This document shows positions 1 through 64,000 of a stretch of 64,000 nt of DNA, in pieces. The translations under genes were made by a program, and so were the position numbers. The notes beneath the pieces were generated by a model, which worked only from the letters and a program-made list of their open reading frames with translations, had not been told where the DNA came from and searched no databases. The DNA lies in contig CALSRS010000001.1 in assembly GCA_943788815.1 (NCBI GenBank), positions 372,001 through 436,000 of the forward strand, read 5' to 3'. Source of the DNA: an uncultured Gammaproteobacteria bacterium. GTDB taxonomy: Bacteria; Pseudomonadota; Gammaproteobacteria; Eutrophobiales; Eutrophobiaceae. Within the stretch, counting starts at the first letter, position 1, and every line of letters begins with the position of its first letter.

Positions 1-2025
1 TCCGACTATGGATTCAGCCATTAACCATTCGGCTGCACGACTGGTAAATAGTCGCATGGCAGTCGCCCGGCTGACAGCTTCTTCTGGCATGACTATGCCA
101 CCTGAACCTGGCAACTGATCATCCGTTGCAATTTTTCGGTTAATAAAGAGATCAAAATCATGGAAATAATCAGATGGGCTCGGTACTGGATGGTCCGCTT
201 CGCCAACCACTTTTACACCTGCTTCCAGCAAGGTCTTGGTAGGTGCAAGAAACTGCAAACCTTCCGGACCATAGCGTTTAACCTGATTAACAGATACTCG
301 AATGTCCTCCGGTTTTAATGGCACATAAAGATTATAATCAACCATCAACTCCATCACATCAGGGACCTTCCCTACCGAACCACCATGGGCAAATCCGATC
401 CGTAGTGCGCGGATATCATCCATAGACATGCGGGCTGCTACCCTGGCCTGTTCAATCCAATCAACGTGTTTCCTGAAGGCATCACTCCCAAATGAATGCA
501 CACTAAATACCCGCCAGCCAGATTCCACTGCGGGGATCAGGGTGTCTTGCAAACGATAAGCCTCGCTATCCCAGCAAAATTCTCGTTGCTTTAACATTTC
601 AGGTCCAGGCAGATCATCACCGAAACAGGCTACCTCACGGTTATCCCCCGCACCACCGTCGGTAATCCCCATAGGCCAAAACCAGGGATTCACTTCTGGT
701 GAGCTCTGATGCGCCCCCAGGTTTCTGACTAATAAATTTTGTGTGGGATATAGAACCGGACTACGTAACATTTCATAGCCGTAGCCAAACCTTACCGGCA
801 GGCGTTTTTCTTTTCGTAACAGATCATAAAATGCCGTCAATGTTCTGCCATCTTCAATACTGGACGCAATCATGGTGGTGCCACCAACAGCATATTTTTC
901 CATGGCACCTTTAATCAATGAATTAAATAACTCACGGGGTTCCCTGGGCGGAAATACAGTCTTCTCCCAGGCACCTGAATCCTGAAAAATACCGCCTACA
1001 AATCCGCGGTCGCCGGAATTTTCCGTGAGTGACATCACATCATTAGCCGCGGTGATATAACCGGGCCAAATTTCAAGAGTCTTTGCCAATGCCAGTTTAT
1101 TCAACAAAATCATGCGATGACTGCAGTGTTGTAAATGGTGTGGATAACGCTCCACCCAGGCACACCCTTCTGCAAGGTGAAATTGATAATCTTCCTCGGC
1201 CTCATGATGGGCGTTTTCACTGAACAGATCCAAAAAGGGATTCTCACCTTGAGCTATACTTTCACCCAACTGTGTTTTTCGTGCCGCATTCCCTGGAATT
1301 GAAATGGCCTGCACCTGGCTCTTTCCATCAGCAGCAACGGTAACCCTGACGGCGACACCTGGCTGTTGTACCGCACTGGGACCAGCCCCTATGCCTAAGG
1401 TTGCCGGGTTATTTGGAAGCACATTTGAAAAATCTTCCATAGTAAGAAAGTTGTTGTAGATCCCCACGGTCAATGCGCCAATGTCTGGATAATCCGTCTC
1501 TTCATTAGGCACCAGTAGGATATGCACCCACTCTCCATTGTTTGGTTTGGTTTTGTCCACGACATCTCGGATGGCATCCAGGGTTGCCTCAGAAGTTGCT
1601 TGTAACAAAACAGCAGTATGGATACCAGGTGCCCATTGATATACCGCTCTTTCATCATCATCACCGGATCTCGCAATGGTGCTTTCGGGATGAACATGGG
1701 TGTCAACAAAGCCTGGGACTACCGTTTTGCCCTGAACATCCATGACCCGAGTCCCTGGACCTGCCAATGAGAGCATTTCATCATTTGATCCCAGCGCAAA
1801 TATCTTGCCATCGCGGATGGCCATGGCCTGAGTAATTGTTCCGGGATCCGCTGAGAGAATTTCGTGGTTGTCCATACTAACGATATTGCCGTTGATAACG
1901 ATAGTATCGACATAGTTCACTAGACGCAGTGGTGCATTTATCATGGCTTCCTGAGAAAAAACCAATAATGAATTTAGTAGAATTGCTATAGACAACGGGT
2001 ATTTGATAAAAATTGATAAGCGCAT
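1..2025 (-). CDS. Secreted amidohydrolase family 3 protein, 3' end cut by the window edge
   Basis: The frame stays open from an ATG at 2025 down to base 1, about 675 codons, and continues past the window. The protein starts with a Sec signal peptide (MRLSIFIKY..., hydrophobic LLNSLLVFS, then QEAM). Next comes the beta-sandwich start of the fold (VDTIVINGNIVSM, AMAIRDGKIFALGS) and the metal motif VVPGFVDTHVHPE. Near the edge it reads AMRLFTSRAAEWLMAESIVG, just before the usual GSI..GKxADL end of YtcJ-like metal-dependent hydrolases. Only the last 60-80 residues should be missing. Such enzymes hydrolyse amide or ester bonds, here probably in the periplasm; the substrate cannot be read from sequence. 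It is divergent from the DUF1028 gene across 235 bases in which I see no other feature. Confidence 0.85.
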   Translation of the reverse strand, partial: MRLSIFIKYPLSIAILLNSLLVFSQEAMINAPLRLVNYVDTIVINGNIVSMDNHEILSADPGTITQAMAIRDGKIFALGSNDEMLSLAGPGTRVMDVQGKTVVPGFVDTHVHPESTIARSGDDDERAVYQWAPGIHTAVLLQATSEATLDAIRDVVDKTKPNNGEWVHILLVPNEETDYPDIGALTVGIYNNFLTMEDFSNVLPNNPATLGIGAGPSAVQQPGVAVRVTVAADGKSQVQAISIPGNAARKTQLGESIAQGENPFLDLFSENAHHEAEEDYQFHLAEGCAWVERYPHHLQHCSHRMILLNKLALAKTLEIWPGYITAANDVMSLTENSGDRGFVGGIFQDSGAWEKTVFPPREPRELFNSLIKGAMEKYAVGGTTMIASSIEDGRTLTAFYDLLRKEKRLPVRFGYGYEMLRSPVLYPTQNLLVRNLGAHQSSPEVNPWFWPMGITDGGAGDNREVACFGDDLPGPEMLKQREFCWDSEAYRLQDTLIPAVESGWRVFSVHSFGSDAFRKHVDWIEQARVAARMSMDDIRALRIGFAHGGSVGKVPDVMELMVDYNLYVPLKPEDIRVSVNQVKRYGPEGLQFLAPTKTLLEAGVKVVGEADHPVPSPSDYFHDFDLFINRKIATDDQLPGSGGIVMPEEAVSRATAMRLFTSRAAEWLMAESIVG

Positions 2026-2260
2026 AACTCCCCCTGGATTTACCGTATTATTTTTACTAATCATACCGATATTTAACGCTTACTTCATAGTAATTACGCA
2101 CGGAAACACAAACGCCTGAATATCTGAGCCAGCTTATCTACTCGTTTGTGGCATCATTTGATATACGGTTGTCATTTATTTCCCCACAAAGACGCAGAAT
2201 CAGCCTATATAATGTCTCAAGATCTTGTTAACCTATCCTTAAGAAATTCAGGAGGTAGGT

Positions 2261-3355
2261 ATGGCGCATTCACGGCTAATTAAAACTGGCATTCACAAAC
2301 TCATTCTCCAAATTACATTTGCAACATATAGCGTTTTATTACTGCATCCCGCATGGGCCCAACAACCAGTGGCTTGGGGAGATGGACCCGAGTTTCATAC
2401 CTTTTCTATCGTCGCTCTGGATCCACAAACAGGAGAAACCGGCGTCGCTGTAACGACACGCGTCCCTTGCGTTGGAAATGCAGTCACCTGGGTTCGCGCT
2501 GGCGTGGGGGCCGTTGCCACACAAGGCAGAACGCGATTGGAATATGGTCATGATCTACTCAATCTCCTGGAAAATGGGATAGACCCACAATCCGCCATGG
2601 ACCAGGTCGTCGCCGCCGATGAGGGTAGTGAGCACCGTCAGGCCGGTGTTATAGATATGAATGGTCAAACGGCTCAGTGGACAGGGAGACAACAATACCG
2701 CGCTGTAGAACAAGGTGATTATGTCGCCATGCGTAGCGGGAAAAATTATGCCACACAGGGAAATGCGCTATTTACCACCGAAGTCGTGGACGCCGTGGCA
2801 GAGGCCTTTGAAAAGAGTGAGGGTCAAAACCGTCATTTGGCTGACCGCTTAATTGAAGCCATCTACGCTGGTCAACAACTGGGGGGAGATTTTCGACATG
2901 GGACCAATCAGTCGGCGGCTGTTTTGGTTGCTGACCCCAGAGTCGGCATGAGTTTTCGCCCTGACCAGATCACGGTGGACATTAGCGTATGTGAAAATGA
3001 ACACCCCGTCCAGGAACTACGGCGTATCTATGACACAATTTCTCAAACATTGGGGTTTCGTGAAATCCGTCAATATAAAGGTAATGATATTTTACAGCTG
3101 AAAGTCATTTTAAATGCCTTGGGGTACTACCGACCAGAAGGCTCAGTTATAATCACAGATCCTACTATGATTATTTATGATGAAGAGATCATTAGTGCAG
3201 TAAATCGTTTTCGACTGGATCAAAAACTTAGCATTGCACAACCAGGTTATGTCGATGCAAAAACTATTGATCTTTTATGGCAAGAACTGGAAAGTGCCAG
3301 CCTGGCTGATCGCGTAAGGGAAGATTTAAAAGCAATCGTTAGGGTAAGACGGTAG
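2261..3355 (+). CDS. Secreted DUF1028 protein with C-terminal peptidoglycan-binding-like domain
   Basis: 364 residues. A signal peptide (about 1-33, ending HPAWAQQ) is followed by a DUF1028 domain (about 45-235) with the family phrases TFSIVALDPQTGE, GVAVTTRVPCVGN and YATQGNAL. DUF1028 proteins have a predicted Ntn-hydrolase fold and usually lie near amidohydrolase or peptidase genes. The C-terminal 100 residues (LQLKVILNALGYY, AVNRFRLDQ, PGYVDAKTIDLLW) resemble a peptidoglycan-binding-1 repeat, a known partner of this domain. The ATG is set by a near-perfect Shine-Dalgarno (AGGAGG, 6 bases upstream). The biochemical role of the family is not established. Confidence 0.85.
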   Translation: MAHSRLIKTGIHKLILQITFATYSVLLLHPAWAQQPVAWGDGPEFHTFSIVALDPQTGETGVAVTTRVPCVGNAVTWVRAGVGAVATQGRTRLEYGHDLLNLLENGIDPQSAMDQVVAADEGSEHRQAGVIDMNGQTAQWTGRQQYRAVEQGDYVAMRSGKNYATQGNALFTTEVVDAVAEAFEKSEGQNRHLADRLIEAIYAGQQLGGDFRHGTNQSAAVLVADPRVGMSFRPDQITVDISVCENEHPVQELRRIYDTISQTLGFREIRQYKGNDILQLKVILNALGYYRPEGSVIITDPTMIIYDEEIISAVNRFRLDQKLSIAQPGYVDAKTIDLLWQELESASLADRVREDLKAIVRVRR

Positions 3356-3370
3356 ACATATTTTCCTCAT

Positions 3371-3396
3371 CATCCCGGTCTAGAGCCGGCATGACG
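3371..3396. repeat. Worn hairpin of the CGTCAT...CCGG palindrome family
   Basis: A CCGG/CCGG stem sits inside CATCCCGG...CCGGCATGACGA. This is the same design as the palindromes at 13362-13398 and 58155-58193. It lies between convergent genes and could help end transcription, but has no U-tract. Confidence 0.45.
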
Positions 3397-3504
3397 AGAG
3401 CTGGTGTAACTTGTGACTATATTTATCAGTAGGATTTCGAGTTGCTTTCATATCTAATAATGATGAACTTTAGACACCTCATCCCTCACACCTCACAATC
3501 TTTA

Positions 3505-3879
3505 TTAATATCCCTTCAAAAAATCTGCCAGTTGCGGTGGTTGCCAACCTTCTGGTTTCAGGACCTTACCGTCCTCACGTTTAATCACCTTACCCGTTTC
3601 ATCATCAATCTTGGCAAGGTTAGTACGCAGGACTTCCTTCCAGGCGCCTTCTGCATCAGCGCCCATGGAATGTAATGCACCGATAGTCACTACCATAATA
3701 TCGATTAACGCATCGAGTTGCTCTACCCTGTCTTTATTTTCAATAGCCTCATGCAATTCATCTACTTCCTCAGCAATTAAATCTCGATACATCGCATATT
3801 GTTCTTCATTAATAGAATCACCGATAGTTTGATCGCAGGCAGCCATAAATTTAGCCTGGTCGGAAAAAGGGTTGGTCAT
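3505..3879 (-). CDS. MazG/HisE-like NTP pyrophosphohydrolase domain protein
   Basis: 124 residues, all one alpha-helical PRA-PH/MazG-type domain. The acidic helix IAEEVDELHEAIENKDRVEQ followed by LDALIDIMVVTIGAL carries the EExxE...D metal-binding pattern of all-alpha NTP pyrophosphatases. The C-terminus (AKIDDETGKVIKREDGKVLKPEGW) is the conserved tail of the stand-alone bacterial branch. It probably hydrolyses (d)NTPs or a related nucleotide in the cytosol. A GTG lies one codon upstream, but the ATG at 3879 has GGAGG 8 bases before it. It is convergent with the DUF1028 gene. Confidence 0.82.
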   Translation of the reverse strand: MTNPFSDQAKFMAACDQTIGDSINEEQYAMYRDLIAEEVDELHEAIENKDRVEQLDALIDIMVVTIGALHSMGADAEGAWKEVLRTNLAKIDDETGKVIKREDGKVLKPEGWQPPQLADFLKGY

Positions 3880-3948
3880 CACGCCTCCATTGGTACTTTT
3901 AAGTAGAAAAGGTTAAATTATCATAAATATATCATGTAGGGGAAAGAC

Positions 3949-4341
3949 ATGAATAAATTCGTATTATTACTGGCGCTTAGCTTAAGCAGTGTTAATTCTT
4001 TTGGGCAATCAAACCAGGTACATAGTTTTTATAGCGGTTTTGCCTTGCTTCGTGACTGTGGGGCATATGTCCTGGCAAGAAAGCGTCAAGCCAGTGAGCA
4101 AGAAATTGATGCTGCAACGATTTGTGCAGGTTATGTCATGGGTGTTGGTGATGCCCACGATGAATTACTCACAGCTAATCAAACTCCCCTTTGGTGTGCG
4201 CCCCTGAATGTAACTGTGGGTCAAATGGTAAACCCCGTCCACCGATATATAGTCGCCAATCCTGAACAAGTCCACCTTTCTGCATTTAAACTCATTCAAC
4301 TGGCCTTACAGGATAACTTTCCTTGTGATCAATCAGAGTAA
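3949..4341 (+). CDS. Secreted Rap1a/Tai-type domain protein
   Basis: 130 residues with a signal peptide (LLLALSLSSVNSFG). The mature part follows the Rap1a pattern: FYSGFALLRDC, ATICAGYVMGVGDAH, LWCAPLNVTVGQMVNPVHRYI and a closing DNFPC. The Cys residues match the disulfide pattern of type VI secretion immunity proteins of the Rap1a/Tai fold. No effector or type VI gene is nearby, and many genomes carry lone copies of this domain, so an immunity role should not be assumed. It lies 8 bases upstream of the alpha-hydroxyacid oxidase gene and is probably cotranscribed with it. Confidence 0.75.
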   Translation: MNKFVLLLALSLSSVNSFGQSNQVHSFYSGFALLRDCGAYVLARKRQASEQEIDAATICAGYVMGVGDAHDELLTANQTPLWCAPLNVTVGQMVNPVHRYIVANPEQVHLSAFKLIQLALQDNFPCDQSE

Positions 4342-4349
4342 GAAATCTT

Positions 4350-5552
4350 ATGAGCAAATCTTTTCAACTCACAAACCGGCGAGCTTTTCTTAGATACCTT
4401 GCGGCAAGCCCCGCCATACTCGGCGCCAATAAAATAATGGGGCAACCTGCATTTGATATCTTTGACCCGTACGCACCCCAGCTAATTACTCGTGCACAAG
4501 ATGCCATTAATGTATTTGATTTCCATGAAGCAGCTAAACAATCATATATGCCAGGACATTACACCTATATGTCTATGGGAACTGATGGTGGCGGCACCTT
4601 ACGTGCCAACCGTGAAGGTTTCAAAAAATATCAATTACGCATGCGAAGATTAATTAATACCCGTTTGCTTGATACCTCAATTGAACTCTTTGGACGACAC
4701 TACCCAACACCAATCATCATTGCACCCTGCGGACATCAAAGGGCATTTCATGCTGAAGCTGAAATCCCTGTTGCGCGTGCTGCACAAAGCCGTGAGACAG
4801 AAATGATACTTTCCACAGTCACATCCCTTGCTGTAGAAGACGTCAATGCCGCCAGGGGACAGCCCGTGTGGTACCAGCTATACGTGGATGAGGAATGGGA
4901 AACCACAAGAGGAATCGTAAAACGTGTGGAAGCAGCCGGTTGCCCCGTGATGGCCATAACTGTGGACCTGCCCATTAGTAATCGTGAAGCTGATATGCGT
5001 CACCACCGTGCAGATAATCCCAGTTGCCAGGGTTGTCATGCACCAGATTCCGGTGTCATACCGCCCAAACCCATGTATACGGGATTGGTCAGGACCTTTT
5101 CTGATCGGTCATTTCTGGACTGGGACTATGTCGATCGCATACGAGACATTACCGACATGAAAATCGTCATAAAAGGGATAGTAACTGCAAGGGACGCAGA
5201 ACTGGCAATAGAACATGGTGTTGATGGGGTGATAGTGTCTAACCACGGTGGTCGTGCAGAAGATAGCGGGCGTAGCACCATAGAATCCCTACCAGAAGTC
5301 GTCGATGCCATTAATGGCCGAGTCCCCGTCATTATCGATAGTGGATTTCGTCGAGGCACAGATATCTTCAAGGCATTGGTCCTGGGAGCCGATGCCATAG
5401 CCATAGGCCGACCTTATTTATGGGGCCTGGGCAGTTTTGGACAAGAAGGTGTAGAGACCGTGCTGGACATCCTCAAACGTGAATTGGAAATTACTATGAA
5501 GCAGGCCGGCACAATCAATATCGATGAAATTAATCAAGGTTATATTGCGTAA
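4350..5552 (+). CDS. Tat-exported FMN-dependent alpha-hydroxyacid oxidase/dehydrogenase
   Basis: 400 residues. The N-terminus has a twin-arginine signal (TNRRAFLRYLAASPAILG). The rest is a full FMN TIM barrel of the lactate/glycolate/mandelate family: IIIAPCGHQRAFHAEAEIPV, VWYQLYVDEEW, MAITVDLPISNRE, VIKGIVTARDAELAIEHGVDG, SNHGGR with catalytic His299, IIDSGFRRGTDIFKAL and ADAIAIGRPYLWGL. Members oxidise 2-hydroxyacids to 2-oxoacids. Most are cytoplasmic or bound to the inner face of the membrane, so a Tat signal implies a folded, flavin-loaded periplasmic enzyme. The substrate is unknown. The short insert CQGCHAPDSG holds two Cys. Confidence 0.88.
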   Translation: MSKSFQLTNRRAFLRYLAASPAILGANKIMGQPAFDIFDPYAPQLITRAQDAINVFDFHEAAKQSYMPGHYTYMSMGTDGGGTLRANREGFKKYQLRMRRLINTRLLDTSIELFGRHYPTPIIIAPCGHQRAFHAEAEIPVARAAQSRETEMILSTVTSLAVEDVNAARGQPVWYQLYVDEEWETTRGIVKRVEAAGCPVMAITVDLPISNREADMRHHRADNPSCQGCHAPDSGVIPPKPMYTGLVRTFSDRSFLDWDYVDRIRDITDMKIVIKGIVTARDAELAIEHGVDGVIVSNHGGRAEDSGRSTIESLPEVVDAINGRVPVIIDSGFRRGTDIFKALVLGADAIAIGRPYLWGLGSFGQEGVETVLDILKRELEITMKQAGTINIDEINQGYIA

Positions 5553-5594
5553 AATCAGCAAGGAAGAAATTATACCCGCTACGAATATCTGTCC

Positions 5595-5987
5595 ATGAAT
5601 ACCATGAATAGTGAAAAGACCACATTCATCAGAGCAACGCTAAATAATGCTCTTGAGAATATCAAACAAACTGGCATCCCGATTAACAGACTTTCCCAGG
5701 TGAAGACCACCTACTCCAATGGCGCTATAAACTATGACATTGGTAGTGTAAAAGAAGAAATCCAGCTTTATGTCATCGCCAGTAATCCTGGCATTGCCCT
5801 GGATGATAATGAAATTCAAAAAAAACAGGACATCCTTGTGCAATATGCAAAAATGATCGCACTTTGTTTGGCTTATCTGCCACTTTATGGCAAAGGTTCA
5901 AAACAAGAACAACTATTTGCAAATGAATGGCGTCGTCTGGAACGTGAAATCACACTACAAGAATTAAAACAAATGCAAGCATACTAA
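5595..5987 (+). CDS. Uncharacterised 130-residue protein
   Basis: I do not recognise a family. The protein is soluble and mixed alpha/beta, with no signal peptide. A hydrophobic helix (YAKMIALCLAYLPLY) is followed by a charged C-terminal helix (WRRLEREITLQELKQMQ). The start at ATG 5595 has a second in-frame ATG three codons later; either could serve. The gene follows the oxidase by 42 bases and precedes the lipoprotein gene by 2 bases, so it is likely part of the same transcript. Confidence 0.6.
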   Translation: MNTMNSEKTTFIRATLNNALENIKQTGIPINRLSQVKTTYSNGAINYDIGSVKEEIQLYVIASNPGIALDDNEIQKKQDILVQYAKMIALCLAYLPLYGKGSKQEQLFANEWRRLEREITLQELKQMQAY

Positions 5988-5989
5988 AC

Positions 5990-6418
5990 ATGACTAACAA
6001 TCTCTTCTTATTATTAAAACACATTCACACAATTGTACTTTGTTTACTCTTTCTTCATGGATGCGGCCAGGACAATCCTTCTGAGGATATACATACTCTG
6101 CTAATCAATACCTCAGACAGGATGAATGTAAATCTGCCAGACATGGTAAACCAGGATATGTTGTTATTAGATACTGCCTATAAGGATATGGAATTTTCCT
6201 ATTTTGTATCTGTATTAAACTATTCTATTGATGATGTGGATATTGATGCCTTTCACGAATTCATGCGACCTAATTTGATTAATGATATATGCACTTCAGA
6301 GCGACACCAGAAGTTCATCAGCAAAGGTGTCAGCATCCGCTATGTCTATTCTGATGAAAAACAACAAGAATTTACCACAATGATTATTCATCCCGCAGAT
6401 TGTAAGCTGGCTAACTAA
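5990..6418 (+). CDS. Small putative lipoprotein
   Basis: 142 residues. The N-terminus carries a lipoprotein signal: hydrophobic TIVLCLLF followed by LHGC, a usable lipobox, with Gln-Asp after the Cys. The Asp at +3 does not fix the destination. The rest is acidic with no family I recognise. It begins 2 bases after the stop of the preceding gene, so the two are probably translationally linked and may work together. Confidence 0.6.
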   Translation: MTNNLFLLLKHIHTIVLCLLFLHGCGQDNPSEDIHTLLINTSDRMNVNLPDMVNQDMLLLDTAYKDMEFSYFVSVLNYSIDDVDIDAFHEFMRPNLINDICTSERHQKFISKGVSIRYVYSDEKQQEFTTMIIHPADCKLAN

Positions 6419-6585
6419 TTTCTATTCATTGTAAACACAGGTATTAATGCCCACTTCCCAAGCACTGATTTTTATTATCTTTATATGAAATAGCATATTA
6501 TTTTTTTATTGCTGTACTTCGTATGATATCGTCCTTTTTTAAATCAAAATTTGAGTATTCATGATAGCTATCTTGAGAGGTAAGC

Positions 6586-8442
6586 ATGAGACATTTTATA
6601 CGATTTAATGCATTAATCGTCGCTGCCATATTTATTTCGCTCGGCAGTAATCTGATTCTGGCGCAATCACCTCAGAAAGCAGAAAATTCAGACGGCCGTC
6701 TAATTATTCAAGGTGGGACCATCATTGATGTCAGGTCTGGAGCGCTATTACCCAACACGGCGATCGTCATGGAAAACGATAGAATCACAGCAATATCTAA
6801 GGAGCCTGTCGAAATCAGCAATAATGATCAATTACTGGACGTAACAGGTCAGTACATCCTGCCCGGCCTCATTGATGCCCACGTCCATTATGAAGATTTT
6901 GCACCCGAGCTTTTTCTTAATCATGGCGTAACAACTGTACTGGACCTTGGCAATGATTTTGAATGGATAAAGGCAACATCAGAAGCTATCCGCGATGGCT
7001 GGATCCCAGGTCCTCGCCTTTATTACTCAACACCGCATTTTGATGCCTCGCCTCCCGAAGGTAGTCCATTGCTATTACAACGGGGACACAAGCACTTCGT
7101 TGATTCTGTAGGTGAAGCTCGTAAGGCGATGACGGAATACCTCGCTCAAGGTATATCCGCAGTGAAGATATATGAAAAACTAACCCCCGATGTCCTTGGT
7201 ACCATTACCGAGATGGCCGAACGCGCGAATATCCCCGTCATTGGACATTATCTGGACGCCGAAACAACTATAGCCACGGGCGGTACCGGTATTGAACATT
7301 TGTACGCGATTGCCCGGAATGCACAGGACATTGAAACCGCACAGTTAATCCGAGAACTCTCTGACCAGCGTCCCGGTAGCCTGGGTCTTGGAATCGTAGC
7401 ATCAATAGACTGGAACAGGATCCCCAGCGTGATCGACCAACTGATAGAAAATAATATCTATCTTAATCCCACGTTGATGATTTACCGCTCTGTGCCTTAT
7501 TTCAAAGAGAAAGGATTTCACTACGAAGATTTTGAATTACTTATAAACGACTGGCGACTCCGGTATATACCGTTACAGTTTAGAGTACATATTCTAAAAG
7601 AATACCAGGAACAAGGAAGTTGGCATTGGAATGATCTTAATCAGGAAGAACAACGATGGGCCATCCGTCAGTTTGAAAATGCCCAACGCATTACCCGGAT
7701 GTATGCAGAACGTGGCGGCAAAATCTATGCAGGTCCGGACTGTGCCGCAGCCTGCACCTTTGGTCTGGGATTACATCAGGAAATGGAAATACTGGTCGAT
7801 AGCGGTTTAAGCCCCTTACAGGCACTGCAATCGGCCACAATAATCTCTGCAGAAGTGATGCACATGGAAGAAAGTATCGGAACAGTTGAAGAAGGTCAGT
7901 ATGCAGACCTGGTAATCATAAACGGTAATCCACTAAATAATATCCGCAACACTCGAAACATCGCTCATGTCATCTCTAAGGGAAAAGTACTTGACGGTAA
8001 ATATCATCCCGAGTTCAATAGTCTACTGCCCAAGCCTGAACCTGAAACCAGTGGTCATTTTTTCCCGTCACCACGTATCACCTGGATATCACCAGAGGCC
8101 CTGACCACGGAATCCGATTCCGCACGACTGACCATAAGTGGTAGCGGATTTATACCCTATTCATTGATTAACTTTGGAGGATATAAGCTGGAAACTGAAT
8201 ATTTAGGCGCAACTCAACTTGAAGCCAATGTTCCGGCTTCTCTATTGCAACGGGGAACACACGAGATAACGGTAGAAAACCCGGATTTTGCGTTTGGAAC
8301 AACTGATGACGCAGAAGCGGAAGACCTTTTTCACCTGGGTGTGCGCCCAAGGATCTCAAATGCATTTTTGATCATCGTCAAGCCACCTGGCGCGCCTATC
8401 TCCGTGCATCCAAACCAGAAGGCATACATCGAACAGGAATAG
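6586..8442 (+). CDS. Secreted metal-dependent amidohydrolase with C-terminal IPT/TIG-like domain
   Basis: 618 residues with a signal peptide (about 1-27). The imidazolonepropionase/prolidase-like amidohydrolase core covers about 38-480: GGTIIDVRSGALLPNTAIV, GLIDAHVHYE (His99 and His101), the likely carbamylated Lys in SAVKIYEKL, His in VIGHYLDAE and GIEHLYA, and Asp in YAGPDCAA. The usual close IGTVEEGQYADLVIINGNPL follows. About residues 495-575 (PRITWISPEAL...RLTISGSGFIP...EITVENPDF) read as one IPT/TIG immunoglobulin-like domain, an uncommon addition. GAGAGGTAAGC sits before the ATG. It probably acts on peptides or cyclic amides outside the cytoplasm; substrate unknown. Confidence 0.85.
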   Translation: MRHFIRFNALIVAAIFISLGSNLILAQSPQKAENSDGRLIIQGGTIIDVRSGALLPNTAIVMENDRITAISKEPVEISNNDQLLDVTGQYILPGLIDAHVHYEDFAPELFLNHGVTTVLDLGNDFEWIKATSEAIRDGWIPGPRLYYSTPHFDASPPEGSPLLLQRGHKHFVDSVGEARKAMTEYLAQGISAVKIYEKLTPDVLGTITEMAERANIPVIGHYLDAETTIATGGTGIEHLYAIARNAQDIETAQLIRELSDQRPGSLGLGIVASIDWNRIPSVIDQLIENNIYLNPTLMIYRSVPYFKEKGFHYEDFELLINDWRLRYIPLQFRVHILKEYQEQGSWHWNDLNQEEQRWAIRQFENAQRITRMYAERGGKIYAGPDCAAACTFGLGLHQEMEILVDSGLSPLQALQSATIISAEVMHMEESIGTVEEGQYADLVIINGNPLNNIRNTRNIAHVISKGKVLDGKYHPEFNSLLPKPEPETSGHFFPSPRITWISPEALTTESDSARLTISGSGFIPYSLINFGGYKLETEYLGATQLEANVPASLLQRGTHEITVENPDFAFGTTDDAEAEDLFHLGVRPRISNAFLIIVKPPGAPISVHPNQKAYIEQE

Positions 8443-8463
8443 TTACGCACAGGTTTATCGCTC

Positions 8464-8733
8464 TTAAAAATTGAAGTCCTTGTCTATTTCACCTGGGCCA
8501 AGATCTGACTTTCTAGCACGCTCAATCGCTTTTACAAGCTCAGCATGCTCTACCGAGCCTTCACCAGAATGTAAATAAAGATCAGCTTTATGTAAAACAT
8601 CTTCATAAAATTTCATTCTATAGTTCAAGTTAAGTAAGGTCTTGGAAATATAATAAATATCTTCACCCTGCTCTCTTAACAATGCTGCATGGTCTATCGC
8701 TGTTTTAAATTGCTCTTGTGTTGGTTTCCCCAT
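8464..8733 (-). CDS. Small uncharacterised protein downstream of trxC
   Basis: 89 residues, mostly helical and highly charged (FKTAIDHAALLREQGEDIYYISKTLLNL, then YEDVLHKADLYLHSGEGS). The final segment EIDKDFNF is acidic. It looks like a small conserved cytosolic gammaproteobacterial protein without a named function. It starts 14 bases after the stop of the thioredoxin gene on the same strand, so the two are likely cotranscribed. Confidence 0.65.
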   Translation of the reverse strand: MGKPTQEQFKTAIDHAALLREQGEDIYYISKTLLNLNYRMKFYEDVLHKADLYLHSGEGSVEHAELVKAIERARKSDLGPGEIDKDFNF

Positions 8734-8747
8734 TTAATCACCTCATC

Positions 8748-9182
8748 TTAAATTGCACCTTTTGACCACCTGACAATGTCTGCTGCGTTCATCGCGCCTG
8801 ACTGCCGTGCCACCTCATCACCGCCCTTGAACATCATCAGTGTAGGGATACTTCTGATCCCAAAACGCACACCAAGAGACTGTTCGGACTCAGTATCAAC
8901 TTTGGCTAACCTGACATTAGGTTCCAGTTCAGCTGCAGCGCTGGCAAACTGCGGCGCCATCATCTTGCAGGGACCACACCACTCCGCCCAGAAATCCACC
9001 AGCACGGGTATATCATTTCGTAAAATATGCTTATCGAAACTAAGCGCATCCATCGCTACAGGTTGCCCGGTAAATATCTGTTCGCGGCAGCTACCGCATT
9101 TCGGTTTTGCGTGCATGCGTTCCATAGGGATACGGTTTACGGCATTACAGTGTGGGCAAACGATGTGTAGAGATTCATTCAT
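8748..9182 (-). CDS. trxC: Thioredoxin 2 (TrxC)
   Basis: 144 residues. An N-terminal zinc ribbon (CPHC at 9-12, CGSC at 29-32) precedes a thioredoxin fold with active site WCGPC (Cys69 and Cys72) and the cis-Pro loop IRSIPTLMMF. This arrangement and length define thioredoxin 2, a cytosolic disulfide reductase that is zinc-bound and often induced by oxidative stress. I see no clear OxyR site upstream. The gene leads a two-gene unit with the 89-residue protein. Confidence 0.95.
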   Translation of the reverse strand: MNESLHIVCPHCNAVNRIPMERMHAKPKCGSCREQIFTGQPVAMDALSFDKHILRNDIPVLVDFWAEWCGPCKMMAPQFASAAAELEPNVRLAKVDTESEQSLGVRFGIRSIPTLMMFKGGDEVARQSGAMNAADIVRWSKGAI

Positions 9183-9363
9183 AATGACACCTGAAAATTT
9201 ATTCTTTCAATTGTAACTATTAAATATGGGCACACAGTGAAAAAACAAGTCTTTACCCATTACTGGGAAAGACACGCCACGTTTCCAGGATTCCATGTAC
9301 AATCCAGATCACTGAATACTGGTCACTAATTAAACAAGATATCCAGTCGAGCTCTGTTAATTT

Positions 9364-10275
9364 ATGCAACTAATCAACGAAAAAATAAAATTCTGGCTTG
9401 GTGTCCTGAAAAACGCGTCCGGTATCTGGCTGGAAAATAATGCCTTTGCCATGGCAGGCTCCCTGGCATTTTTCACCCTGTTTTCCATTGCCCCGGTGAT
9501 GATCGTGATCGTCGGTATCATCGGCCTGTTCTTTGGCGAAGAAGCCGCACAAGGCCAGGTTGTCCTGCAGCTACAGGAAACCATTGGTTTACAGGCAGCG
9601 GAAGCGGTGCAATCTGCTGTGGCACGTTCGCAAATGAGTGAAGGTGGAATTTTTGCCACCATAGCCGGTGTGCTGGCTATGATAATCGGTGCAACCACCG
9701 TATTTGCACAGATGCAAAATTCACTCAACGCTATATGGAATGTCAGGTCACATCCATCACGTAATGGTATCAAGGCATTTATTCAACAACGCCTGACTTC
9801 GCTAACACTGGTGATCACCGTTGGTTTCGTGATGCTGGTATCTCTCAGCCTGAGTGTCGGATTGCGTTCCATGCTGGGACATGTCGCCGGCTGGTTGCCC
9901 TGGTATACCCTGGTCTTCAGTGGGCTGGAATTTGTTCTATCCTTGTTAATTACATCAGCCCTCTTTGCAGCAATCTTTTGTGTACTGCCTGATATGAGAT
10001 TAAAGTGGCGAGACGTTGCACTGGGGGCAGTGGTTACCGCGCTACTGTTTACCCTGGGCCGCTTTCTGATTGCACTTTATCTCGCCTATACCGCCACTGC
10101 GTCCACATTCGGTGCAGCGGGTTCCGTGGTGTTATTGCTTTTATGGGTAAATTATTCTTCCCTGATCCTGTTATTTGGTGCGGCGTTTACCCGCGCACAC
10201 CTTGAGGCAAAGGGCAGAAACATTCCACCATCCAGGAGTGCCATTCGTGTCAGGCATCAGATCGTAGAAGAGTAA
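9364..10275 (+). CDS. YihY/BrkB-family inner-membrane protein
   Basis: 303 residues with about six transmembrane segments. Typical family phrases are NAFAMAGSLAFFTLFSIAPVMIVIVGIIGLFFGEEAAQGQV, a loop rich in Gln/Ala, the helix ATIAGVLAMIIGATTVFAQMQNSLNAIWNV, and a C-terminal YTATASTFGAAGSVVLLLLWVNYSSLILLFGAAFTRA. The family was once called ribonuclease BN in error and is now seen as a membrane protein of unknown, possibly transport, function. It is divergent from trxC over 181 bases. Confidence 0.9.
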   Translation: MQLINEKIKFWLGVLKNASGIWLENNAFAMAGSLAFFTLFSIAPVMIVIVGIIGLFFGEEAAQGQVVLQLQETIGLQAAEAVQSAVARSQMSEGGIFATIAGVLAMIIGATTVFAQMQNSLNAIWNVRSHPSRNGIKAFIQQRLTSLTLVITVGFVMLVSLSLSVGLRSMLGHVAGWLPWYTLVFSGLEFVLSLLITSALFAAIFCVLPDMRLKWRDVALGAVVTALLFTLGRFLIALYLAYTATASTFGAAGSVVLLLLWVNYSSLILLFGAAFTRAHLEAKGRNIPPSRSAIRVRHQIVEE

Positions 10276-10526
10276 GTAAACAACGCTGCTACGCTTTCCT
10301 CATACTTGCGCAACCGCCATCAATAGAGGGAGTAATGGTAATGCAGGCGTACTTTTCTACAGTGCATGCCCGCATCCAGGAATTTCAATGACTACCCGCA
10401 GACTTTTTATCACTGGATTCCAGATAGCCACTACGCTGTTTTCCATCCTTAGGTTTGTAAGCGGTGCGTCCATGCACCACCCCTTGGAATAACGGCTGAT
10501 GCTTATATTTAATAGAATAATCTATG

Positions 10527-11585
10527 CTAGATTCGAAGAAGTTTGACCAGATTTCCTCCAACGATCATTTCTTTCTCTTTATCCGTCAGAAATGTCGCAT
10601 CCAGGATTAGATCAAGCGTATCCGGCCAATGAAATGGAATATCCGTACCATAGACCACCTGGCTAGCGCCCATTTCTGCAACAAGATGACGTAGGCCCTC
10701 ATCAGAAAAAACCATCGAGTCGGCAAGGATCTGAGTCTTGAGATATTCACTTGGCATCTTCTTCGAGCAAACTGTGTTCGAACCACTCTCTCTCTCGCAA
10801 GTTACCTCGGTGCGGCCCAGATAGGAGGGTAAGTAACCACCGCCGTGTGCCCCACAGACTTTTATCCCGGGGAAACGATCAAATGTACCGTCGAAAATCA
10901 GGCGGGTGAGGAACTCTGTGGTTTCCAGCGGGTTGCCTATAAGACCTCCAAGGTTGCCTCGTTGGAGCACACCGTCTGTGTCAATATGCCTGGCATTGTC
11001 TGGGTGCATAAATACAGGCACATCCAGTTCTTCTACCTTGGCCCAGAAGGGATCAAACCGTGTGGTGGATGGAGACTCACCCATGACGTGTCCACCAATT
11101 GACGCTCCCCGCAATCCGAGCTCTTTCACTGCATACTCCAGCTGCCTTGCAGCCAGTTCCGGGTGTTGAATGGAGACCGAACTCAATCCTACAAACCGGT
11201 CTGGGTGCCGGTTACACCATTCGGCAATACCCTGGTCCTGGACCCGGGTGATTTGTGCGGCAAGGGCCTCATCGGCCTCATACCACCAATAACGATTTAC
11301 ACTGATCGCCTGTACATCTATACCACGCTCATCGAGCCAATCTATCCACTGCGGTCCGAATATGCGGTTATCACTTTCCAAACGCTCTAGCGGCGTACCC
11401 TTAACGACCTCGTCCGTAGCACGAAAGCCACAATGGGCGTGTATGTCCACCACTTTGACGCGTTTACCGCCGATATAGACCTCACGTCGTGTACTTTGCG
11501 CCAACGATGATGGAATTTGTGTCACAACTAATGAACCAGTACCAAGATATGCCAGGTTTCTCAAGAATGTTCTACGGTTTTGCAT
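10527..11585 (-). CDS. Tat-exported amidohydrolase 2 (ACMSD-like) family protein
   Basis: 352 residues. A Tat signal (MQNRRTFLRNLAYLGTGSL, then IPSSLAQS) precedes an amidohydrolase-related TIM barrel: VDIHAHCGF (metal His-x-His), SVNRYWWYEADEALAAQI, RFVGLSSVSIQHPELAARQLEYAVKELGLRG, PVFMHPDN (metal His), VCGAHGGGYLP (His) and VVYGTDIPFHW (Asp). This is the pattern of ACMSD/gamma-resorcylate decarboxylase-like enzymes, which carry out decarboxylations or hydrolyses through a bound metal. Export by Tat suggests metal loading before transport. The ATG follows AGGGGAACA. The 250 bases downstream, towards YihY, hold only decayed repeat debris. Confidence 0.85.
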   Translation of the reverse strand: MQNRRTFLRNLAYLGTGSLVVTQIPSSLAQSTRREVYIGGKRVKVVDIHAHCGFRATDEVVKGTPLERLESDNRIFGPQWIDWLDERGIDVQAISVNRYWWYEADEALAAQITRVQDQGIAEWCNRHPDRFVGLSSVSIQHPELAARQLEYAVKELGLRGASIGGHVMGESPSTTRFDPFWAKVEELDVPVFMHPDNARHIDTDGVLQRGNLGGLIGNPLETTEFLTRLIFDGTFDRFPGIKVCGAHGGGYLPSYLGRTEVTCERESGSNTVCSKKMPSEYLKTQILADSMVFSDEGLRHLVAEMGASQVVYGTDIPFHWPDTLDLILDATFLTDKEKEMIVGGNLVKLLRI

Positions 11586-11972
11586 TGTTCCCCTCTCTAT
11601 TAATTTGTAATTACCAGTCCCGTTATATTATGTGTAGTTAATAATTAATCTTTACTGCATCTCACTTTTTACGCTTTAGTTCCTATCTCTCACTTAAAGT
11701 TCACTATCAACCATAAGCTATCGGTCTTTCCATCCCCGGAGGGTACGGCCATTACCTATAGATACAATTTCATTAAATATAAATTAATAACACATTTACT
11801 ATACCCAAGAATCCCCCCCTCCTCCAGAATCTATTAACTTTCTTTGCTAACAGGGTGGTATTTGCTTCGCAATTTGCGAAATGACGATGGCAAATATCCC
11901 CTGCACGTTATAGAGTTCAAAAAAAACACCCTCTCCCCTATAATAAACTCACCAACACCATGGGATAGAATT
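11586..11972. other. 387-base divergent intergenic region with one small palindrome
   Basis: No gene is visible. The only notable structure is the near-perfect palindrome TTCGCAATTTGCGAA at 11866-11880, about 92 bases upstream of the hydrolase start at 11973. It could be a regulator site or just a small hairpin. A run of seven Cs followed by TCCTCC lies at 11814-11826. Confidence 0.35.
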
Positions 11973-13328
11973 ATGCCATTAAAAAAACTAATCTACTTGT
12001 CACAGATAATATTTCTTATTAACTCACAAGCTGCAATGGCCTGGGATCCGCCAGACAAGGTATCCCTGGAAGAGATTCAAAGAACCACAGATAAGGTCAT
12101 GGCAAGCCCTGCGTTTCCCATTACTGAATCTGAAGATATCTTCCGCATTAAAGCCGTTGGCATGGATTGGGACATTGGAGTACGTATCTATGAACCTAAT
12201 GATCAAACTCGTATCCCTGTGGGACCCGACGGCAAGAAACGTGGCATTTTTCTTATTCATGGCGGGACCGGTGACTGGCGCTCACTAGACCAGGTGGCGC
12301 GTCTCGCATCGGAACGTTTTGGATACAAGGTTGTGAGCATGACCTTCCCCGGAAGACTTAATCTGGATGATCCTTCCCGAAACTGGCCACGTGATACCTT
12401 TAATGATGATGGAAATCATCGCACACCGATGTGGTTGAAAGGTGAAGTCATCACTGCAGATCAATACGAGGTTGTAATGGACAAGGGGGATGAATCAACC
12501 GGTGTCCCCGCCAGGTACGGTACCAGTATCTTTCTCAAGGCAAAAGAAGGAACGACATTTTACAATCGCATGGGTGGATGGCCTGCAGCCTTTGAAGAAG
12601 GCATGAAGACCGCCATTTCCCGTCATTTTCCAGCAAGCAGTTATAATGTTTATGCCCATGGTCATTCCACCGGAGGTCCATTTATTCATTACATTAGTCA
12701 ACGTGTCGATAACTTAAAGGGAATCGTTGGTTACGGTACCGCAATGTTCGGTTACATTAACAACGCCGCTGGTAGTGCCTTTGAATACCCGTTTAATTAT
12801 TTACGCTTAAGGACCTGGCGCGACACTGCCCGTTACGCCGACGAAGGGTGGACAGATAAGGACTATAGCCTGCCGCAGAAGATGGAAATGGTGTTTGAGG
12901 CCTGGGACCAGGCCAAGAAACAACCCAACTTCAAGGCAGAAGATTTCATACATAAAAATGCCGTAGCTTCTCTGGCCGATGGTGCCCGAGCTGCGGCATC
13001 ACGAATGGGCCTGGAAGATGAAGAAACTCAATCATTGGTGGAACGCTACGTGGGTTACACTCGAGAACTCAGAGGCCCCGGTATTAAACCCGTTCCTCCG
13101 GTATTACATATCAATGGTATCGGCGACAAGACCGTAACCTACGAACGCTATACCGAGTATGGTAAAAAAATGTACGAAGCCATGACCCCCCCTCCCAAGA
13201 CACACGCTATCTTGTTTGGTGCTGGGGTACATTCCTGGAATTTCAAAGATGATGTCATCCCTCACGGCATTGCTCCTGCGGTGATCGCTATGTGGAATGA
13301 GGCTATTCGGGGTGGCTACTTCGATTAA
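11973..13328 (+). CDS. Secreted alpha/beta-hydrolase-fold protein
   Basis: 451 residues from the ATG at 11973. The frame is open 43 codons further upstream, but only this start gives a clean signal peptide (MPLKKLIYLSQIIFLINSQAAMA). The mature part has VGMDWDIGVRIYEP, the oxyanion stretch GIFLIHGGTGDW, the nucleophile elbow GHSTGG (Ser), and a late His in FGAGVHSWNF that fits the catalytic His. It is an alpha/beta hydrolase but not a close match to a named esterase. The DWDI phrase also occurs in the hydrolase at 30062-31450, so the two look like distant paralogues. Confidence 0.75.
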   Translation: MPLKKLIYLSQIIFLINSQAAMAWDPPDKVSLEEIQRTTDKVMASPAFPITESEDIFRIKAVGMDWDIGVRIYEPNDQTRIPVGPDGKKRGIFLIHGGTGDWRSLDQVARLASERFGYKVVSMTFPGRLNLDDPSRNWPRDTFNDDGNHRTPMWLKGEVITADQYEVVMDKGDESTGVPARYGTSIFLKAKEGTTFYNRMGGWPAAFEEGMKTAISRHFPASSYNVYAHGHSTGGPFIHYISQRVDNLKGIVGYGTAMFGYINNAAGSAFEYPFNYLRLRTWRDTARYADEGWTDKDYSLPQKMEMVFEAWDQAKKQPNFKAEDFIHKNAVASLADGARAAASRMGLEDEETQSLVERYVGYTRELRGPGIKPVPPVLHINGIGDKTVTYERYTEYGKKMYEAMTPPPKTHAILFGAGVHSWNFKDDVIPHGIAPAVIAMWNEAIRGGYFD

Positions 13329-13361
13329 TTTGTTCGCCTTTCAGATAGTAATTATTTTATC

Positions 13362-13398
13362 TGGATTCCGGATTCTGCTACGTAGCACCGGAATGACG
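13362..13398. repeat. Palindrome, TGGATTCCGG ... CCGGAATGACG
   Basis: Inverted repeat with ATTCCGG/CCGGAAT arms and a 16-base loop that holds the self-complementary TGCTACGTAGCA. It has the same outer design as 58155-58193. It follows the stop of the plus-strand hydrolase by about 33 bases and could end transcription between convergent genes. Confidence 0.7.
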
Positions 13399-13484
13399 TA
13401 GGGTAGAATCAGTCATACTAATAAAAGCATACCCGATATATTATTAGACCGAGGCCAATATCTAATTAATTAATGCCTGATCGC

Positions 13485-14042
13485 TTAAGTCTCAATAAGC
13501 ATGTGACCGAAAATTGCAAAGAAACCGATCATAATACCAGTCAAAAACTGGGCATGAACCAGGTATGAAAATTTTCTGATTTGCTGAGGCGTATAGCGCC
13601 AGGTCAGAAACAGGCCAAACAAGCCTTGCCAAACTACCAGCGCAATCAGTGCAGGAAAAAATAGTATCTGCATGGGTATCCCCATCATGGCAACATGAAT
13701 CAGAATCACTGCAACTGCTGTAATCCCAAAATAAACATGGGTTCGATTTAATAAGCCCAGAAACTGGTTAACGACTGACAGCTTACTGGAGGGATAATAA
13801 TCAGGTAACAAGCGCTGGGCGATCTTTCCCTTTCCCCATATTATTTTCAGCAAGGTACGACCATAGATAAATACCAACAACCAAAGCCCTGCCTCACCAA
13901 ACACTTCCCCAATCTCATGAAGCTTGGTTTCTTTTTCATCAAACGGCGGGTAGAAAAAAAATACATACAGGGAATAAACCGCAGAAAGCAAAAATATCGC
14001 CGTTGTATATATTAATACCCCTTTAAAGCCTTTTAGATTCAA
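13485..14042 (-). CDS. Small polytopic membrane protein, possible b-type haem protein
   Basis: 185 residues from a TTG codon at 14042; no ATG is available after the upstream in-frame stop. About five hydrophobic helices are seen. His residues lie in or at helices (RTHVYFG, LIHVAMMG, YLVHAQFLTG, FGHMLIE), spaced as in four-helix b-type cytochromes or ferric-reductase-like membrane proteins. Haem binding is an inference. It lies 48 bases downstream of the FadL-type channel gene on the same strand, so a shared transcript is likely. Confidence 0.6.
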   Translation of the reverse strand: MNLKGFKGVLIYTTAIFLLSAVYSLYVFFFYPPFDEKETKLHEIGEVFGEAGLWLLVFIYGRTLLKIIWGKGKIAQRLLPDYYPSSKLSVVNQFLGLLNRTHVYFGITAVAVILIHVAMMGIPMQILFFPALIALVVWQGLFGLFLTWRYTPQQIRKFSYLVHAQFLTGIMIGFFAIFGHMLIET

Positions 14043-14090
14043 TGATGAATCTCACTTTTGAAATTATGACTTTAGTTTCACATAGTTAAG

Positions 14091-15374
14091 TTAGAACTTT
14101 GCCCCGTAAGCAATACCAAATATATTCTGGTGCATTTCAATACCAACATTACCACCACCAAACTGCGCTGGGACAGCATCGGAACCATTCACCCCATCTT
14201 TGAAGGCATGGGTATAACTGGCGGAAATTTCACCACCTGAAGACATGGTCCAGGTAAATCCAAAGGTCATGTGATCCTGAATAACACCAGGTGCAAGCAC
14301 ATTAAACAGAGCTTCGGTATCGGGAATGGGTTGCTGGTTATGATTGTAACCTGCTCTCAGGGTCAGTGTGTCACTGTAGTCATAACTCAAACCAATTTTA
14401 ATCACAGTTGAATTATCCCAACCAAAACCCGGACCGTTTTTATCGCCCAGATTCCCGGCGCCGCCATCAATAAAAGGCTGTCCATTCCATAAGGAAATCG
14501 TATTACCAACCGCTGGCACATCGCTAAACAATATGCGTTTAACATCCAGGGCTAAAGTAAATTCAGGGGTGACATTAAGAGCAATACCGACACCAAAATT
14601 AGCTGGCGCATCCATCGCCCCTTCATCCGCAAATAAGCCACGATACTTGTCAAACCTGCCAAAATTAGTTCTGGATTGATAAGATAAGCCCATGGTAAAC
14701 GTATCACTAAATTGACCAATCCAGCCAACATGCACACCAATACCAAAGGCATCATCGGCACCAACGCCGGTAACACTGGTAGGGTCAGTAGAAATTGCAG
14801 CAAAGTTATCAATCCCCTTTGCCTTAAACCGCTGATAACCAAGGTTTAACGATAAACCGAGCGTATGGTTGATAAACGGCTTCCAGGTCACGGTAGGGGC
14901 AACAAACAATTGCATGTAATCGATCCCACTTTCATTACCAGTGGCACCGCTCAATAAGCCGATGGGTTGTTCATAGTCCGTGTTCATACCACCATTACCA
15001 TAAACACTCACACCCAATGTGAATTCTTGACTGAGGACGTGGTTATACCCACCTTCTGGAATGATGAAATTTTCACGGCCATTACCTGAGAAAGAGCCAT
15101 CCAGCGCGCCAGTACCTCCGGCTGTATTTTCCAGGGTGGCATCACGGTGTGGTCGAAATAGTACCAGACCAAGATCAAACCGATCTCCTATCAAGCCCAT
15201 TCCTGCCGGGTTTGTGGCTGCGGCGAGTGAATCCTGTGGTAAAGCGATGCCTACACCGCCCATGGCCTGTGATTTAACGCCATAACCATGAGAAAAGTAA
15301 CCGTTGGTCGCATGGCCTGCCTGACTCACAATTAATCCAAGGCCGATAGCCAGGATGGAATTATTCCATTTCAT
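14091..15374 (-). CDS. FadL/TodX-type outer-membrane transport protein
   Basis: 427 residues. A signal peptide (ending SQAGHA) is followed by the FadL hatch signature TNGYFSHGYGVKSQAMGGVGIALPQDSLAAATNPAGM, which is diagnostic, and then alternating beta-strand patterns up to a terminal Phe (IFGIAYGAKF) as expected for barrel insertion. These channels move hydrophobic compounds such as fatty acids or aromatics across the outer membrane. GGAGAT precedes the ATG. A short tandem repeat lies 61-88 bases upstream of the start (see 15435-15462). Confidence 0.9.
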   Translation of the reverse strand: MKWNNSILAIGLGLIVSQAGHATNGYFSHGYGVKSQAMGGVGIALPQDSLAAATNPAGMGLIGDRFDLGLVLFRPHRDATLENTAGGTGALDGSFSGNGRENFIIPEGGYNHVLSQEFTLGVSVYGNGGMNTDYEQPIGLLSGATGNESGIDYMQLFVAPTVTWKPFINHTLGLSLNLGYQRFKAKGIDNFAAISTDPTSVTGVGADDAFGIGVHVGWIGQFSDTFTMGLSYQSRTNFGRFDKYRGLFADEGAMDAPANFGVGIALNVTPEFTLALDVKRILFSDVPAVGNTISLWNGQPFIDGGAGNLGDKNGPGFGWDNSTVIKIGLSYDYSDTLTLRAGYNHNQQPIPDTEALFNVLAPGVIQDHMTFGFTWTMSSGGEISASYTHAFKDGVNGSDAVPAQFGGGNVGIEMHQNIFGIAYGAKF

Positions 15375-15434
15375 TTTTAATCTCCACTTATGTTCACAAA
15401 AGTTGCGAATACTAGCAGATAATTAGGTTTAAAC

Positions 15435-15462
15435 ATAAAATATAAAATATAAAATATAAAAT
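15435..15462. repeat. Four perfect 7-base tandem copies (ATAAAAT)
   Basis: ATAAAAT is repeated four times without error, inside the 397-base divergent region 15375-15771 that otherwise shows no gene. The array lies 61-88 bases upstream of the FadL-type start, where -35/-10 elements could be. A change in copy number would shift promoter spacing by 7 bases. Confidence 0.85.
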
Positions 15463-15771
15463 TATATAGTAATGCAAAAAACTAATAAGCTGCTCAAGAT
15501 TAAGTCCTGATTAAATTGTCCCTTTGGTAAATATTCCAACACTCGTTCCCTTGCAACCGCTATTGATGAGGGGAAGAACTGGAAACGCTGGGGAATTTTC
15601 TATTGTAAGCCTGAAACATAGCGCCCTAATTAACCTTTTGTGAACCTGAGAAAGTCCATGCCTGGTACAGTCTTAATCCAGTAATGTAACCGTCGCCTCT
15701 GGTGACACATATTTTCAATGTCTACGGCCTAACTTTATTTTCTTTTCTCCTCCCCTATAATCATTAAGGAA

Positions 15772-16848
15772 ATGAATAAGACAAAAACAATTGTTCTCAA
15801 ACTTGTTGCATTTGCAATAGTCTTAATCATTATTATTAGCTTACTTATTTTTACCCGATCACCCGATAAGCAACAAAACACACAAACCCAATCCGAAATC
15901 GCTCATTTCTATCAAGGCAAAACCATCCGATTTTTGGTGCCTTCACAACCTGGCGGTGGCTTTGATGCCTATGCGCGCCTGCTTGTGCCTTATATCGAAA
16001 AATACACCGGTGCAACTGTAATGATACTGAACTTACCCGGCGCCGGCGGCATGCGTTCTACCAATGAATTATTCAACTCACCCAATGACGGTCTGTCCAT
16101 TGCTATCATTGGTGGTAGCAGTATGATCTTAAATAAACTGGCTGGTATTAAAGGTGCAGATTACGAAATTAATGAAATTGATTACCTTGGTCGCATTGTC
16201 GTTGATTCCAGAGTGTTATTCATTGCCAATCAAAGTGGATACCATGATTTCAATGATATTATTAATACTAATACAACCGTTAAAATTGGTGCTACTGGTT
16301 TGGGTGGCAACGGTTATGTCGATGCAGTCATCAGCAAAGAAGCCTTTAATCTTAATGTAGAAATTATTCATGGCTTTGACACCCTCGCGGGAGTCACCCA
16401 ATCAATTAAACGAGGCAACCTCGATGGTGGCTGGGGTCCCTGGGGAAGTGTTAAATCCATCATCAATTCAGGAACGGAAATCGCTATTCTTCAATCTGGT
16501 GAAAACCGCAATCCCGATATCCCCAACATTCCCACAGTTCATGAATTCATTAAAAACAGCCACAATCCTGACAAGACAGATGAAATTCTTAGCGCCTGGA
16601 ATGCATTTAATGAGGTCGGCCGTTTTTTAGCCGCACCACCTGGTACACCCGTCGACAAACTAGAGTTCTTGCGAAACGCCTTTAGTAAGGCAATTGATGA
16701 TCCAGCCTTCCTTGCGGACATAAAACGAGTTGATCTTTCGGTACAATACGCCAATGCACAAGATACTCTTGATATCATTAAGCAATCAATGAAAATGAAC
16801 CCTGATATTAATGAGCTATTTATGAGGGCGCTAAGAGGCGAATTATAG
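15772..16848 (+). CDS. Tripartite tricarboxylate transporter substrate-binding (TctC/Bug-like) protein
   Basis: 358 residues. An N-terminal hydrophobic segment (LVAFAIVLIIIISLLIF) lacks an obvious cleavage site and may stay as an anchor. The mature domain has the Bug family phrases FYQGKTIRFLVPSQPGGGFDAYARLL, VMILNLPGAGGMRSTNEL, KIGATGLGG and FLAAPPGTPVDKLEFLRNAF. These proteins capture carboxylates for TctAB permeases or for signalling. No TctA or TctB gene is in the window, so this is an orphan receptor. AAGGA precedes the ATG. Confidence 0.88.
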   Translation: MNKTKTIVLKLVAFAIVLIIIISLLIFTRSPDKQQNTQTQSEIAHFYQGKTIRFLVPSQPGGGFDAYARLLVPYIEKYTGATVMILNLPGAGGMRSTNELFNSPNDGLSIAIIGGSSMILNKLAGIKGADYEINEIDYLGRIVVDSRVLFIANQSGYHDFNDIINTNTTVKIGATGLGGNGYVDAVISKEAFNLNVEIIHGFDTLAGVTQSIKRGNLDGGWGPWGSVKSIINSGTEIAILQSGENRNPDIPNIPTVHEFIKNSHNPDKTDEILSAWNAFNEVGRFLAAPPGTPVDKLEFLRNAFSKAIDDPAFLADIKRVDLSVQYANAQDTLDIIKQSMKMNPDINELFMRALRGEL

Positions 16849-16959
16849 AATCTAACTCATCTATTAGCATCGCTAACCTATATCATAGCAGTCGACTTTG
16901 ATGTGCCTGCACTCAAAACATGTTATGTTGTGAAGTCCCATGTCTCTTTCGACCACTCA

Positions 16960-17610
16960 ATGACAAAACTCCGCCTTCGCTACCATACCTATGAGATAGG
17001 TGAGGCAGATATTCATGTCAGATCTCTGCGCGACAATCAACAATACGAAGACAATCAAGGCCTGGCTGAGAAGGCAGGAATCTCTTCTGCTACGTGGCCT
17101 CTGTTCGGTATCGTGTGGCCATCTGGTGAAGTAATGGCACACCTGATGAAAGATTATGACATCGCTGGGAAACGCATACTGGAAGTTGGTTGTGGCATAG
17201 GCCTAACCAGCCTGGTGTTAAACCAACGCAAGGCAGATATTACCGCCACTGACTACCATCCCGAAGCAGAGGGATTCCTGATAATTAACACCGACTTAAA
17301 TAAGGAAAATCTAATCCCGTTTATTAAAGCTGACTGGGATGTAAGCTCCGATACATTAGGCAAGTTCGACCTGATACTTGGTAGTGATCTCCTTTATGAA
17401 ACAGAACATATAGAATTACTCTCCAACTTTATTAATCGCCATACCAAAAAGCAATGTGAAGTCATAATAGTTGACCCAGGCAGAAATCAACATGCTCGAT
17501 TCAGCAAAAAAATGGTCAAACTAGGCTACAGTCATAGCCAGTCTAAACCAGAAAATACCCATTACCTGGATAATCCCTTCAAAGGTCAGATACTGCGCTA
17601 CAGCCGTTAA
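16960..17610 (+). CDS. Class I SAM-dependent methyltransferase (METTL/lysine-methyltransferase-like)
   Basis: 216 residues from the ATG at 16960. A GTG 19 codons upstream would add residues that do not look like the family. SAM motif I is KRILEVGCGIGLTSLVL; motif II-like ITATDYHPEAE follows, then FDLILGSDLLYETEHIELLSNFI. The region before motif I (LFGIVWPSGEVMAHLM) is typical of the nicotinamide-N-methyltransferase/METTL20-like group, which methylates protein lysines or small amines. Substrate unknown; likely cytosolic. Confidence 0.82.
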   Translation: MTKLRLRYHTYEIGEADIHVRSLRDNQQYEDNQGLAEKAGISSATWPLFGIVWPSGEVMAHLMKDYDIAGKRILEVGCGIGLTSLVLNQRKADITATDYHPEAEGFLIINTDLNKENLIPFIKADWDVSSDTLGKFDLILGSDLLYETEHIELLSNFINRHTKKQCEVIIVDPGRNQHARFSKKMVKLGYSHSQSKPENTHYLDNPFKGQILRYSR

Positions 17611-17787
17611 CTTAATTCGTCATGCTGGGTAAAAGGTCTCAACTTAAGTCATCACTACTATGACAAATACCCGGAAAAAATAAATGCTCGCCTTAGGTAA
17701 TACCAATTTATTTCTCTTCTCTACATTAACACCTCCATTCTCACTTTCTTGTTATAATCTCCAATAAAGAATCATCAGGGGAAATCT

Positions 17788-19674
17788 ATGCCATACCGTC
17801 TACTTGCACTTGTCGCATTTATCATAAGCTTGCAACCGTCTATCTCTTCAGCACAGGATGGCTGCCAATACATCAAACGCTACATGGCGCCACTGGAATA
17901 TCCTGTAGACAACTGGTCAACCGCCACTGCGGGACCTGCACCAGGTGAAGTGGAGCAACGACTTGTCGGTCCGGAAGAATGCCGGATCATCAAAGATGAA
18001 AAAATTACTAATGCTTATGGAAAGCCCTACCGCCATGTCGTCATCGCCACCAGCGGTTCGGTATTCGGATACACAGCACAAAACTCACGACTACTACCCC
18101 CCATCGGTACTGGTGAAGAAGGTGAAGGCCGTGAGAACACCTTTGCCGATCATGTTTTTATCTTGCAGGCACGGGGCAACATGGGCCCTTATGTCCCTGG
18201 CACGGCCCATTACCAATACCGAGAAGTCACCCCTAATAGTATTGAAGTATTGATCCCGGAAAATGCCAGCGACTGGAACGGTAATCTGTGGGTGCTCATG
18301 CACGGCGCTGCACACTTTTCACCGTTAAGATTCTTCCCGCGCGAACCCAATCAATTCAACCGTTATACCGAGGCATCTGAATCTGCAGGGGCCTTGATGG
18401 ACACAGGATCTGTAGTGGTCTGGACACGGCGTGATGCCACCGGTAATGCCGAAGTGTCCACCGATAAACCTTCCAATGTTGTGCGTCTGGATAACGGTGT
18501 TGAACTGGGTGTCCCCGGCACTCAGGCCATGGGACTGAACAATAGTATGTCACTACTACGTGACTACACCGTAATCAGCGAAAATTTCATCAAAGAGCAC
18601 CTTGGCAAAGCCCCCGACTATACCTTCTTTCGTGGTCATTCTGCCGGAGCTGCTACTGCACGCGCCATGCTGATGGTCAAGGGTGCCAATATTGATCACG
18701 ATGGCAATAAACTCTTTGACGGTTTTTACCTGGACGACAGTGCCGGTGGCCGCGGTGCACCTACCTATTTCTGGGAGGCTACAGTAGTAGATGAGATCGG
18801 TACTTTTCGCCTTGAGCCCAGCGACACCGATCAAATGAGTTTTGACCCTGAACACCGAAAATTCATGGCACCGGTCATCGAAGTGGTCCACGCCGCCTAC
18901 TCCGGTGGCAATACCTCCACAGTCCCAAGATTGTTTGAACGAGTCTATCCCACCTATGCCAACTACAAGCGCGAGAACGCGCGTCTGAATATCGAAAAAG
19001 GCATAGACGATATCTGGAAGTCCTATGAGATCGCCGATGTCAGCCATTCCGATGCCCAGTCACAAGCTGAAAAATACCCCGAACTCGCCAAAGATATGGT
19101 GGATATTGGTGGTGTCGCAATGGCCCTACACAAGGCACTGGAAGATTGGGTCATCACTGGCAAGCAACCACCGAACCAACGTGTAGAAGCAAGAGACGTA
19201 TGGGAAATCGATTCCACCGTCGGACCGTCAATTAAATTACCTGAAACTGCCTGCCCACGTGGTGTATTTCGTACCTATATGAATCGTCCGGACGGCACTG
19301 CTATCGGTTCCAGCCCGGCGATCTTTGTGCCTTATCTCACCGAGCTCAGACCACAAATCAATGCCAACCAACTAAGACCACCCGGTTATAAAGAAGAATG
19401 GCTGGAACCCTTAAACCGGTATGGCTACTTAGTCGATATGACCAACAGTGGCCATCGCATGACCCGACCTAACATCGAGCAGGTTTGGCATCAGCGTTAT
19501 AGAGAAGGTTATGAAACCGGCACCCTACGCCCCTACGAAACACTGACGCGGGAAAGATACGTAGAATGTGTTGCCGATGTGGTGAACAAGCTTCATGAAG
19601 ACGGACTGCTTACGCAAGAAGCGCTCTCGTGGTATATCGAAAAGGCACAGTCAGATGACATTGGAGTAGATTAA
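17788..19674 (+). CDS. Large secreted protein with alpha/beta-hydrolase signature
   Basis: 628 residues with a signal peptide (MPYRLLALVAFIISL...SSAQDG). Around residue 270-300, YTFFRGHSAGAATARAMLM gives a GHSAG nucleophile elbow, and LWVLMHGAAHF fits an oxyanion strand before it. The C-terminal His in MTNSGHRMTRP may complete the triad. The length and arrangement recall secreted tannase/feruloyl-esterase-like or alpha/beta-hydrolase-domain proteins, but I cannot name a subfamily. Several Cys (DGCQY, GPEECR, ETACPRG, YVECV) could pair in the periplasm. AGGGGAAATCT precedes the ATG. Confidence 0.65.
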   Translation: MPYRLLALVAFIISLQPSISSAQDGCQYIKRYMAPLEYPVDNWSTATAGPAPGEVEQRLVGPEECRIIKDEKITNAYGKPYRHVVIATSGSVFGYTAQNSRLLPPIGTGEEGEGRENTFADHVFILQARGNMGPYVPGTAHYQYREVTPNSIEVLIPENASDWNGNLWVLMHGAAHFSPLRFFPREPNQFNRYTEASESAGALMDTGSVVVWTRRDATGNAEVSTDKPSNVVRLDNGVELGVPGTQAMGLNNSMSLLRDYTVISENFIKEHLGKAPDYTFFRGHSAGAATARAMLMVKGANIDHDGNKLFDGFYLDDSAGGRGAPTYFWEATVVDEIGTFRLEPSDTDQMSFDPEHRKFMAPVIEVVHAAYSGGNTSTVPRLFERVYPTYANYKRENARLNIEKGIDDIWKSYEIADVSHSDAQSQAEKYPELAKDMVDIGGVAMALHKALEDWVITGKQPPNQRVEARDVWEIDSTVGPSIKLPETACPRGVFRTYMNRPDGTAIGSSPAIFVPYLTELRPQINANQLRPPGYKEEWLEPLNRYGYLVDMTNSGHRMTRPNIEQVWHQRYREGYETGTLRPYETLTRERYVECVADVVNKLHEDGLLTQEALSWYIEKAQSDDIGVD

Positions 19675-19686
19675 AGGAAATTTTTA

Positions 19687-19764
19687 ATGTCATCGGAATT
19701 ATTTCAAGTAAAGGTAGCCTTTCAAGATCGAAAAGGCCACCCATTACAATACCAGTTCAATTGA
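19687..19764 (+). CDS. 25-codon upstream ORF overlapping the MtfA-like start
   Basis: ATG 19687 has a good Shine-Dalgarno (AAAGGA, 8 bases upstream) only 12 bases after the previous stop. It encodes MSSELFQVKVAFQDRKGHPL and five more residues. Its TGA overlaps the TTG start of the peptidase gene (TTGA at 19761-19764). This is the classic layout for translational coupling. It may be a leader peptide rather than a functional protein. Confidence 0.5.
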   Translation: MSSELFQVKVAFQDRKGHPLQYQFN

Positions 19765-20576
19765 CCTTTCCCTCATTCCTTGGCTTGATATTTGCCGGCG
19801 TATTCACGTGGTTTATCTATAAAAAAATACGACAGTCACAAAGATCAAAACTTTATAGAAAAAATATACCATCAGATTACTTAGTAATACTCAAGAATAA
19901 CGTCCCTCAATACAATCGCCTGCCAGAAAAATTTAAGATACGATTGCACGGACTAATTAACCTCTTCCTGGATAAAAAAGAATTTGTTGGTTGCGCAGGA
20001 CTGGAAATTACAGACGAAATTCGGCTGACCATTGCGGGCAATGCCAGCTTGCTTCTTTTAAACCAGAATAAAGATGATTTCTCAGGTTTTACCAGTATTC
20101 TCGTCTACCCTGATACCTATGTAGCGAAAGAGATATCATATGATGAGGGTATTGAAACCCATCATCAAAGTGCCAGAGCTGGAGAATCATGGCATCGCGG
20201 ACCGATCATACTATCGTGGTCAGATGTCATTAGAGGTATTAATAAGTCATCAGATGGCCACAATGTCGTCATTCATGAGTTTGCTCATAAGCTGGATGAA
20301 GAAAATTCTATTGTGGATGGTTTACCTATCCTCCGTGACAACACTGACTATAAGGAATGGGCAAAGATTTTAAGCCGAGAATATAAATCCCTGAGTATTC
20401 GTGTAAAGCACGGCACTAATACCGTCCTGGATGAGTATGGTACGAAATCACCACCAGAATTTTTTGCTGTAGCAACAGAATCGTTTTTTGAAAAATCCAA
20501 AAAAATGAAAAAAGAATTACCCGACTTATATGAACAACTTGGTAAATATTACGGCCTGGATCCTGCTAAATGGTAA
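19761..20576 (+). CDS. MtfA-like zinc metallopeptidase (family M90)
   Basis: 271 residues from a TTG codon. A membrane-spanning segment (FLGLIFAGVFTWFIY) precedes a basic stretch and the M90 domain. VVIHEFAHKLDEENSIVDGLP holds His172, Glu173 and His176 of the zinc site; the distal SPPEFFAVATESFFE gives the last Glu ligand region. In E. coli MtfA regulates glucose uptake by binding Mlc and has aminopeptidase activity. Several relatives carry an N-terminal membrane anchor like this one. Initiation probably depends on the overlapping 25-codon ORF upstream. Confidence 0.85.
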   Translation: MTFPSFLGLIFAGVFTWFIYKKIRQSQRSKLYRKNIPSDYLVILKNNVPQYNRLPEKFKIRLHGLINLFLDKKEFVGCAGLEITDEIRLTIAGNASLLLLNQNKDDFSGFTSILVYPDTYVAKEISYDEGIETHHQSARAGESWHRGPIILSWSDVIRGINKSSDGHNVVIHEFAHKLDEENSIVDGLPILRDNTDYKEWAKILSREYKSLSIRVKHGTNTVLDEYGTKSPPEFFAVATESFFEKSKKMKKELPDLYEQLGKYYGLDPAKW

Positions 20577-20637
20577 CCCACCTATACTTAAATCGCGAAT
20601 GACCGAAATTTCAGAAAAACAATGTTTCGTTATTCCC

Positions 20638-21393
20638 CTATTTACTAAACACCTTCTTTAACAATTCTGTTGTACGACTTAAGGGATCTTGACGAATCTT
20701 CGCTTCCTCAATCGCCAGGTAATGAAATATTCCATTCAAGCCCCCTTCAATAACATAATCCGTCAAATCCGCTTTCACATCAGGAACAAATGGGATTGCT
20801 TTATATTTGTCCATTATTGAATCATAGGATTTAACCGCCCCAACATTCGCCAGGCTATCACTGACAACCGGACGCATCTCCATGGTCAATGGCGCTGACA
20901 TCTTCGATTGAAAATAACGCGTTGCCGCATCATCAGGCCCATTATAGATACCTTTAATATCATCCAGGGTCATGTCGGATATGGCTTGTTCAAAAATCTT
21001 GGCCGCCTTGGGTGTGGCATCTTCCGCGGCACGATTCAGTCGGGTTTCCAGATCGTTTAGCATTGAATCAAGTCCTACTTTTCCCAATGTTGATTGCACC
21101 GTTGCCATCTTCTCAGGTAAGGGAATATGAATGGCAGGATCAGAATTAAATCCATCTGTCACTCCCAGTTGCTTAACCACGCGTCCCGCACCAACACTGA
21201 GTGCTTCTCGCAATCCCGCCTCAATATCACCGGAGCTTAATTCTTCTACGGCACTCGAGCCCGATGTAAGATTCTTGAGCAAGTCCTTGCCTTTATCCCA
21301 CCATGCCGCATTCACCGAAACAGGTGTCACAATACACACAAAAATGATCAATATTATTTGATAGCGGCTTTTTAAATAGACAAATTTGTGCAT
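20638..21393 (-). CDS. DUF4197 periplasmic protein
   Basis: 251 residues with a signal peptide (ending SVNAAWWDKGKD). The rest is DUF4197: GLREALSVGAGRVVKQLGVTDGF, LPEKMATVQSTLGKVGLDSML, AAEDATPKAAKIFEQAI, DDAATRYFQSKM, VIEGGLNGIFHYLAIEEAKIRQDPLSRTTELLKKVF. This all-helical family is common in Gammaproteobacteria and has no known function. GGAG lies 6 bases before the ATG. It is convergent with the MtfA-like gene. Confidence 0.92.
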   Translation of the reverse strand: MHKFVYLKSRYQIILIIFVCIVTPVSVNAAWWDKGKDLLKNLTSGSSAVEELSSGDIEAGLREALSVGAGRVVKQLGVTDGFNSDPAIHIPLPEKMATVQSTLGKVGLDSMLNDLETRLNRAAEDATPKAAKIFEQAISDMTLDDIKGIYNGPDDAATRYFQSKMSAPLTMEMRPVVSDSLANVGAVKSYDSIMDKYKAIPFVPDVKADLTDYVIEGGLNGIFHYLAIEEAKIRQDPLSRTTELLKKVFSK

Positions 21394-21661
21394 ACCGAAC
21401 TCCTAATATAGATTGAGATCAGGGTAACATTTCTACTGCTTGACGTCCCAACTTCTCCAGACAAATCAAAGCTATGAGCATTTAGCTGACATACCCGCAA
21501 AAAATGAAAATAATTGATTGGGGATACCTCTTTTTTTAGCTAACAGCAGTAGGTACAAAGCCTCTTTTATTACGACTATGACCACAATTTTTTACTTCAG
21601 ATATATGGGCAAAGTCGACTATGATACTATCTATATTTCAGAATAAAACCGAGATGATATT

Positions 21662-22342
21662 GTGACGACTGAACAAACTTCTGAAGACACAACTAATAGC
21701 CCACCTCCTCAGAAACCCCAGGGTAATGCCTGGCGAACCTTTGGCATCATCGTAATTACCATGGTAGTAACCCTGGGTATTAGTTACTGGGTCGTATCCT
21801 ATTATCTCTTTCCCAGTGGTTTTAAACCAGTAGTATTAAATCAGCAGCAACAACAAACCCTGGATGAAAAGATCCAGAGACTCGGTGGCGGCATGATATC
21901 CGGTTCGTCTCAACAACTGGCGCCCGAGGCCTACAGTGAAGATAGTGCCCCGCGGGAAATAGAATTTACCGAAAGAGAACTCAATGCCTTACTGGCCAAG
22001 AACACTGATTTCGCAGAAAAGCTGGCCATTGATCTCTCCAACGATCTTGTCAGCGCCAACCTCCTGGTTGATGTAGATCCTGATTTCCCAGTGGTAGGCG
22101 GACAAACAATCAAGGTCACAGGTGGCATGGAGATGCGTCTGGCCGATGGTCAGCCGAGCGTATCCCTCAAAGGCATTAGCATCTGGGGCGTTCCATTGCC
22201 CAATGCATGGCTGGGAAACTTAAAAAATATTGATTTTGTAAAGCAATATGGAGAGTCCGGCGGGCTCTGGCAGACCTTCAATGACGGTGTCGAAGAAATA
22301 GTTATTGAAGACGGCAGAGTACTGTTTAAGCTCAAGGAATAA
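21662..22342 (+). CDS. Membrane-anchored protein of unknown function (YpmS/DUF2140-like pattern)
   Basis: 226 residues from a GTG start. The short cytosolic end is Pro/Thr-rich, followed by one transmembrane helix (FGIIVITMVVTLGISYWVVSYYLF) and a periplasmic domain. The segment FTERELNALLAKN...LAIDLSNDLVSANLLVDVDPDFP...GGMEMRLADGQPSVSLKGISIWGVPLPNAWL matches the general layout of lipid-binding-type anchored proteins such as YpmS, where the first motif precedes long beta strands. The assignment is loose. It is followed after 25 bases by the M15 peptidase gene, which suggests a shared cell-envelope role. Confidence 0.6.
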   Translation: MTTEQTSEDTTNSPPPQKPQGNAWRTFGIIVITMVVTLGISYWVVSYYLFPSGFKPVVLNQQQQQTLDEKIQRLGGGMISGSSQQLAPEAYSEDSAPREIEFTERELNALLAKNTDFAEKLAIDLSNDLVSANLLVDVDPDFPVVGGQTIKVTGGMEMRLADGQPSVSLKGISIWGVPLPNAWLGNLKNIDFVKQYGESGGLWQTFNDGVEEIVIEDGRVLFKLKE

Positions 22343-22367
22343 TAAAAATAAATCTGAGAATGATCGC

Positions 22368-23207
22368 ATGAAGAGAAGGCATATTTTAAAAACGCTGGGT
22401 GCGGGAACTATAGGGGTTGGCATAGCACCGAAAATATTTGGGGAGGCAAGCACAGCTTATTTACCTGGCACAGACGAGGCGCTCAAGGATTACATCAATA
22501 AAATAAAAAACCTTGATGCTCCACACAAAGATGACGTACAGATTCACTACAATCTACATGAAATATTCGAATCCACAGTGATGCGGCTGAGGCGTCTTCA
22601 AAGACTGGTAGGCCATGGTAATTTTGGCATCTTAAATTTCAATGATGGATTAGTATATGCCCGCAATTATCCCAGTGTCGGCAATTTCACAAAACAAGAA
22701 CTACATTTTATGGAGACTATCTTCTATGAAGATAGTCAACGTTATGGCTACCTGGGGCCTAAGCCCTTAAAAGAAATAACAGATCAGGTTGTAAAAAAGG
22801 ATGTAATTAAAATCCCGCGTAGTGGAAATTATTTATATAAAGAGAGGTCAGTTGAAATATTTGAAGCCATAAAAAAAGAGCTGGGAGATGAAGTCTTGTT
22901 AACTTCGGGAATCCGCAGCGTCATGAAACAGTTCCTGTTGTTCCTGAACAAGGTACACAATAGTGATGGCAACCTGTCGCTAGCCTCACGATCCCTTGCT
23001 CCTCCTGGTTATTCCTTTCACGGCAATGGTGATTTTGATGTCGGACAAACTGGCTATGGCAAATTAAACTTTACAGTACATTTTACCGAAACTGAGGTAT
23101 ATAAACGGCTAACAGAAATGGGATATCTAAAACTACGGTATCCTGAAGATAACCGCCTGGGGGTGCGCTATGAACCCTGGCATATAAAGATTAATACAGA
23201 CGTTTAA
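22368..23207 (+). CDS. Tat-type exported M15 (VanY-like) D-Ala-D-Ala carboxypeptidase
   Basis: 279 residues from the ATG at 22368; the open frame extends 21 codons further into the previous gene, which gives no better start. The N-terminus KRRHILKTLGAGTIGVGIAP has a Tat-like pair of Arg. The C-terminal third shows the M15 zinc site: PPGYSFHGNGDFDVG (His and Asp) and YEPWHIKI (catalytic Glu and last His). Such enzymes trim peptide stems of peptidoglycan. The central block (SGNYLYKERSVEIFEAIKKEL, LTSGIRSVMKQFLLFL) is the usual lead-in to this fold. Confidence 0.85.
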   Translation: MKRRHILKTLGAGTIGVGIAPKIFGEASTAYLPGTDEALKDYINKIKNLDAPHKDDVQIHYNLHEIFESTVMRLRRLQRLVGHGNFGILNFNDGLVYARNYPSVGNFTKQELHFMETIFYEDSQRYGYLGPKPLKEITDQVVKKDVIKIPRSGNYLYKERSVEIFEAIKKELGDEVLLTSGIRSVMKQFLLFLNKVHNSDGNLSLASRSLAPPGYSFHGNGDFDVGQTGYGKLNFTVHFTETEVYKRLTEMGYLKLRYPEDNRLGVRYEPWHIKINTDV

Positions 23208-23238
23208 TTAGCTGATAGACCTTAAATAATTATTAAAT

Positions 23239-23251
23239 CGTGGTCTGTCCC
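23239..23251 (-). repeat. REP-like arm, GGGACAGACCACG on the minus strand
   Basis: It reads GGGACAGACCACG just 4 bases after the TAA of the minus-strand binding-protein gene. It belongs to the GGGGWCAG family described in the findings. The stretch TTTTTT on the plus strand next to it could help end transcription of the M15 gene. Confidence 0.75.
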
Positions 23252-23255
23252 TTTT

Positions 23256-24002
23256 TTATTCCAAAGGCGCCACTGCTGCCCCATCAATATCATGCCGTTC
23301 CAATGCTCGGGCAACGAATCCAGAGGCCTTCATCTCCTCTACAAATTCGCGAAGATAATTCGCACCCACATCACGCCCTGGGTGTGTCACCATTGCTTGC
23401 TTTATTTCCATAAATCTTCCGTCCAACAAACGCAATCCAGGAAGACGCATTGCATCGGCCTCTAATTGTTGTTTAACACCCGCTGCCACCTCATAATTTT
23501 GTTCAACAAACATATCAACTACCGTCGGGGAGGTTGGTGAGCGAACAATAGTAGCTTGCGTTAAGTTTCTTGTTAGAAAGAGATCATAAGCACTCCCGGC
23601 ACCAACAACCACACGCACTCCCTTACTATCCACTTCTTCATTCCTGCTAATTGGCGAGTCGTTTTCAACCAGGCAAGCGCCTTCTATTACGACATAGGCT
23701 GCGGTAAAACTAACCACCTCTGCGCGCCGTGGGTCAAGGGCAACAAAGCCAATGTCCCATTTTCCGGAATCCGCATCTGCGACCACCCTACCAGCAGATT
23801 CGTATGTCACTAACTCTATAGGCACATCCAGTCGCCTCGCGAGTTCACGGGCAAGGTCCACCGACACTCCCTGAGGTTTGCCAGTAGATGGATTTTTTGT
23901 TGCGAGTATGGGATTACCGAAATTTATCGCGGCGTGTAATATCCCTTCAGGCGCCAGGTCAGAACGTACTGTAGACATATCTTGAGGAATACTTGCACAC
24001 AT
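23256..24002 (-). CDS. Extracellular solute-binding protein family 3 domain, apparent loss of signal-peptide frame
   Basis: 248 residues from ATG 24002. It is the two-lobe fold of amino-acid-binding proteins: AINFGNPILATKN, PQGVSVDLARELARRLDVPIELV, GKWDIGFVALDPRRAEVVSFTAAYVVIEG and RVVVGAGSAYDLFL. In this frame it has no signal peptide. One exists just upstream in another frame (ATG 24085: MDRSLKQKVVNLFLYRSASA, then LAISVLLVC). The two join if one TG is removed from a TGTGTG run around 24000. So the gene may be frameshifted, or the sequence may hold an error. No ABC permease is adjacent. Confidence 0.7.
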   Translation of the reverse strand: MCASIPQDMSTVRSDLAPEGILHAAINFGNPILATKNPSTGKPQGVSVDLARELARRLDVPIELVTYESAGRVVADADSGKWDIGFVALDPRRAEVVSFTAAYVVIEGACLVENDSPISRNEEVDSKGVRVVVGAGSAYDLFLTRNLTQATIVRSPTSPTVVDMFVEQNYEVAAGVKQQLEADAMRLPGLRLLDGRFMEIKQAMVTHPGRDVGANYLREFVEEMKASGFVARALERHDIDGAAVAPLE

Positions 24003-24178
24003 ACTAATAGAACACTAATAGCTAATGCACTAGCGCTTCTGTACAAAAATAAATTCACAACTTTCTGCTTAAGTGATCGATCCATTTTTGTTGTATTTCC
24101 AGGGTGAATTTATAAATTAAGATTCGGTTTTTGCCATCAGCAGACCAAATTCCTCAGAAAACCGTCATCTGTCGCCAA

Positions 24179-24781
24179 TTAAAATCCGTCAATTATTAAC
24201 ACGTCCTCTAATGGTATTTGCCCAGGTTTTGGCCATGCCGGTTTTATTGCTTTGCCCACAACCAACAACATACCAACTACATGATCCTCTGGCAGATTTA
24301 TAATTTCAGCCACTTTACCTGCATCAAAACCAATCATAGGACAACTGTCATATCCCAAAGACTTTGCAGCCAGCATAATAGTCTGGGCGGCAATTCCTAT
24401 AGACCGCATGGCCTCATCTCGCTGTAATGTTTCTTTGCCGTCATAGAATGGTTTTATCATCGGCACGAGTATGTTTCTAGCTTCCTCCGGGGCATCCTTC
24501 CAATAACGCGCAGGATCTTTGTCCCAGGATTTTAAATCTGCACACATCACAAATGTCATCGACGCATCTGTCACCTGCGCCTGATCCCAGGCGGCCTCAC
24601 GAACTTTTTGCTTCATTTCAGGATTTTCTATAAGGACAAAGCGCCAATTTTGTATATTAAATGAGGTGGGAGCCTGCAATGCGCAATCGAGTAACTTGTT
24701 TTTATCCTCTTCGGCCATTTCAAATGCAGGGTCGTAATGCTTAACTGCCCTACGCTCACGTATTGCCTGTAATGTTTCCAT
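24179..24781 (-). CDS. Nitroreductase-family flavoprotein
   Basis: 200 residues. The family start ETLQAIRERRAVKHYDP, FMN-binding ALQAPTSFNIQNWRFVLIEN, ARNILVPMIKPF, and MRSIGIAAQTIMLAAKSLGYDSCPMIGFD and EDHVVGMLLVVGKAIKPAWPKPGQIPLEDVL follow the nitroreductase pattern. It probably reduces nitro or quinone compounds with NAD(P)H in the cytosol. GAGGTGA precedes the ATG. It is followed by nothing on its strand within 175 bases. Confidence 0.9.
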   Translation of the reverse strand: METLQAIRERRAVKHYDPAFEMAEEDKNKLLDCALQAPTSFNIQNWRFVLIENPEMKQKVREAAWDQAQVTDASMTFVMCADLKSWDKDPARYWKDAPEEARNILVPMIKPFYDGKETLQRDEAMRSIGIAAQTIMLAAKSLGYDSCPMIGFDAGKVAEIINLPEDHVVGMLLVVGKAIKPAWPKPGQIPLEDVLIIDGF

Positions 24782-24817
24782 TTATTTCACCTCAGTATAA
24801 TGATGCTATGTATATGA

Positions 24818-25372
24818 CTATTGTATGACTTGAGTGACGGGGATATGTACATCGAATCGTTTAAACAACCACGGAGTGAATGGTCCATTCCAAAAAACGA
24901 CATAGGGATCTCCTGCCGGCAACAAATCTTTATTCGACTCCAACGATGCTTCGAGTTTAGCCCTGACACTATTGATATTTTTTTCATTATACGACCCCTT
25001 GCCACCCATGCTAATTACCATTCTTTCAGGTAATTCGATAATTTGAACCTCTGAGGTACTATCGAGTGCAGGGCTGGCATCACTACCCAGGTAAAAACGC
25101 ATTTGTGCCTGTCCGAGATTCCCTTCAACAGGCACCGTCATAGATACATCATTATCGCGTATGTAATTGAAAAGCCGCTTAAACATATTGTTGGACTTAT
25201 CAAAATATTCACCATCCGTTCCAGTCGCAATTAAGCGTGCATCTGGAAGTGTTAGCACCCTGATTTCATCAACCGGGGTCTTATTATATGCTTCTTCATA
25301 AGCCATTGATTCAAGCCCAAATGTGAGACCAATTAAAAGAACCGTCATTTGCTGTAAATATTTGAATCTCAT
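24818..25372 (-). CDS. SOUL-family haem-binding protein
   Basis: 184 residues with a signal peptide (LLIGLTFGLESMAYEE). The SOUL/HBP fold is seen in PVDEIRVLTLPDARLIATGTDG, ANNMFKRLFNYI-like NNMFKRLFNYIRDN, VSMTVPVEG, MRFYLGS and the final FWNGPFTPWLFKRFDVHIPV. The family binds haem or tetrapyrroles; here the protein is exported. GAGAGGAA precedes the ATG. It lies just upstream of the nitroreductase, 36 bases away, on the same strand. Confidence 0.88.
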   Translation of the reverse strand: MRFKYLQQMTVLLIGLTFGLESMAYEEAYNKTPVDEIRVLTLPDARLIATGTDGEYFDKSNNMFKRLFNYIRDNDVSMTVPVEGNLGQAQMRFYLGSDASPALDSTSEVQIIELPERMVISMGGKGSYNEKNINSVRAKLEASLESNKDLLPAGDPYVVFWNGPFTPWLFKRFDVHIPVTQVIQ

Positions 25373-25509
25373 GATTCATTCCTCTCATATATCTAAAATA
25401 AATTGTTATTAATTAAATATACAAAAAGATCCGTGAAAATCATGTGAATAGCAGTTGAATGAAGTCACACAGTGAATACTCGTTAATATCTTGACGAAAT
25501 ATCAGCAAA

Positions 25510-26037
25510 TTACTTCAATTCATCGGCAATTGCAGCGGCACCTGCCACAGCGCAAGCGGTGTCCGCTTCCTGACCACCAGATGCGCCGGAGACACCCACT
25601 CCACCCACGGGTTCATCACCCATCATGATCGGTGCACCGCCACCTAACGGGATCACATTGGTTAACAGACGCTGCCCGGCACCTTCTGAGTCGCCTGCCG
25701 TTCGGTCTCGCCACTCCAGGGAAGTCCTGCGATAGGTTCGGGCAGTATAGGCCTTGCGAAACACGAGTTCCCAGTTGTGTGGAGAAGCCGTATCCGCCCT
25801 TACCTGCATTACCTGTTGCCCCGCCCTGTCCACCACTGCGACACTAAGGGTAACCAAATTACCCGGTTCACTACATTGGGCGATAACGGTATCGACAATC
25901 TTCATTGCCTGGGCAAGTGAGATATTATGTTGGACCAATACCTGAGCGGCGACGGATTGAATAAATACGCTGGCAGCAATGAATAAGAAAAACCTTAACA
26001 AATAAACTTTCAGCAAACTTGGAATGTGATTCACCAT
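25510..26037 (-). CDS. Exported GlcG/HbpS-like haem-binding protein
   Basis: 175 residues with a signal peptide (RFFLFIAASVFIQSVAAQ). The body fits the GlcG/HbpS (DUF336) domain: ISLAQAMKIVDTVIAQC, VTLSVAVVDRAGQQVMQVRAD, KAYTARTYRRTS and the glycine-rich close IPLGGGAPIMMGDEPVGGVGVSGASGGQEADTACAVAGAAAI. Members such as HbpS bind haem outside the cell. GGGGAAG precedes the ATG. It neighbours the SOUL protein and a haemoglobin, in line with a haem-handling cluster, though they are not one operon. Confidence 0.88.
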   Translation of the reverse strand: MVNHIPSLLKVYLLRFFLFIAASVFIQSVAAQVLVQHNISLAQAMKIVDTVIAQCSEPGNLVTLSVAVVDRAGQQVMQVRADTASPHNWELVFRKAYTARTYRRTSLEWRDRTAGDSEGAGQRLLTNVIPLGGGAPIMMGDEPVGGVGVSGASGGQEADTACAVAGAAAIADELK

Positions 26038-26247
26038 ATGTCTTCCCCTATATTCTCAAAATGACAATTCAAAACAATAGTTTTTATTTTTTCACCTCCA
26101 TAGAATAAACGAGGTCGCTTGTAATTAGTAAATTTTTTATGCAACACAGCGCATCATTCATATATTACTGTTTGTTCAGCATTATTTAGTGAACTTCATC
26201 TTATAAAGCGGTAGTCTGCTCCTTTATCAACCGTTTAAAGTCAGACT

Positions 26248-26976
26248 ATGCCTATAAATTATTCGATCATTATCCCCGCCTATAATGAGGAAGATTTTCT
26301 CCCAGCAACCTTAACTGCCTTACAAGAAGCTATGCCAAAGCTTGCCCTGCGTGGTGAAATTATTGTGGTCGATAACAACTCCAATGATAAGACAGCAGTA
26401 ATCGCAGAAAACCAGAACGCAAAAGTTGTTTACGAAGCCATCAACCAAATCTCACGAGCCAGAAACACAGGCGCACGTGTAGCGCAAGGCCGTTATCTGA
26501 TCTTTGTAGATGCCGACACAATTATACCGTATAAATTATTACAACAGGCCCTGGCTAATCTTGAGAGCGGAGACATTATTGGGGGCGGCGCTTGTGTAGC
26601 GGGAAACGTTCGTCTGCCGATTTCATATCAAGTATTACTCAAACTCTGGAATTTCATTTCCAAATTAACAAAAAACGCTGCCGGGAGTTTTATCTATTGT
26701 CAGCGTGACGCATTTGAAAAAATTGGTGGCTTTAGTGAAAAAGTGTATGCCAGCGAAGAGATCTGGTTATCCCGAAAACTCAAAAAACTGGGTCGCAAAA
26801 GAAACCAACGCTTCTATATCATTAAAGAACCACCCGTCATTACCTCGATGCGCAAGATGCAATGGTATTCACCACTGCGCATCTTTTTATATCTATTACT
26901 CATCGTACTCTTCCCCTTCTCGGTACGTTTCAAATCCTTATGCACATTCTGGTATCGCAAACCTGCTTTAAAATAG
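26248..26976 (+). CDS. Glycosyltransferase family 2
   Basis: 242 residues. The GT-A fold is clear: YSIIIPAYNEEDFLPATLTALQ, IIVVDNNSNDKTAVIAEN, SRARNTGARVAQGRYLIFVDADT (metal DxD-like DAD). A GGFSEKVYASEEIWLSRKLKKLG motif follows. The C-terminal helix LRIFLYLLLIVLFPFSVRF likely anchors it to the membrane. It transfers a sugar from a nucleotide donor to a lipid or saccharide; target unknown. No other polysaccharide genes are adjacent. Confidence 0.88.
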   Translation: MPINYSIIIPAYNEEDFLPATLTALQEAMPKLALRGEIIVVDNNSNDKTAVIAENQNAKVVYEAINQISRARNTGARVAQGRYLIFVDADTIIPYKLLQQALANLESGDIIGGGACVAGNVRLPISYQVLLKLWNFISKLTKNAAGSFIYCQRDAFEKIGGFSEKVYASEEIWLSRKLKKLGRKRNQRFYIIKEPPVITSMRKMQWYSPLRIFLYLLLIVLFPFSVRFKSLCTFWYRKPALK

Positions 26977-27071
26977 AACAGCAAATTCATATGAAGGATT
27001 TGTTTCAACTTAGGTATACTCATTTCGACATAATCTCCACCTTTAAATATTAACTGCTGACCAGGACTATA

Positions 27072-27548
27072 ATGACTATATCAATAAATGATACCGGCTA
27101 CGGCATTGAAGATAATTCGTATAAAGCGGCTGGTGGCATCGAAGGACTCACCAAACTTGTCGATACCTTTTATCATTATGTAGATACCTTACCTGACGCA
27201 AGTATTATTCGAGTCATGTATCCCAAAGACCTGACAATTTCGAAACAAAAATTAGCTTACTTTTTATCTGGCTGGCTTGGTGGCCCCCGTTTATATAAGG
27301 AACATTATGGGTCTATTAGTATTCCAGGAATACATAGTCACATGAAAATTGGTACCCAAGAAAGAGATGCCTGGTTGTTTTGCATGAAAAAAGCAGTTGA
27401 TGAGCAAACCTTTGCTGATTCATTTAAAACTTACCTGCTAGAGCAGTTATTTATTCCTGCAGAAAGAATTAGACAGACTTGTGCTTTAAGGGGAAGTGAG
27501 GATGTATCAGACCATCGTCCCCACAAGGGCGGGGACCCAGTAATATAA
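27072..27548 (+). CDS. Group II truncated haemoglobin with a repeat-derived tail
   Basis: 158 residues; trHb2 proteins are normally about 130. YKAAGGIEGLTKLVDTFYHYVDTLPDA opens the 2-on-2 globin. The proximal region is IPGIHSHMKIGTQERDAWLFCMKKAV. The fold should end near LLEQLFIPAERIRQT. The last residues (DHRPHKGGDPVI) are encoded by a palindrome GTCCCC-N8-GGGGAC at 27517-27536, so they look added by a repeat inserted in the 3' end. Such globins handle O2 or NO. Confidence 0.9.
   Translation: MTISINDTGYGIEDNSYKAAGGIEGLTKLVDTFYHYVDTLPDASIIRVMYPKDLTISKQKLAYFLSGWLGGPRLYKEHYGSISIPGIHSHMKIGTQERDAWLFCMKKAVDEQTFADSFKTYLLEQLFIPAERIRQTCALRGSEDVSDHRPHKGGDPVI
27517..27536. repeat. dRS3-like hairpin GTCCCC-N8-GGGGAC inside the globin 3' end
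   Basis: Six-base arms with an 8-base gap, the same geometry as ATTCCC-N8-GGGAAT at 58311-58330. It lies inside the reading frame and encodes part of the globin tail. Confidence 0.75.
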
Positions 27549-27574
27549 CCGTCCCGCAAACACACCCGTACTTC

Positions 27575-27618
27575 ATGCGTTTCTACCGCCTACATGAATT
27601 TAGGCGGTAGAAACGCAT
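27575..27618. repeat. Perfect 18-bp inverted repeat with 8-base loop
   Basis: Arms ATGCGTTTCTACCGCCTA (27575-27592) and its exact complement (27601-27618) enclose CATGAATT. It starts 27 bases after the globin stop and could end or stabilise that transcript. The inner CGCCTA-CATG-TAGGCG part recurs in other composite repeats of the window. Fragments of the same composite (CCAGTATCTAAT, then CGCGCTTAGCGCG) follow up to 27690. Confidence 0.9.
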
Positions 27619-27700
27619 CTGGAACAGCGTTTGAGGAGCTAGAGCCGAAGCCAGTATCTAATATATAAAATACGCGCTTAGCGCGGTCATTATTTCGATT

Positions 27701-27712
27701 GGGTCAGACCCC
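27701..27712. repeat. Short REP-like palindrome GGGTCAGACCCC
   Basis: A compact self-complementary copy of the GGGGTCAG core, 15 bases downstream of the stop of the minus-strand cytochrome gene at 27728. Confidence 0.65.
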
Positions 27713-27727
27713 ATAATTAGTAAATAT

Positions 27728-28294
27728 CTAGTAGGGGTAACCTTCCAGTCTGTCCATGCCCGGTTTGTAATCCGGCAAGGGAGCCCAATTTTCACGGTTT
27801 GGCATCTTCACCTTGGGTAGACTCTGGGCATTCATGATTTCGTCTTCTTCAATCACCTCATTCTTATAGAGCAGAAACGCGACTAGAGAATAGACCTCAT
27901 TGGCGGTAAGGGTTCCCTCAGCACCCAGTGGCATGGCACGATTGATGTAATCCCATACGGTGGGTGCATAGGGCGAGCGGATAGGGAGGATTTTTCCAAA
28001 CTCCCAGGGGTCGGCATCGGGCCCCTTATCCATTTTTAGTAGTCTTGGAGCGGGACCCTCTTTCAAGGTCACCCCATGACAAACAATACACCCTTTCGTC
28101 ATATAAAGCTGTGCACCTTCTTTGGCATTACCACGCCCCTCTGGAAGCCCCTCTCCCGTTGGACTGATATCGATGTCCATGGTAAGCATTTCCTCTTCAG
28201 TTGGGGTACTACCGATTCCATATGAGGTTTGCGCAATCGCAATACCTCCCCACAGCAACAAGACAATAATCGAGACAAGTCTAGGAATACGCAT
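27728..28294 (-). CDS. soxD: Monohaem c-type cytochrome, SoxD/SorB-like subunit of sulfite dehydrogenase
   Basis: 188 residues from ATG 28294 (MRIPRLVSIIVLLLWGGIAIAQ, a good signal peptide); an in-frame ATG five codons earlier (28309) is also possible. One haem site, GCIVCHG, is present, with the likely axial Met in NRAMPLGAEG. The long Pro-rich end KMPNRENWAPLPDYKPGMDRL is typical of the SoxD partner. The start overlaps the end of soxC by 14 bases. It should accept electrons from the molybdenum subunit in the periplasm. It is shorter than the dihaem SoxD of Alphaproteobacteria. Confidence 0.85.
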   Translation of the reverse strand: MRIPRLVSIIVLLLWGGIAIAQTSYGIGSTPTEEEMLTMDIDISPTGEGLPEGRGNAKEGAQLYMTKGCIVCHGVTLKEGPAPRLLKMDKGPDADPWEFGKILPIRSPYAPTVWDYINRAMPLGAEGTLTANEVYSLVAFLLYKNEVIEEDEIMNAQSLPKVKMPNRENWAPLPDYKPGMDRLEGYPY

Positions 28295-29525
28295 TGTGTA
28301 CACTCCCATCGCTCGCGACTCGCCATGTCTGAATAGAATTATCCCTACCCGGTACACGGTAAGACGGATCCAGCGGGACGCCAAAAAACTTGGCAACCTG
28401 GGCCCGCGATGGTTGGACCTTGCCCAGCTCATCCGTACAACGCGACATCAACATACTCTCCGATCCGTCCCATCTCCAGGGAATAGCAAACCGGGTATGG
28501 GCCATACGTTGTGGTGTGCCACGAAACTCCGCGTCTTGCCAACGTCGCCCACCATCAGTGGATACCTCCACCCGGGTAATAGCACCGTTACCTGACCAGG
28601 CCAGACCACTAATCTCGTAGTGTCCCTTATCAGGTAATGTCATATTTGAACAGGGATAGGTAATGACCGATTTCGGTCCGACCAGGTAACCCAGGGCAGC
28701 GTCTGTTTCGCTTTGCCTGAGATGTCCATAATCGTTATAGGTCATGTAGTATTTATCTACAGCCTCAATTCGCCTCAGCCACTTCACATTAAATATTCCT
28801 TCAAAACCAGGCACCAGGAGTCGCACCGGATAACCTTGCTCGGGACGAACCGCCTCGCCATTCATGCCATAACATACCAGGCAATCTTCCATGGCCTTCT
28901 CCATGGGTATGCTCGACGTCCCCTTCACTTCCTCATTACCTTCGGCTATGACCCATGATGCTCCACCTTTTACACCGGCCTCTTTAAGTAAGGTGGACAG
29001 CAGCACACCGGTCCATTCAGCACAGCTAGTCATCCCATGGGATTCCTGAATTGACTTGGCTTCAACACTGGGACGATTCGCCGCACACTCGATAAAATGT
29101 AAGCGAGTGACGGAAGGAAAACGTTTCAAATCCTGCAAACTGAAGGTCAGTGGATGATCGACCATGCCGTGGATCATAAGCTTATGCGCTTCGGGATAAA
29201 TATCAGGGATGTAATGTCCGCGGGTTGTACCAATATAATGGAGTGCAGATGGTGTAATCACGCCTACCGATTCTTGAATTGGGGTCGACACATGCTTAAT
29301 GAGCCCAAAGGTATCAGGGGAATGCGGTCTGCCATGGGATTCGCGCACCGCAGTCTCGAAACGAGAGCGTTTGCCGTAGGCGACAATTTCGTCAGTACCC
29401 TTTATGTAGACAATCGCATCAGAAGTCTGTGCACTCACAGTTCGTGCTGCTCCCGCCGCCAAACCTCCGGCCAAAACGGCACTGCTTTTCAGAAAACGCC
29501 TTCTATCAGATCGTTTCAACGCCAT
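28281..29525 (-). CDS. soxC: SoxC-like sulfite dehydrogenase molybdopterin subunit
   Basis: 414 residues. A Tat signal (SDRRRFLKSSAVLAGGLAAG) precedes the sulfite-oxidase fold: LQDLKRFPSVTRLHFIECAANRP with the Cys expected to bind molybdenum, SCAEWTGVLLSTLL, ASWVIAEGNEEV, RPEQGYPVRLLVPGFEGIFNVKWLRRIE, GLAWSGNGAITRVEVSTDGGRRW and PWRWDG. Residue order and length match SoxC closely. It works with the overlapping cytochrome gene. No soxXYZAB gene is in the window, so it may act as a stand-alone sulfite or S-oxo dehydrogenase. Confidence 0.9.
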   Translation of the reverse strand: MALKRSDRRRFLKSSAVLAGGLAAGAARTVSAQTSDAIVYIKGTDEIVAYGKRSRFETAVRESHGRPHSPDTFGLIKHVSTPIQESVGVITPSALHYIGTTRGHYIPDIYPEAHKLMIHGMVDHPLTFSLQDLKRFPSVTRLHFIECAANRPSVEAKSIQESHGMTSCAEWTGVLLSTLLKEAGVKGGASWVIAEGNEEVKGTSSIPMEKAMEDCLVCYGMNGEAVRPEQGYPVRLLVPGFEGIFNVKWLRRIEAVDKYYMTYNDYGHLRQSETDAALGYLVGPKSVITYPCSNMTLPDKGHYEISGLAWSGNGAITRVEVSTDGGRRWQDAEFRGTPQRMAHTRFAIPWRWDGSESMLMSRCTDELGKVQPSRAQVAKFFGVPLDPSYRVPGRDNSIQTWRVASDGSVHNAYS

Positions 29526-29744
29526 GGGTCTCTCCTTAATAATTTGGGTTACTTTTAATCACTTGCTTATGGTCGAATAAACAGAAGGATCAACCATTTT
29601 AAACCTGCTCTTAACTTAAAACTTATGCCTACTGACCTGACGTGTCAAGTGCATATCCAACAGGTGTTTTCGATGTTGAAATACAGCTCTTTTAGCTGTT
29701 AAGGAGCTTGCTTTCGTATATTCAGTCATACAGCAAATGAGAGA

Positions 29745-30050
29745 CTATGGTCATACTGACGCATGTAATCCATATGAATGTGAGCGGTAAAGTCGCGTCT
29801 GGAATGAAGACGAAGTAAGACGCACGACTTCAGGGATGGAGGACGACTACATGGACATAGGAGGTAGAGCAACGTCTGGAACAGTTGCCGAGATGGAAAT
29901 GCGTCTGGAACGACGTTTCGAGGTGCCAAAGTCGAGGACGATACGTCCATAACGAACAGGATCCAATAAATAAAGTACGCACATTGTGCAGACATTTTTC
30001 CAACCAGATTCCGGATAAGCCCTTCGGTCTTTCAAGAATAACAATTTGTT
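29745..30050. repeat. Degenerate composite palindromic repeat in a 536-base gap
   Basis: No gene is seen between 29526 and 30061. The gap holds a worn copy of the composite repeat: a left arm GGTCATACTGACG near 29750, the inner phrases CGTCTGGAA (three times), then CAGGATCCAATAAATAAAG and GATTCCGGATAAGCC near 30003. The order matches the copies at 43195 and 57970. Confidence 0.6.
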
Positions 30051-30061
30051 ATCTATTGATT

Positions 30062-31450
30062 TTATTCTTTAAGTAACCAGATCAAAGAGGCAAAGAGTCC
30101 TCCAGCCAACTGCCTGGGTCTTTCAATATGCCCTTGATGGGTCATGGGAAGATCAAACATTAATGCCTCTACCTGAATGTCCGGGTTGTATACCCTGAGT
30201 TCCTGGACAACTTGATAGGTACTCGATGCTTCAGGATTGTCTTTGGTCCAATGGCCCGTATCCATCTCCGCTGCCGTCAGGACGATCTTGCTGTAACCTG
30301 TCAAAGGTGCCCGCATGGGGGCAAACAAATCAGCAAGCACAGCATCAACATCCACGTTATAACGGCTTCCCTCATTCTCCAAAACAGAATGCACCTGCTT
30401 AATCACACCCTCGCGCATGCCAGGGGTAGCACCCCGCCTTTCCACATCCTGTAATACTTGTTTAATTCGTGGACGCCTCTGGAAGACAAGTTCATCCATC
30501 CAGCGTTGGGCAACTTCTTCCGGCGACTTCGAATCATCCCAAACGGGATTTAAAGGCCCCATATAAGCACCGGAATAATCTGAGGTCGGACGGCCTCGTA
30601 CCTCATCAACAGGTGGATAATCCGCTGCGGTTCGAGTATATCCCCAACGGTCCTGCATAGATGTTAGATGCGAGGTGCCGCCCGTTGCCCAGCCCAGTAT
30701 CCGACCATGCATCCGATCTTTTAGCCTGGAACCATGGAGCATATAAGGAAGTTCTCCCCCAGTGGAATGACCCACCAGTACAAAGTCACCATCAACGGCT
30801 TCCTCAATCAATTCCACTACCCCATCCATGACCAGCTGAAACGTATAGGCCGCGTTTCTTACCTTGATTTCGTCACTACTCATATCGCCATCAAGCAAAT
30901 ATCCCATTTCGCGCTCCGATGGTGCTTCGAGCCACCCACCGTGACGGTAATTCCCCGGAATCGATACCAGCAACACGGGTATTTTCTGTGCCAGGTATTG
31001 CCCTACACCCGGTTCATTCAAGGGATTAACAAAGAAATTGTAAAAATTATTAGCCCCGCCATGGACTATCACCATCGTCGGCAAACCCCTGACAGGATTT
31101 TCAGGCATCAAATGCAGGCCGGTAATGTCCCAGTCCAGACCGTACTTTTGATAACGGACCTCATGCCAGGTGGGTTTGTAACCAATGGTTTTGGGATCCA
31201 GGGCTTCAAGTGTACGTGGGTCGAATGCGTTACCTGGTGCCTTGTCAGCGATTGCTTTGACGGCTCGGCCTTGATCGGGCACGTCCCACCCCAGGTTCTC
31301 GAAGACATCTTGATCAACACTATGGAAAGCCTTGTCTTCATCCAGCATATTTACTATCAAAGACTCGGATTTACCGAGCTGCTGTGCAAATACGGATGGA
31401 CAAGTAAGAATGTATATAAGTACCGTTATGATTTTTGTAAAATTATTCAT
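30062..31450 (-). CDS. Secreted alpha/beta-hydrolase-fold protein
   Basis: 462 residues with a signal peptide (ITVLIYILTCPSVFAQQ). YGLDWDITGLHLMPEN recalls the GMDWDI phrase of the hydrolase at 11973. Then come LPTMVIVHGGANNFYNFFV (oxyanion hole), VLVGHSTGGELPYML (nucleophile Ser), an Asp/His pair in VLTAAEMDTGHWTKDN, and LPMTHQGHIERP near the end, where the catalytic His is likely. It should cleave an ester or similar bond outside the cytoplasm. Substrate unknown. Confidence 0.7.
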   Translation of the reverse strand: MNNFTKIITVLIYILTCPSVFAQQLGKSESLIVNMLDEDKAFHSVDQDVFENLGWDVPDQGRAVKAIADKAPGNAFDPRTLEALDPKTIGYKPTWHEVRYQKYGLDWDITGLHLMPENPVRGLPTMVIVHGGANNFYNFFVNPLNEPGVGQYLAQKIPVLLVSIPGNYRHGGWLEAPSEREMGYLLDGDMSSDEIKVRNAAYTFQLVMDGVVELIEEAVDGDFVLVGHSTGGELPYMLHGSRLKDRMHGRILGWATGGTSHLTSMQDRWGYTRTAADYPPVDEVRGRPTSDYSGAYMGPLNPVWDDSKSPEEVAQRWMDELVFQRRPRIKQVLQDVERRGATPGMREGVIKQVHSVLENEGSRYNVDVDAVLADLFAPMRAPLTGYSKIVLTAAEMDTGHWTKDNPEASSTYQVVQELRVYNPDIQVEALMFDLPMTHQGHIERPRQLAGGLFASLIWLLKE

Positions 31451-31493
31451 TATTTTTTCCTATAAGATTGGATATATACGTAGATTACTTTGT

Positions 31494-31513
31494 AATCGAC
31501 ACTGACACTATTG
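31494..31513 (-). repeat. REP-like arm supplying the stop of the sugar-dehydrogenase-like gene
   Basis: On the minus strand it reads CAATAGTGTCAGTGTCGATT. CAA TAG forms the last codon and stop of the gene ending at 31508. The same CAATAGGGTCAGTGTCGATT ends the SDR gene at 56954. Confidence 0.75.
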
Positions 31514-33010
31514 AACAGGTCCCAACATGCGGATGGTTCCGTCCTGCCTGGAAGTTATGTATATCTCACCGCTGACGCTCTGGCTGATCTGCATGTCTGC
31601 CCGAACGACAGTGGCTCCCAGGCTCGCCTCGATCAATTCCCTGAAGCTAACGTAGGTACGGTTGCCACTGGCGTCGCGGGTATAAAGCTGTACCTCTTCA
31701 ACTGGTGCTGTGGTCTCTGGGATCCCGTCATCGGCCGCTTTCATGGCGGCAAGGTCGGCGACAAACAGACGACCACGCACAATGTCCCCAAATACGACCT
31801 TACCCCGCAGCTCGGGAATTCTGCCGTGGTAGGCAAAACCACCCGTAACTGCCTGCCCTTCGCTATGATCATAAGCCACCACGGGATAGGTAAACTCATC
31901 CTGACGCTCCCCGCTCAGGATATCCTCCGGCAGTGCGTATAACTGGCTACGCGCACCGCCTGGCCTGCTCAAACCATTATCGAAGTAACCCTCGCGCCGC
32001 ATCCAGCCGTAATTTAGGCCTTCTCGAACGATATTGATCTCCTCGATATTTCCTTCACCGATGTCCGAGACGAAGAAGGTCCCGTCTGTAAGGTCCCACG
32101 AGAACCGCTGGGCGTTCCTGAAGCCGTAGGCATAAATCTCGCCAAGGGTGTTGGGATCACCATCTGCGGCAAACTTATTAACCGGAGGGATCGTGTAGTT
32201 ACCCAGTCCTTTGGTCTCACCTGACTCGGAAGGACTGCGAGGATCAATCCGCAATATTGCACCAACTATACTATCCAGACGCTGTGTCTGCGCAGGGTTA
32301 TTGCCGTTAGGTCCGCCGCCATTAGCGAAACCTAAATCGGATCCATGGATATAAAGCAGACCATAGTCGGGATCACCTGGCCTGGCCGTAGGATTGAACC
32401 CAAGCTCACTCAAAGAGTGTCGCGCCGCGACCACCGCATTACCAATGCGCAGTAACTCACGACGACTACCCTCGAAGACCTTGGCAGTCGGGTTTGTGGC
32501 ACGCCATTCATTAATAATGAAATGATAGTTGGAATCTTTAGGGGTGAATCCCGGTGGCACAAAGTCAGGCATGGCAGGATTGCGCATCGCGCGTTCGATA
32601 TGGGCAGTATAAAACAAGCCGTTTCGAGAAAATTCCGGGTGAAAGTTGAAACCGGTAAAACCGGCTGAATTGCCATCGTAGTATGAAAGCGGGAAGACTG
32701 CCCCAACGTCCAGGTATAGTGATGGCTGGTTATAGCGATCCAGCAGGTATAAGAATCCACGGGTATCATTAGCAAAGCGCCGGCCATCTGCAAGCTCGCG
32801 TACATAATTTACGCGAGCATATCCAGCACGGTGCTGATCAGATGGATAGACCCTGCTAGTATCTGGTAAGCGTGCTATCTCTCGGATCTCAACACTCAAA
32901 CCTCGTTTGATTATGGACTCTGCAATGGGCTCACGAATTTGCCCATACATAGGGCCAGAGAATAAATACAACAGGACGAATAGACTGACAATTCTGATCT
33001 GAATGTGCAT
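31508..33010 (-). CDS. Secreted PQQ-dependent sugar dehydrogenase-like (GSDH) beta-propeller
   Basis: 500 residues from ATG 33010, chosen because GAGGAGAAAGC lies just upstream and a signal peptide follows (VSLFVLLYLFSGPMYGQ). It is a six-bladed propeller of the glucose/sorbosone dehydrogenase family: FTGFNFHPEFSRNGLFYTAH, GDPDYGLLYIHGSDLGFANGG, IYAYGFRNAQRFSWD, DIGEGNIEEINIVREGLNYGWMRREG, VVAYDHSEGQAVTGGFAYHG and GKVVFGDIVRGRLFV. The members oxidise sugars or alcohols with PQQ. The end (MLGPVQ) is set by a repeat (31494-31513). Confidence 0.88.
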   Translation of the reverse strand: MHIQIRIVSLFVLLYLFSGPMYGQIREPIAESIIKRGLSVEIREIARLPDTSRVYPSDQHRAGYARVNYVRELADGRRFANDTRGFLYLLDRYNQPSLYLDVGAVFPLSYYDGNSAGFTGFNFHPEFSRNGLFYTAHIERAMRNPAMPDFVPPGFTPKDSNYHFIINEWRATNPTAKVFEGSRRELLRIGNAVVAARHSLSELGFNPTARPGDPDYGLLYIHGSDLGFANGGGPNGNNPAQTQRLDSIVGAILRIDPRSPSESGETKGLGNYTIPPVNKFAADGDPNTLGEIYAYGFRNAQRFSWDLTDGTFFVSDIGEGNIEEINIVREGLNYGWMRREGYFDNGLSRPGGARSQLYALPEDILSGERQDEFTYPVVAYDHSEGQAVTGGFAYHGRIPELRGKVVFGDIVRGRLFVADLAAMKAADDGIPETTAPVEEVQLYTRDASGNRTYVSFRELIEASLGATVVRADMQISQSVSGEIYITSRQDGTIRMLGPVQ

Positions 33011-33710
33011 GCTTTCTCCTCGAACCCGGCAATGTGTTTCCGGATTCATAAAGTGGTCGCTACAGTTTAAAACCAGGGCCTTTTATCCCAAGCAGTTATA
33101 TTATCAGACTTTATCTCATTAAATTCCTGCATTCCTTGCCATATCCGCACGAACGGCAGACTGATATTCACCTGGCAGGTGAATCATCTAATTCTAATAT
33201 AGATAAATTTAGTCCGGTTCAAGCGCTGAATAAGTTCAAAATTAAACCGTCGTTCTCACGAACGACTACATCCTGCCTATATACTAAGTACAAGATAGCG
33301 GAAACACGCCATGTAGATTTCTTCCTTAGGCCTATATACGTCGCGGCTATGCAATATGGAATGGCATTGTGTAGATTTCATTATACTGGTGAATATAAAC
33401 TAAACGGATGTGAACGGTACGATTCCATGACTCGAATCGGTAGAGTCGTATGTGGAACCAAGACCGAGAATGCTGCATGTTCTAAAGTCTAGTACAAGAC
33501 GTCAAAAGCGACTAGTATCCAATTAAATAATCCTCACGTATGGCAACATCAATTTTCCTGATAAATATAAAAGTCAGTACTCAATAATGAACATCGAATA
33601 TTTTATAAATTTTCATGTATTATTTCTGTGCTAATACTTGACTGATGATTTCAGTCACTTTACGATTTTCGCATTTCGCGAGAATATAGAATTAACCAGT
33701 AATTACGAAT
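33011..33710. other. 700-base intergenic region with decayed palindromic repeats
   Basis: I see no real gene. At 33166-33184 an 8-bp hairpin ATTCACCT-GGC-AGGTGAAT occurs. From about 33375 to 33525 a worn composite repeat can be traced: left arm ATTATACTGGTGAA, inner GACTCGAATCGGTAGAGTCG and TGTGGAACCAAGACCGAGA, right arm CTAGTATCCAATTAAAT. The inner phrase also occurs at about 58050-58090. Confidence 0.6.
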
Positions 33711-34517
33711 ATGTCGACATTAGATAAACTTAAACAAGAAGCCTCGGAAATCACCCAGCCAAATCAGACGCCTGCGACTTCTGCACCAGCATCTCAGGAA
33801 CCAACAGAGCAAGAGAAATGGCGCAAGTTGAAGCCGGTGATGAAATACCTGCAAGACCACTTTACAGAATTAGCAGCGACATTGAATGTCCTGGAAAAAG
33901 ATATTCTGGTGGACTTTAAATTAAGCGATGCGGTAACAGTTAATAAATTAAAGGGACAAAAATATAAAATCACTCATCCCGAAGAAGATAAAGATAAACA
34001 ATTTGTTTTTGAATTTGAAAACGTTGGAGAAAACCCGACTTATTGTTTGCAGCCAGAGGGGCCGATCGCCACTGCGTTTAAAAAGATGTTAGCTGATAAC
34101 CAGATACAATGCTCGACCTCACCAGTACAAGGGAAGAAATCATATAAGTTTTCTATCAAGCCACAAATCAAAACAAAATACATATTCACCGCCGATCTTG
34201 ATAAAGACTCAATCTCACTGGCCATCAAAAACTATAATACAATTTGGTCGCAAGTGAATTTATTCAAAAAGAATGACATTACGGCAAAGTTAATGGATGA
34301 ACTCACGCATCATGTCATGCGAGAAGAAAATAATTATAATGAAATGATCGGAAATGTCATCTCCGAAGAAACACGTACAAAGCTAAGAGAAAAGTTAAAT
34401 GCTGAAAAATCAGAGCAGGAGAAACTGGCTGAACAAAACCAAATCAATGAAGCAAAAGCGCAACAAAAATCTGCGAAAGAAAACACGTTTTTTGGCAAAT
34501 TATTTAAGAAAAGATAA
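33711..34517 (+). CDS. Uncharacterised Lys-rich protein with C-terminal coiled-coil
   Basis: 268 residues; I do not recognise a family. The N-terminus is a Thr/Pro/Ala-rich linker. A central alpha/beta region follows (LKGQKYKITHPEEDKDKQFVFEFEN, KYIFTADLDKDSISLAIKNYNTIW). The last 60 residues form a charged coiled-coil (KLREKLNAEKSEQEKLAEQN) ending in a basic patch FFGKLFKKR. No signal peptide. It sits 85 bases upstream of the YgjP-like gene; a shared transcript is possible. Confidence 0.7.
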   Translation: MSTLDKLKQEASEITQPNQTPATSAPASQEPTEQEKWRKLKPVMKYLQDHFTELAATLNVLEKDILVDFKLSDAVTVNKLKGQKYKITHPEEDKDKQFVFEFENVGENPTYCLQPEGPIATAFKKMLADNQIQCSTSPVQGKKSYKFSIKPQIKTKYIFTADLDKDSISLAIKNYNTIWSQVNLFKKNDITAKLMDELTHHVMREENNYNEMIGNVISEETRTKLREKLNAEKSEQEKLAEQNQINEAKAQQKSAKENTFFGKLFKKR

Positions 34518-34602
34518 TTTCGCCATCTATTTTCATTTCTAATAACATCCTCTCCAATAAAGTATTCCAACCTCCTTTTACTTAAATCCAGGTACGATTG
34601 AA

Positions 34603-35331
34603 GTGCGCGAGGCAACCAAGATATTAACCGTAGATGGAATTGAGATTCAGGTAGTCAGAAAAGATATCAAGCACTTATATCTATCGGTATCCCCACCAGA
34701 AGGTCATGTCCGTGTATCAGCTCCCCGGCGCATGTCAGATGACAATGTCCATTTGGCTATCTTCGCGAAAATAAACTGGATTAAAAAAAGACAAAATAAA
34801 TTCAAAGGACAAACTAAACAAACAGAACTGCGTTATGTATCAGGGGAAAGTCACTATTTCTTTGGAAAGCACGTTCTATTACACGTAATAGAACGCCAGG
34901 GAAAACATAAAGTGGCACTGCTGGAGTCAGATCAATTGCAAATGTTTGTGAATCCAGGCACCACCATAGACAACAAAGAAAAACTATTGAATCAATGGTA
35001 CAGAACACAATTGAATCAACGTATACCCGCACTGCTTGATAAATGGCAGCCTGTGATTGGAAAGAAAGTTTCTGAATGGGATATCAAGAAGATGAAAACA
35101 CGATGGGGTAGTTGCAATATCGTAAAAAAGCGAATTTGGCTTAACCTGGAACTTGCCAAAAAACCACCAGAATGTCTTGAATATGTTTTTGTACATGAAA
35201 TGGTTCACTTACTAGAACCGTATCACAATGCGAGATTCAAGGGATTTATGGATAAGTTTTTACCACAATGGCGAAATTTCAACGATGCCCTGTCAAGCGC
35301 GCCTTTGCGCCATGAAGACTGGCAATATTAA
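34603..35331 (+). CDS. YgjP-like metallopeptidase domain protein (M48-related)
   Basis: 242 residues from a GTG start. The family order is clear: KHLYLSVSPPEGHVRVSAPRRM, FAKINWIKKRQNKF, YFFGKHVLLHVIER, MKTRWGSCNIVKKRIWLNLELAKKPPECLEYVFVHEMVHLLEPYHNARFKGFMDKFLPQWR. HEMVH provides the zinc site, and the later His in YHN follows. YgjP-type proteins are often next to type I restriction genes but also occur alone, as here. The substrate is unknown. Confidence 0.9.
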   Translation: MREATKILTVDGIEIQVVRKDIKHLYLSVSPPEGHVRVSAPRRMSDDNVHLAIFAKINWIKKRQNKFKGQTKQTELRYVSGESHYFFGKHVLLHVIERQGKHKVALLESDQLQMFVNPGTTIDNKEKLLNQWYRTQLNQRIPALLDKWQPVIGKKVSEWDIKKMKTRWGSCNIVKKRIWLNLELAKKPPECLEYVFVHEMVHLLEPYHNARFKGFMDKFLPQWRNFNDALSSAPLRHEDWQY

Positions 35332-35352
35332 AGCTGCTCCTTACATACCCAT

Positions 35353-36627
35353 TTAACAAACCAGGCCCGCACTATAACCAGAGGCCCATGCCCATTGAAA
35401 ATTAAAGCCGCCTAAATGACCACTAACATCTAGCACTTCACCGACAAAATATAACCCTGGCTGTATTTTTGCTTCCATTGTTTTAGAGCTGATTCCATTT
35501 GTATCAACTCCCCCAAGGGTCACCTCAGCGGTTCGATAACCTTCTGTCCCCGATGGCTTCAGTACCCACTGATTAATTTTTTTACCTATTTCAATTAATT
35601 GTTTATCACTAAATTCCCTTAATGGTAAGTCAGCATATTCTTGCCACCATAAAGATTGTAATTCTCCCACGAGCGCCTTGGGTAATTGTTTAGCCAGTAG
35701 CGTTCTTAATAAACTACTTCCGTATTTATGTTTAAATTCCAGTAATAGTTTACTGGCATCCTTATCCGGCAAGAGGTCAATACTAACCTCATCGCCTTCT
35801 CGCCAGTAATTTGAAATTTGCAAAATAACAGGTCCACTCATACCGCGATGCGTAAACAGCATGTTTTCCCTAAACAGTTGACCATTGCAGTGCACATCAA
35901 CCTCAATGGCGATACCAGATAAGCGTTCGCAAATTGGCTTCATATAATCACTAAACATTAACGGCACCAACCCAGCTCGGCGCTGCGTCAATGCCAAAGA
36001 AAATTGTTTTGCCACCTCATATCCAAAACCACTTCCACCCAATTTAGGAATTGACAACGCACCGGTGGCGATAATCAGAGAATGACAGCTTACCTTGAAT
36101 ATATTTTCTTCATCACCAACACCATATACGCCACCAAGTGAGTAGCGAGGCATTGTATTTAGGTCGATCTCTTCGACTTCCTCAAGATCCACTTCTAGCG
36201 CAGAAATTGTCGTCACATCGCAATGATCAATAATCTTGACGCCCTGTGTTTCACACTCTTGCAATAACATGTTTAATATATCCTTGGCCGTATCTCGACA
36301 AAACAACTGATTATGCTTACGCTCTTCATAGTTAATCTCATAACGCTCAACCATCGCGATAAAATCAGATGGTGTGTAACGATTTAACGCGGCAATACAA
36401 AAATGCGGGTTTTCAGAGATGAAGTTTTCAGGAACAACTATTTGATTGGTAAAGTTACAACGGCCACCACCGGACATAAGGATTTTTTTACCCACTTTAT
36501 TAGATTTTTCGAGCACCAATACACGCCTTCCTCTGGCAGCGGCAGTCAGTGCGCACATAAGTCCGGCCGCACCCGCTCCCAAAACAACGACATCGTATTT
36601 ATTGCTAAAGGTATTTGTTTCTTTCAA
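35353..36627 (-). CDS. HI0933/YhiN-type FAD-dependent oxidoreductase
   Basis: 424 residues from a TTG codon at 36627; no ATG is available before the FAD motif. The Rossmann start VVVLGAGAAGLMCALTAAARGRRVLVLEK is followed by the family signature GKKILMSGGGRCNFTN, then LIIATGALSIPKLGGSGFGYEVAKQF and the C-terminal VTLGGVDTNGISSKTMEAKIQPGLYFVGEVLDVSGHLGGFNFQWAWASGYSAG. The family binds FAD and NAD(P); its physiological role is not settled. It is convergent with the YgjP-like gene. Confidence 0.9.
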   Translation of the reverse strand: MKETNTFSNKYDVVVLGAGAAGLMCALTAAARGRRVLVLEKSNKVGKKILMSGGGRCNFTNQIVVPENFISENPHFCIAALNRYTPSDFIAMVERYEINYEERKHNQLFCRDTAKDILNMLLQECETQGVKIIDHCDVTTISALEVDLEEVEEIDLNTMPRYSLGGVYGVGDEENIFKVSCHSLIIATGALSIPKLGGSGFGYEVAKQFSLALTQRRAGLVPLMFSDYMKPICERLSGIAIEVDVHCNGQLFRENMLFTHRGMSGPVILQISNYWREGDEVSIDLLPDKDASKLLLEFKHKYGSSLLRTLLAKQLPKALVGELQSLWWQEYADLPLREFSDKQLIEIGKKINQWVLKPSGTEGYRTAEVTLGGVDTNGISSKTMEAKIQPGLYFVGEVLDVSGHLGGFNFQWAWASGYSAGLVC

Positions 36628-36859
36628 AATTCAAGCCTATGAAGTTTAGGTCAATATAAATACTAACTGTAAACAGATTTCAAACTTAACACCGGCACCT
36701 TTTATTCTCCTTTAATTCTCGTAAATCTAGATCAAGCTGGAATATAGAACTGTAACCAATCAACGAAAACTAAATCCCAGTTCGTATTCGCTATTAGTAT
36801 ATAGTGAACTTGATTGATTTTAATTAGCACTCCCACTAATACTCAAATGGCCTATCATT

Positions 36860-37408
36860 ATGAATGAATTATTAAATATCTCGCCCTACTTATTAGCATT
36901 GCTCATTTTTCTTGCTAGAGTCACAGATGTTTCTCTAGGAACTTTTCGCACGATTGTTGTGTTTCGTGGGTATAAATTACTAGCGGCAATAATTGGCTTT
37001 TTTGAAACTATGATCTGGTTAGTTGCGGCCGGTCAGGTTTTTCAGAATCTTGACCAGTGGTACCTGGCATTAGCTTATGCTGGTGGCTTTTCGGTTGGTA
37101 ATTATGTTGGCATGTGGATTGAAAATCATTTCGCCATAGGCAATGAGCTTGTCCGATGCCTATCATTTAATCGCGATATTTTAGCCAATAAAATAAGGGA
37201 CAAAGGATTTCGGGTGGTTTCATTTGATGGTGATATGGGTGATGACAAACTTATTGAATTATTGTTTATTATTGAAAAACGGCGCAGTGTTCCTGGACTC
37301 ATAAAATTGATTAAAGAACTTGACCCCAGTGCTATTTATTCTGTGTCCGATATAAAAAGTGTTTATGAAGGACCTGCTCCAATACGATGGCAATTATTAT
37401 TCAGGTAG
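36860..37408 (+). CDS. UPF0316/DUF2179-type membrane protein
   Basis: 182 residues. Three membrane helices open the protein (LLALLIFLARVTDVSLGTFRTI, LLAAIIGFFETMIWLVAAGQVF, WYLALAYAGGFSVGNYVGMWIE). A soluble C-terminal domain (ANKIRDKGFRVVSFDGDMGDDKLIELLFIIEKRRSVPGLIKLIKELDPSAIYSVSDI) matches DUF2179. The family (DUF5698 plus DUF2179) is widespread, with unknown function. Confidence 0.88.
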   Translation: MNELLNISPYLLALLIFLARVTDVSLGTFRTIVVFRGYKLLAAIIGFFETMIWLVAAGQVFQNLDQWYLALAYAGGFSVGNYVGMWIENHFAIGNELVRCLSFNRDILANKIRDKGFRVVSFDGDMGDDKLIELLFIIEKRRSVPGLIKLIKELDPSAIYSVSDIKSVYEGPAPIRWQLLFR

Positions 37409-37510
37409 TCCTGGATATAAAATAATTAGTTTAATCTGGCTGCACTAATATCAGTCTAAATTTAAACCAGGTATTGATGAAATGATAAAAGAATCCGAGT
37501 CACCAGAAAA

Positions 37511-39340
37511 TCAGCCTCCGTTGTCTCCGACACCTATAATTTCATTCTCACGTAATACACGCAAAAACTGTTCCCCGTATTTTTCCAGTTTACTTTCTCC
37601 CACACCTTTTAGTCTCAATAGCTGCTCTGCGGTATTGGGCCGGTGGTCGATGAATTCTTTCAAGGTAGCATCGTTAAAAATAATATAGGGCGGCACGCCC
37701 TGGGACTTTGCAAGCAGGGTTCGGCAGGCCTTGAGGGCTTGCCATAAGTCCTGGTCTTCGTCTGCGATGAGGGTGTTGCGGGGACTGATGGTGGAGATCT
37801 TGCTCATTGCGACTTCCTTACGAAAGGTAACTTGCTCTTCCCCTTTGAGTACCGGCTTGCTGAATTCGGTTAATAGCAATGAACCGTGTCCGGCAGAGTC
37901 GACGGTTAGATAACCCTTGGCCATCAACTGACGAAACACGGAACGCCAGGCATCCTTACCAAGATCCTTGCCAATGCCGTAGGTGCTGAGTTGATGATGG
38001 CCAAAGTTCTGTATCTTGATGTTATCCTTGCCCAGTAACACATCAATGAGATGCACCACACCAAACATTTGTTTCGTACGGTAAACGCAGGACAGGGCCC
38101 GCTGCGCGGCGTTAGTAGCGTCCCAGGTCTCCACCGGTTGCAAACAGGTATCACAATTACCGCAGTGCTCGGGTGAGTCCTCGGCAAAATATTTGAGCAT
38201 GGCGTAACGACGACAACTGTCGATCTCGCAAAAGCCGAGCATGGCATCTAACTTATGCCGCTCCAGTGTCTTGTGGCTTTGGGCAGCCGAGGAGGATTCC
38301 GCCATCAACCGCAGTTTCACCACATCTTCTAAACCATAAGCCATCCACGCCGTCGCAGGCAGGCCATCGCGGCCCGCGCGTCCGGTCTCCTGGTAATAGG
38401 CCTCGATACTTTTGGGCAGATCCAGGTGGGCGACAAATCGCACATCGGGTTTATTAATACCCATCCCAAAGGCAATCGTGGCAACAATGATCACCGCCTC
38501 TTCATTGAGAAAACGTTCTTGATGGGCATGGCGTGTGTTACCTGGCAGGCCCGCATGGTAAGGCAAGGCCGTCAGCCCCTGATTAGTGAGCCAGCTAGCC
38601 ATCTGTTCGGTCTTCTTGCGGGATAGGCAATAGACTATCCCCGCGTCACCTTTATGCTCGGACTGCAAAAACCGTAACAACTGCTGCTTAGGGTTATCCT
38701 TGCGGGTGATTCGGTAGTGAATATTGGGTCGGTCGAAGCTATCAACAAACTGTTTACCCTGTTCCAGTTGTAAGCGCGTAACGATCTCCTTGCGGGTCCT
38801 ATCATCAGCGGTGGCGGTCAAGGCAATTCGGGGAATCGCTGGGAAGCGTTCATGCAGAATATTCAATTGCAGGTAATCTACTCGAAAATCATGACCCCAT
38901 TGCGACACGCAATGTGCCTCATCGATAGCAAACAGGGCAATCTCCAAACGTTCCAGCAACTGCAAAGTACGGTCTTGCAGCAGTCGCTCCGGAGCAAAAT
39001 ACACCAGGTCGTATTCTCCTGCCAGTAATCCAGCCTCAATGGCCTCCACTTCATCATGGGGTAAGGTTGAGTTCAAATAGGCCGCGCGGATGTCCAACTG
39101 TAACAGGGCATTGACCTGATCCTTCATCAGGGCAATCAATGGCGAGACAATGATCCCCACCCCGGGGCGAATAAGCGCCGGGAGTTGGTAACACAAGGAC
39201 TTACCGCCACCGGTGGGCATTAATACCAAGGCATCGCGCCCTGCTACTACCTCATCGATTATCGCCGCCTGATCACCACGAAAGCTTTCGTACCCGAAAG
39301 TATGTTGAAGTATGTCTAATGCCTGGCTCATCCTTGTCAT
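37511..39340 (-). CDS. recQ: ATP-dependent DNA helicase RecQ
   Basis: 609 residues, the usual bacterial length. Helicase motifs: [15 protein letters not shown], Walker [17 protein letters not shown], Walker [27 protein letters not shown], and motif [14 protein letters not shown]. The zinc-binding RQC part has CEIDSCRR...HCGNCDTC, and an HRDC domain ends the protein ([33 protein letters not shown]). RecQ unwinds DNA 3'-5' in recombination and repair. It is convergent with the UPF0316 gene. GTAAGGT lies before the ATG. Confidence 0.97.
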
Positions 39341-39379
39341 AATACCTTACCTGTCGTTCCATCGGTGACATCCCTGTTC

Positions 39380-39582
39380 GTCATACTGGTGGAAACCAGT
39401 ATCCAATCAGTATTATGACCGCGCGATGCGCGTACTTTTACGATTGGGTTCCGGCCTCGGCTCTGGCTCCTGCTTCGCTCTACCGCCTACATCCATGTGG
39501 GCGTTCGCGGGGACGCCGGGTTCTTGTATCTAGTCATTCCCGCGATCGCCTACGTCCATGTAGGCATGCGCGAGGACACGTT
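39380..39582. repeat. Composite palindromic repeat
   Basis: Hairpin ATACTGGT-GGAA-ACCAGTAT at 39383-39402 is followed by CCAATCA, a small stem CGCGC-GAT-GCGCG near 39419-39431 and GATTGGG, which can pair back to CCAATC. Then come CGCCTACATCCATGTGGGCG (39483-39502) and a second imperfect CGCCTAC/GTAGGC stem at 39548-39565. It fills the space between recQ and the downstream PQQ enzyme. Confidence 0.8.
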
Positions 39583-41358
39583 TTATTTCTGGGGTAAAGC
39601 AAATACGTAGACAGCATTATGACGTCGTGCTGTATTTAATTCTGGAACCAGGGCCAACTTGGCACCCGTATGTGACACCCCATCGCCAGTCAATATAGCG
39701 ACATACTGCCTGCCATCCACAGCGTAGGTGATCGTACTGTTTTGAACCACACCACCCACAATGTTTTCCCATAGAATCTCACCACTCACTGCATCGAAGG
39801 CACGGAACCGTCGGTTCATATCACCCCAGAATATAAGATTACCCGCCGTGGCTAGCACAGCACCATTGGTGGGATTACGTTGAGCGTGAAAGGGTTCGAT
39901 GACACCGGTCTCCATGTTCACCTTGGCAATTCCCGTCCATGCGTTTGGGTCTACGCCCTCGCGGATATGTGTCGTCCTTCGATGTCCATTGACTGTTGAT
40001 ATAGCGCTCGTGCGGGTGTAACAGACATCATGATATGGGATATACAATGCATTCTCATCGGGGTGATATGCCATAGGGTAATACCCCTTCACGTTTGAAA
40101 AACACATGGTATGACTCTGGTTTTCGCCAGTGAGTACCGTGTCCCGGCTGATAGAAGTTTGTCCGGTGTTGACGTTAACATCGGAGATATGAAACAGTGA
40201 GGTATCCTGGGCGGGGAAAGGTATTCCCCAAAGAAACTCTCCTGTACCACGGTCCATCACCCATAGACCGCCCGGCTCACCTACGGTGGCCACCATGTCG
40301 CGAACTTCGCCGCGTCGAACATTTGGATTGGACCATTTAACCAGATTGGGATCTGGATTAAACGGGGATGAGAACAAGACCCGTTCCTGAGTCCAGTCTG
40401 AATCCCAGTCATCCCCGGGAATATGTTGGTAGTACCAGGCTAGCTCACCGGTATCGGCATCCAGAGCTAAGGTGGAGTTACAGTAAAGTTCAGAGGGCGT
40501 AGTCAATGGCACATCAAAGGGATCATCATGACGTTTGAGCCGGGTGTGCGGAGACGGATTGGCTATTCCCCAGTAGACCAGGTTTCGTTCGGGGTCGTAA
40601 CTGCCTGGCAATCCCCAGGGTGAACAGGTGCGGCTTCCTTCAGATTTATTACCCCAGGTGTTTGCACCTGGATCATCACCACCAGCACCAGCATAAAACC
40701 GCCAGACTTCTTCACCGGTTTCCGCATGGTAGGCAGCAATAAAGCAGTTTTCGCGGCCATCGGGATACGGGTCACAGTTGCGTCCTGTTATCACCTTATC
40801 ACCGGCAATCATGGGACCGGTGGTGTATTCAGTGGTCTTCTTATAATCATGGGCCTGGGTTTCCCAGTGTATTTCTCCATTGCCGGCACCTAACGCCACC
40901 ATGAATCCATCGGGGGCCGCATAAAACACCCGGTCACCGCGCAGTGACAGGGTACGAGTACGATCAATACCCACGTAATCCTCTATATCATCTGGTAAAT
41001 CGCGTTCATATTCCCAGAGCACATCGCCGGTAGTAGCATCCAGTGCCTGGACAATACCTCGCGGATTGGAGATATACATCACCCCATTGTGGACCAGCGG
41101 AATGGCCTCCTGTGTCCCCGGATGCATACCACGAGACCAGACCATCTGAAGATTACTGACGTTGTCGCGATTGATCTGATCCAACGGACTGAAGCGCTGA
41201 TTGTCATAGGTGCGGCTGTGCATCAACCAGTCAGATGGGGCCGGATTCAAAAGCATCTCGTCAGTCACTAATTCTTCCGTATTACCTTGAGCACTGACCT
41301 GCCCACTTATCAACAGAAATAAATAGCCCACTCCATATATAATTTTTGATTTGATCAC
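39583..41358 (-). CDS. Secreted PQQ-dependent dehydrogenase (quinoprotein alcohol dehydrogenase type)
   Basis: 591 residues from the GTG at 41358, preferred because a G-rich Shine-Dalgarno (GGGGGAT) lies 5 bases before it; signal peptide GYLFLLISGQVSAQ. Eight-bladed propeller with W-docking motifs: PSDWLMHSRTYDNQRFSPLDQI, ISNPRGIVQALDATTGDVLWEYERDL, NSTLALDADTGELAWYYQHIPGDDWD, LWVMDRGTGEFLWGIPF, NLIFWGDMNRRFRAFDAVSGEILWEN. It has no cytochrome domain, so it needs a separate electron acceptor. It is a paralogue of the gene at the right edge. Confidence 0.9.
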   Translation of the reverse strand: MIKSKIIYGVGYLFLLISGQVSAQGNTEELVTDEMLLNPAPSDWLMHSRTYDNQRFSPLDQINRDNVSNLQMVWSRGMHPGTQEAIPLVHNGVMYISNPRGIVQALDATTGDVLWEYERDLPDDIEDYVGIDRTRTLSLRGDRVFYAAPDGFMVALGAGNGEIHWETQAHDYKKTTEYTTGPMIAGDKVITGRNCDPYPDGRENCFIAAYHAETGEEVWRFYAGAGGDDPGANTWGNKSEGSRTCSPWGLPGSYDPERNLVYWGIANPSPHTRLKRHDDPFDVPLTTPSELYCNSTLALDADTGELAWYYQHIPGDDWDSDWTQERVLFSSPFNPDPNLVKWSNPNVRRGEVRDMVATVGEPGGLWVMDRGTGEFLWGIPFPAQDTSLFHISDVNVNTGQTSISRDTVLTGENQSHTMCFSNVKGYYPMAYHPDENALYIPYHDVCYTRTSAISTVNGHRRTTHIREGVDPNAWTGIAKVNMETGVIEPFHAQRNPTNGAVLATAGNLIFWGDMNRRFRAFDAVSGEILWENIVGGVVQNSTITYAVDGRQYVAILTGDGVSHTGAKLALVPELNTARRHNAVYVFALPQK

Positions 41359-41452
41359 GTTATCCCCCCCCAATTGAAATAGTTATTACCTGAGTAACCG
41401 TCTTATTGTAATGTAAATCAGCATAAGTAAATATTAATCACATTTGTGCGTG

Positions 41453-41469
41453 TTTTTACTCTGACCTTA
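41453..41469 (-). repeat. REP-like arm, minus-strand TAAGGTCAGAGTAAAAA
   Basis: A copy of the GGTCAGAGTAAAAA type, downstream of the amidase gene (stop at 41547) and in its reading direction. The gap 41359-41546 shows nothing else. Confidence 0.7.
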
Positions 41470-41546
41470 GATATCCTCAGGGTTCTGCATCGCAGCCCCA
41501 CAATGACATCTCTGAAAATTCATGCTGTCTGCGACCTCTTTTATTT

Positions 41547-43157
41547 TTACGGCTCCCCTTGCAAGGCAGGTGTGGTGTGAGGCGGCTTACGATGCTGCGT
41601 GCCCTGCTCAAATGCATAGCCCAGCCGGAACAACGTCGCTTCAGTAAACGGTCTGCCCAGAAACTCAATGCCCACAGGCAAGCCCTCAGGTGTAAACCCG
41701 GCAGGGACGACCAGGGCCGGAAAACCCAGTGCAGGACTCAAACGCCGGTTATTGCCGAGCGCCGTGGCGCCCGCCGGTTCCGGGTTTGTCATCACATCAT
41801 CAGCGATCACCGCAGGGGGATGATCAAAGGTGGCGTATACCAGGGCATCCAGATCTTCATCTGCCATTAATTTAAGCACCAGTTGCCTTAACTCCTCTTT
41901 ATTCTTAAGCACATCCAGATAACCAGGATCATCCATGGTCTTCCCCACATTGGGCATCAACCGTGCTGCCCGCCTGGGTACCACCTTCCCTGTCAGCAGG
42001 ATTTCACGCACCGATTTCACCGGGGCATTGAGATGGTCTTCAAGATAACGATCCATGGCCTCTTCCGTCTCATAGACATTCGCCCCATGAATACTGCTGA
42101 TACGTGCCTGTATATCATCAATCGTCACCGGATCGATTAGCTCAGCACCTAGATCCTGTAACGCTATGATGGCCTTATCGATAACTGCCCTGACCTTTTT
42201 GTAATCATCGGAATTTGGATCAGCATTCTTGTCCATGGGCTCGCGGATCACACCAATACGCGCACCAAGCAGTCCATTTTCGCGCAAGTCCGTCGTATAA
42301 GAAGTCGGCACATTGCCAACAGCATAGGCCGTCACCGGGTCATTAGGATCATAACCGGCAATAACATCCAACATGATGGCCGCATCCCTCACCGTTCGTG
42401 TAATAGGTCCTAAGGTATCCGTAGTTGGCCTGGCAGGCATCATCCCAAACCGGCTCACCAGGGGCAAGGTGGGTCTAAGTCCCACCATGTTGCCAACAGC
42501 AGCCGGTCCCCGCACAGAACCACCCGTGTCTTCGGCAACGCCCAGGATGGCAAAATTTGCAGCAATGCCCGCACCCGTCCCCGCTGATGAACCACTGGGA
42601 TTGCGCGTGGGATCATAAGGGTTCCGTACTACACCAAAGGCAGAGCCCATGAAACTTGTAGCAAATTCACCCATGGTGGTCTTGCCAAGAATGATTGCAC
42701 CGGCCTCCTTCAACTTGATGACGATAGTCGCATCTCTTTGTGGCACAAAATCCAGAAATACCGCCGAACCATAAGTGGTGGGCATATCACTGGTCTCCAC
42801 CTGGTCCTTCACAAGAGTCGGGATGCAATGCAACGGTCCCAAAGGCCCGGAAGATTGATACGCTTCATCCATTTGATCTGCAGTCTCTAACACATTTGGA
42901 TTCATGTTTTGCATGGTATTCAAATTTGGACCCGTCTTGTCGTAGGCATTGATTCTTTTCAAATACAATTCCACCAGGCCCCGGCAGCTAATGTCTCCAG
43001 ACGCAAAGGCCTGATGCACATCAGCGACCGTCGCTTCGAGAAGATGAAAAGAATCTGAGCTGTTTGTATAGACCGCTTGCTGTGCAGCGACAGAATTAAT
43101 TTGGGTCGCCATCGTAATAGCAACGGCGATGATCATGACAACTCGATTACCTGGCAT
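41547..43157 (-). CDS. Secreted amidase-signature family enzyme
   Basis: 536 residues with a signal peptide (MIIAVAITMATQINSVAAQQ). The amidase-signature core is intact: LHCIPTLVKDQVET (catalytic Lys), GKTTMGEFATS, NPSGSSAGTGAGIAAN (cis-Ser) and EDTGGSVRGPAAV with the nucleophile Ser, then ITRTVRDAAIMLDVIAGYDPNDP. The C-terminal LGFPALVVPAGFTPEGLPVGIEFLGRPFTEATLFRLGYAFEQ is typical. It hydrolyses amides; exported members act on unknown substrates. Confidence 0.92.
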   Translation of the reverse strand: MPGNRVVMIIAVAITMATQINSVAAQQAVYTNSSDSFHLLEATVADVHQAFASGDISCRGLVELYLKRINAYDKTGPNLNTMQNMNPNVLETADQMDEAYQSSGPLGPLHCIPTLVKDQVETSDMPTTYGSAVFLDFVPQRDATIVIKLKEAGAIILGKTTMGEFATSFMGSAFGVVRNPYDPTRNPSGSSAGTGAGIAANFAILGVAEDTGGSVRGPAAVGNMVGLRPTLPLVSRFGMMPARPTTDTLGPITRTVRDAAIMLDVIAGYDPNDPVTAYAVGNVPTSYTTDLRENGLLGARIGVIREPMDKNADPNSDDYKKVRAVIDKAIIALQDLGAELIDPVTIDDIQARISSIHGANVYETEEAMDRYLEDHLNAPVKSVREILLTGKVVPRRAARLMPNVGKTMDDPGYLDVLKNKEELRQLVLKLMADEDLDALVYATFDHPPAVIADDVMTNPEPAGATALGNNRRLSPALGFPALVVPAGFTPEGLPVGIEFLGRPFTEATLFRLGYAFEQGTQHRKPPHTTPALQGEP

Positions 43158-43194
43158 TTGTAATACCCTCTATAGTTAAGTTCACACTCTCGTC

Positions 43195-43330
43195 ATACTA
43201 ACGAAAGCAATCCACATGGATGTGGTACATGTCGCAAAACGCTTACAGGGATCTAAGCAGTAGAACGACGTAGGAGCTAAAGTCGAGGACAGGGCATCCG
43301 TTGCGACCCGTATCCAATCATTTAAATTCT
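43195..43330. repeat. Worn composite palindromic repeat
   Basis: Left arm CGTCATACTAACGAAAGC, inner CCACATGGATGTGG hairpin at 43212-43225, then GTCGAGGACAGG, and the right arm CCGTATCCAATCA. This shows the standard hairpin opened at its loop by an insert. It separates the amidase from the ankyrin-repeat gene. Confidence 0.7.
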
Positions 43331-43387
43331 AAGAAATTTTTAGTCAGGTTAGCTTATATAGCAGCACGGAGGACTTCGGTTTCTTAT

Positions 43388-45043
43388 TTAAATTCCTTTG
43401 CGATCTAAAAACTCTCCAGTAAACGGCTCCGCGCCAAATTCCAGTAGCAAATCAACCATTTCCTGGTTTATCACCGGACTAATACCTCTAATTCGGTGGT
43501 CATCACCACCACTGATTTGCCATTTGAGACGTTGCTCCGGATCACCCAGGGCTAGCATCATTGGAGTGACACCATATCTGTCCTGCAGATTCATATCCGC
43601 ACCTTGCTCTGCCAGGAAGCGTACGAGTTTCGTCCACCCTCGATAGACCGCAAAATACAGTAATGTCCGACCGTCTTCCTTCCCCTTGGCCGGACCATCC
43701 ATAGCTTTTTCAGTCAGGTGAGCATTGATATCCCCACCACCAATAGATAAGGCAAACTTTGTGGCTTCCAGGGCCTCATCCTCACTGCGGTGCTGGCGTT
43801 CCGCTCCTGCCCCCCCGGCCAGCATCAAGACTGTGCCCCCGCCTATTGTGGTCGCACCGACGTCCGAGACCTCTTCGAGGATATGCATGGATTCCATGTC
43901 CCCTGATACGGCCGCCAATAACAATGGGGTAGCACCAACCGGGTCGATCTGCCCAGGGGCCTCCATCTTTCGCGCCAAAAAGGGATTATCAAGATAGGCG
44001 TAAGAGAATTCTATGCGGGCGTTTGGGTCGGCGCCATAATCTAGCAATGCCGCCACCAGCCTTGGCATATTAGGCCGTTCCCAACCTAAGCGTTTATCGG
44101 TTATTGCATTTGGAGGGGTATAGTTATTCATCATCAACACCCCTTCATGTAAGGCGTAGTGTAGCGGGGCAATTCCCCAGGCATCCTTGATGTTTGGGTC
44201 CGCCCCGTTCTTGAGCAGGTACATCGCCAGGTCTTCATGCCCACTGGCTATCGCAATCACCAGGGCACTACCGTGCTCCGGATGTGGTGCATTCACATCC
44301 GCCCCCGCCTCCAGCAATATGCGCGCCGTTTCCACATCTCCCTGTTGGGCCGCAAAGTCCAAAGCTGTAAATCCACCAGAAACTTCAGGAAAACGTATCG
44401 TGGGAGGATAATTTTTTCCGAACACAGTGGAACCGGGAGTATCAACTTCGTAAGGTTCGAGTTCGGGGATCAGTTTTGTGCAGGCTTGCAAGTCGACCCC
44501 GTGCCTCACCAGCTCACGCACGACTGCGGGACGCTGCTCAGCAGCGGCCCACATAAGAGCCGTCTGCCCCCTTTCATTTTCCATCGCGTTCACATCCGCG
44601 CCCGCCGCTAGTAAGGCCTTTACACCCTCTACCGCGCCGGCACTGGCGCAACGCATCAACGGTGTCTCGCCAGTCAGTTTGGCACGATTGGGATCAGCCC
44701 TGGCAGCTAGTAATAACTCCACCACGACCGAATTCCTGTTCTCACAGGCCAATATTAAAGGAGTAATACTGTAATCAGTGGCCAGGTTCGCATCGGCCCC
44801 TGCGCGAAGCAGCAGTTCTACCTTCTTTATATCGTCACGATACACTGCCCAGGAAAGTGCCGTACTGCCGTCCGCCCGGGCCTCGTTAACATCGACTTTC
44901 TCATTCAGGAGTGATTGCAATGCCTCAATATCGCCCTCCCTCACCGCCGAGATCAATGGCACATCGCTGCTCAACGCGATGTGACAGGCCAGGCTAATCA
45001 CCACGGCCAAGATTGACCTACTCCTAAATTTTGTCTGACGCAT
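43388..45043 (-). CDS. Secreted ankyrin-repeat protein
   Basis: 551 residues from the ATG at 45043, which has CAGGAG upstream; a possible earlier start adds 12 residues. Signal peptide ILAVVISLACHIALSS. About ten ankyrin repeats follow, for example ADGSTALSWAVYRDDIKKVELLLRAGADANLATDYSITPLILACENRNSVVVELLLAARADPN and AWGIAPLHYALHEGVLMM; several have loop insertions. It is most likely periplasmic and binds protein. It is the last gene of the DUF1592-DUF1552-ankyrin operon (gap of 50 bases). Confidence 0.9.
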   Translation of the reverse strand: MRQTKFRSRSILAVVISLACHIALSSDVPLISAVREGDIEALQSLLNEKVDVNEARADGSTALSWAVYRDDIKKVELLLRAGADANLATDYSITPLILACENRNSVVVELLLAARADPNRAKLTGETPLMRCASAGAVEGVKALLAAGADVNAMENERGQTALMWAAAEQRPAVVRELVRHGVDLQACTKLIPELEPYEVDTPGSTVFGKNYPPTIRFPEVSGGFTALDFAAQQGDVETARILLEAGADVNAPHPEHGSALVIAIASGHEDLAMYLLKNGADPNIKDAWGIAPLHYALHEGVLMMNNYTPPNAITDKRLGWERPNMPRLVAALLDYGADPNARIEFSYAYLDNPFLARKMEAPGQIDPVGATPLLLAAVSGDMESMHILEEVSDVGATTIGGGTVLMLAGGAGAERQHRSEDEALEATKFALSIGGGDINAHLTEKAMDGPAKGKEDGRTLLYFAVYRGWTKLVRFLAEQGADMNLQDRYGVTPMMLALGDPEQRLKWQISGGDDHRIRGISPVINQEMVDLLLEFGAEPFTGEFLDRKGI

Positions 45044-45093
45044 CCGCTTGGCTCCTGTTGGACTGCACCTTAGTTTCATATCTCTTGAAGACC

Positions 45094-46443
45094 TCAGGCG
45101 AGGCCCTTCAAAATGCCAGTGGCATCACTTTCACCCTCTACATACTCATCTTTAGACGCGCCAAACGCGTCGATAGCAAACAGGTGAAGATTTGATAAGG
45201 GCTCATCCTTATAAAGAATGTGTCGGCCAGTCTTGATTTTGCCCTGAGCCCCACCGAACACCACAGTCGGCAGGTTGTAATGCACGTGGGTGTTAGCGTC
45301 GCTCATTGCGCTGCCCGCCATAATCATAGAATTATCGAGCAGGGAGCTACCATCTGCCTCTTTCGTTGACTGCATCTTCTCCAGGAAATACGCGATCAGT
45401 TCATTCTGGAAATGGTCTATCTGCTTCAATGTCTCGATCGCACCTTTAATACCTCGATGGTGAGACAAGGAATGATGTCCCTCTTTGAAACCCTTTTCTA
45501 CAAAGGTCCGGTTGCCGCCTTCGTGGCCCATCATTACGGTCACCACCTGGGTCATGTCGGTCAGATAGGCAAGGTGCATCATGTCAAAGATCATCTTGGC
45601 ATGTTCGGTGTAGGTGTCTGGGATACCGGCTGGTCGCTTGACGCTTTCCAGGTCCATGTTGTCCGTGTCTGATCGAGATTCTGCCGCCTCTATCCCCCGC
45701 TCAATATCGCGAACTGCATCCAGATACTCTGCCATCTTGTATCGGTCGCTAGCATCGAGCGTACCCATAAGATGTCTCACTCGCTCATTCACGGCGTCCA
45801 AAACGCTGCCCCGATTCCGGTTGAGTCGGCGCTGTGTTTCCGGATCCAGCGAACTGGTATCCCCGAACAGCCGTTCGAACACCATTCGCGGGTTATTCTG
45901 CGCCGGCAATGCGGTGGTTTTTGAGGCCCACGATACGGTAGTGCGATAAAAACCTCTGAATCCACCATCATTCCCGTTGGACCATTCAGCCGGGTCCAAA
46001 CCTAATTGTAAGGATGCCAGTGGCGTCTGCTGTCCAAGCTTCTTTGCCACCACCTGGTCTACCGAGATCCCTACTGTCGTACTGAAAGGGTGCTTGCCAG
46101 TCAGGTAGGCACCACAGGACCGAGGATGTTCTGCACCTGCTTCCCCCGGTTTGAAGTCCGCCGCCTTGAGATCCAGTCCACTCAATACCAGCATCTTTTC
46201 TCGGTATGGCGCAAACGGCGCCAGCGATGGCGTGATATCGTAATTCTTCCCTTCCATCTTCGGTGTCCAACTATCGATGATTCGGCCGCTAGGCAGATAG
46301 ATGTATCCGAGGCGGCGAGGCGGCAGTGCCGCATCAATGGCAGCAAACGCCGGGACCATCGCATCTAAAAACGGTAAGGCCAGACTCGCGCCTGTACCAC
46401 GTAAAAAAGTTCGGCGAGGAATGCTTTTCTTAAATATCATCAT
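45094..46443 (-). CDS. DUF1552 protein with Tat-like signal
   Basis: 449 residues. Signal SIPRRTFLRGTGASLALPFLDAM has twin Arg. The DUF1552 features are LGYIYLPSGRIIDSWTP, LVLSGLDLKAADF, HPRSCGAYLTGKHPF, GISVDQVVAKKLG, VLDAVNERVRHLMGTLDASDRYKMAEYLDAVRDIE and LAYLTDMTQVVTVMMGHEGGNRTF. The family, shared with Planctomycetes, resembles an alkaline phosphatase-like or sulfatase-like fold in some models, but its activity is unknown. It lies between the DUF1592 gene (71-base gap) and the ankyrin gene. Confidence 0.92.
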   Translation of the reverse strand: MMIFKKSIPRRTFLRGTGASLALPFLDAMVPAFAAIDAALPPRRLGYIYLPSGRIIDSWTPKMEGKNYDITPSLAPFAPYREKMLVLSGLDLKAADFKPGEAGAEHPRSCGAYLTGKHPFSTTVGISVDQVVAKKLGQQTPLASLQLGLDPAEWSNGNDGGFRGFYRTTVSWASKTTALPAQNNPRMVFERLFGDTSSLDPETQRRLNRNRGSVLDAVNERVRHLMGTLDASDRYKMAEYLDAVRDIERGIEAAESRSDTDNMDLESVKRPAGIPDTYTEHAKMIFDMMHLAYLTDMTQVVTVMMGHEGGNRTFVEKGFKEGHHSLSHHRGIKGAIETLKQIDHFQNELIAYFLEKMQSTKEADGSSLLDNSMIMAGSAMSDANTHVHYNLPTVVFGGAQGKIKTGRHILYKDEPLSNLHLFAIDAFGASKDEYVEGESDATGILKGLA

Positions 46444-46514
46444 GGCTGACGCCCCTCTCTTCGTTTTTGTCCTGATTGAACATTTAACCGTATTATCATT
46501 GTCTTTCTATCTTA

Positions 46515-49076
46515 TTACAGGTCATAGATTCCCAACTCGTCTTTATCGATGTCGTAGTAGACACCTTCGCTTTCAGTCGGCTCCTGATTACCGGGATTAG
46601 CGGTAGATTCGGGCAGCAGATCATTGGTCTGACTCACCACCCGCCGGTACTGAAACGGTACGCTCTCAATAACACCCTGTATCAGCGAGGGCCAGGTGTA
46701 ATCTTCTGCGGCCGCCTGCTTCACGATATTACGCACTACAGCCTGGTCAAAATACTCGATTTTTCTCCCCAGGGCATAGGTCAGCAGTTTCTCAACGATC
46801 GTATGCACTACCCGGTCAGTATGTTCCAGTAACACATCCTGGAATTCCTTTGTATTCCCGAAGCTACTACCATCAAACAATATCCCCGAGGCATCTACCT
46901 CGGCATTGGCCTCGGTATAGCGCGTACGATATGACCCAATCACATCGAATTGCTCCAGCGCGAATCCAATGGGATCCATCATCTTGTGACACGTGGCGCA
47001 TACCGGGTTGGCACGATGCTGTTCCATCGCCTGCTTCAAGGTCAAGGCTTTACCCCCATCGTCATCAGTCTTCAACGCTGGTACATCAGGTGGAGGTGGT
47101 GGTGGAGGCATGTTCAACAAGTTATCCAGCACCCATTTTCCACGCAACACAGGAGAGGTTCGGTTGTTATATGAAGTTGCCATCAGAATCCCACCCTTAC
47201 CCAAAAGGCCTTGCCTCTCTGGTTGGTTCACCGGCACTCGACGGAAGCGGATGCCATCTACGTTGGGGATACCATAGTGCCGGGCCAGACGCTCATTAAC
47301 AAAGGTATAGTTAGACGTTAAGATTTCCTTGACGCTGCGATTCTCCCTTACCATGCTCCCAAACCACAGCCTCACTTCATCTTTAAAGGCCGCTCGCAGT
47401 TCATCATCAAACTCAGGGAAGATTCCCATATTAGGTTCCGGGACATCCATAGCGCGCACTGCCAACCATTGTTCCCCAAAATTCCTGATGAATTGCTCAA
47501 AACGCGGATCAGCCATCATCCGCTGCACCTCTTGCTTTAGCATGTCAGGTTCGCGCAAGCGACCCTGTTCGGCTATCTGCAGCAAGGTCTCATCAGGGAG
47601 GGTGCTCCATAGAAAAAATGATAAGCGCGACGCTAATTCCAGATCGTTGATCGGATACACTTCATCGGCAACGCTATTGGGTGGACTGCGCTCAATTCGG
47701 AATAGAAAATCAGGTCCTGCCAGGATCCCCTGCAGGGCCAACTCGATACCACGCGTAAACTCATTCTCATCATGACCTTGCTGGTAAAGATCTAACAGTA
47801 CTGCCATCTCTTCGGGAGTAGCCGGGCGTCGATATGCCTGGCGTGCCAGATTTGAGAGTATGGTCTGTGCACAGTCCTGCTTCTTTGCCGCACTCGCCTT
47901 TGGTGCCGGTCGGCATATAAAAATCTTATCCTGAGTTGCTGTGTGCCCAGGGCCACTCGCCTTAAAAGGTCCGGTGATGGTTACACTGTCCACGGCTGGT
48001 TCGCCACCCGAGTAGTCTTCAAGCTCACCCAAGGTGAACTCAGGGATCTTAATGCCCTCAGATTTTATGCCTTTGTCCAAAAAGGTGATGCCCACCAAAC
48101 GAGTCCCCGCCTTGGCCTCAAAGCGGAGATGCAAGGCATTATCCGCTGTGAACATGTATCCCTGCTGGTCCGAATCTCCCTGGTACATAATTTCTGCGGT
48201 AAGCACAAATAGCGGTGGTGGTCGACCATGGACTTCACCACCTACTTTAAATGTGCCAACACGCTCATGATCCAGGAGCACATCCAGAGTGTGTTGCTCA
48301 CGCAGGCCACGGATGGTGTTGTTGCGACCACGTTGCAACTTAACGCTAAGGGTATACTCACCATCCATAGGGAAATTGTGTTGTAGCGCCATACCACCAC
48401 GCGATCCAAACGGCAGGTCCTCACTCATGCGCTGCCGTTGCATAAAATCAGGAGACATTGGATACACCTCGCTGATGGGTTCCATCGCAGTAGGTCCCAC
48501 AGCCAGACGGCTGATTCGAGCCGCCGCAAACATATACCGCTCCATTAAGAGCGGTGAAACCATCAACACTTCGGCATTGTTATCAAATCCCTCAGCGACG
48601 TTGTCCGGCGGCAGTAACGCCGCTGCATCGATCTCCATTGCCAGCAGGTCCCGAATTGCATTTGCATACTCGGTGCGGTTCAAACGATGAAGCACTGGTC
48701 GCCCTGGATCCAGATTCGATGCTGCGTGCTGATCCAGTTCCGTTTTAAGATGGCTCAATAAAACTTCGTACTCACCTTTAGTCGGTCGCTGTGGCATACC
48801 CACTGGTGGCATTGCCCGCAACGTGAGCTTGGTCAACACCCGTTCCCACAAGGTGGGGTCTTCGCCAACATCACTTATATTCGCACGATCGAGCATCAAA
48901 CCGGCTGTCTTCAGGGTCTCGTTGTGACAACTGACGCAGTAACGATCCAGTAGCACACGTGGGGAGGAAATAGAATTTTGAGCATTGTCGGATAGCGATT
49001 GAGCCTGCGCGCAGGTAAGCCCGGCAAGTAAAATCAGTCCAGTGAAAGTAGTGAAAACTCTGAAGCGGTATGTCAT
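46515..49076 (-). CDS. DUF1592-type (planctomycete-like PSD) secreted cytochrome-like protein
   Basis: 853 residues from ATG 49076 (GGGGGGTG just before it; an ATG four codons earlier is weaker). Signal peptide LILLAGLTCAQAQ. Near the N-terminus, RYCVSCHNETLKTAGLMLD is a haem-type CxxCH; RLNRTEYANAIRDLLAMEIDAAALLPPDN is the DUF1587 start. A carbohydrate-binding-like middle is followed by AQTILSNLARQAYRRPATPEEMAVLLDLY, FFLWSTLPDETLL, then LLGKGGILMATSYNNRTSPVLRGKWVLDNLL, seven consecutive Pro, and CATCHKMMDPIGFALEQFD, a second CxxCH. It is a likely periplasmic redox protein. First gene of the operon. Confidence 0.92.
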   Translation of the reverse strand: MTYRFRVFTTFTGLILLAGLTCAQAQSLSDNAQNSISSPRVLLDRYCVSCHNETLKTAGLMLDRANISDVGEDPTLWERVLTKLTLRAMPPVGMPQRPTKGEYEVLLSHLKTELDQHAASNLDPGRPVLHRLNRTEYANAIRDLLAMEIDAAALLPPDNVAEGFDNNAEVLMVSPLLMERYMFAAARISRLAVGPTAMEPISEVYPMSPDFMQRQRMSEDLPFGSRGGMALQHNFPMDGEYTLSVKLQRGRNNTIRGLREQHTLDVLLDHERVGTFKVGGEVHGRPPPLFVLTAEIMYQGDSDQQGYMFTADNALHLRFEAKAGTRLVGITFLDKGIKSEGIKIPEFTLGELEDYSGGEPAVDSVTITGPFKASGPGHTATQDKIFICRPAPKASAAKKQDCAQTILSNLARQAYRRPATPEEMAVLLDLYQQGHDENEFTRGIELALQGILAGPDFLFRIERSPPNSVADEVYPINDLELASRLSFFLWSTLPDETLLQIAEQGRLREPDMLKQEVQRMMADPRFEQFIRNFGEQWLAVRAMDVPEPNMGIFPEFDDELRAAFKDEVRLWFGSMVRENRSVKEILTSNYTFVNERLARHYGIPNVDGIRFRRVPVNQPERQGLLGKGGILMATSYNNRTSPVLRGKWVLDNLLNMPPPPPPPDVPALKTDDDGGKALTLKQAMEQHRANPVCATCHKMMDPIGFALEQFDVIGSYRTRYTEANAEVDASGILFDGSSFGNTKEFQDVLLEHTDRVVHTIVEKLLTYALGRKIEYFDQAVVRNIVKQAAAEDYTWPSLIQGVIESVPFQYRRVVSQTNDLLPESTANPGNQEPTESEGVYYDIDKDELGIYDL

Positions 49077-49350
49077 TACACCCCCCATTTAGTGCTATGC
49101 CATGTCGTCGAATAGCATAGCGTGATAGCGAGTTATAGTCACCATTATAGTAGGTTTGCTTTGAATCCTGATTTATTCAAAACGCTCATCATCTACGCAC
49201 CAACTCACTTTTCACTAATGATCTATTCAGTGTAAGAGTATACAACTATTCAACACTAAAAATTACTGCCTACCTGTTTCAAGTTTTTATTCTGAACATC
49301 ATATTGCTCGAAAATAGCCTCTATTTTTAATCTGTAGATTAATATTTGCA

Positions 49351-49393
49351 TGTAACACATATTGCGTTACAATATATTGCGGAACACGTTACA
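49351..49393. promoter_or_regulatory. Repeated GTTACA/TGTAAC sites upstream of the RHH gene
   Basis: TGTAAC at 49351-49356 faces GTTACA at 49366-49371 (9-base gap); a second GTTACA at 49388-49393 lies 22 bases downstream of the first, about two helical turns. They end 9 bases before the RHH start. This is the layout expected for an RHH protein that represses its own promoter. The rest of the 326-base gap from 49077 shows no feature. Confidence 0.55.
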
Positions 49394-49402
49394 TTTAAAA
49401 TT

Positions 49403-49594
49403 ATGACAGCTAATAAAACATCCACATTAAATCTTCGTATCAACCCGGGGATAAAAGAAGCCGTAAAGCGAGCAGCTGAGCTCGAGCATCGCAGTATTGC
49501 TAACTTTGTTGAATTTCTAATCCGCAACCATTGCAAAGAGCAAGGCATCTCCATATCAGAACAACGACCACTTTTTGGGGCAGATAATGAATAG
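49403..49594 (+). CDS. Small ribbon-helix-helix DNA-binding protein
   Basis: 63 residues from ATG 49403; the frame is open upstream but this start follows the operator sites. TSTLNLRINPGIKEAVKRAAELEHRSIANFVEFLIRNHCKE matches an Arc/CopG/MetJ-type fold: one beta strand for DNA contact, two helices, with the conserved loop before the second helix. Its end overlaps the start of the next gene by 8 bases, so the two are translated together. Confidence 0.75.
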   Translation: MTANKTSTLNLRINPGIKEAVKRAAELEHRSIANFVEFLIRNHCKEQGISISEQRPLFGADNE

Positions 49595-49841
49595 TAAAAT
49601 TCTAAAAGCATTAATTGAAGCCGGCGCCATAAAGAAAATGGCCATTATTGGTGAAGGTAGTTTCTTTCGTATTGAGGTCTCCACTCAGGGAGGAATCAAT
49701 ACCATAGAAACACTCAATGGAAAATTAAAAACCTGGAGCTCTCTTGATGCAGCGGCAAAATGGATCCGTCAACATGGCATCGGGAAGTGTGATGTTAATA
49801 TCAGTCGTTGGCACCCGGCACAAAGAGGAATGAAGTTGTAA
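49587..49841 (+). CDS. 84-residue partner of the RHH protein (possible partition-associated family)
   Basis: 84 residues from ATG 49587. ILKALIEAGAIKKMAIIGEGSFFRIEVS opens it; then ETLNGKLKTWSSLDAAAKWIRQHGIGKCDVNISRWHP and a short basic end. Proteins like this, with KTW.SLDAAA.W...GIG....D.SRW.P, are sometimes labelled ParC-family partition-associated proteins; I am not certain of this name. The 8-base overlap with the RHH gene suggests a co-regulated pair. It is not a known toxin family to me. Confidence 0.6.
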   Translation: MNSKILKALIEAGAIKKMAIIGEGSFFRIEVSTQGGINTIETLNGKLKTWSSLDAAAKWIRQHGIGKCDVNISRWHPAQRGMKL

Positions 49842-49920
49842 TTGTACTACCTATAATACACTTAACAGAATTGGAGCCTGAAACGAAAAACGTAGTCCGT
49901 CCTAATTCGGTCCTATCCTC

Positions 49921-49950
49921 CGTCATACTGGCGAAAGCCAGTATCCAATC
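49921..49950. repeat. Simple hairpin ATACTGGC-GAAA-GCCAGTAT
   Basis: An unbroken copy of the core palindrome (49925-49944) with a GAAA loop, flanked by CGTC and CCAATC. It lies between the RHH unit and the TauE-type gene, which are convergent. Confidence 0.9.
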
Positions 49951-49975
49951 ATGTAAATACTAAAATTTTTTGGGT

Positions 49976-50716
49976 TTATAACAATACCATCGTTATTAAA
50001 ACCATCCCCATCAGCATCAGCAAACCCAGTACGATTCTCCGGAATATTACTTCTGACGCATGTCTGCGTATCCGTCCACCAAGACGCACGCCCAACGTTA
50101 CCGGCAGTATGCCTGCCACCGACAAGGTCAGCACCGGTAGTGTCAATAATCCAATCTTGCCGAATCCCGTAATCATCACCAGGGTATTAAAGGTAAACGC
50201 GCAGTTCATGGTCTGGACCAGGACGTTTCTGTCCATCTTCAGTGATAACAGAAATGGCATGATGGGCATGATTTGTGAACCAGTGACGCCATTAACCATC
50301 CCACTGATCATACCCACAGGGATTAAGAGCCGTTTTTCCATCTTTTGTGAGAAGTGAACGACCTCACTACTAAAGGCCCACAGGCTATAGATAACCATAA
50401 TCACACCAAGAAATAATCTCGGCCCATCACTGCCACTGCTATTAAGAAAGAGTATACCCAGGACCAAACCAGGCAATGCGCTTATAAAGAGTATCCAGAA
50501 ACGTTTAACCGACTCAATAAAGTGACCGGCTTCAAACATGACTATGAGATTACTGGAGAGTGATGGCAGAAATACTAATGGAATAGCCAGTTTCGGTTCC
50601 AGGAACATGGCCAACAAACCCAGACAGATAGTTGAAAACCCAACCCCGGAAATTCCCTTTAGGAAAGCCGATATAAAAAATGCCACAAGGACGATAACAA
50701 TTGTTTGTGTCGCCAT
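49976..50716 (-). CDS. TauE/SafE-family anion (sulfite/organosulfonate) exporter
   Basis: 246 residues with eight predicted helices. Motifs: VLVAFFISAFLKGISGVGFSTICLGLLAMFLEPKLAIPLVFLPSLSSNLIVM, LPGLVLGILFL, and VGMISGMVNGVTGSQIMPIMPFLLSLKMDRNVLVQTMNCAFTFNTLVMI. This is the TauE/SafE repeat topology. Members export sulfite, sulfoacetate or related anions. A link with the SoxC/SoxD-like enzyme about 20 kb away is only speculative. Confidence 0.9.
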   Translation of the reverse strand: MATQTIVIVLVAFFISAFLKGISGVGFSTICLGLLAMFLEPKLAIPLVFLPSLSSNLIVMFEAGHFIESVKRFWILFISALPGLVLGILFLNSSGSDGPRLFLGVIMVIYSLWAFSSEVVHFSQKMEKRLLIPVGMISGMVNGVTGSQIMPIMPFLLSLKMDRNVLVQTMNCAFTFNTLVMITGFGKIGLLTLPVLTLSVAGILPVTLGVRLGGRIRRHASEVIFRRIVLGLLMLMGMVLITMVLL

Positions 50717-50830
50717 GATTTACAGCCAATCCAGTTAGATAAATAATGAGTCGCAGTAGGCGACAACCCATTTCGTTATGCTCGGATATTTAATATCAGA
50801 ACAATATAATTATTGCTTATCTGTATCGCG

Positions 50831-50847
50831 TTTTTACTCTGACCTTA
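50831..50847 (-). repeat. REP-like arm, minus-strand TAAGGTCAGAGTAAAAA
   Basis: Begins about 20 bases after the stop of the FG-GAP gene, in its reading direction. It is nearly identical to 41453-41469. Confidence 0.75.
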
Positions 50848-50866
50848 AATTCTCCTGAACCGGCGA

Positions 50867-52372
50867 TTAATTTGCGAGCAGAACTTTCACCACTTTTTCC
50901 ATTCCGCGGTCACTGTCTTGATAACGTAGAATAATGTCCATTTTATCGTCCTTGTTGAGGTCAAATGTGTCCACAAGATCGGGGATAGGTGGCATAACAA
51001 CATCAAATCTTTGTGTCTCTCTCTCAAATAAACCCTCACTTCCATCCCCATAACTCACATTCAGGGCATCATCATCTTGCACCAGTAGATCAACTATCAG
51101 ATCTCCATTGATGTCAACTATCAGTACAGTCGATAAAGAATGTTTACCGCTAGAGAGATCGTAGGTCGCTTTGATTTTTTGTGTGATATTCGGCTTATCC
51201 GGATAACCTGATTCGCTCTGCTGATAAAAATCCAGATCGATCGACATTGAACCTCTCACTAATGCATTCACGATTTTCCAAAAGCCTAGTTCCACCGAGG
51301 AAATAACAAAATCCGTCATTCCATCATTGTTAAAGTCTTTTTCCTGGGCATCAAACTGTATCCCGTTTGATCGTATCTGCGTATTGGGTTGATCTGGAAA
51401 ATATAATGTCTGTGTAGGCGATTGACTTCCCATGAAAAAATCATAGGTGGTGTTTTTATTTAGTACACCTTTGCTGGTGATTGAAAAGGTGACTAAGTCC
51501 GGCTGTTTATCAGCATTAATATCAAAAATTTTATGGAAGGTTCGCGCCTGAATATTAGATTGATCTTCCCGCTCTAGTCGATCTTCCACCTCCTCTGACC
51601 CTTCGAGCTCGATACCTAATGGAATTGCTTGTTGCTCTGAAGTAAAACTACCCTCTTGTGTTTGTAGATATGCTTTCAACTCGGTTTCGTCCCAAATCAG
51701 AATATCATTTTTCTGATCAAAATTTACATCTACCAGATTTCGATCCTGGTATCGATACCGAATATTATTACCACTGCTTGAGGCCCTCATTTTAGGTAGC
51801 GCATCAATTAAAACCGGTTCTGCAAAAACACCGGGGGAGGTTTGCAGATAGAGCTGATATCCGTCGAAGCCGGGTAAAAAAATATCTTCCAATGAATCAC
51901 CATTGATATCTTTGACTACATCAAGATTGGGCAACTCATCTTTAACAACATTTTTATAAATACTTTGTATATCAAGTAAATGATGTTCTTTGCCGCTGAC
52001 AGGATCAAGCCACCATGCGGCATTACGTCTGAATAAAATGATGTAGTCCAACGAGGAATTCCGAACTTTTCCGATATCCATAAAGATAATATCAGTATCA
52101 ATTTGAATATTATCAATCTCACCATCAATATATTGCCCATCACTTCCAAGAGAAAATATTCTTAGCGAACGTCTATGATCTTCAGTTATTTGGCGAACGA
52201 TTAAATTCGCCTGTTTGGGATTTGTGATAAACGCGGGTATGACTTCGGCATCAACAGGCTCAAGCATGTTTAAGTCACTTACTTTAAAAAGATCATGTTG
52301 CTCACTTACAGCCGACTGAGACCAATAAAAAGTTGCCGCCAGTAATAAAAATAGCCAGTACCCATTATTCAT
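50867..52372 (-). CDS. Secreted FG-GAP/VCBS-like repeat protein
   Basis: 501 residues with a signal peptide (WLFLLLAATFYWSQSAVSEQ). Six calcium-type loops of DxNxDxxxD kind punctuate it: DINGDSLEDIF, NFDQKNDILI (partial), DINADKQPDLV, DFNNDGMTDFV, DINGDLIVDLL and DLNKDDKMDII. This is the pattern of FG-GAP beta-propeller blades, which bind Ca2+ and often mediate surface binding. No catalytic domain is visible. Confidence 0.85.
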   Translation of the reverse strand: MNNGYWLFLLLAATFYWSQSAVSEQHDLFKVSDLNMLEPVDAEVIPAFITNPKQANLIVRQITEDHRRSLRIFSLGSDGQYIDGEIDNIQIDTDIIFMDIGKVRNSSLDYIILFRRNAAWWLDPVSGKEHHLLDIQSIYKNVVKDELPNLDVVKDINGDSLEDIFLPGFDGYQLYLQTSPGVFAEPVLIDALPKMRASSSGNNIRYRYQDRNLVDVNFDQKNDILIWDETELKAYLQTQEGSFTSEQQAIPLGIELEGSEEVEDRLEREDQSNIQARTFHKIFDINADKQPDLVTFSITSKGVLNKNTTYDFFMGSQSPTQTLYFPDQPNTQIRSNGIQFDAQEKDFNNDGMTDFVISSVELGFWKIVNALVRGSMSIDLDFYQQSESGYPDKPNITQKIKATYDLSSGKHSLSTVLIVDINGDLIVDLLVQDDDALNVSYGDGSEGLFERETQRFDVVMPPIPDLVDTFDLNKDDKMDIILRYQDSDRGMEKVVKVLLAN

Positions 52373-52460
52373 TCTAACTATCCTCTTTTATAAAAAGTAA
52401 TAAGAAATCTCTAAGGTATTTAGATTCAGAATAAAATATTTATTGCCCATCTGCATCGAG

Positions 52461-52476
52461 TTTTTACTCTGGCGCC
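52461..52476 (-). repeat. REP-like arm, minus-strand GGCGCCAGAGTAAAAA
   Basis: A variant in which GGGGTCAG has become GGCGCCAG. It begins 2 bases after the SelO stop. Confidence 0.65.
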
Positions 52477-52478
52477 AA

Positions 52479-53969
52479 TCACGTGCCGCAAAATGTTGCT
52501 TGCACCACTTCATCAGGTTTTGGTGGCATCATATAATCATCTTTACCTTGTTGTCGCTCGTAAGGTTTCTGTAGAACATCATAAAGCACATGAAATACAG
52601 AAAAGTCGTTATGATCTTCAGCCGCCCGAATTGCGGCTTCGACCTGGTGATTACGTGGAATATAGACCGGGTTAATCGACTGCATACTCGCCTGGCGTTC
52701 ATCATCATTCGTTGATTCTCGTGATAAACGTTGACGCCAGCGCAGCAACCAGGCATCTATCGCTTCAGGCTTAGCGAAGAGTTCTCTTAGCGCCATATCC
52801 TTTTCATTGGTCTTGGCATCTAATTGCGACAGATGATAAAACGTCAACGTAAAGTCAGCCTGATTATCCGCCATGGCATCCAGCAAAGCCGCTAGCAATG
52901 CTTGATCTTCTTCCGGATTCACATCGGCAATAGACCTTAAGCCACACTTGGCTCGAAAACCCGTCAGCCATGCGCCACTATAGCGAGTGATATATTTCTC
53001 CAGAATTTCCTGTGCCAACTCAACCCCCTTATCGGAGTCATCATCAAATAAGGGTAGCAAGGATTCGGCCAGACGCGATAAATTCCAAAGACCAATGCCC
53101 GGCTGAGCGCTATAGGCATAACGCCCATTTTGATCAATTGAGCTATACACCTGATTATGATCAAAGAAATCCATAAACGCACAAGGACCATAATCGATAG
53201 TTTCACCAGCCACGGACATATTATCCGTATTCATCACCCCATGAATGAATCCCAACTGCATCCACTGCGCAATCAGATCCGCTTGTCGCAGCACCACGGA
53301 TTCAAACATGGCGATATATGGATTTGCAGCATCAACCATATCGGGATAATTTCGGTCGATAACATAATCGGCCAATGCCTTAATCGACTGGACATCATTT
53401 TTCATAGCAAAATATTGAAAGCTGCCTATCCGAATAAAACTCGATGCAACCCGCGTCATCACAGCACCAGCTACCATCTGTTCGCGCACCACTTGCTCTC
53501 CAGTGAGCACCGCCGCCAATGCACGCGTCGTCGGCACATGAAGTTGATGCATTGCCTCGCTAAGCAAGTATTCACGCAACACAGGTCCTAGTGCAGAGCG
53601 ACCATCCCCGCCACGAGAATAACGAGTACGACCCGACCCTTTTAATTGAATATCCAAAGAGGCGCCATCAACACGATCCAGTTCACCAAGATAAATGGCA
53701 CGACCATCACCCAACTGCGGATTAAAATGCCCAAACTGATGCCCTGCGTAGACCATTGCCAAAGGCTCACTGGTATCGTGAATCACATTACCTGAAAAAA
53801 CCTCAGCCAGATGTTGCTCGTCGTGATCATCCGCCGATAAACCAAGTTCACCAGCAAGCTCCTCATTAAATTTAATTAAGACAGGATCAGCAACAGCCAA
53901 CGGTTTACATTTTTCGTAAAACCCGTCACCTAATTCCAGATATCGATTTTTAAACGGAAGGTTAATCAA
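52479..53969 (-). CDS. selO: SelO/YdiU-type protein adenylyltransferase (AMPylase)
   Basis: About 496 residues. The start is uncertain: no ATG is in frame. The TTG at 53969 gives MINLPFKNRYLELG, which matches the family N-terminus, while another TTG at 54020 adds 17 residues. The core has QFGHFNPQLGDGRAIYLGELD, DIQLKGSGRTRYSRGGDGRSALGPVLREYLLSEAMHQL, and FIHGVMNTDNMSVAGETIDYGPCAFMDFFD. These are the nucleotide- and metal-binding parts of the pseudokinase-like fold that transfers AMP to protein Ser/Thr/Tyr. The end is FCGT, with a Cys near the terminus as in many members. Confidence 0.93.
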   Translation of the reverse strand: MINLPFKNRYLELGDGFYEKCKPLAVADPVLIKFNEELAGELGLSADDHDEQHLAEVFSGNVIHDTSEPLAMVYAGHQFGHFNPQLGDGRAIYLGELDRVDGASLDIQLKGSGRTRYSRGGDGRSALGPVLREYLLSEAMHQLHVPTTRALAAVLTGEQVVREQMVAGAVMTRVASSFIRIGSFQYFAMKNDVQSIKALADYVIDRNYPDMVDAANPYIAMFESVVLRQADLIAQWMQLGFIHGVMNTDNMSVAGETIDYGPCAFMDFFDHNQVYSSIDQNGRYAYSAQPGIGLWNLSRLAESLLPLFDDDSDKGVELAQEILEKYITRYSGAWLTGFRAKCGLRSIADVNPEEDQALLAALLDAMADNQADFTLTFYHLSQLDAKTNEKDMALRELFAKPEAIDAWLLRWRQRLSRESTNDDERQASMQSINPVYIPRNHQVEAAIRAAEDHNDFSVFHVLYDVLQKPYERQQGKDDYMMPPKPDEVVQATFCGT

Positions 53970-54047
53970 TGGGACATTCAAACATAAAAACCAGATTCTC
54001 CAGTTTAACGTATATACCAAATAAATTGTTCGAATAATTAAAAATCA

Positions 54048-54098
54048 GGGACAGATCATAATTATTAATTAATTATGAAAAAAACATGGTCTGTCCCC
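54048..54098. repeat. REP-like inverted pair of the GGGACAGA type
   Basis: Left arm GGGACAGATCAT (54048-54059), AT-rich centre, right arm ATGGTCTGTCCCC (54086-54098). One mismatch between the arms. Unlike most copies it lies in a divergent promoter region (SelO and the CMD-like gene), not after a stop codon. Confidence 0.75.
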
Positions 54099-54173
54099 AT
54101 AAGGCGAGCACGAGGTAGCTTAGTTAGATATGGGCGTTTATACTTTCCATACAACCGACAACTCGGAGTTACC

Positions 54174-55361
54174 ATGAAATTCAACCGCCTGTTCACCCTT
54201 ACTTTGATCACATTCACAGTGTGGCTCGCCGCCGGTGCGCCCGCCTCAGCGCAGGGTGGACCCAACCTGCCACCGGATGTTTACGCTGACTCGAGAAACC
54301 GCCTGCCGCTACCCATGCGCGACGAGCTCGACAATAAACACAAGCAGACCTACGATGCTGTCTTGGCCCGCACCGGATCCGTGGAAGGATTACGCGGCAT
54401 GGCTGGTATCGAACTGCACGGTAGCTCAGGCAATATTCGCTTCGAGTCACCCGCAGGTCGTCGCCTCATTGAACTGGCCATCATTGTGGGTGCGCGCCAT
54501 GGTGAACAGAACTTTGAATGGTCACTGCATGCGAGTCAGGCGTTACGCGAGGGCCTGGAGATGGAAATTATTGATATTGTTCGTCATAAGCAGCCACCTG
54601 TGGGCATCGGCGAGAAAGAAGCCGCCATCATCTCCCTGGGCCGCGAGATGGCCGAGCAGCACCGCGTCTCTCCGCAGACCTATGCGCGCGCGCTGAAGGC
54701 GCTAGGCAAAGTAGCGCTGGTAGACATTGCCGTTACCGTGGCATATCGAGCCAATCAGACCGTACTAATCTGGGTTGACCAGCACATGCCACTGGACTAT
54801 GTGGACGAGGCGCCTTTGCCCATTAACATCATCGAGTCACCACCCGATATCTACCCGCAATCGCGTAGCCGCCTGCGCCAGCGCGAGGGCCAGCGGCCGA
54901 TCACACCCGGCCGTACACTCGCACCCTATGGCAAGGGCCCGGGACAGATCGCACTCACTCAGGCCGGTGGTAAATATCTGGACATCATGGTTGGTAAACC
55001 CTTGCGCGCCCTCGCCCGACTGGTCGCCGCGCGCGAGCTCAACCAGCAGGTGATGTGGACCGAGACTGAACCTGAGGCACGCAAACTGGGCCTGAGCTCC
55101 GTGGCCATCGAAGTTGTGCGCGATAACAAATCGACCACCGGCCTGACTGAGAAAGAAGCCATGGTCATTCAGATGGGACGCGAGTTGCTCGGCGTGCACC
55201 ACGTTGCACCGGAGACGTATGTGAAAGCCGTTGATCTCTTCGGCGAGCGCGACGCACTGGACCTCGCCACCGAGATCGGTGAACACGCCCGTGAAGCCGG
55301 CATACTGACTATTTTCGATCAGCAACTCCCAGAGGGCGTGGAGCCACTACTACCTATGTGA
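54174..55361 (+). CDS. Secreted carboxymuconolactone decarboxylase (CMD)-like tandem protein
   Basis: 395 residues from ATG 54174 with signal peptide LTLITFTVWLAAGAPASAQ. Two CMD-like all-helical units (about 60-205 and 230-390): GRRLIELAIIVGARHGEQNFEWSLHASQALREGLEMEIIDIVRHKQPPVGIGEKEAAIISLGREM and later LARLVAARELNQQ...KEAMVIQMGRELLGVHHVAPETYVKAVDLFG. The AhpD-type CxxC is absent, so it is not a peroxidase of that class. The gene is visibly more GC-rich than its neighbours (39 of 60 bases in 55021-55080) and is bracketed by REP-like remnants. Confidence 0.8.
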   Translation: MKFNRLFTLTLITFTVWLAAGAPASAQGGPNLPPDVYADSRNRLPLPMRDELDNKHKQTYDAVLARTGSVEGLRGMAGIELHGSSGNIRFESPAGRRLIELAIIVGARHGEQNFEWSLHASQALREGLEMEIIDIVRHKQPPVGIGEKEAAIISLGREMAEQHRVSPQTYARALKALGKVALVDIAVTVAYRANQTVLIWVDQHMPLDYVDEAPLPINIIESPPDIYPQSRSRLRQREGQRPITPGRTLAPYGKGPGQIALTQAGGKYLDIMVGKPLRALARLVAARELNQQVMWTETEPEARKLGLSSVAIEVVRDNKSTTGLTEKEAMVIQMGRELLGVHHVAPETYVKAVDLFGERDALDLATEIGEHAREAGILTIFDQQLPEGVEPLLPM

Positions 55362-55378
55362 TGAGGTATGTCCTTGAT

Positions 55379-55400
55379 CAATCGACACAGTCCCTGTTGA
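55379..55400. repeat. Degenerate copy of the GTCAGTGTCGATTG arm
   Basis: CAATCGACACAGTCCCTG plus TTGA matches the right arm at 56939-56960 in 19 of 22 bases. It follows the CMD-like gene and could also form a weak stem for its terminator. Confidence 0.6.
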
Positions 55401-55414
55401 TTGATCGATTGATT

Positions 55415-55430
55415 GCCAACTATAGTTGGC
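55415..55430. promoter_or_regulatory. Perfect 16-bp palindrome, probable toxin-antitoxin operator
   Basis: GCCAACTATAGTTGGC is self-complementary and lies 44 bases upstream of the toxin start. The overlap with a TATAGT-like -10 element suggests that binding by the helix-turn-helix antitoxin would repress the operon, as is usual for HigBA-type modules. Confidence 0.65.
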
Positions 55431-55473
55431 ATATGATAGTCTGTGTAAGAAATATTCAACGGATGGATCCGAC

Positions 55474-55797
55474 ATGCAAACGACGGTTATCGTCTACGCT
55501 GATAATAAAGGGAAGGAACCCTTTAGCAATTGGCTGACCGGTTTAAGTGATGCCCGAATTCGACGACGTGTAATTATGAGACTACGCCGCATTGAACAAG
55601 GTCACTTTGGTGACTGTAAACATCTTCAGGATAATGTATTTGAATTACGATTGTTCTTCGGCCCAGGTTATCGAATTTATTTAGGCAAAGATGGTGACAA
55701 GTTAGTTGTCCTCCTGTGTGGCGGTGATAAAAGTACGCAACAAAAAGACATCTTCAAAGCACTAAACTTTTGGAACGAGTATAAACACCATGCGTAA
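55474..55797 (+). CDS. HigB/RelE-like toxin of the phage-derived Gp49-like family
   Basis: 107 residues from ATG 55474. The features FSNWLTGLSDARIRRRVIMRLRRIEQGHFGDCKHLQDNVFELRLFFGPGYRIYLGKDGDKLVVLLCGGDKSTQQKDIFKALNFWNEYK fit the addiction-module killer protein family, with the basic strand, GPGYRIYL and GGDKSTQQKDI. Such toxins cut mRNA at the ribosome. The gene precedes the antitoxin, the order typical of HigBA, and overlaps it by 8 bases. Confidence 0.92.
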   Translation: MQTTVIVYADNKGKEPFSNWLTGLSDARIRRRVIMRLRRIEQGHFGDCKHLQDNVFELRLFFGPGYRIYLGKDGDKLVVLLCGGDKSTQQKDIFKALNFWNEYKHHA

Positions 55798-56107
55798 CTA
55801 CAGAACACTCAATGAATTGGAAGCAGATTATTTCCACAAGAACCCTCGTGAAATTGATACCTACCTGACTGAAATCTTCAATGAATATGCCATTGATGCA
55901 GACTCTGCAGCATTATTGGCATCACTGCGCGTCATCGCGAAGGTAAAAGGCATCTCCGCTTTGGCCGAGCAAACGGGAATGAGCCGACAAGGGCTGCAAA
56001 AAGCGTTGTCAAATAAAGGCAATCCGCGTCTGGATAGTATTAACTCAATCATGCATGCATTGGGATATCGGTTAATGCCCAAGAAAAATAGACTGAATCC
56101 AGATTAA
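55790..56107 (+). CDS. HigA-like antitoxin
   Basis: 105 residues. N-terminal FHKNPREIDTYLTEIFNEYAIDADSAALLASLRVIAKVKGISALAEQTGMSRQGLQKALSNKGNPRLDSINSIMHALGYRLMP is the addiction-module antidote (XRE/HTH) family. It should bind the toxin and the palindrome at 55415. It ends overlapping the stop of the convergent peptidase gene by 4 bases. Confidence 0.92.
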   Translation: MRNYRTLNELEADYFHKNPREIDTYLTEIFNEYAIDADSAALLASLRVIAKVKGISALAEQTGMSRQGLQKALSNKGNPRLDSINSIMHALGYRLMPKKNRLNPD

Positions 56108-56868
56108 TTTTTGGCTTTTGTTAATTCAATTAGAGGTTTAAATTTATCAGATGGCATTATAACTTGTTTCACGTATTCTCCATGTTCCCAATAAATCAGA
56201 TACGCTTTCTTATTTTTCTTTGATGAAAGAATACGATAGTTATCATCTTTAATATGTAATGCGGCACAATTATCTAAACCAACTGCGACACCTTGAGTTG
56301 TTTTCATCATGGCTTTTAATGCAGGCTGGCGATGTTTTTCAACATCATAATGCGGACACATCAACACATCCGCATAATTCAGGCCTGTGACTTTTATTAA
56401 CGACAGATTAGTTTCGTCTTTGAACTTACGGGAATCACTATTTCCTTGTCGAAACCAACAAATTGCACCCGCACTCAATCCACATAATATTGCACCACGT
56501 TTTCTGGCTTGATCTAAATATTTATCCACACCTAACTTACGCCATAACTTCATCATACGTAGGGTATTACCACCTCCTACATAAATAATATCGCTTTGTA
56601 AAATAAGCCTTTGTATTTTTTTGTCAGAAGGTCGATTTCGATACAACAACAACTCCTGCACAGAACAACCCAGGCGTTCTTCATACTGTTCACGGAAAGC
56701 TTCACAATAATCTACATTGTCTTCACTCGCAGTAGGAAGAAATAACACTCTGGGTGATTTTCTTTTTGCTTGCTTAACAATGCATCGATCAATCAGTGTG
56801 GTTTGGGGCTCGCGATTTGCAGGCACCATTATCTTTCCACCACCAATGGCAATAATATTTCTTTTCAT
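56104..56868 (-). CDS. Peptidase E (S51)-like type 1 glutamine-amidotransferase-fold protein
   Basis: 254 residues from ATG 56868; the longer frame to 56937 runs into a repeat and is unlikely. NIIAIGGGKIMVPAN, SPRVLFLPTASEDNVDY, LQSDIIYVGGGNTLRMMKLWRKLGV and RGAILCGLSAGAICWFRQGNSDS with the nucleophile Ser in GLSAGA fit family S51, which includes Asp-dipeptidase PepE and cyanophycinase-like enzymes. GLDNCAALHIKDDNYRIL follows. No signal peptide, so it is cytosolic. It lies just downstream of the SDR gene. Confidence 0.9.
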   Translation of the reverse strand: MKRNIIAIGGGKIMVPANREPQTTLIDRCIVKQAKRKSPRVLFLPTASEDNVDYCEAFREQYEERLGCSVQELLLYRNRPSDKKIQRLILQSDIIYVGGGNTLRMMKLWRKLGVDKYLDQARKRGAILCGLSAGAICWFRQGNSDSRKFKDETNLSLIKVTGLNYADVLMCPHYDVEKHRQPALKAMMKTTQGVAVGLDNCAALHIKDDNYRILSSKKNKKAYLIYWEHGEYVKQVIMPSDKFKPLIELTKAKN

Positions 56869-56888
56869 AGGGTTTTTTATCAATAGTA

Positions 56889-56960
56889 TCAATAGGGTCA
56901 GTGTCGATTGCTTTCCAAAATACTTATCACAATTCAATCAATCGACACTGACCCTATTGA
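56889..56960. repeat. Perfect 22-bp inverted repeat, REP-like GGGTCAGTGTCGATTG type
   Basis: Arms 56889-56910 and 56939-56960 are exact complements with a 28-base spacer. The right arm contains the TAG stop of the SDR gene and its preceding CAA codon. The left arm ends 21 bases before the peptidase ATG. Confidence 0.92.
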
Positions 56961-57874
56961 TTTTCCCTGCCGGGCAACCCCAAAATCTCCCGGGTCATTT
57001 TATCCAGTCGTTCCCGGGCAGCTTCATCGTATGTCTGGTCATGGGCACGGCCTTCATCATACTGCTCGAAGTAGATACCAGAGCGTCCTTGCAGATCGGG
57101 TGATGTGGCGACGTACATCACCACATTGGCACCTTCATCTACTGCGGAGCGCACGGGACCGGGAGTTTGCAATACCATAGTGGTACCCATTCTAGAGGCC
57201 GGGTGTAGCGTGTTGAAGGTGACGCCAGTACCTTCAAGTAATTCGGCATAATAAAAAGTATGCATGACCTGGGCGATTTTACTAAGACGATATGCCGATC
57301 TACCGCTGTGTTCGTTATCCTGATTAAGGTCGTCGAAGTTTAATGCCATCTGTGAACGTGAGGTTATATTAATGATTCTGGAAGGGGCTCTATCCTTGAG
57401 TGTGGGGAGCAGAAGTTCGGTCAATAAATAATGCGCCAGGTAATTTACCTGAAATAACATTTCGTATCCGTCCTCACTTTCCCGTCTTTCACCACCGGCA
57501 AAACCGGCACCAAGCCCGGCATTGTTGACCAGGACATCTAGTCTTTGATGATCACGATTAATGGCCTCGGCCATTTTCCGAACATTATCCAGGGAACCAA
57601 AATCTGCCTGATAAAACTCGGCATTGCCACCGTTGTTTTTTATCTCCGCAACCACCTCTGCCCCACGCTGTGCATTACGACCATGAATCAGCATATGGGC
57701 GCCAAGCCTGCCCAGGCGTGTTGCCACTTCTCTACCCAGTCCATCGGTGGATCCTGTGATGAGTATCGTTTTACCAGACATGTCAGGATAGTCACCTGCG
57801 TCCTGCGCCCAGGTGGTGGTGACGCAAAGGGAGAGTAAGAAAAGACTTACTATGATTGTGTTAACTTTATTCAT
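56954..57874 (-). CDS. Exported short-chain dehydrogenase/reductase
   Basis: 306 residues. Signal peptide VNTIIVSLFLLSLCVTTTWAQDA is unusual for an SDR, since cofactor NAD(P) is normally cytosolic. The fold is clear: GKTILITGSTDGLGREVATRLGRLGAHMLIHGRN, FYQADFGSLDNVRKMAEAI, LDVLVNNAGLGAG and SAYRLSKIAQVMHTFYY with the YxxxK catalytic pair. Like the WW-oxidoreductase branch it lacks a clear specificity signature. The terminus REN plus Q is set by the palindrome at 56939-56960. Confidence 0.85.
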   Translation of the reverse strand: MNKVNTIIVSLFLLSLCVTTTWAQDAGDYPDMSGKTILITGSTDGLGREVATRLGRLGAHMLIHGRNAQRGAEVVAEIKNNGGNAEFYQADFGSLDNVRKMAEAINRDHQRLDVLVNNAGLGAGFAGGERRESEDGYEMLFQVNYLAHYLLTELLLPTLKDRAPSRIINITSRSQMALNFDDLNQDNEHSGRSAYRLSKIAQVMHTFYYAELLEGTGVTFNTLHPASRMGTTMVLQTPGPVRSAVDEGANVVMYVATSPDLQGRSGIYFEQYDEGRAHDQTYDEAARERLDKMTREILGLPGRENQ

Positions 57875-57969
57875 CTGTAAATTGCGCCATTATTCGTGAA
57901 TTCATTAGGATAACAAATGATTCGTTTGATGGGCAGAATTTCGCTAAGGAGTAATGATTACAATGTAAA

Positions 57970-58193
57970 ATTCATCATTCCGGCGAACTCCTATATGAGG
58001 AAGGTGAGATCGAGAAGCTGGCCTGGGCCATGTAGACGATACATTTCATGAATGGAATCGGTAGAGTCGTGTCTGGAACGAAGACCGAGAGCGAAGCAGG
58101 AGCAAAAGCGGAATCTAGTTAATAAAATGCGCCGTGGGCGCTCAATCTATTGACTGGATTCCGGATAAGTCCTCCGGACTTTCCGGAATGACG
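57970..58193. repeat. Composite palindromic repeat in a 641-base gap
   Basis: No gene is seen from 57875 to 58515. Here the left arm CATCATTCCGGCGAAC, inner AATCGGTAGAGTCGTGTCTGGAACGAAGACCGAGAG, and the right arm GCGGAATCTAGTTAATAAAATGCGCC can be read. It ends with the palindrome TGGATTCCGG...CCGGAATGACG at 58155-58193, with an inner TCC-TCC-GGA stem. Confidence 0.75.
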
Positions 58194-58207
58194 AAATACA
58201 GATAGCA

Positions 58208-58330
58208 TCATTCCCGCGAAAACAACACACCCTTCATTCCCGCGAACGCCACAGCCCGTCATTCCCTCGAACGCCACAGCCCGTCATTCCCGCGAACGCC
58301 ACAGCCCGTCATTCCCGCGAAAGCGGGAAT
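58208..58330. repeat. Tandem 25-base minisatellite ending in a dRS3-like hairpin
   Basis: ATTCCC/ATTCCCTC units begin at 58210, 58236, 58261, 58286 and 58311; spacing 26, 25, 25, 25. The unit is CATTCCCGCGAACGCCACAG plus five bases. The last unit ends as a full palindrome ATTCCCGC-GAAA-GCGGGAAT (58311-58330), so a single hairpin seems to have been amplified by its left arm. Confidence 0.92.
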
Positions 58331-58368
58331 CTAGTTTTAAGAATCGTGACGAAGTCACCCCCACTCTC

Positions 58369-58440
58369 GTCATACTGGCGAACGCCAGTATCCAATTTAT
58401 TAAGTCCGCCCTTTGGGCGGACATATAGTATTAGAATCCA
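58369..58440. repeat. Simple hairpin plus tail hairpin
   Basis: ATACTGGCG-AA-CGCCAGTAT (58372-58391) is followed by TCCAAT and the strong stem GTCCGCCC-TTT-GGGCGGAC (58404-58422). This is the clearest copy of the two-hairpin layout. Confidence 0.9.
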
Positions 58441-58487
58441 GATCTAGCCTGGTATGACTTCGATATATGGATATTTTTTTTGGAGGT

Positions 58488-58512
58488 GGGGGCAGAGTAA
58501 AAACTCGATACA
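58488..58512 (+). repeat. REP-like arm, plus-strand GGGGGCAGAGTAAAAAC
   Basis: This copy reads in the plus direction, opposite to the neighbouring DUF1456 gene, unlike most others. It continues as TCGATACA. Confidence 0.7.
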
Positions 58513-58515
58513 ATA

Positions 58516-59019
58516 CTATTTTTCCTTTTTACCCCAAACATTTTCCTTTTCGATCTCTTCATCATTCCGGTATTTTATCTGGATACCATGTAAGAAATTT
58601 CTCAGGATTTGTTCCTTGCACACTCTGTAATGTTTGTGGCCTTTCTTTCTGAAAAAGGCGCTGAGTTCATGCTTGCTTATCTTAATATCCACAAGTGCCA
58701 GGATTTTTAGAATGTCATCCGCCTGTAGGTTAAGGGCTATCTTGAGTTTCCTGAAAATTATGTTGTAGTCGAGTTTGTCTTCAGGCTCGGGTTTCGCACC
58801 TTCTTTCTTACCGCGCATGTCGTTAATCAGGCCATTTAGGAAACAGGCCAATGTCTTGTCATCAACGGGCTGTTGCTCAGGGTCTTCGTCCTTTTTTAAC
58901 CAGTCACTGACCTGGCTGCGTGTGGCTGTGAGATCAGCTTGCGCGAAGATGGCGATCATTTTTGAATCGTTAAAATCAAATGAATAGCGAAGTCGGCGCA
59001 GAATGTCGTTGTTATTAAT
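58516..59019 (-). CDS. YehS-like DUF1456 protein with probable ATT start
   Basis: 167 residues if started at the ATT at 59019. The first ATG (58959) would remove the conserved N-terminus NNNDILRRLRYSFDFNDSK, which is the standard DUF1456 opening. The frame is closed upstream at a TGA inside the preceding gene, with no ATG, GTG or TTG in between. The rest is two tandem DUF1456 repeats: MIAIFAQADLTATRSQVSDWLKKDEDPE, LACFLNGLINDMRGK and FRKLKIALNLQADDILKILALVDIKISKHELSAFFRKKGHKHYR. Function unknown. It begins 2 bases after the CvfB stop and should be coupled to it. Confidence 0.82.
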   Translation of the reverse strand: MNNNDILRRLRYSFDFNDSKMIAIFAQADLTATRSQVSDWLKKDEDPEQQPVDDKTLACFLNGLINDMRGKKEGAKPEPEDKLDYNIIFRKLKIALNLQADDILKILALVDIKISKHELSAFFRKKGHKHYRVCKEQILRNFLHGIQIKYRNDEEIEKENVWGKKEK

Positions 59020-59021
59020 AG

Positions 59022-59885
59022 TTAAGTCCCGTCATTTGTTGGTTCGCTGGTCTGTTTGTTGAGGCGTATGCCATCGGCTTCTATCTTAATAATACGCTGT
59101 TTGTAGAGTCTGCTGATGACTTTCTTGAAAGATTTTTTACTCATACCAAATAGTTCCTCAATTATCGCAGGATCGGTTTTGTCATTCGCGGCTGCAAATC
59201 CATTGTGCCAATTAAGGTAATTAACCACTTTCATAGTGTATTGGTCTCGTGTCTCTTGTTCCACTTTAAGGGCCAGGTCAATCTTGCCATCGGCTCTCAC
59301 AAATTTAATAAAGCCCCGCCTGGATTGCCCAAAACTAAGGCGTTCATGCACCTCATCTTTGTACACTAAACCCCAGTGGCTATGATTGATAATGGCCTTA
59401 AACCCCAGCTCGGTGCTGTTTGCAATAATAAGATCAACCTGTTGGCCGGGTGTGAAGTCGTGAGGCGCCTGGCTATCCAGAAACTTATCTATTTTGGATG
59501 AAGCAGTAATTCTGCCATCCGCCTTGTTCAAAAAGACATACACCAGATAGGATTTGCCCTCCTCCATAGGCACATGTTGCTCTCCAAACGGTGCCAGCAA
59601 ATCTTTGTCCAGACCCCAGTCCAAAAACGTCCCGTAATCGGTGTTCTCAACGACTTTCAGGTAAGCGAATTCTCCAACCTTCACTTTAGGGATTTGCGTC
59701 GTGACGATGAGTCGAGTTTCAGAATCCTGGTATAGGAAAACGGGTAACTGGTCGTCTACCGCAAGACCTGCGGGGCAATATTTGGTGGGCAACAGGATTT
59801 CGCCCAGATCTTCCCCATCCACATAGGCACCCTGCTCAGTCATTTTTAATACGTTCAAGTTGTAGGTTTGCCCAAGGGTCAGCAT
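59022..59885 (-). CDS. cvfB: CvfB-like S1-domain RNA-binding protein
   Basis: 287 residues. Two or three S1-like domains: LGQTYNLNVLKMTEQGAYVDGEDLGEILLP, FAYLKVVENTDYGTFLDWGLDKDLLAPFGEQ, and FTPGQQVDLIIANSTELGFKAIINHSHWGLVYKDEVHERLSFGQSRRGFIKFVRADGKIDLALK. The C-terminal helical part (IIEELFGMSKKSFKKVISRLYKQRIIKIEADGIRL) is a winged-helix, as in CvfB. It binds RNA and affects gene expression. Followed at once by the DUF1456 gene. Confidence 0.9.
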   Translation of the reverse strand: MLTLGQTYNLNVLKMTEQGAYVDGEDLGEILLPTKYCPAGLAVDDQLPVFLYQDSETRLIVTTQIPKVKVGEFAYLKVVENTDYGTFLDWGLDKDLLAPFGEQHVPMEEGKSYLVYVFLNKADGRITASSKIDKFLDSQAPHDFTPGQQVDLIIANSTELGFKAIINHSHWGLVYKDEVHERLSFGQSRRGFIKFVRADGKIDLALKVEQETRDQYTMKVVNYLNWHNGFAAANDKTDPAIIEELFGMSKKSFKKVISRLYKQRIIKIEADGIRLNKQTSEPTNDGT

Positions 59886-59969
59886 GCTTGTCTCTTGTTA
59901 TAAATCTGGAGGGGTATTCTAATCCATTCGACTCGATTTTGTTCTTGTAGTTGGTGCGGCATCTCAATA

Positions 59970-60031
59970 AGTGGGGTCAGATAACACTTTTTAAAGACCA
60001 TCAAAGTTAGAAAGTCGTATCTGACCCCACT
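59970..60031. repeat. Inverted pair AGTGGGGTCAGATA / TATCTGACCCCACT
   Basis: 14-bp perfect arms (59970-59983 and 60018-60031) with a 34-base spacer. The right arm and spacer encode the last residues and the stop of the RHH gene at 60007. Confidence 0.92.
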
Positions 60032-60264
60032 AATTTTCTCCCACGCCGCTTTAGATCTATTACGACCGCTTCATAGGGATAGCTTGGCTCATTAATCCGA
60101 TCTTCGAATGCTGCAAGGTCTTCTGCATCTTCAACCAGACTATGTTGCACGGCTTCATTGACTAAATCTGATATCGATCGCTCTGTTTCTGCAGCTTTTA
60201 CTCGAAGTGCATGGTGGAGCACAGGATCAAAATAGATGGTTGCCCTTTTAAGAGTAGTGTTCAT
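60007..60264 (-). CDS. CopG-type ribbon-helix-helix protein with repeat-derived end
   Basis: 85 residues. LKRATIYFDPVLHHALRVKAAETERSISDLVNEAVQHSL is a typical antitoxin-like RHH domain; AYEAVV-type YEAVVIDLKRRGRKL is the usual close. The extra VGSDTTF at the end is encoded by the GGGGTCAGAT repeat, whose TAA ends the gene. No toxin partner is visible on either side. Confidence 0.8.
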   Translation of the reverse strand: MNTTLKRATIYFDPVLHHALRVKAAETERSISDLVNEAVQHSLVEDAEDLAAFEDRINEPSYPYEAVVIDLKRRGRKLVGSDTTF

Positions 60265-60324
60265 ATTATAAGGATGATGTCATATCGCAATAACGTCAAG
60301 ACGTTGACCTTGCGACATTTCGAA

Positions 60325-60410
60325 TTGTTACTCTGACCCCAAATATTCTTAGGTTACAAAATTAAGTTTCAAGACCTGGCCCCTTTGTTCTCTTTTTTTA
60401 CTCTGACCCC
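60325..60410 (-). repeat. Two REP-like arms in tandem (60325-60340 and 60393-60410)
   Basis: Both read GGGGTCAGAGTAA on the minus strand, 70 bases apart. The one at 60393-60410 supplies the TAA stop of the MscS gene (GGG TCA GAG TAA) and encodes its last three residues. Confidence 0.85.
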
Positions 60411-61681
60411 GAAGGTCCGTTAATATCGAGGGAATTTTTAAAATGGATATCGCGCTGAGGATAGGGAATTTCTATACCGTGCTCGTGAAATTTATCCCAT
60501 ACGCCTAATAATATCTCATTAATAACACTTGATCTGCCATTCTGAGGATCTCCAATCCAGGCCCGAATCTCCAGATCCACAGAAGAGTCACCAAAGCCCT
60601 TTAAATGGCAAACCACCTTTGGTTCGTCTAATATACGCTCGGGTTGCGAAGCAGCCTCTACACATAATTTTACTGCTTTACGCACATCGGAATTGTAATG
60701 TACGCCTACCGGGATTCTTAATCTAATTCTGCTATTACTAAACGACCAGTTTTCTACCCGTGTGATTATCAGTTCTTCATTGGGTATTAAATGTTCAACC
60801 CCATCTCTTGTTTCCAAAGAGACGTACCTGGCATTTAAAGATTTCACCCATCCATAGGTATCTCCGATCGCAATTACGTCTCCAGGTTTAATTGATTTAT
60901 CAAGTAATAAAATTATACCGCTGATAAAATTTGATACGACCTTTTGCAGACCAAAACCAAGTCCAACACCCAATGCGCCGCCAAATACTGCAAATATCGT
61001 CAGGTCGATACCCACTGCAGAGATGGCAAGGAAAAAGGCAGCAGTAATTAGTAAAATACGAATGAATTTACCGGCCAGCACTCGGGCTGAAGGTGTCAAC
61101 ACAGTTGTATTATTTAGCTTGTTTTCTACAAATCCTGCTAGAAGATTAGCCAGCCACACTGATAAAACGAGATAAAACAAACCTTCTGCTATTGACCACA
61201 GGGATAGATTTATATTACCAACGCTAAATCTCAAACTATCCAGGTACGCCACGGAAGGCTTAAGCATGCCAAGTATATTCAGAGCCGCAATCAACCATAT
61301 AAAAAAAGCGATGGGTTTTGCGATTGATATATTCGTAATAAGAGAAGATATAAACCGGATAATAATCCAGGCCAAAAGCAGGCTACTGACAATATGAAAT
61401 ACCACATAAGACAACTGCAAATACTGGGCAACAAGTAGACAAATATAGACAAATACCAGTACCGTTGCCGGGAATATTATATGGTTGATAACCTTATTAG
61501 ATGCATCGCCTTTATCACGACTGTTAAGATAGTTTTGATATCGTTTCTGCAGAACTCCAGAGACCATCCACGCGATGACAACTACAAAAGCAAGAGTGAG
61601 AAATTGATATAGATTTGTCCAGACTAGAAATTCTGAATTAACCCAATCGCGTAATCTATCAATCCATCCGGCAATATCCAT
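60398..61681 (-). CDS. MscS-family small-conductance mechanosensitive channel
   Basis: 427 residues. Four to five N-terminal helices precede the pore helix VFGGALGVGLGFGLQKVVSNFISGIILLLDKSIKPGDVIAIGDTYGWVKSLNARYVSLETRDG, the core MscS signature. A beta domain follows (HLIPNEELIITRVENWSFSNSRIRLRIPVGVHYNSD) and a C-terminal alpha/beta part (KFHEHGIEIPYPQRDIHFKNSL). It releases osmolytes on hypo-osmotic shock. The final GSE and stop come from a REP-like arm. Confidence 0.93.
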   Translation of the reverse strand: MDIAGWIDRLRDWVNSEFLVWTNLYQFLTLAFVVVIAWMVSGVLQKRYQNYLNSRDKGDASNKVINHIIFPATVLVFVYICLLVAQYLQLSYVVFHIVSSLLLAWIIIRFISSLITNISIAKPIAFFIWLIAALNILGMLKPSVAYLDSLRFSVGNINLSLWSIAEGLFYLVLSVWLANLLAGFVENKLNNTTVLTPSARVLAGKFIRILLITAAFFLAISAVGIDLTIFAVFGGALGVGLGFGLQKVVSNFISGIILLLDKSIKPGDVIAIGDTYGWVKSLNARYVSLETRDGVEHLIPNEELIITRVENWSFSNSRIRLRIPVGVHYNSDVRKAVKLCVEAASQPERILDEPKVVCHLKGFGDSSVDLEIRAWIGDPQNGRSSVINEILLGVWDKFHEHGIEIPYPQRDIHFKNSLDINGPSGSE

Positions 61682-61766
61682 ATTAACTACTCTACATTAT
61701 TTCCGTTAAGTACTGAATAATTATGATTGGTATCAGGATAAAACTATCTAGTTAACAAGTTTCGTA

Positions 61767-61782
61767 TTTTTACTCTGACCCC
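61767..61782 (-). repeat. REP-like arm, minus-strand GGGGTCAGAGTAAAAA
   Basis: Full consensus copy 20 bases after the stop of the PQQ dehydrogenase gene, in its reading direction. Confidence 0.85.
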
Positions 61783-61802
61783 AAATATTTTTTCAAGGCT
61801 CC

Positions 61803-64000
61803 TCAGGGAGGAGACAGCCGAAACACATACAAGCCATTGTGTCGATTGCCTTCGGGATTCGCCAGGTAGATTTCCGGTGAAAGAAAGTGCGGAACTCTCC
61901 ACGGGCTGCCACCTCCTCGACCGGTAGGCACGGCAACGTATTGGACCCCGTCCACCTCGTACGTTATGGGGGACCCAAGGGCCGAGGTCGGCAGTCGAGT
62001 CTTCCAGAGCACTTCACCCGTCTCGATATCAAAGGCACGGAACCACCGGTCGATATCTCCAGCAAACACAAGACTGCCCGCCGTGGTGAGCGTGGAAGTG
62101 GTGAAGGCGGCGCGCTGTTCCACGCTCCACACCTCCTCCATGTTGGCCACATCGTACGCAGCAAGCTTGCCCAGGTTACCTTGTGAGTTCGGCGCCTCGA
62201 AGTACGACCGCTGTCCGTTGCCGCCGTGTCGCCCACCCTCCTCATAAAGCTCATAAATGGGAACTTCCTTACCCGAGAACTCCATACAGCTTTGGCTCAG
62301 GGGAATGACCAGCAGACCGGTGCCGGGGTGGTAGGCTGTCGAATGCCAGTTCTTGCCTCCCGCAGTGGACGGGCAAACCGAGACCCACTGTTCGACCTTC
62401 AATTCCCGGATGTCCTGGCGGTAGCGAACTGCCCCGATCTCGCGGTCCACCTCGTCGAAGATGTTCTGATACACGGTTTCGACCAGATCGATGTACTCAC
62501 CCGTTTGCCTGTCCAGTTTCCATAAGATTCCGTCCTTGCCGATGGTGAGAATCACGGGCCGGCCATTTACATCCGCGAGGACCCGCTCGTACGCGACATC
62601 CATGTCGAGGCTTTCTCCGGCCACGTGCTGGTAGTACCACACGATACGCCCATCGTCGGGATCAATGGCAAGGGTTGAGTTGGAGTACAGTGCATGATCA
62701 TCCACCGTCATCCACCGGCTCGCCGCAAGCCACGGCTTGGGCTGGGAGGTCCCGAAGAAGATGAGATCCTGCTCCGGATCGTATGTGCCGGCAATCCAGG
62801 CATCCACGCCGCCTCTCATCTCCCAGGGAAGCTCTCCCCAGGTGTCGCCACCGGGTTCGCCCGGACGCGCGATCGTATAGGTGCGCCACAGCTCATCACC
62901 CGTGCGCGCGTCGTGCGCGGTAATGAAGCAGGTCTCCTCGTTGTACACCCTGCAGTTATTGACGCCGTTGATGACCTTTCCTTTCACGATGATGGGTCCC
63001 GACGAGTTCTTGTAACCCAGCGAGACGTCTTCGACCTGAGTTTCCCATCTAACGGCACCCGTGCGGGCGTCCAGGGCCACCATGGCGGATGTGTTGGTCG
63101 CCACGTAAATCATGTCCTCCCAGAGGGCGATGCTGCGGTTAACCGTGCCTTCCACTGTGCCCTCCGGAGGTATATATCGGTATTCCCAGAGGAGCGTACC
63201 ATCCATAGCGTCCAGGGCCTGGACAATGTTCCCCGGGTTAGTGATATACATCACCCCGTTACGAACCAGGGGTACCGGCTGGCTTATGCCGTCATGCATC
63301 CCCCAGGACCATGCGAGCTGGAGGCGTCCGACGTTTGCCTTGTTGACCTGCTCGAGCGGGCTGTATCCCATTCCATCGGGGGTCCTGCGCCAGTGCAGCC
63401 AATCACCGTCGGGTGGAGACATCAGGACAGCGTCGGAGGCCGGGACAAATCGCTCGGCCATTCGAAAGGTTTGCGTTCGAGCACTAGGCGTTTCGAAGAT
63501 GGGGCCCGCCGTCAGCGGGGGCGTGACTATTGCGTCCGGCGAGGGGGCAGTGCCCGGGCGTCCGGGAACGGGGTAGGTGACGTTGGCCGTAGCAGCCTCC
63601 AGTGAGGCCACATCCCCGAGCACCTGACCCGGGGATGAAAAGGCAAGTTCAGTGTCTCCCGGCGCCACCCCATTTACGCGGAGGATGTACGAGACTACCG
63701 CCTCATAGCCGTCCTGGCTCAGGGACCCCGGAGCATCCAAAGGCATCGTCGCCTCGATTGTTTCCAGGAACGCGCCAACTGGTCTGCCGCCCCACTGCAG
63801 CCGGAAGGTCGCGCCGACCATCGGTGGCGCCTCGAAGCCGCCCTCTAGTTGCGAGCCGTGACAGCTGGCACAGTTTTGCTGATAGAGCTGCGCTCCTTCA
63901 TCCGCCTGGGCAGATACGAAACTGGCTTGGCCTCCTTGTGGCTGCTGTGCCGAGACAGGGACGACAGCGCCGGCCAATAGTGCGGCGAAGACTGCGAGGG
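61803..64000 (-). CDS. PQQ-dependent dehydrogenase with N-terminal cytochrome c, 5' end cut by window edge
   Basis: At least 730 codons; the signal peptide is cut ([19 protein letters not shown] reads into base 64000). A cytochrome c domain follows ([26 protein letters not shown], axial Met in ATMPLDAPG), then the propeller: [107 protein letters not shown]. Fused cytochrome allows intramolecular electron transfer, unlike the gene at 39583. Base composition is high (38 of 60 G+C at 63361-63420) compared with the rest of the window, which suggests recent transfer. Confidence 0.92.

Follow-up and report, generated by a model that had tools for sequence, protein, structure and literature searches.

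The genes for a DUF1592 protein, a DUF1552 protein and an exported ankyrin-repeat protein form one conserved unit which, judging from gene order, copy numbers and trees, has been inherited and duplicated as a whole. This cassette has been amplified in some Acidobacteriota and in the genus to which the window belongs, the window being the 64,000-nucleotide stretch of an uncultured gammaproteobacterial genome analysed here. Planctomycete-type cytochromes and DUF1552 proteins recur in many genomes, and the accessible sections of the literature cited below give no function for them. With a fixed third partner (the ankyrin protein), a predicted fold for DUF1552 and a core that appears to be common to proteins bearing carbohydrate-binding modules (CBMs), such as Cbp2D, a puzzle of gene neighbours becomes testable. 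One can ask whether Cbp2D-type proteins have their missing partner in DUF1552, and whether the ankyrin protein serves the jelly-roll form of DUF1592.

Our best explanation, which we hold tentatively and put a little short of even, is that the cassette encodes an exported redox module of haem-c type that acts on carbohydrate-like substrates, and in which the ankyrin protein assists assembly of DUF1592 in its jelly-roll form. Such substrates would enter via TonB receptors and be oxidised by the cassette. With its jelly-roll, DUF1592 would bind them, and its haems would relay electrons, supplied either by a PQQ-type dehydrogenase or by the chemistry of DUF1552, towards soluble cytochromes. DUF1552 would be a metal-dependent partner; the ankyrin protein would keep the jelly-roll form in place or help it to mature. 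The many diverged copies might serve different substrates. If the carbohydrate part of this reading is true, soil and freshwater bacteria have a repertoire for oxidative attack on glycans that is missed by counts of glycoside hydrolases.

A conserved and amplified three-gene cassette

The ORF listing places three neighbouring minus-strand genes at 43388-49076, in the order DUF1592, DUF1552, ankyrin (Table 1). The gaps of 71 and 50 nt reported in the earlier note were recovered with starts at 49076 (the note's own), 46443 and 45043. The longest DUF1592 ORF spans 46515-49088, with a G-rich stretch just upstream of ATG 49076, and the longest ankyrin ORF spans 43388-45079, with CAGGAG preceding ATG 45043. 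The two CxxCH sites and the Tat motif mentioned in the same note were both located in the translated genes, and its claim of export signals on all three proteins agrees with the Tat motif and the hydrophobic N-termini. A crude script found a strongly hydrophobic N-terminal stretch in 16/16 DUF1592 and 18/18 ankyrin proteins aligned from the genome, and a lipobox in none; this count takes in 16 of the genome's 17 DUF1592 genes, one lying outside that alignment.

Table 1. Positions in the window of the cassette genes, their sequence features and two downstream genes
Feature	Position	Strand	Basis or conservation
DUF1592 (PSCyt3-type) protein, 853 aa from 49076 start	46515..49076	-	ORF, Pfam
First haem-c site CVSCH, residues 47-51	48924..48938	-	C47, C50, H51 invariant in 56/56 aligned relatives
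MPPVG, residues 89-93	48798..48812	-	M89 and P90 invariant in 56/56 aligned relatives
Jelly-roll insert, model residues 196-374	47955..48491	-	Weak matches by structure, led by CBM35/CBM36 and a xylanase bearing a CBM
Second haem-c site CATCH, residues 693-697	46986..47000	-	C693, C696, H697 invariant in 56/56 aligned relatives
DUF1552 (HXXSHH) protein, 449 aa, Tat signal	45094..46443	-	ORF, Pfam, predicted fold
Tat motif RRTFL	46402..46416	-	RR invariant in 62/62 aligned relatives
His106	46126..46128	-	62/62 aligned relatives; nine residues before T115 (60/62)
HXXSHH motif, here HSLSHH	45457..45474	-	H324 62/62, H328 62/62, H329 61/62
His386, candidate metal ligand	45286..45288	-	62/62 aligned relatives
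Exported ankyrin-repeat protein, 551 aa from 45043 start	43388..45043	-	ORF, Pfam
Exported amidase-family protein, downstream, context only	41547..43157	-	Pfam
PQQ-type beta-propeller dehydrogenase, downstream, context only	39583..41373	-	Profile matches; PQQ binding putative

The 3.23-Mb genome harbours 17 cassettes, and since the DUF1592-DUF1552-ankyrin order recurs in 17/17, the arrangement is not due to chance. DUF1592 and DUF1552 are separated by at most 3 nt, overlaps included, in 15/16 of the genome's own cassettes, and DUF1552 and ankyrin by less than 60 nt in 16/16. Among the 80 nearest related loci (52 from Acidobacteriota, 26 from Pseudomonadota and two others), 78 have DUF1592 ahead of DUF1552, and 74 have an ankyrin gene no more than 3 kb away. 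Across 33 genomes, the copy numbers of DUF1552 and ankyrin are near 1:1 (r = 0.99). The earlier note had staked its proposal, a periplasmic complex in which the ankyrin protein may act as scaffold, in part on conservation of the gene order. That order is kept both within this genome and among its relatives, so the proposal passes this check and is to that extent partly supported. Furthermore, in 16 of the genome's cassettes the three protein trees are congruent, with pairwise tree-distance correlations of r = 0.90, 0.85 and 0.81, each matched in 0/20,000 permutations. The cassette is present dozens of times in some Acidobacteria; the single planctomycete record covered by the analysis has the DUF1592-DUF1552 pair without an ankyrin gene.

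The DUF1592 protein and its possible substrates

As the earlier note had supposed, the DUF1592 protein is made of planctomycete-type domains: all six Pfam domains, PSCyt1, PSD3 (DUF1587), PSD5 (DUF1595), PSD4 (DUF1592), PSCyt3 (DUF1588) and PSD2 (DUF1585), score over the curated cut-offs, PSCyt1 with 24.5 against 22. They follow the signal peptide in the order PSCyt1, PSD3, jelly-roll insert, PSD5, PSD4, PSCyt3 and PSD2, the place of the insert being taken from a predicted model. With one CxxCH in PSCyt1 and another in PSCyt3, the protein is a putative two-haem cytochrome, and the Met of MPPVG is a candidate distal ligand of haem 1. The redox part of our reading comes from the invariance of both CxxCH sites and from the cytochrome genes that follow the DUF1592-DUF1552 pair elsewhere. 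Two Sphingobium plasmids carry a TonB receptor gene, the pair, cytochrome c or c' and then cytochrome b561, and in another proteobacterium the pair is followed by cytochrome c'.

The carbohydrate part is based on the first matches of the jelly-roll, which include CBM35 and CBM36, on fusions of DUF1592 to CBM2 or CBM26 beside DUF1552, and on the need for Cbp2D, a protein built alike, in cellulose use (see below). The insert matches known structures weakly, with a best VIA-align Z of 8.3 (rmsd 3.4, 109 residues) and Z of at least 8 in 5/998 chains; CBM35/36 and a xylanase that bears a CBM head the list at Z 7.5-8.3, tied at 7.5 with C1q and TNF jelly-rolls. Foldseek gave no match at E 0.001, its first two rows being phage lambda tail fibre (best E 0.0024), followed by CBM35 at 0.0034. 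A Pfam search found no CBM in the insert or elsewhere in the window's DUF1592 protein; the jelly-roll is possibly a carbohydrate-binding module. As for the fusions, in Gammaproteobacteria genomes the DUF1592 module is C-terminal in two proteins with three CBM2, and it ends two others with three or four CBM26 and a glucose/sorbosone dehydrogenase domain. DUF1552 directly follows the fusion gene in 3/3 CBM-DUF1592 fusions located via PSD4; three more such fusions beside DUF1552 were located via DUF1552, a search into which the pairing is built.

Of the 42 TonB-receptor places in the genome, 13 are no more than 12 kb from a cassette (shift mean 3.9; 0/5000 shifts as high), an excess that varies with the distance chosen (7/42 at 8 kb, 384/5000 shifts as high). 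At 12 kb, the same is true of 5/11 PQQ-type genes (shift mean 1.0; 51/5000 shifts as high). The window's PQQ-type dehydrogenase does not reach the NCBIfam cut-offs set for the subfamilies nearest to it, which include an 'empty quinoprotein' group. The 25 commonest families listed for the cassette flanks contain no glycoside hydrolase, and one Glyco_hydro_3 is listed among 109 proteins flanking the relatives. Those 25 do contain dienelactone hydrolases, amidases and amidohydrolases, which fit other substrates too and count against the carbohydrate reading. A redox module of the same kind might oxidise hydrophobic or aromatic substrates, such as steroids, terpenoids or lignin-like molecules, in the periplasm. 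The Sphingobium pairs, with their TonB receptor and cytochromes, adjoin SDR and Rieske proteins or acyl-CoA enzymes (acyl-CoA dehydrogenases), in line with this idea. However, the CBM2 and CBM26 fusions point to glycans, at least in those branches, and the substrate of the Sphingobium form may differ because both insert and ankyrin are absent there. On balance, we regard non-carbohydrate substrates as rather unlikely.

The closest described proteins are Cbp2D of Cellvibrio japonicus, needed for cellulose use (PMC12542752), and Teredinibacter TERTU_3803 and TERTU_2913, all of which combine CBM, fn3, cytochrome (X183) and a C-terminal X132 with CxxCH (PMC8981238, PMC10916295). In the accessible sections of these two papers, Cbp2D carries a DUF1587 annotation, a legend puts a domain called DUF1687 at the start of X132, and DUF1552 is not named. 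X132 probably corresponds to the PSD3-to-PSD2 string, a match made by architecture rather than by alignment of Cbp2D. Two of our loci, L151 and L152, resemble Cbp2D in architecture, with CBM2, fn3, cytochromes and a C-terminal DUF1592 module; no YceI-like domain was found in either, whereas Cbp2D has one. We considered whether the window's protein is itself of the Cbp2D type, with CBM, cytochrome and DUF1587-1592-1588-1585 on one chain, and rejected this: unlike L151 and L152, it has no Pfam CBM, and its 853 residues contain an internal jelly-roll and are encoded alongside an ankyrin gene. X183 was reported to be a slow electron donor to LPMO (PMC8981238), or none under the conditions tried (PMC10916295), but those tests concerned the X183 cytochrome domain, not the DUF1592 module. 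In Verrucomicrobia, PSCyt3 genes usually adjoin a family of unknown genes of unknown function, and some PSCyt genes bear CBMs (He et al. 2017, PMC5615132). That family may be DUF1552, a name that occurs three times with the paper but not in its main text; the domain families are shared with our cassette, whereas ankyrin does not occur in that main text.

The ankyrin protein, a proposed partner of the jelly-roll form

The ankyrin protein has several Pfam ankyrin repeats over the cut-off (E down to 1.8e-58). The genome's 18 ankyrin genes all lie within cassettes, and all 82 Ank_2 places lie inside those 18 genes. At 14 further loci, ankyrin accompanies the jelly-roll form of DUF1592 in 4/4 cases and the form without jelly-roll in 0/10. 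Among the 80 nearest loci, L039, L070 and L094 lack ankyrin though the contig continues, and L070 and L094 retain the jelly-roll. Within the redox-cassette reading, we propose that the ankyrin protein is an assembly partner of jelly-roll DUF1592.

Rather than being a structural scaffold, it might act on the haem or the maturation of DUF1592, which has two haem-c sites. Catalases hold their haem non-covalently, but c-type haem is joined to its protein by general machinery, which argues against such a role by analogy with catalases. Moreover, other DUF1592 forms keep a CxxCH without having an ankyrin partner, so haem attachment in itself does not require the ankyrin protein. The model for the idea is provided by ankyrin proteins encoded beside haem catalases, AnkB in Pseudomonas and Cj1386 in Campylobacter, which are required for full activity and for which haem binding or trafficking has been proposed (PMC7567364, PMC4518328). 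The likeness lies in an ankyrin-repeat protein encoded next to a haem protein; here, in contrast, the partners are a c-type cytochrome and DUF1552, in a fixed cassette with many copies. We consider a haem-factor role doubtful.

Predicted fold and conserved residues of DUF1552

The DUF1552 protein scores 284.6 bits against Pfam HXXSHH (PF07586; cut-off 30), and RRx[FVLMI][LIMVF] is present in 62/62 aligned relatives. In structure comparisons, its predicted model (pLDDT 84.7, pTM 0.84) reached Z of at least 8 in 483/1000 aligned chains, with a best Z of 17.8; among the best 50 rows, residues 40-449 align to the alkaline phosphatase/sulfatase superfamily at Z 16.4-17.8. Foldseek gave 18 matches at E <=0.001, with TM-scores of only about 0.3-0.4. 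Prediction supports a fold of this superfamily. The earlier note was right that neither DUF has an assigned activity; yet a fold can be proposed for DUF1552, and a jelly-roll is seen in the DUF1592 model.

The aligned relatives also show several invariant His and Glu residues that may suit a metal site: the candidate ligands E308, H324, H328 and H386 are conserved in 62/62, H408 in 60/62 and D382 in 56/62. Unlike in the superfamily, position 52, the probable place of the first-strand Asp, is Asn in 52/62. We take His106 to occupy the nucleophile place of the sulfatase signature, as T115-G116 follow it at the distance at which TG follows the nucleophile in sulfatases. An invariant His thus apparently stands at the nucleophile place. 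DUF1552 does not look like a formylglycine-type sulfatase: with the Cys/Ser nucleophile of CxPSR seemingly replaced by His in 62/62, the place being set by its spacing to TG in the signature rather than by superposition, a formylglycine mechanism is unlikely.

A more far-reaching version of our reading, which we deem unlikely as a whole, is a hitherto unrecognised system for oxidation outside the cytoplasm with three exported components: a cytochrome of two haems that contains its own glycan-binding domain, an alkaline-phosphatase-superfamily member that is metal-only or uses a His nucleophile, and a dedicated ankyrin partner. It would reach about 50 copies per genome in Acidobacteriota as the oxidative counterpart of polysaccharide-utilisation loci, and would have passed repeatedly into the gammaproteobacterial genus. 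The core pair would be common to the Cbp2D-type proteins on which cellulose use depends, and DUF1552 would therefore be their missing partner.

We give slightly less weight to the idea that DUF1552 removes substituents as a conventional hydrolase of sulfatase or phosphodiesterase type, while DUF1592 only accompanies it to bind the substrate and carry electrons. Its fold matches to phosphodiesterases and sulfatases (Z 16-18) would suit such a role, but the apparent His at the Cys/Ser place does not, and the constant pairing with a cytochrome would be left without a reason. In addition, no solved hydrolase was matched by sequence: a search of the PDB gave three matches, all to designed proteins and none better than E 0.47. 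Defence against peroxide or oxidative stress, with DUF1592 as a peroxidase-like enzyme of two haems and the ankyrin protein as its helper, is very improbable. The two haem sites and the known ankyrin-catalase operons (PMC7567364) could be invoked for it, but 17 diverged copies, of which some lie close to TonB receptors or PQQ-type dehydrogenases, sit poorly with a defence enzyme; the structure search of DUF1592 covered the jelly-roll part and is silent on a peroxidase fold. Finally, a possible similarity to DUF1501 was examined by profile: over 164 columns, hhalign gave DUF1552 a probability of 12 and an E of 0.0025 when set against six of 10 DUF1501 loci.

A conserved three-gene unit and its copies in one genome

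The three minus-strand genes that the earlier note had proposed as an operon, coding for a DUF1592, a DUF1552 and an ankyrin-repeat protein, were all found as described, with gaps of 71 and 50 nt when the starts are set at 49076, 46443 and 45043, each of which is preceded by a purine-rich stretch. Pfam bears out PSCyt1, PSD3, PSD5, PSD4, PSCyt3 and PSD2 domains in the DUF1592 protein, which also has two CxxCH sites, and places ankyrin repeats all along the third protein, and the Tat motif of the DUF1552 protein was likewise recovered. A promoter and terminator scan was uninformative, and we do not claim the amidase and PQQ genes for the operon.

The operon is not unique to the window, as 17 such cassettes are present in the same genome (3.23 Mb, 99% complete). 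It contains 18 DUF1552 genes, 17 DUF1592 genes and 82 Ank_2 places, and all 82 fall inside 18 genes matched by the cassette-ankyrin profile. The neighbourhood of each of the 18 DUF1552 genes was read, and the expected conservation of gene order held: DUF1592, DUF1552 and ankyrin follow one another on one strand in 17/17 cassettes. The first two genes overlap or lie at most 3 nt apart in 15 of the 16 cassettes measured, the exception being that of the window, and the DUF1552-ankyrin spacing is below 60 nt in all 16. A single cassette, in locus L018, has two ankyrin genes in tandem. One DUF1552 gene, in L021, stands without DUF1592 or ankyrin; it keeps the Tat motif as well as every residue that is invariant in our alignment A1. 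The DUF1552 protein of the window shares 41-61% identity with the 17 other copies. The trees of the three proteins agree, with distance correlations of 0.90, 0.85 and 0.81, each matched in 0 of 20,000 permutations, in a comparison that omits the cassette split between two loci. Judged from sequence, this three-gene unit is conserved, co-inherited and predicted to be exported, and one of its proteins has two haem sites.

Distribution and history

Among the 58 genomes searched as relatives, DUF1552 occurs in the window's genome and its four genus mates (20, 17, 13 and 10 copies), in one of 32 further genomes from the family and in none of the 21 genomes of other families. It is present in 6/299 Pseudomonadota genomes, and PSD4 in 8/369 genomes of the class, both counts including the window's genome; outside it, PSD4 places were also found in genomes G396, G568 and G046, plus a weak second one in G480. 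In G046, the PSD4 match is partial and shares its contig with a DUF1501 gene some 1.5 kb away, an arrangement that may mix the two planctomycete-type pairs.

A scan of GTDB contigs yielded at least 588 relatives, from which the best 80 loci were taken, a set that favours close relatives because only the best-scoring ones were kept. Record labels assign 52 of them to Acidobacteriota, 26 to Pseudomonadota, and one each to Gemmatimonadota and Actinomycetota. Four (L022, L042, L058 and L089) are labelled Klebsiella pneumoniae, yet their DUF1552 proteins group with those of the window's genome, and the labels look wrong. DUF1592 is upstream of DUF1552 in 78/80 loci, and an ankyrin gene is near the pair in 74, counted as near if at most 3 kb downstream of DUF1552 or at most 1.8 kb from the far end of DUF1592, with a profile that could match other ankyrin proteins too. 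It lies downstream on the same strand in 49 loci, upstream and divergent in 16, upstream on the same strand in six and downstream on the other strand in one, the remaining two being loci without an upstream DUF1592. Six loci have no ankyrin gene; in three the contig breaks off (L067, L084 and L097), and in three it does not (L039, L070 and L094).

In the genus mates, a DUF1552 gene is found no more than 3 kb from 57 of the 62 ankyrin matches, and an ankyrin match no more than 3 kb from 57 of the 60 DUF1552 matches. The copy numbers of the two genes correlate over 33 genomes, nine of them without DUF1552 (r = 0.99), and over 13 carrier genomes reached through the loci (r = 0.98; totals 226 vs 244). 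Examples from the carriers are 40 and 40, 47 and 50, and 35 and 41; the largest proportional departures are 11 and 16, 8 and 13, and 13 and 9. In these counts, PF07586 served to identify DUF1552 in one genome set and alignment A4 did so in the other; the two pieces of an ankyrin gene in G019 were taken as one gene; and G364 was left out for having the same places as G003, which are also those of the genome of locus L023. On chromosome G353, 17 of the 23 DUF1552 genes listed (of 40) have an ankyrin gene within 8 kb, among 26 of 40 ankyrin genes listed; 5000 shifts gave 1.5 such genes on average and never more than 7.

A tree of 98 DUF1552 proteins divides the copies of the window's genome into several groups that stand apart from one another and have Acidobacteriota as some of their neighbours. 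In it, the window group stands beside L027 and the L009 group beside L053 (support 99), and L010 and L011 go with L035 (97); support is weaker for joining the L016 group to L080 (81) and L019 to L031 (87). Because these copies are scattered among Acidobacteriota and most of the family is without DUF1552, the tree points to several transfers, with local duplication afterwards, with the proviso that paralogues can split groups in such trees. A planctomycete trait is disfavoured by the one planctomycete record read, which has no ankyrin gene, and by the nearest relatives being mainly Acidobacteriota. DUF1552 is also found in 15 plasmid records, 12 of them from Sphingobium; four of the 15 were read.

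Predicted folds and two architectures

The AlphaFold2 model of DUF1552 (pLDDT 84.7, pTM 0.84) supports a predicted fold of the alkaline-phosphatase/sulfatase superfamily: the best 50 VIA-align rows consist of phosphodiesterases, sulfatases and their relatives (234-279 residues aligned, with Z 16.4-17.8 and rmsd 3.2-5.3), and Foldseek points to the same superfamily, with 18 hits that reach E 0.001 and low TM-scores of about 0.3-0.4. Residues invariant at the positions counted (62/62) include H106, D129, Q130, W172, E308, H324, H328 and H386. Because the spacing from H106 to T115-G116 equals what we take to be the nucleophile-to-TG spacing of the sulfatase signature, His seems to have taken the place of the nucleophile; it also occupies this place in the ten distant DUF1552 proteins aligned. 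With His there, DUF1552 as a catalytic sulfatase was rejected. Signs of kinship with DUF1501 are weak. PDB sequence searches with the DUF1552 and DUF1592 proteins returned nothing useful.

For the DUF1592 protein (pLDDT 89.6, pTM 0.88), matches to known structures are limited to residues 196-374, where the model supports a jelly-roll insert; the rest of the fold was barely probed by these searches, and we claim no new fold there. VIA-align reached a best Z of 8.3; CBM35/36 rows head its list, and C1q/TNF jelly-rolls tie with them at 7.5. Foldseek gave no match at E 0.001 with the DUF1592 model, the first rows being a tail fibre of phage lambda (0.0024) and a CBM35 (0.0034).

The architecture of fourteen further loci, not among the 80, was also read. 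In the four with an ankyrin gene (L112 from Novosphingobium, L154, L155 and L160), DUF1592 covers the jelly-roll region and has two haem sites, and the ten without ankyrin give no profile match in that region. The flanking parts lie at most about 110 residues apart in the ankyrin-less Sphingobium loci L114 and L115 (close relatives of each other), in L156 and in the six fusion loci L151-L153 and L157-L159; in the planctomycete locus L113 other sequence occupies the jelly-roll place, and the case is less clear. Within the set of 80, 66 loci have both jelly-roll and ankyrin, four have a jelly-roll without ankyrin, two have neither and eight have ankyrin without full jelly-roll coverage, six of these with DUF1592 truncated, absent, downstream or missed and two (L076 and L100) partial. 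From the 14 loci and the scores in the set of 80, ankyrin thus goes with the jelly-roll form of DUF1592 more than with DUF1552 as such.

Fusions, neighbours and a possible role

Six fusion proteins of 1254-2228 aa carry the DUF1592 module at their end, with DUF1552 directly after. Since L151-L153 were reached by way of PSD4, the presence of DUF1552 next to them is a finding; the pairing in L157-L159 is built in, as these were reached by way of DUF1552 itself. L151 and L152 have three CBM2, fn3 (below its cut-off in L152) and cytochrome domains. They resemble Cbp2D as described in PMC8981238, except that the YceI-like domain of Cbp2D was not found in them. The gene right after their DUF1552 codes for a flavocytochrome-c sulfide-dehydrogenase-like flavoprotein, possibly a further redox partner of Cbp2D-type proteins. 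L153 and L157 have four and three CBM26, respectively, and a glucose/sorbosone dehydrogenase domain over cut-off, to which L158 has a weak match only; in L159, a PKD region matches a family of cellulose-binding proteins. In C. japonicus, six genes reported as required for cellulose use include Cbp2D and Cbp2E, for which the authors suggest a role beyond LPMO electron supply (PMC12542752).

Within 12 kb of the cassettes of the window's genome lie 5/11 PQQ-type dehydrogenase genes (51 of 5000 circular shifts as high) and 13 of 42 TonB-receptor places, counted after merging six second pieces (0/5000); at 8 kb the figures are 4/11 (101/5000) and 7/42 (384/5000). Four large TonB-receptor genes in a row adjoin the L020 cassette. 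Family scans show the 25 commonest of 117 families in these flanks and the 25 commonest of 149 in those of relatives; the scan of relatives covered 109 of 204 flank proteins. On two Sphingobium plasmids, genes for cytochrome c or c' and for cytochrome b561 come after the pair and could plausibly provide a route to the membrane.

We tentatively read the whole as an exported haem-c redox cassette for carbohydrate-like substrates, a reading just short of evenly balanced, given how weak the jelly-roll match is and that three of the fusion loci have their pairing built in. Electrons would flow through the DUF1592 protein, DUF1552 would be a metal-dependent partner, and the ankyrin protein might serve in assembly. 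That the redox module acts on non-carbohydrate substrates is rather doubtful. It is unlikely, if only slightly more so, that the carbohydrate-directed cassette is a three-component exported oxidation system in which DUF1552 is the missing partner of Cbp2D-type proteins. PSCyt domains beside uncharacterised neighbours are already in print, as are proteins with X132, the C-terminal domain likened to the DUF1592 module. The literature searched, which omits most subscription journals, contained no joint mention of DUF1592 with ankyrin or with DUF1552, and the X132 papers do not name DUF1552; within that literature, the trio itself may be new.

Coordinates of genes and arrangements in the window, in loci (L) and in genomes (G; G000:C1 is a contig of the window's genome)
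Feature	Location	Strand	Description
PQQ-type dehydrogenase gene	window 61803-63977	-	759 aa open frame, N-terminal cytochrome c domain
PQQ-type dehydrogenase gene	G000:C1:436837-438303		752 aa open frame, close to the one at window 61803-63977
Gp49-like (DUF891) gene overlapping probable addiction-module antidote gene	window 55426-56107	+	
428 aa protein	window 54075-55361	+	
Tandem ankyrin genes	L018 1399-5287		
Lone DUF1552 gene	L021 6424-7773		
Flavoprotein gene	L151 1459-2757		
Flavoprotein gene	L152 1738-3042		
Four TonB-receptor genes	G000:C1:705281-716007		
DUF1501 gene and partial PSD4 match	G046:C16:5407-8166		

Elsewhere in the window, the Gp49-like and antidote genes are likely a toxin-antitoxin pair. 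At E 0.1, Pfam matches nothing in the 428 aa protein, in which inspection by eye shows an export signal and two halves that we take to resemble carboxymuconolactone-decarboxylase repeats.
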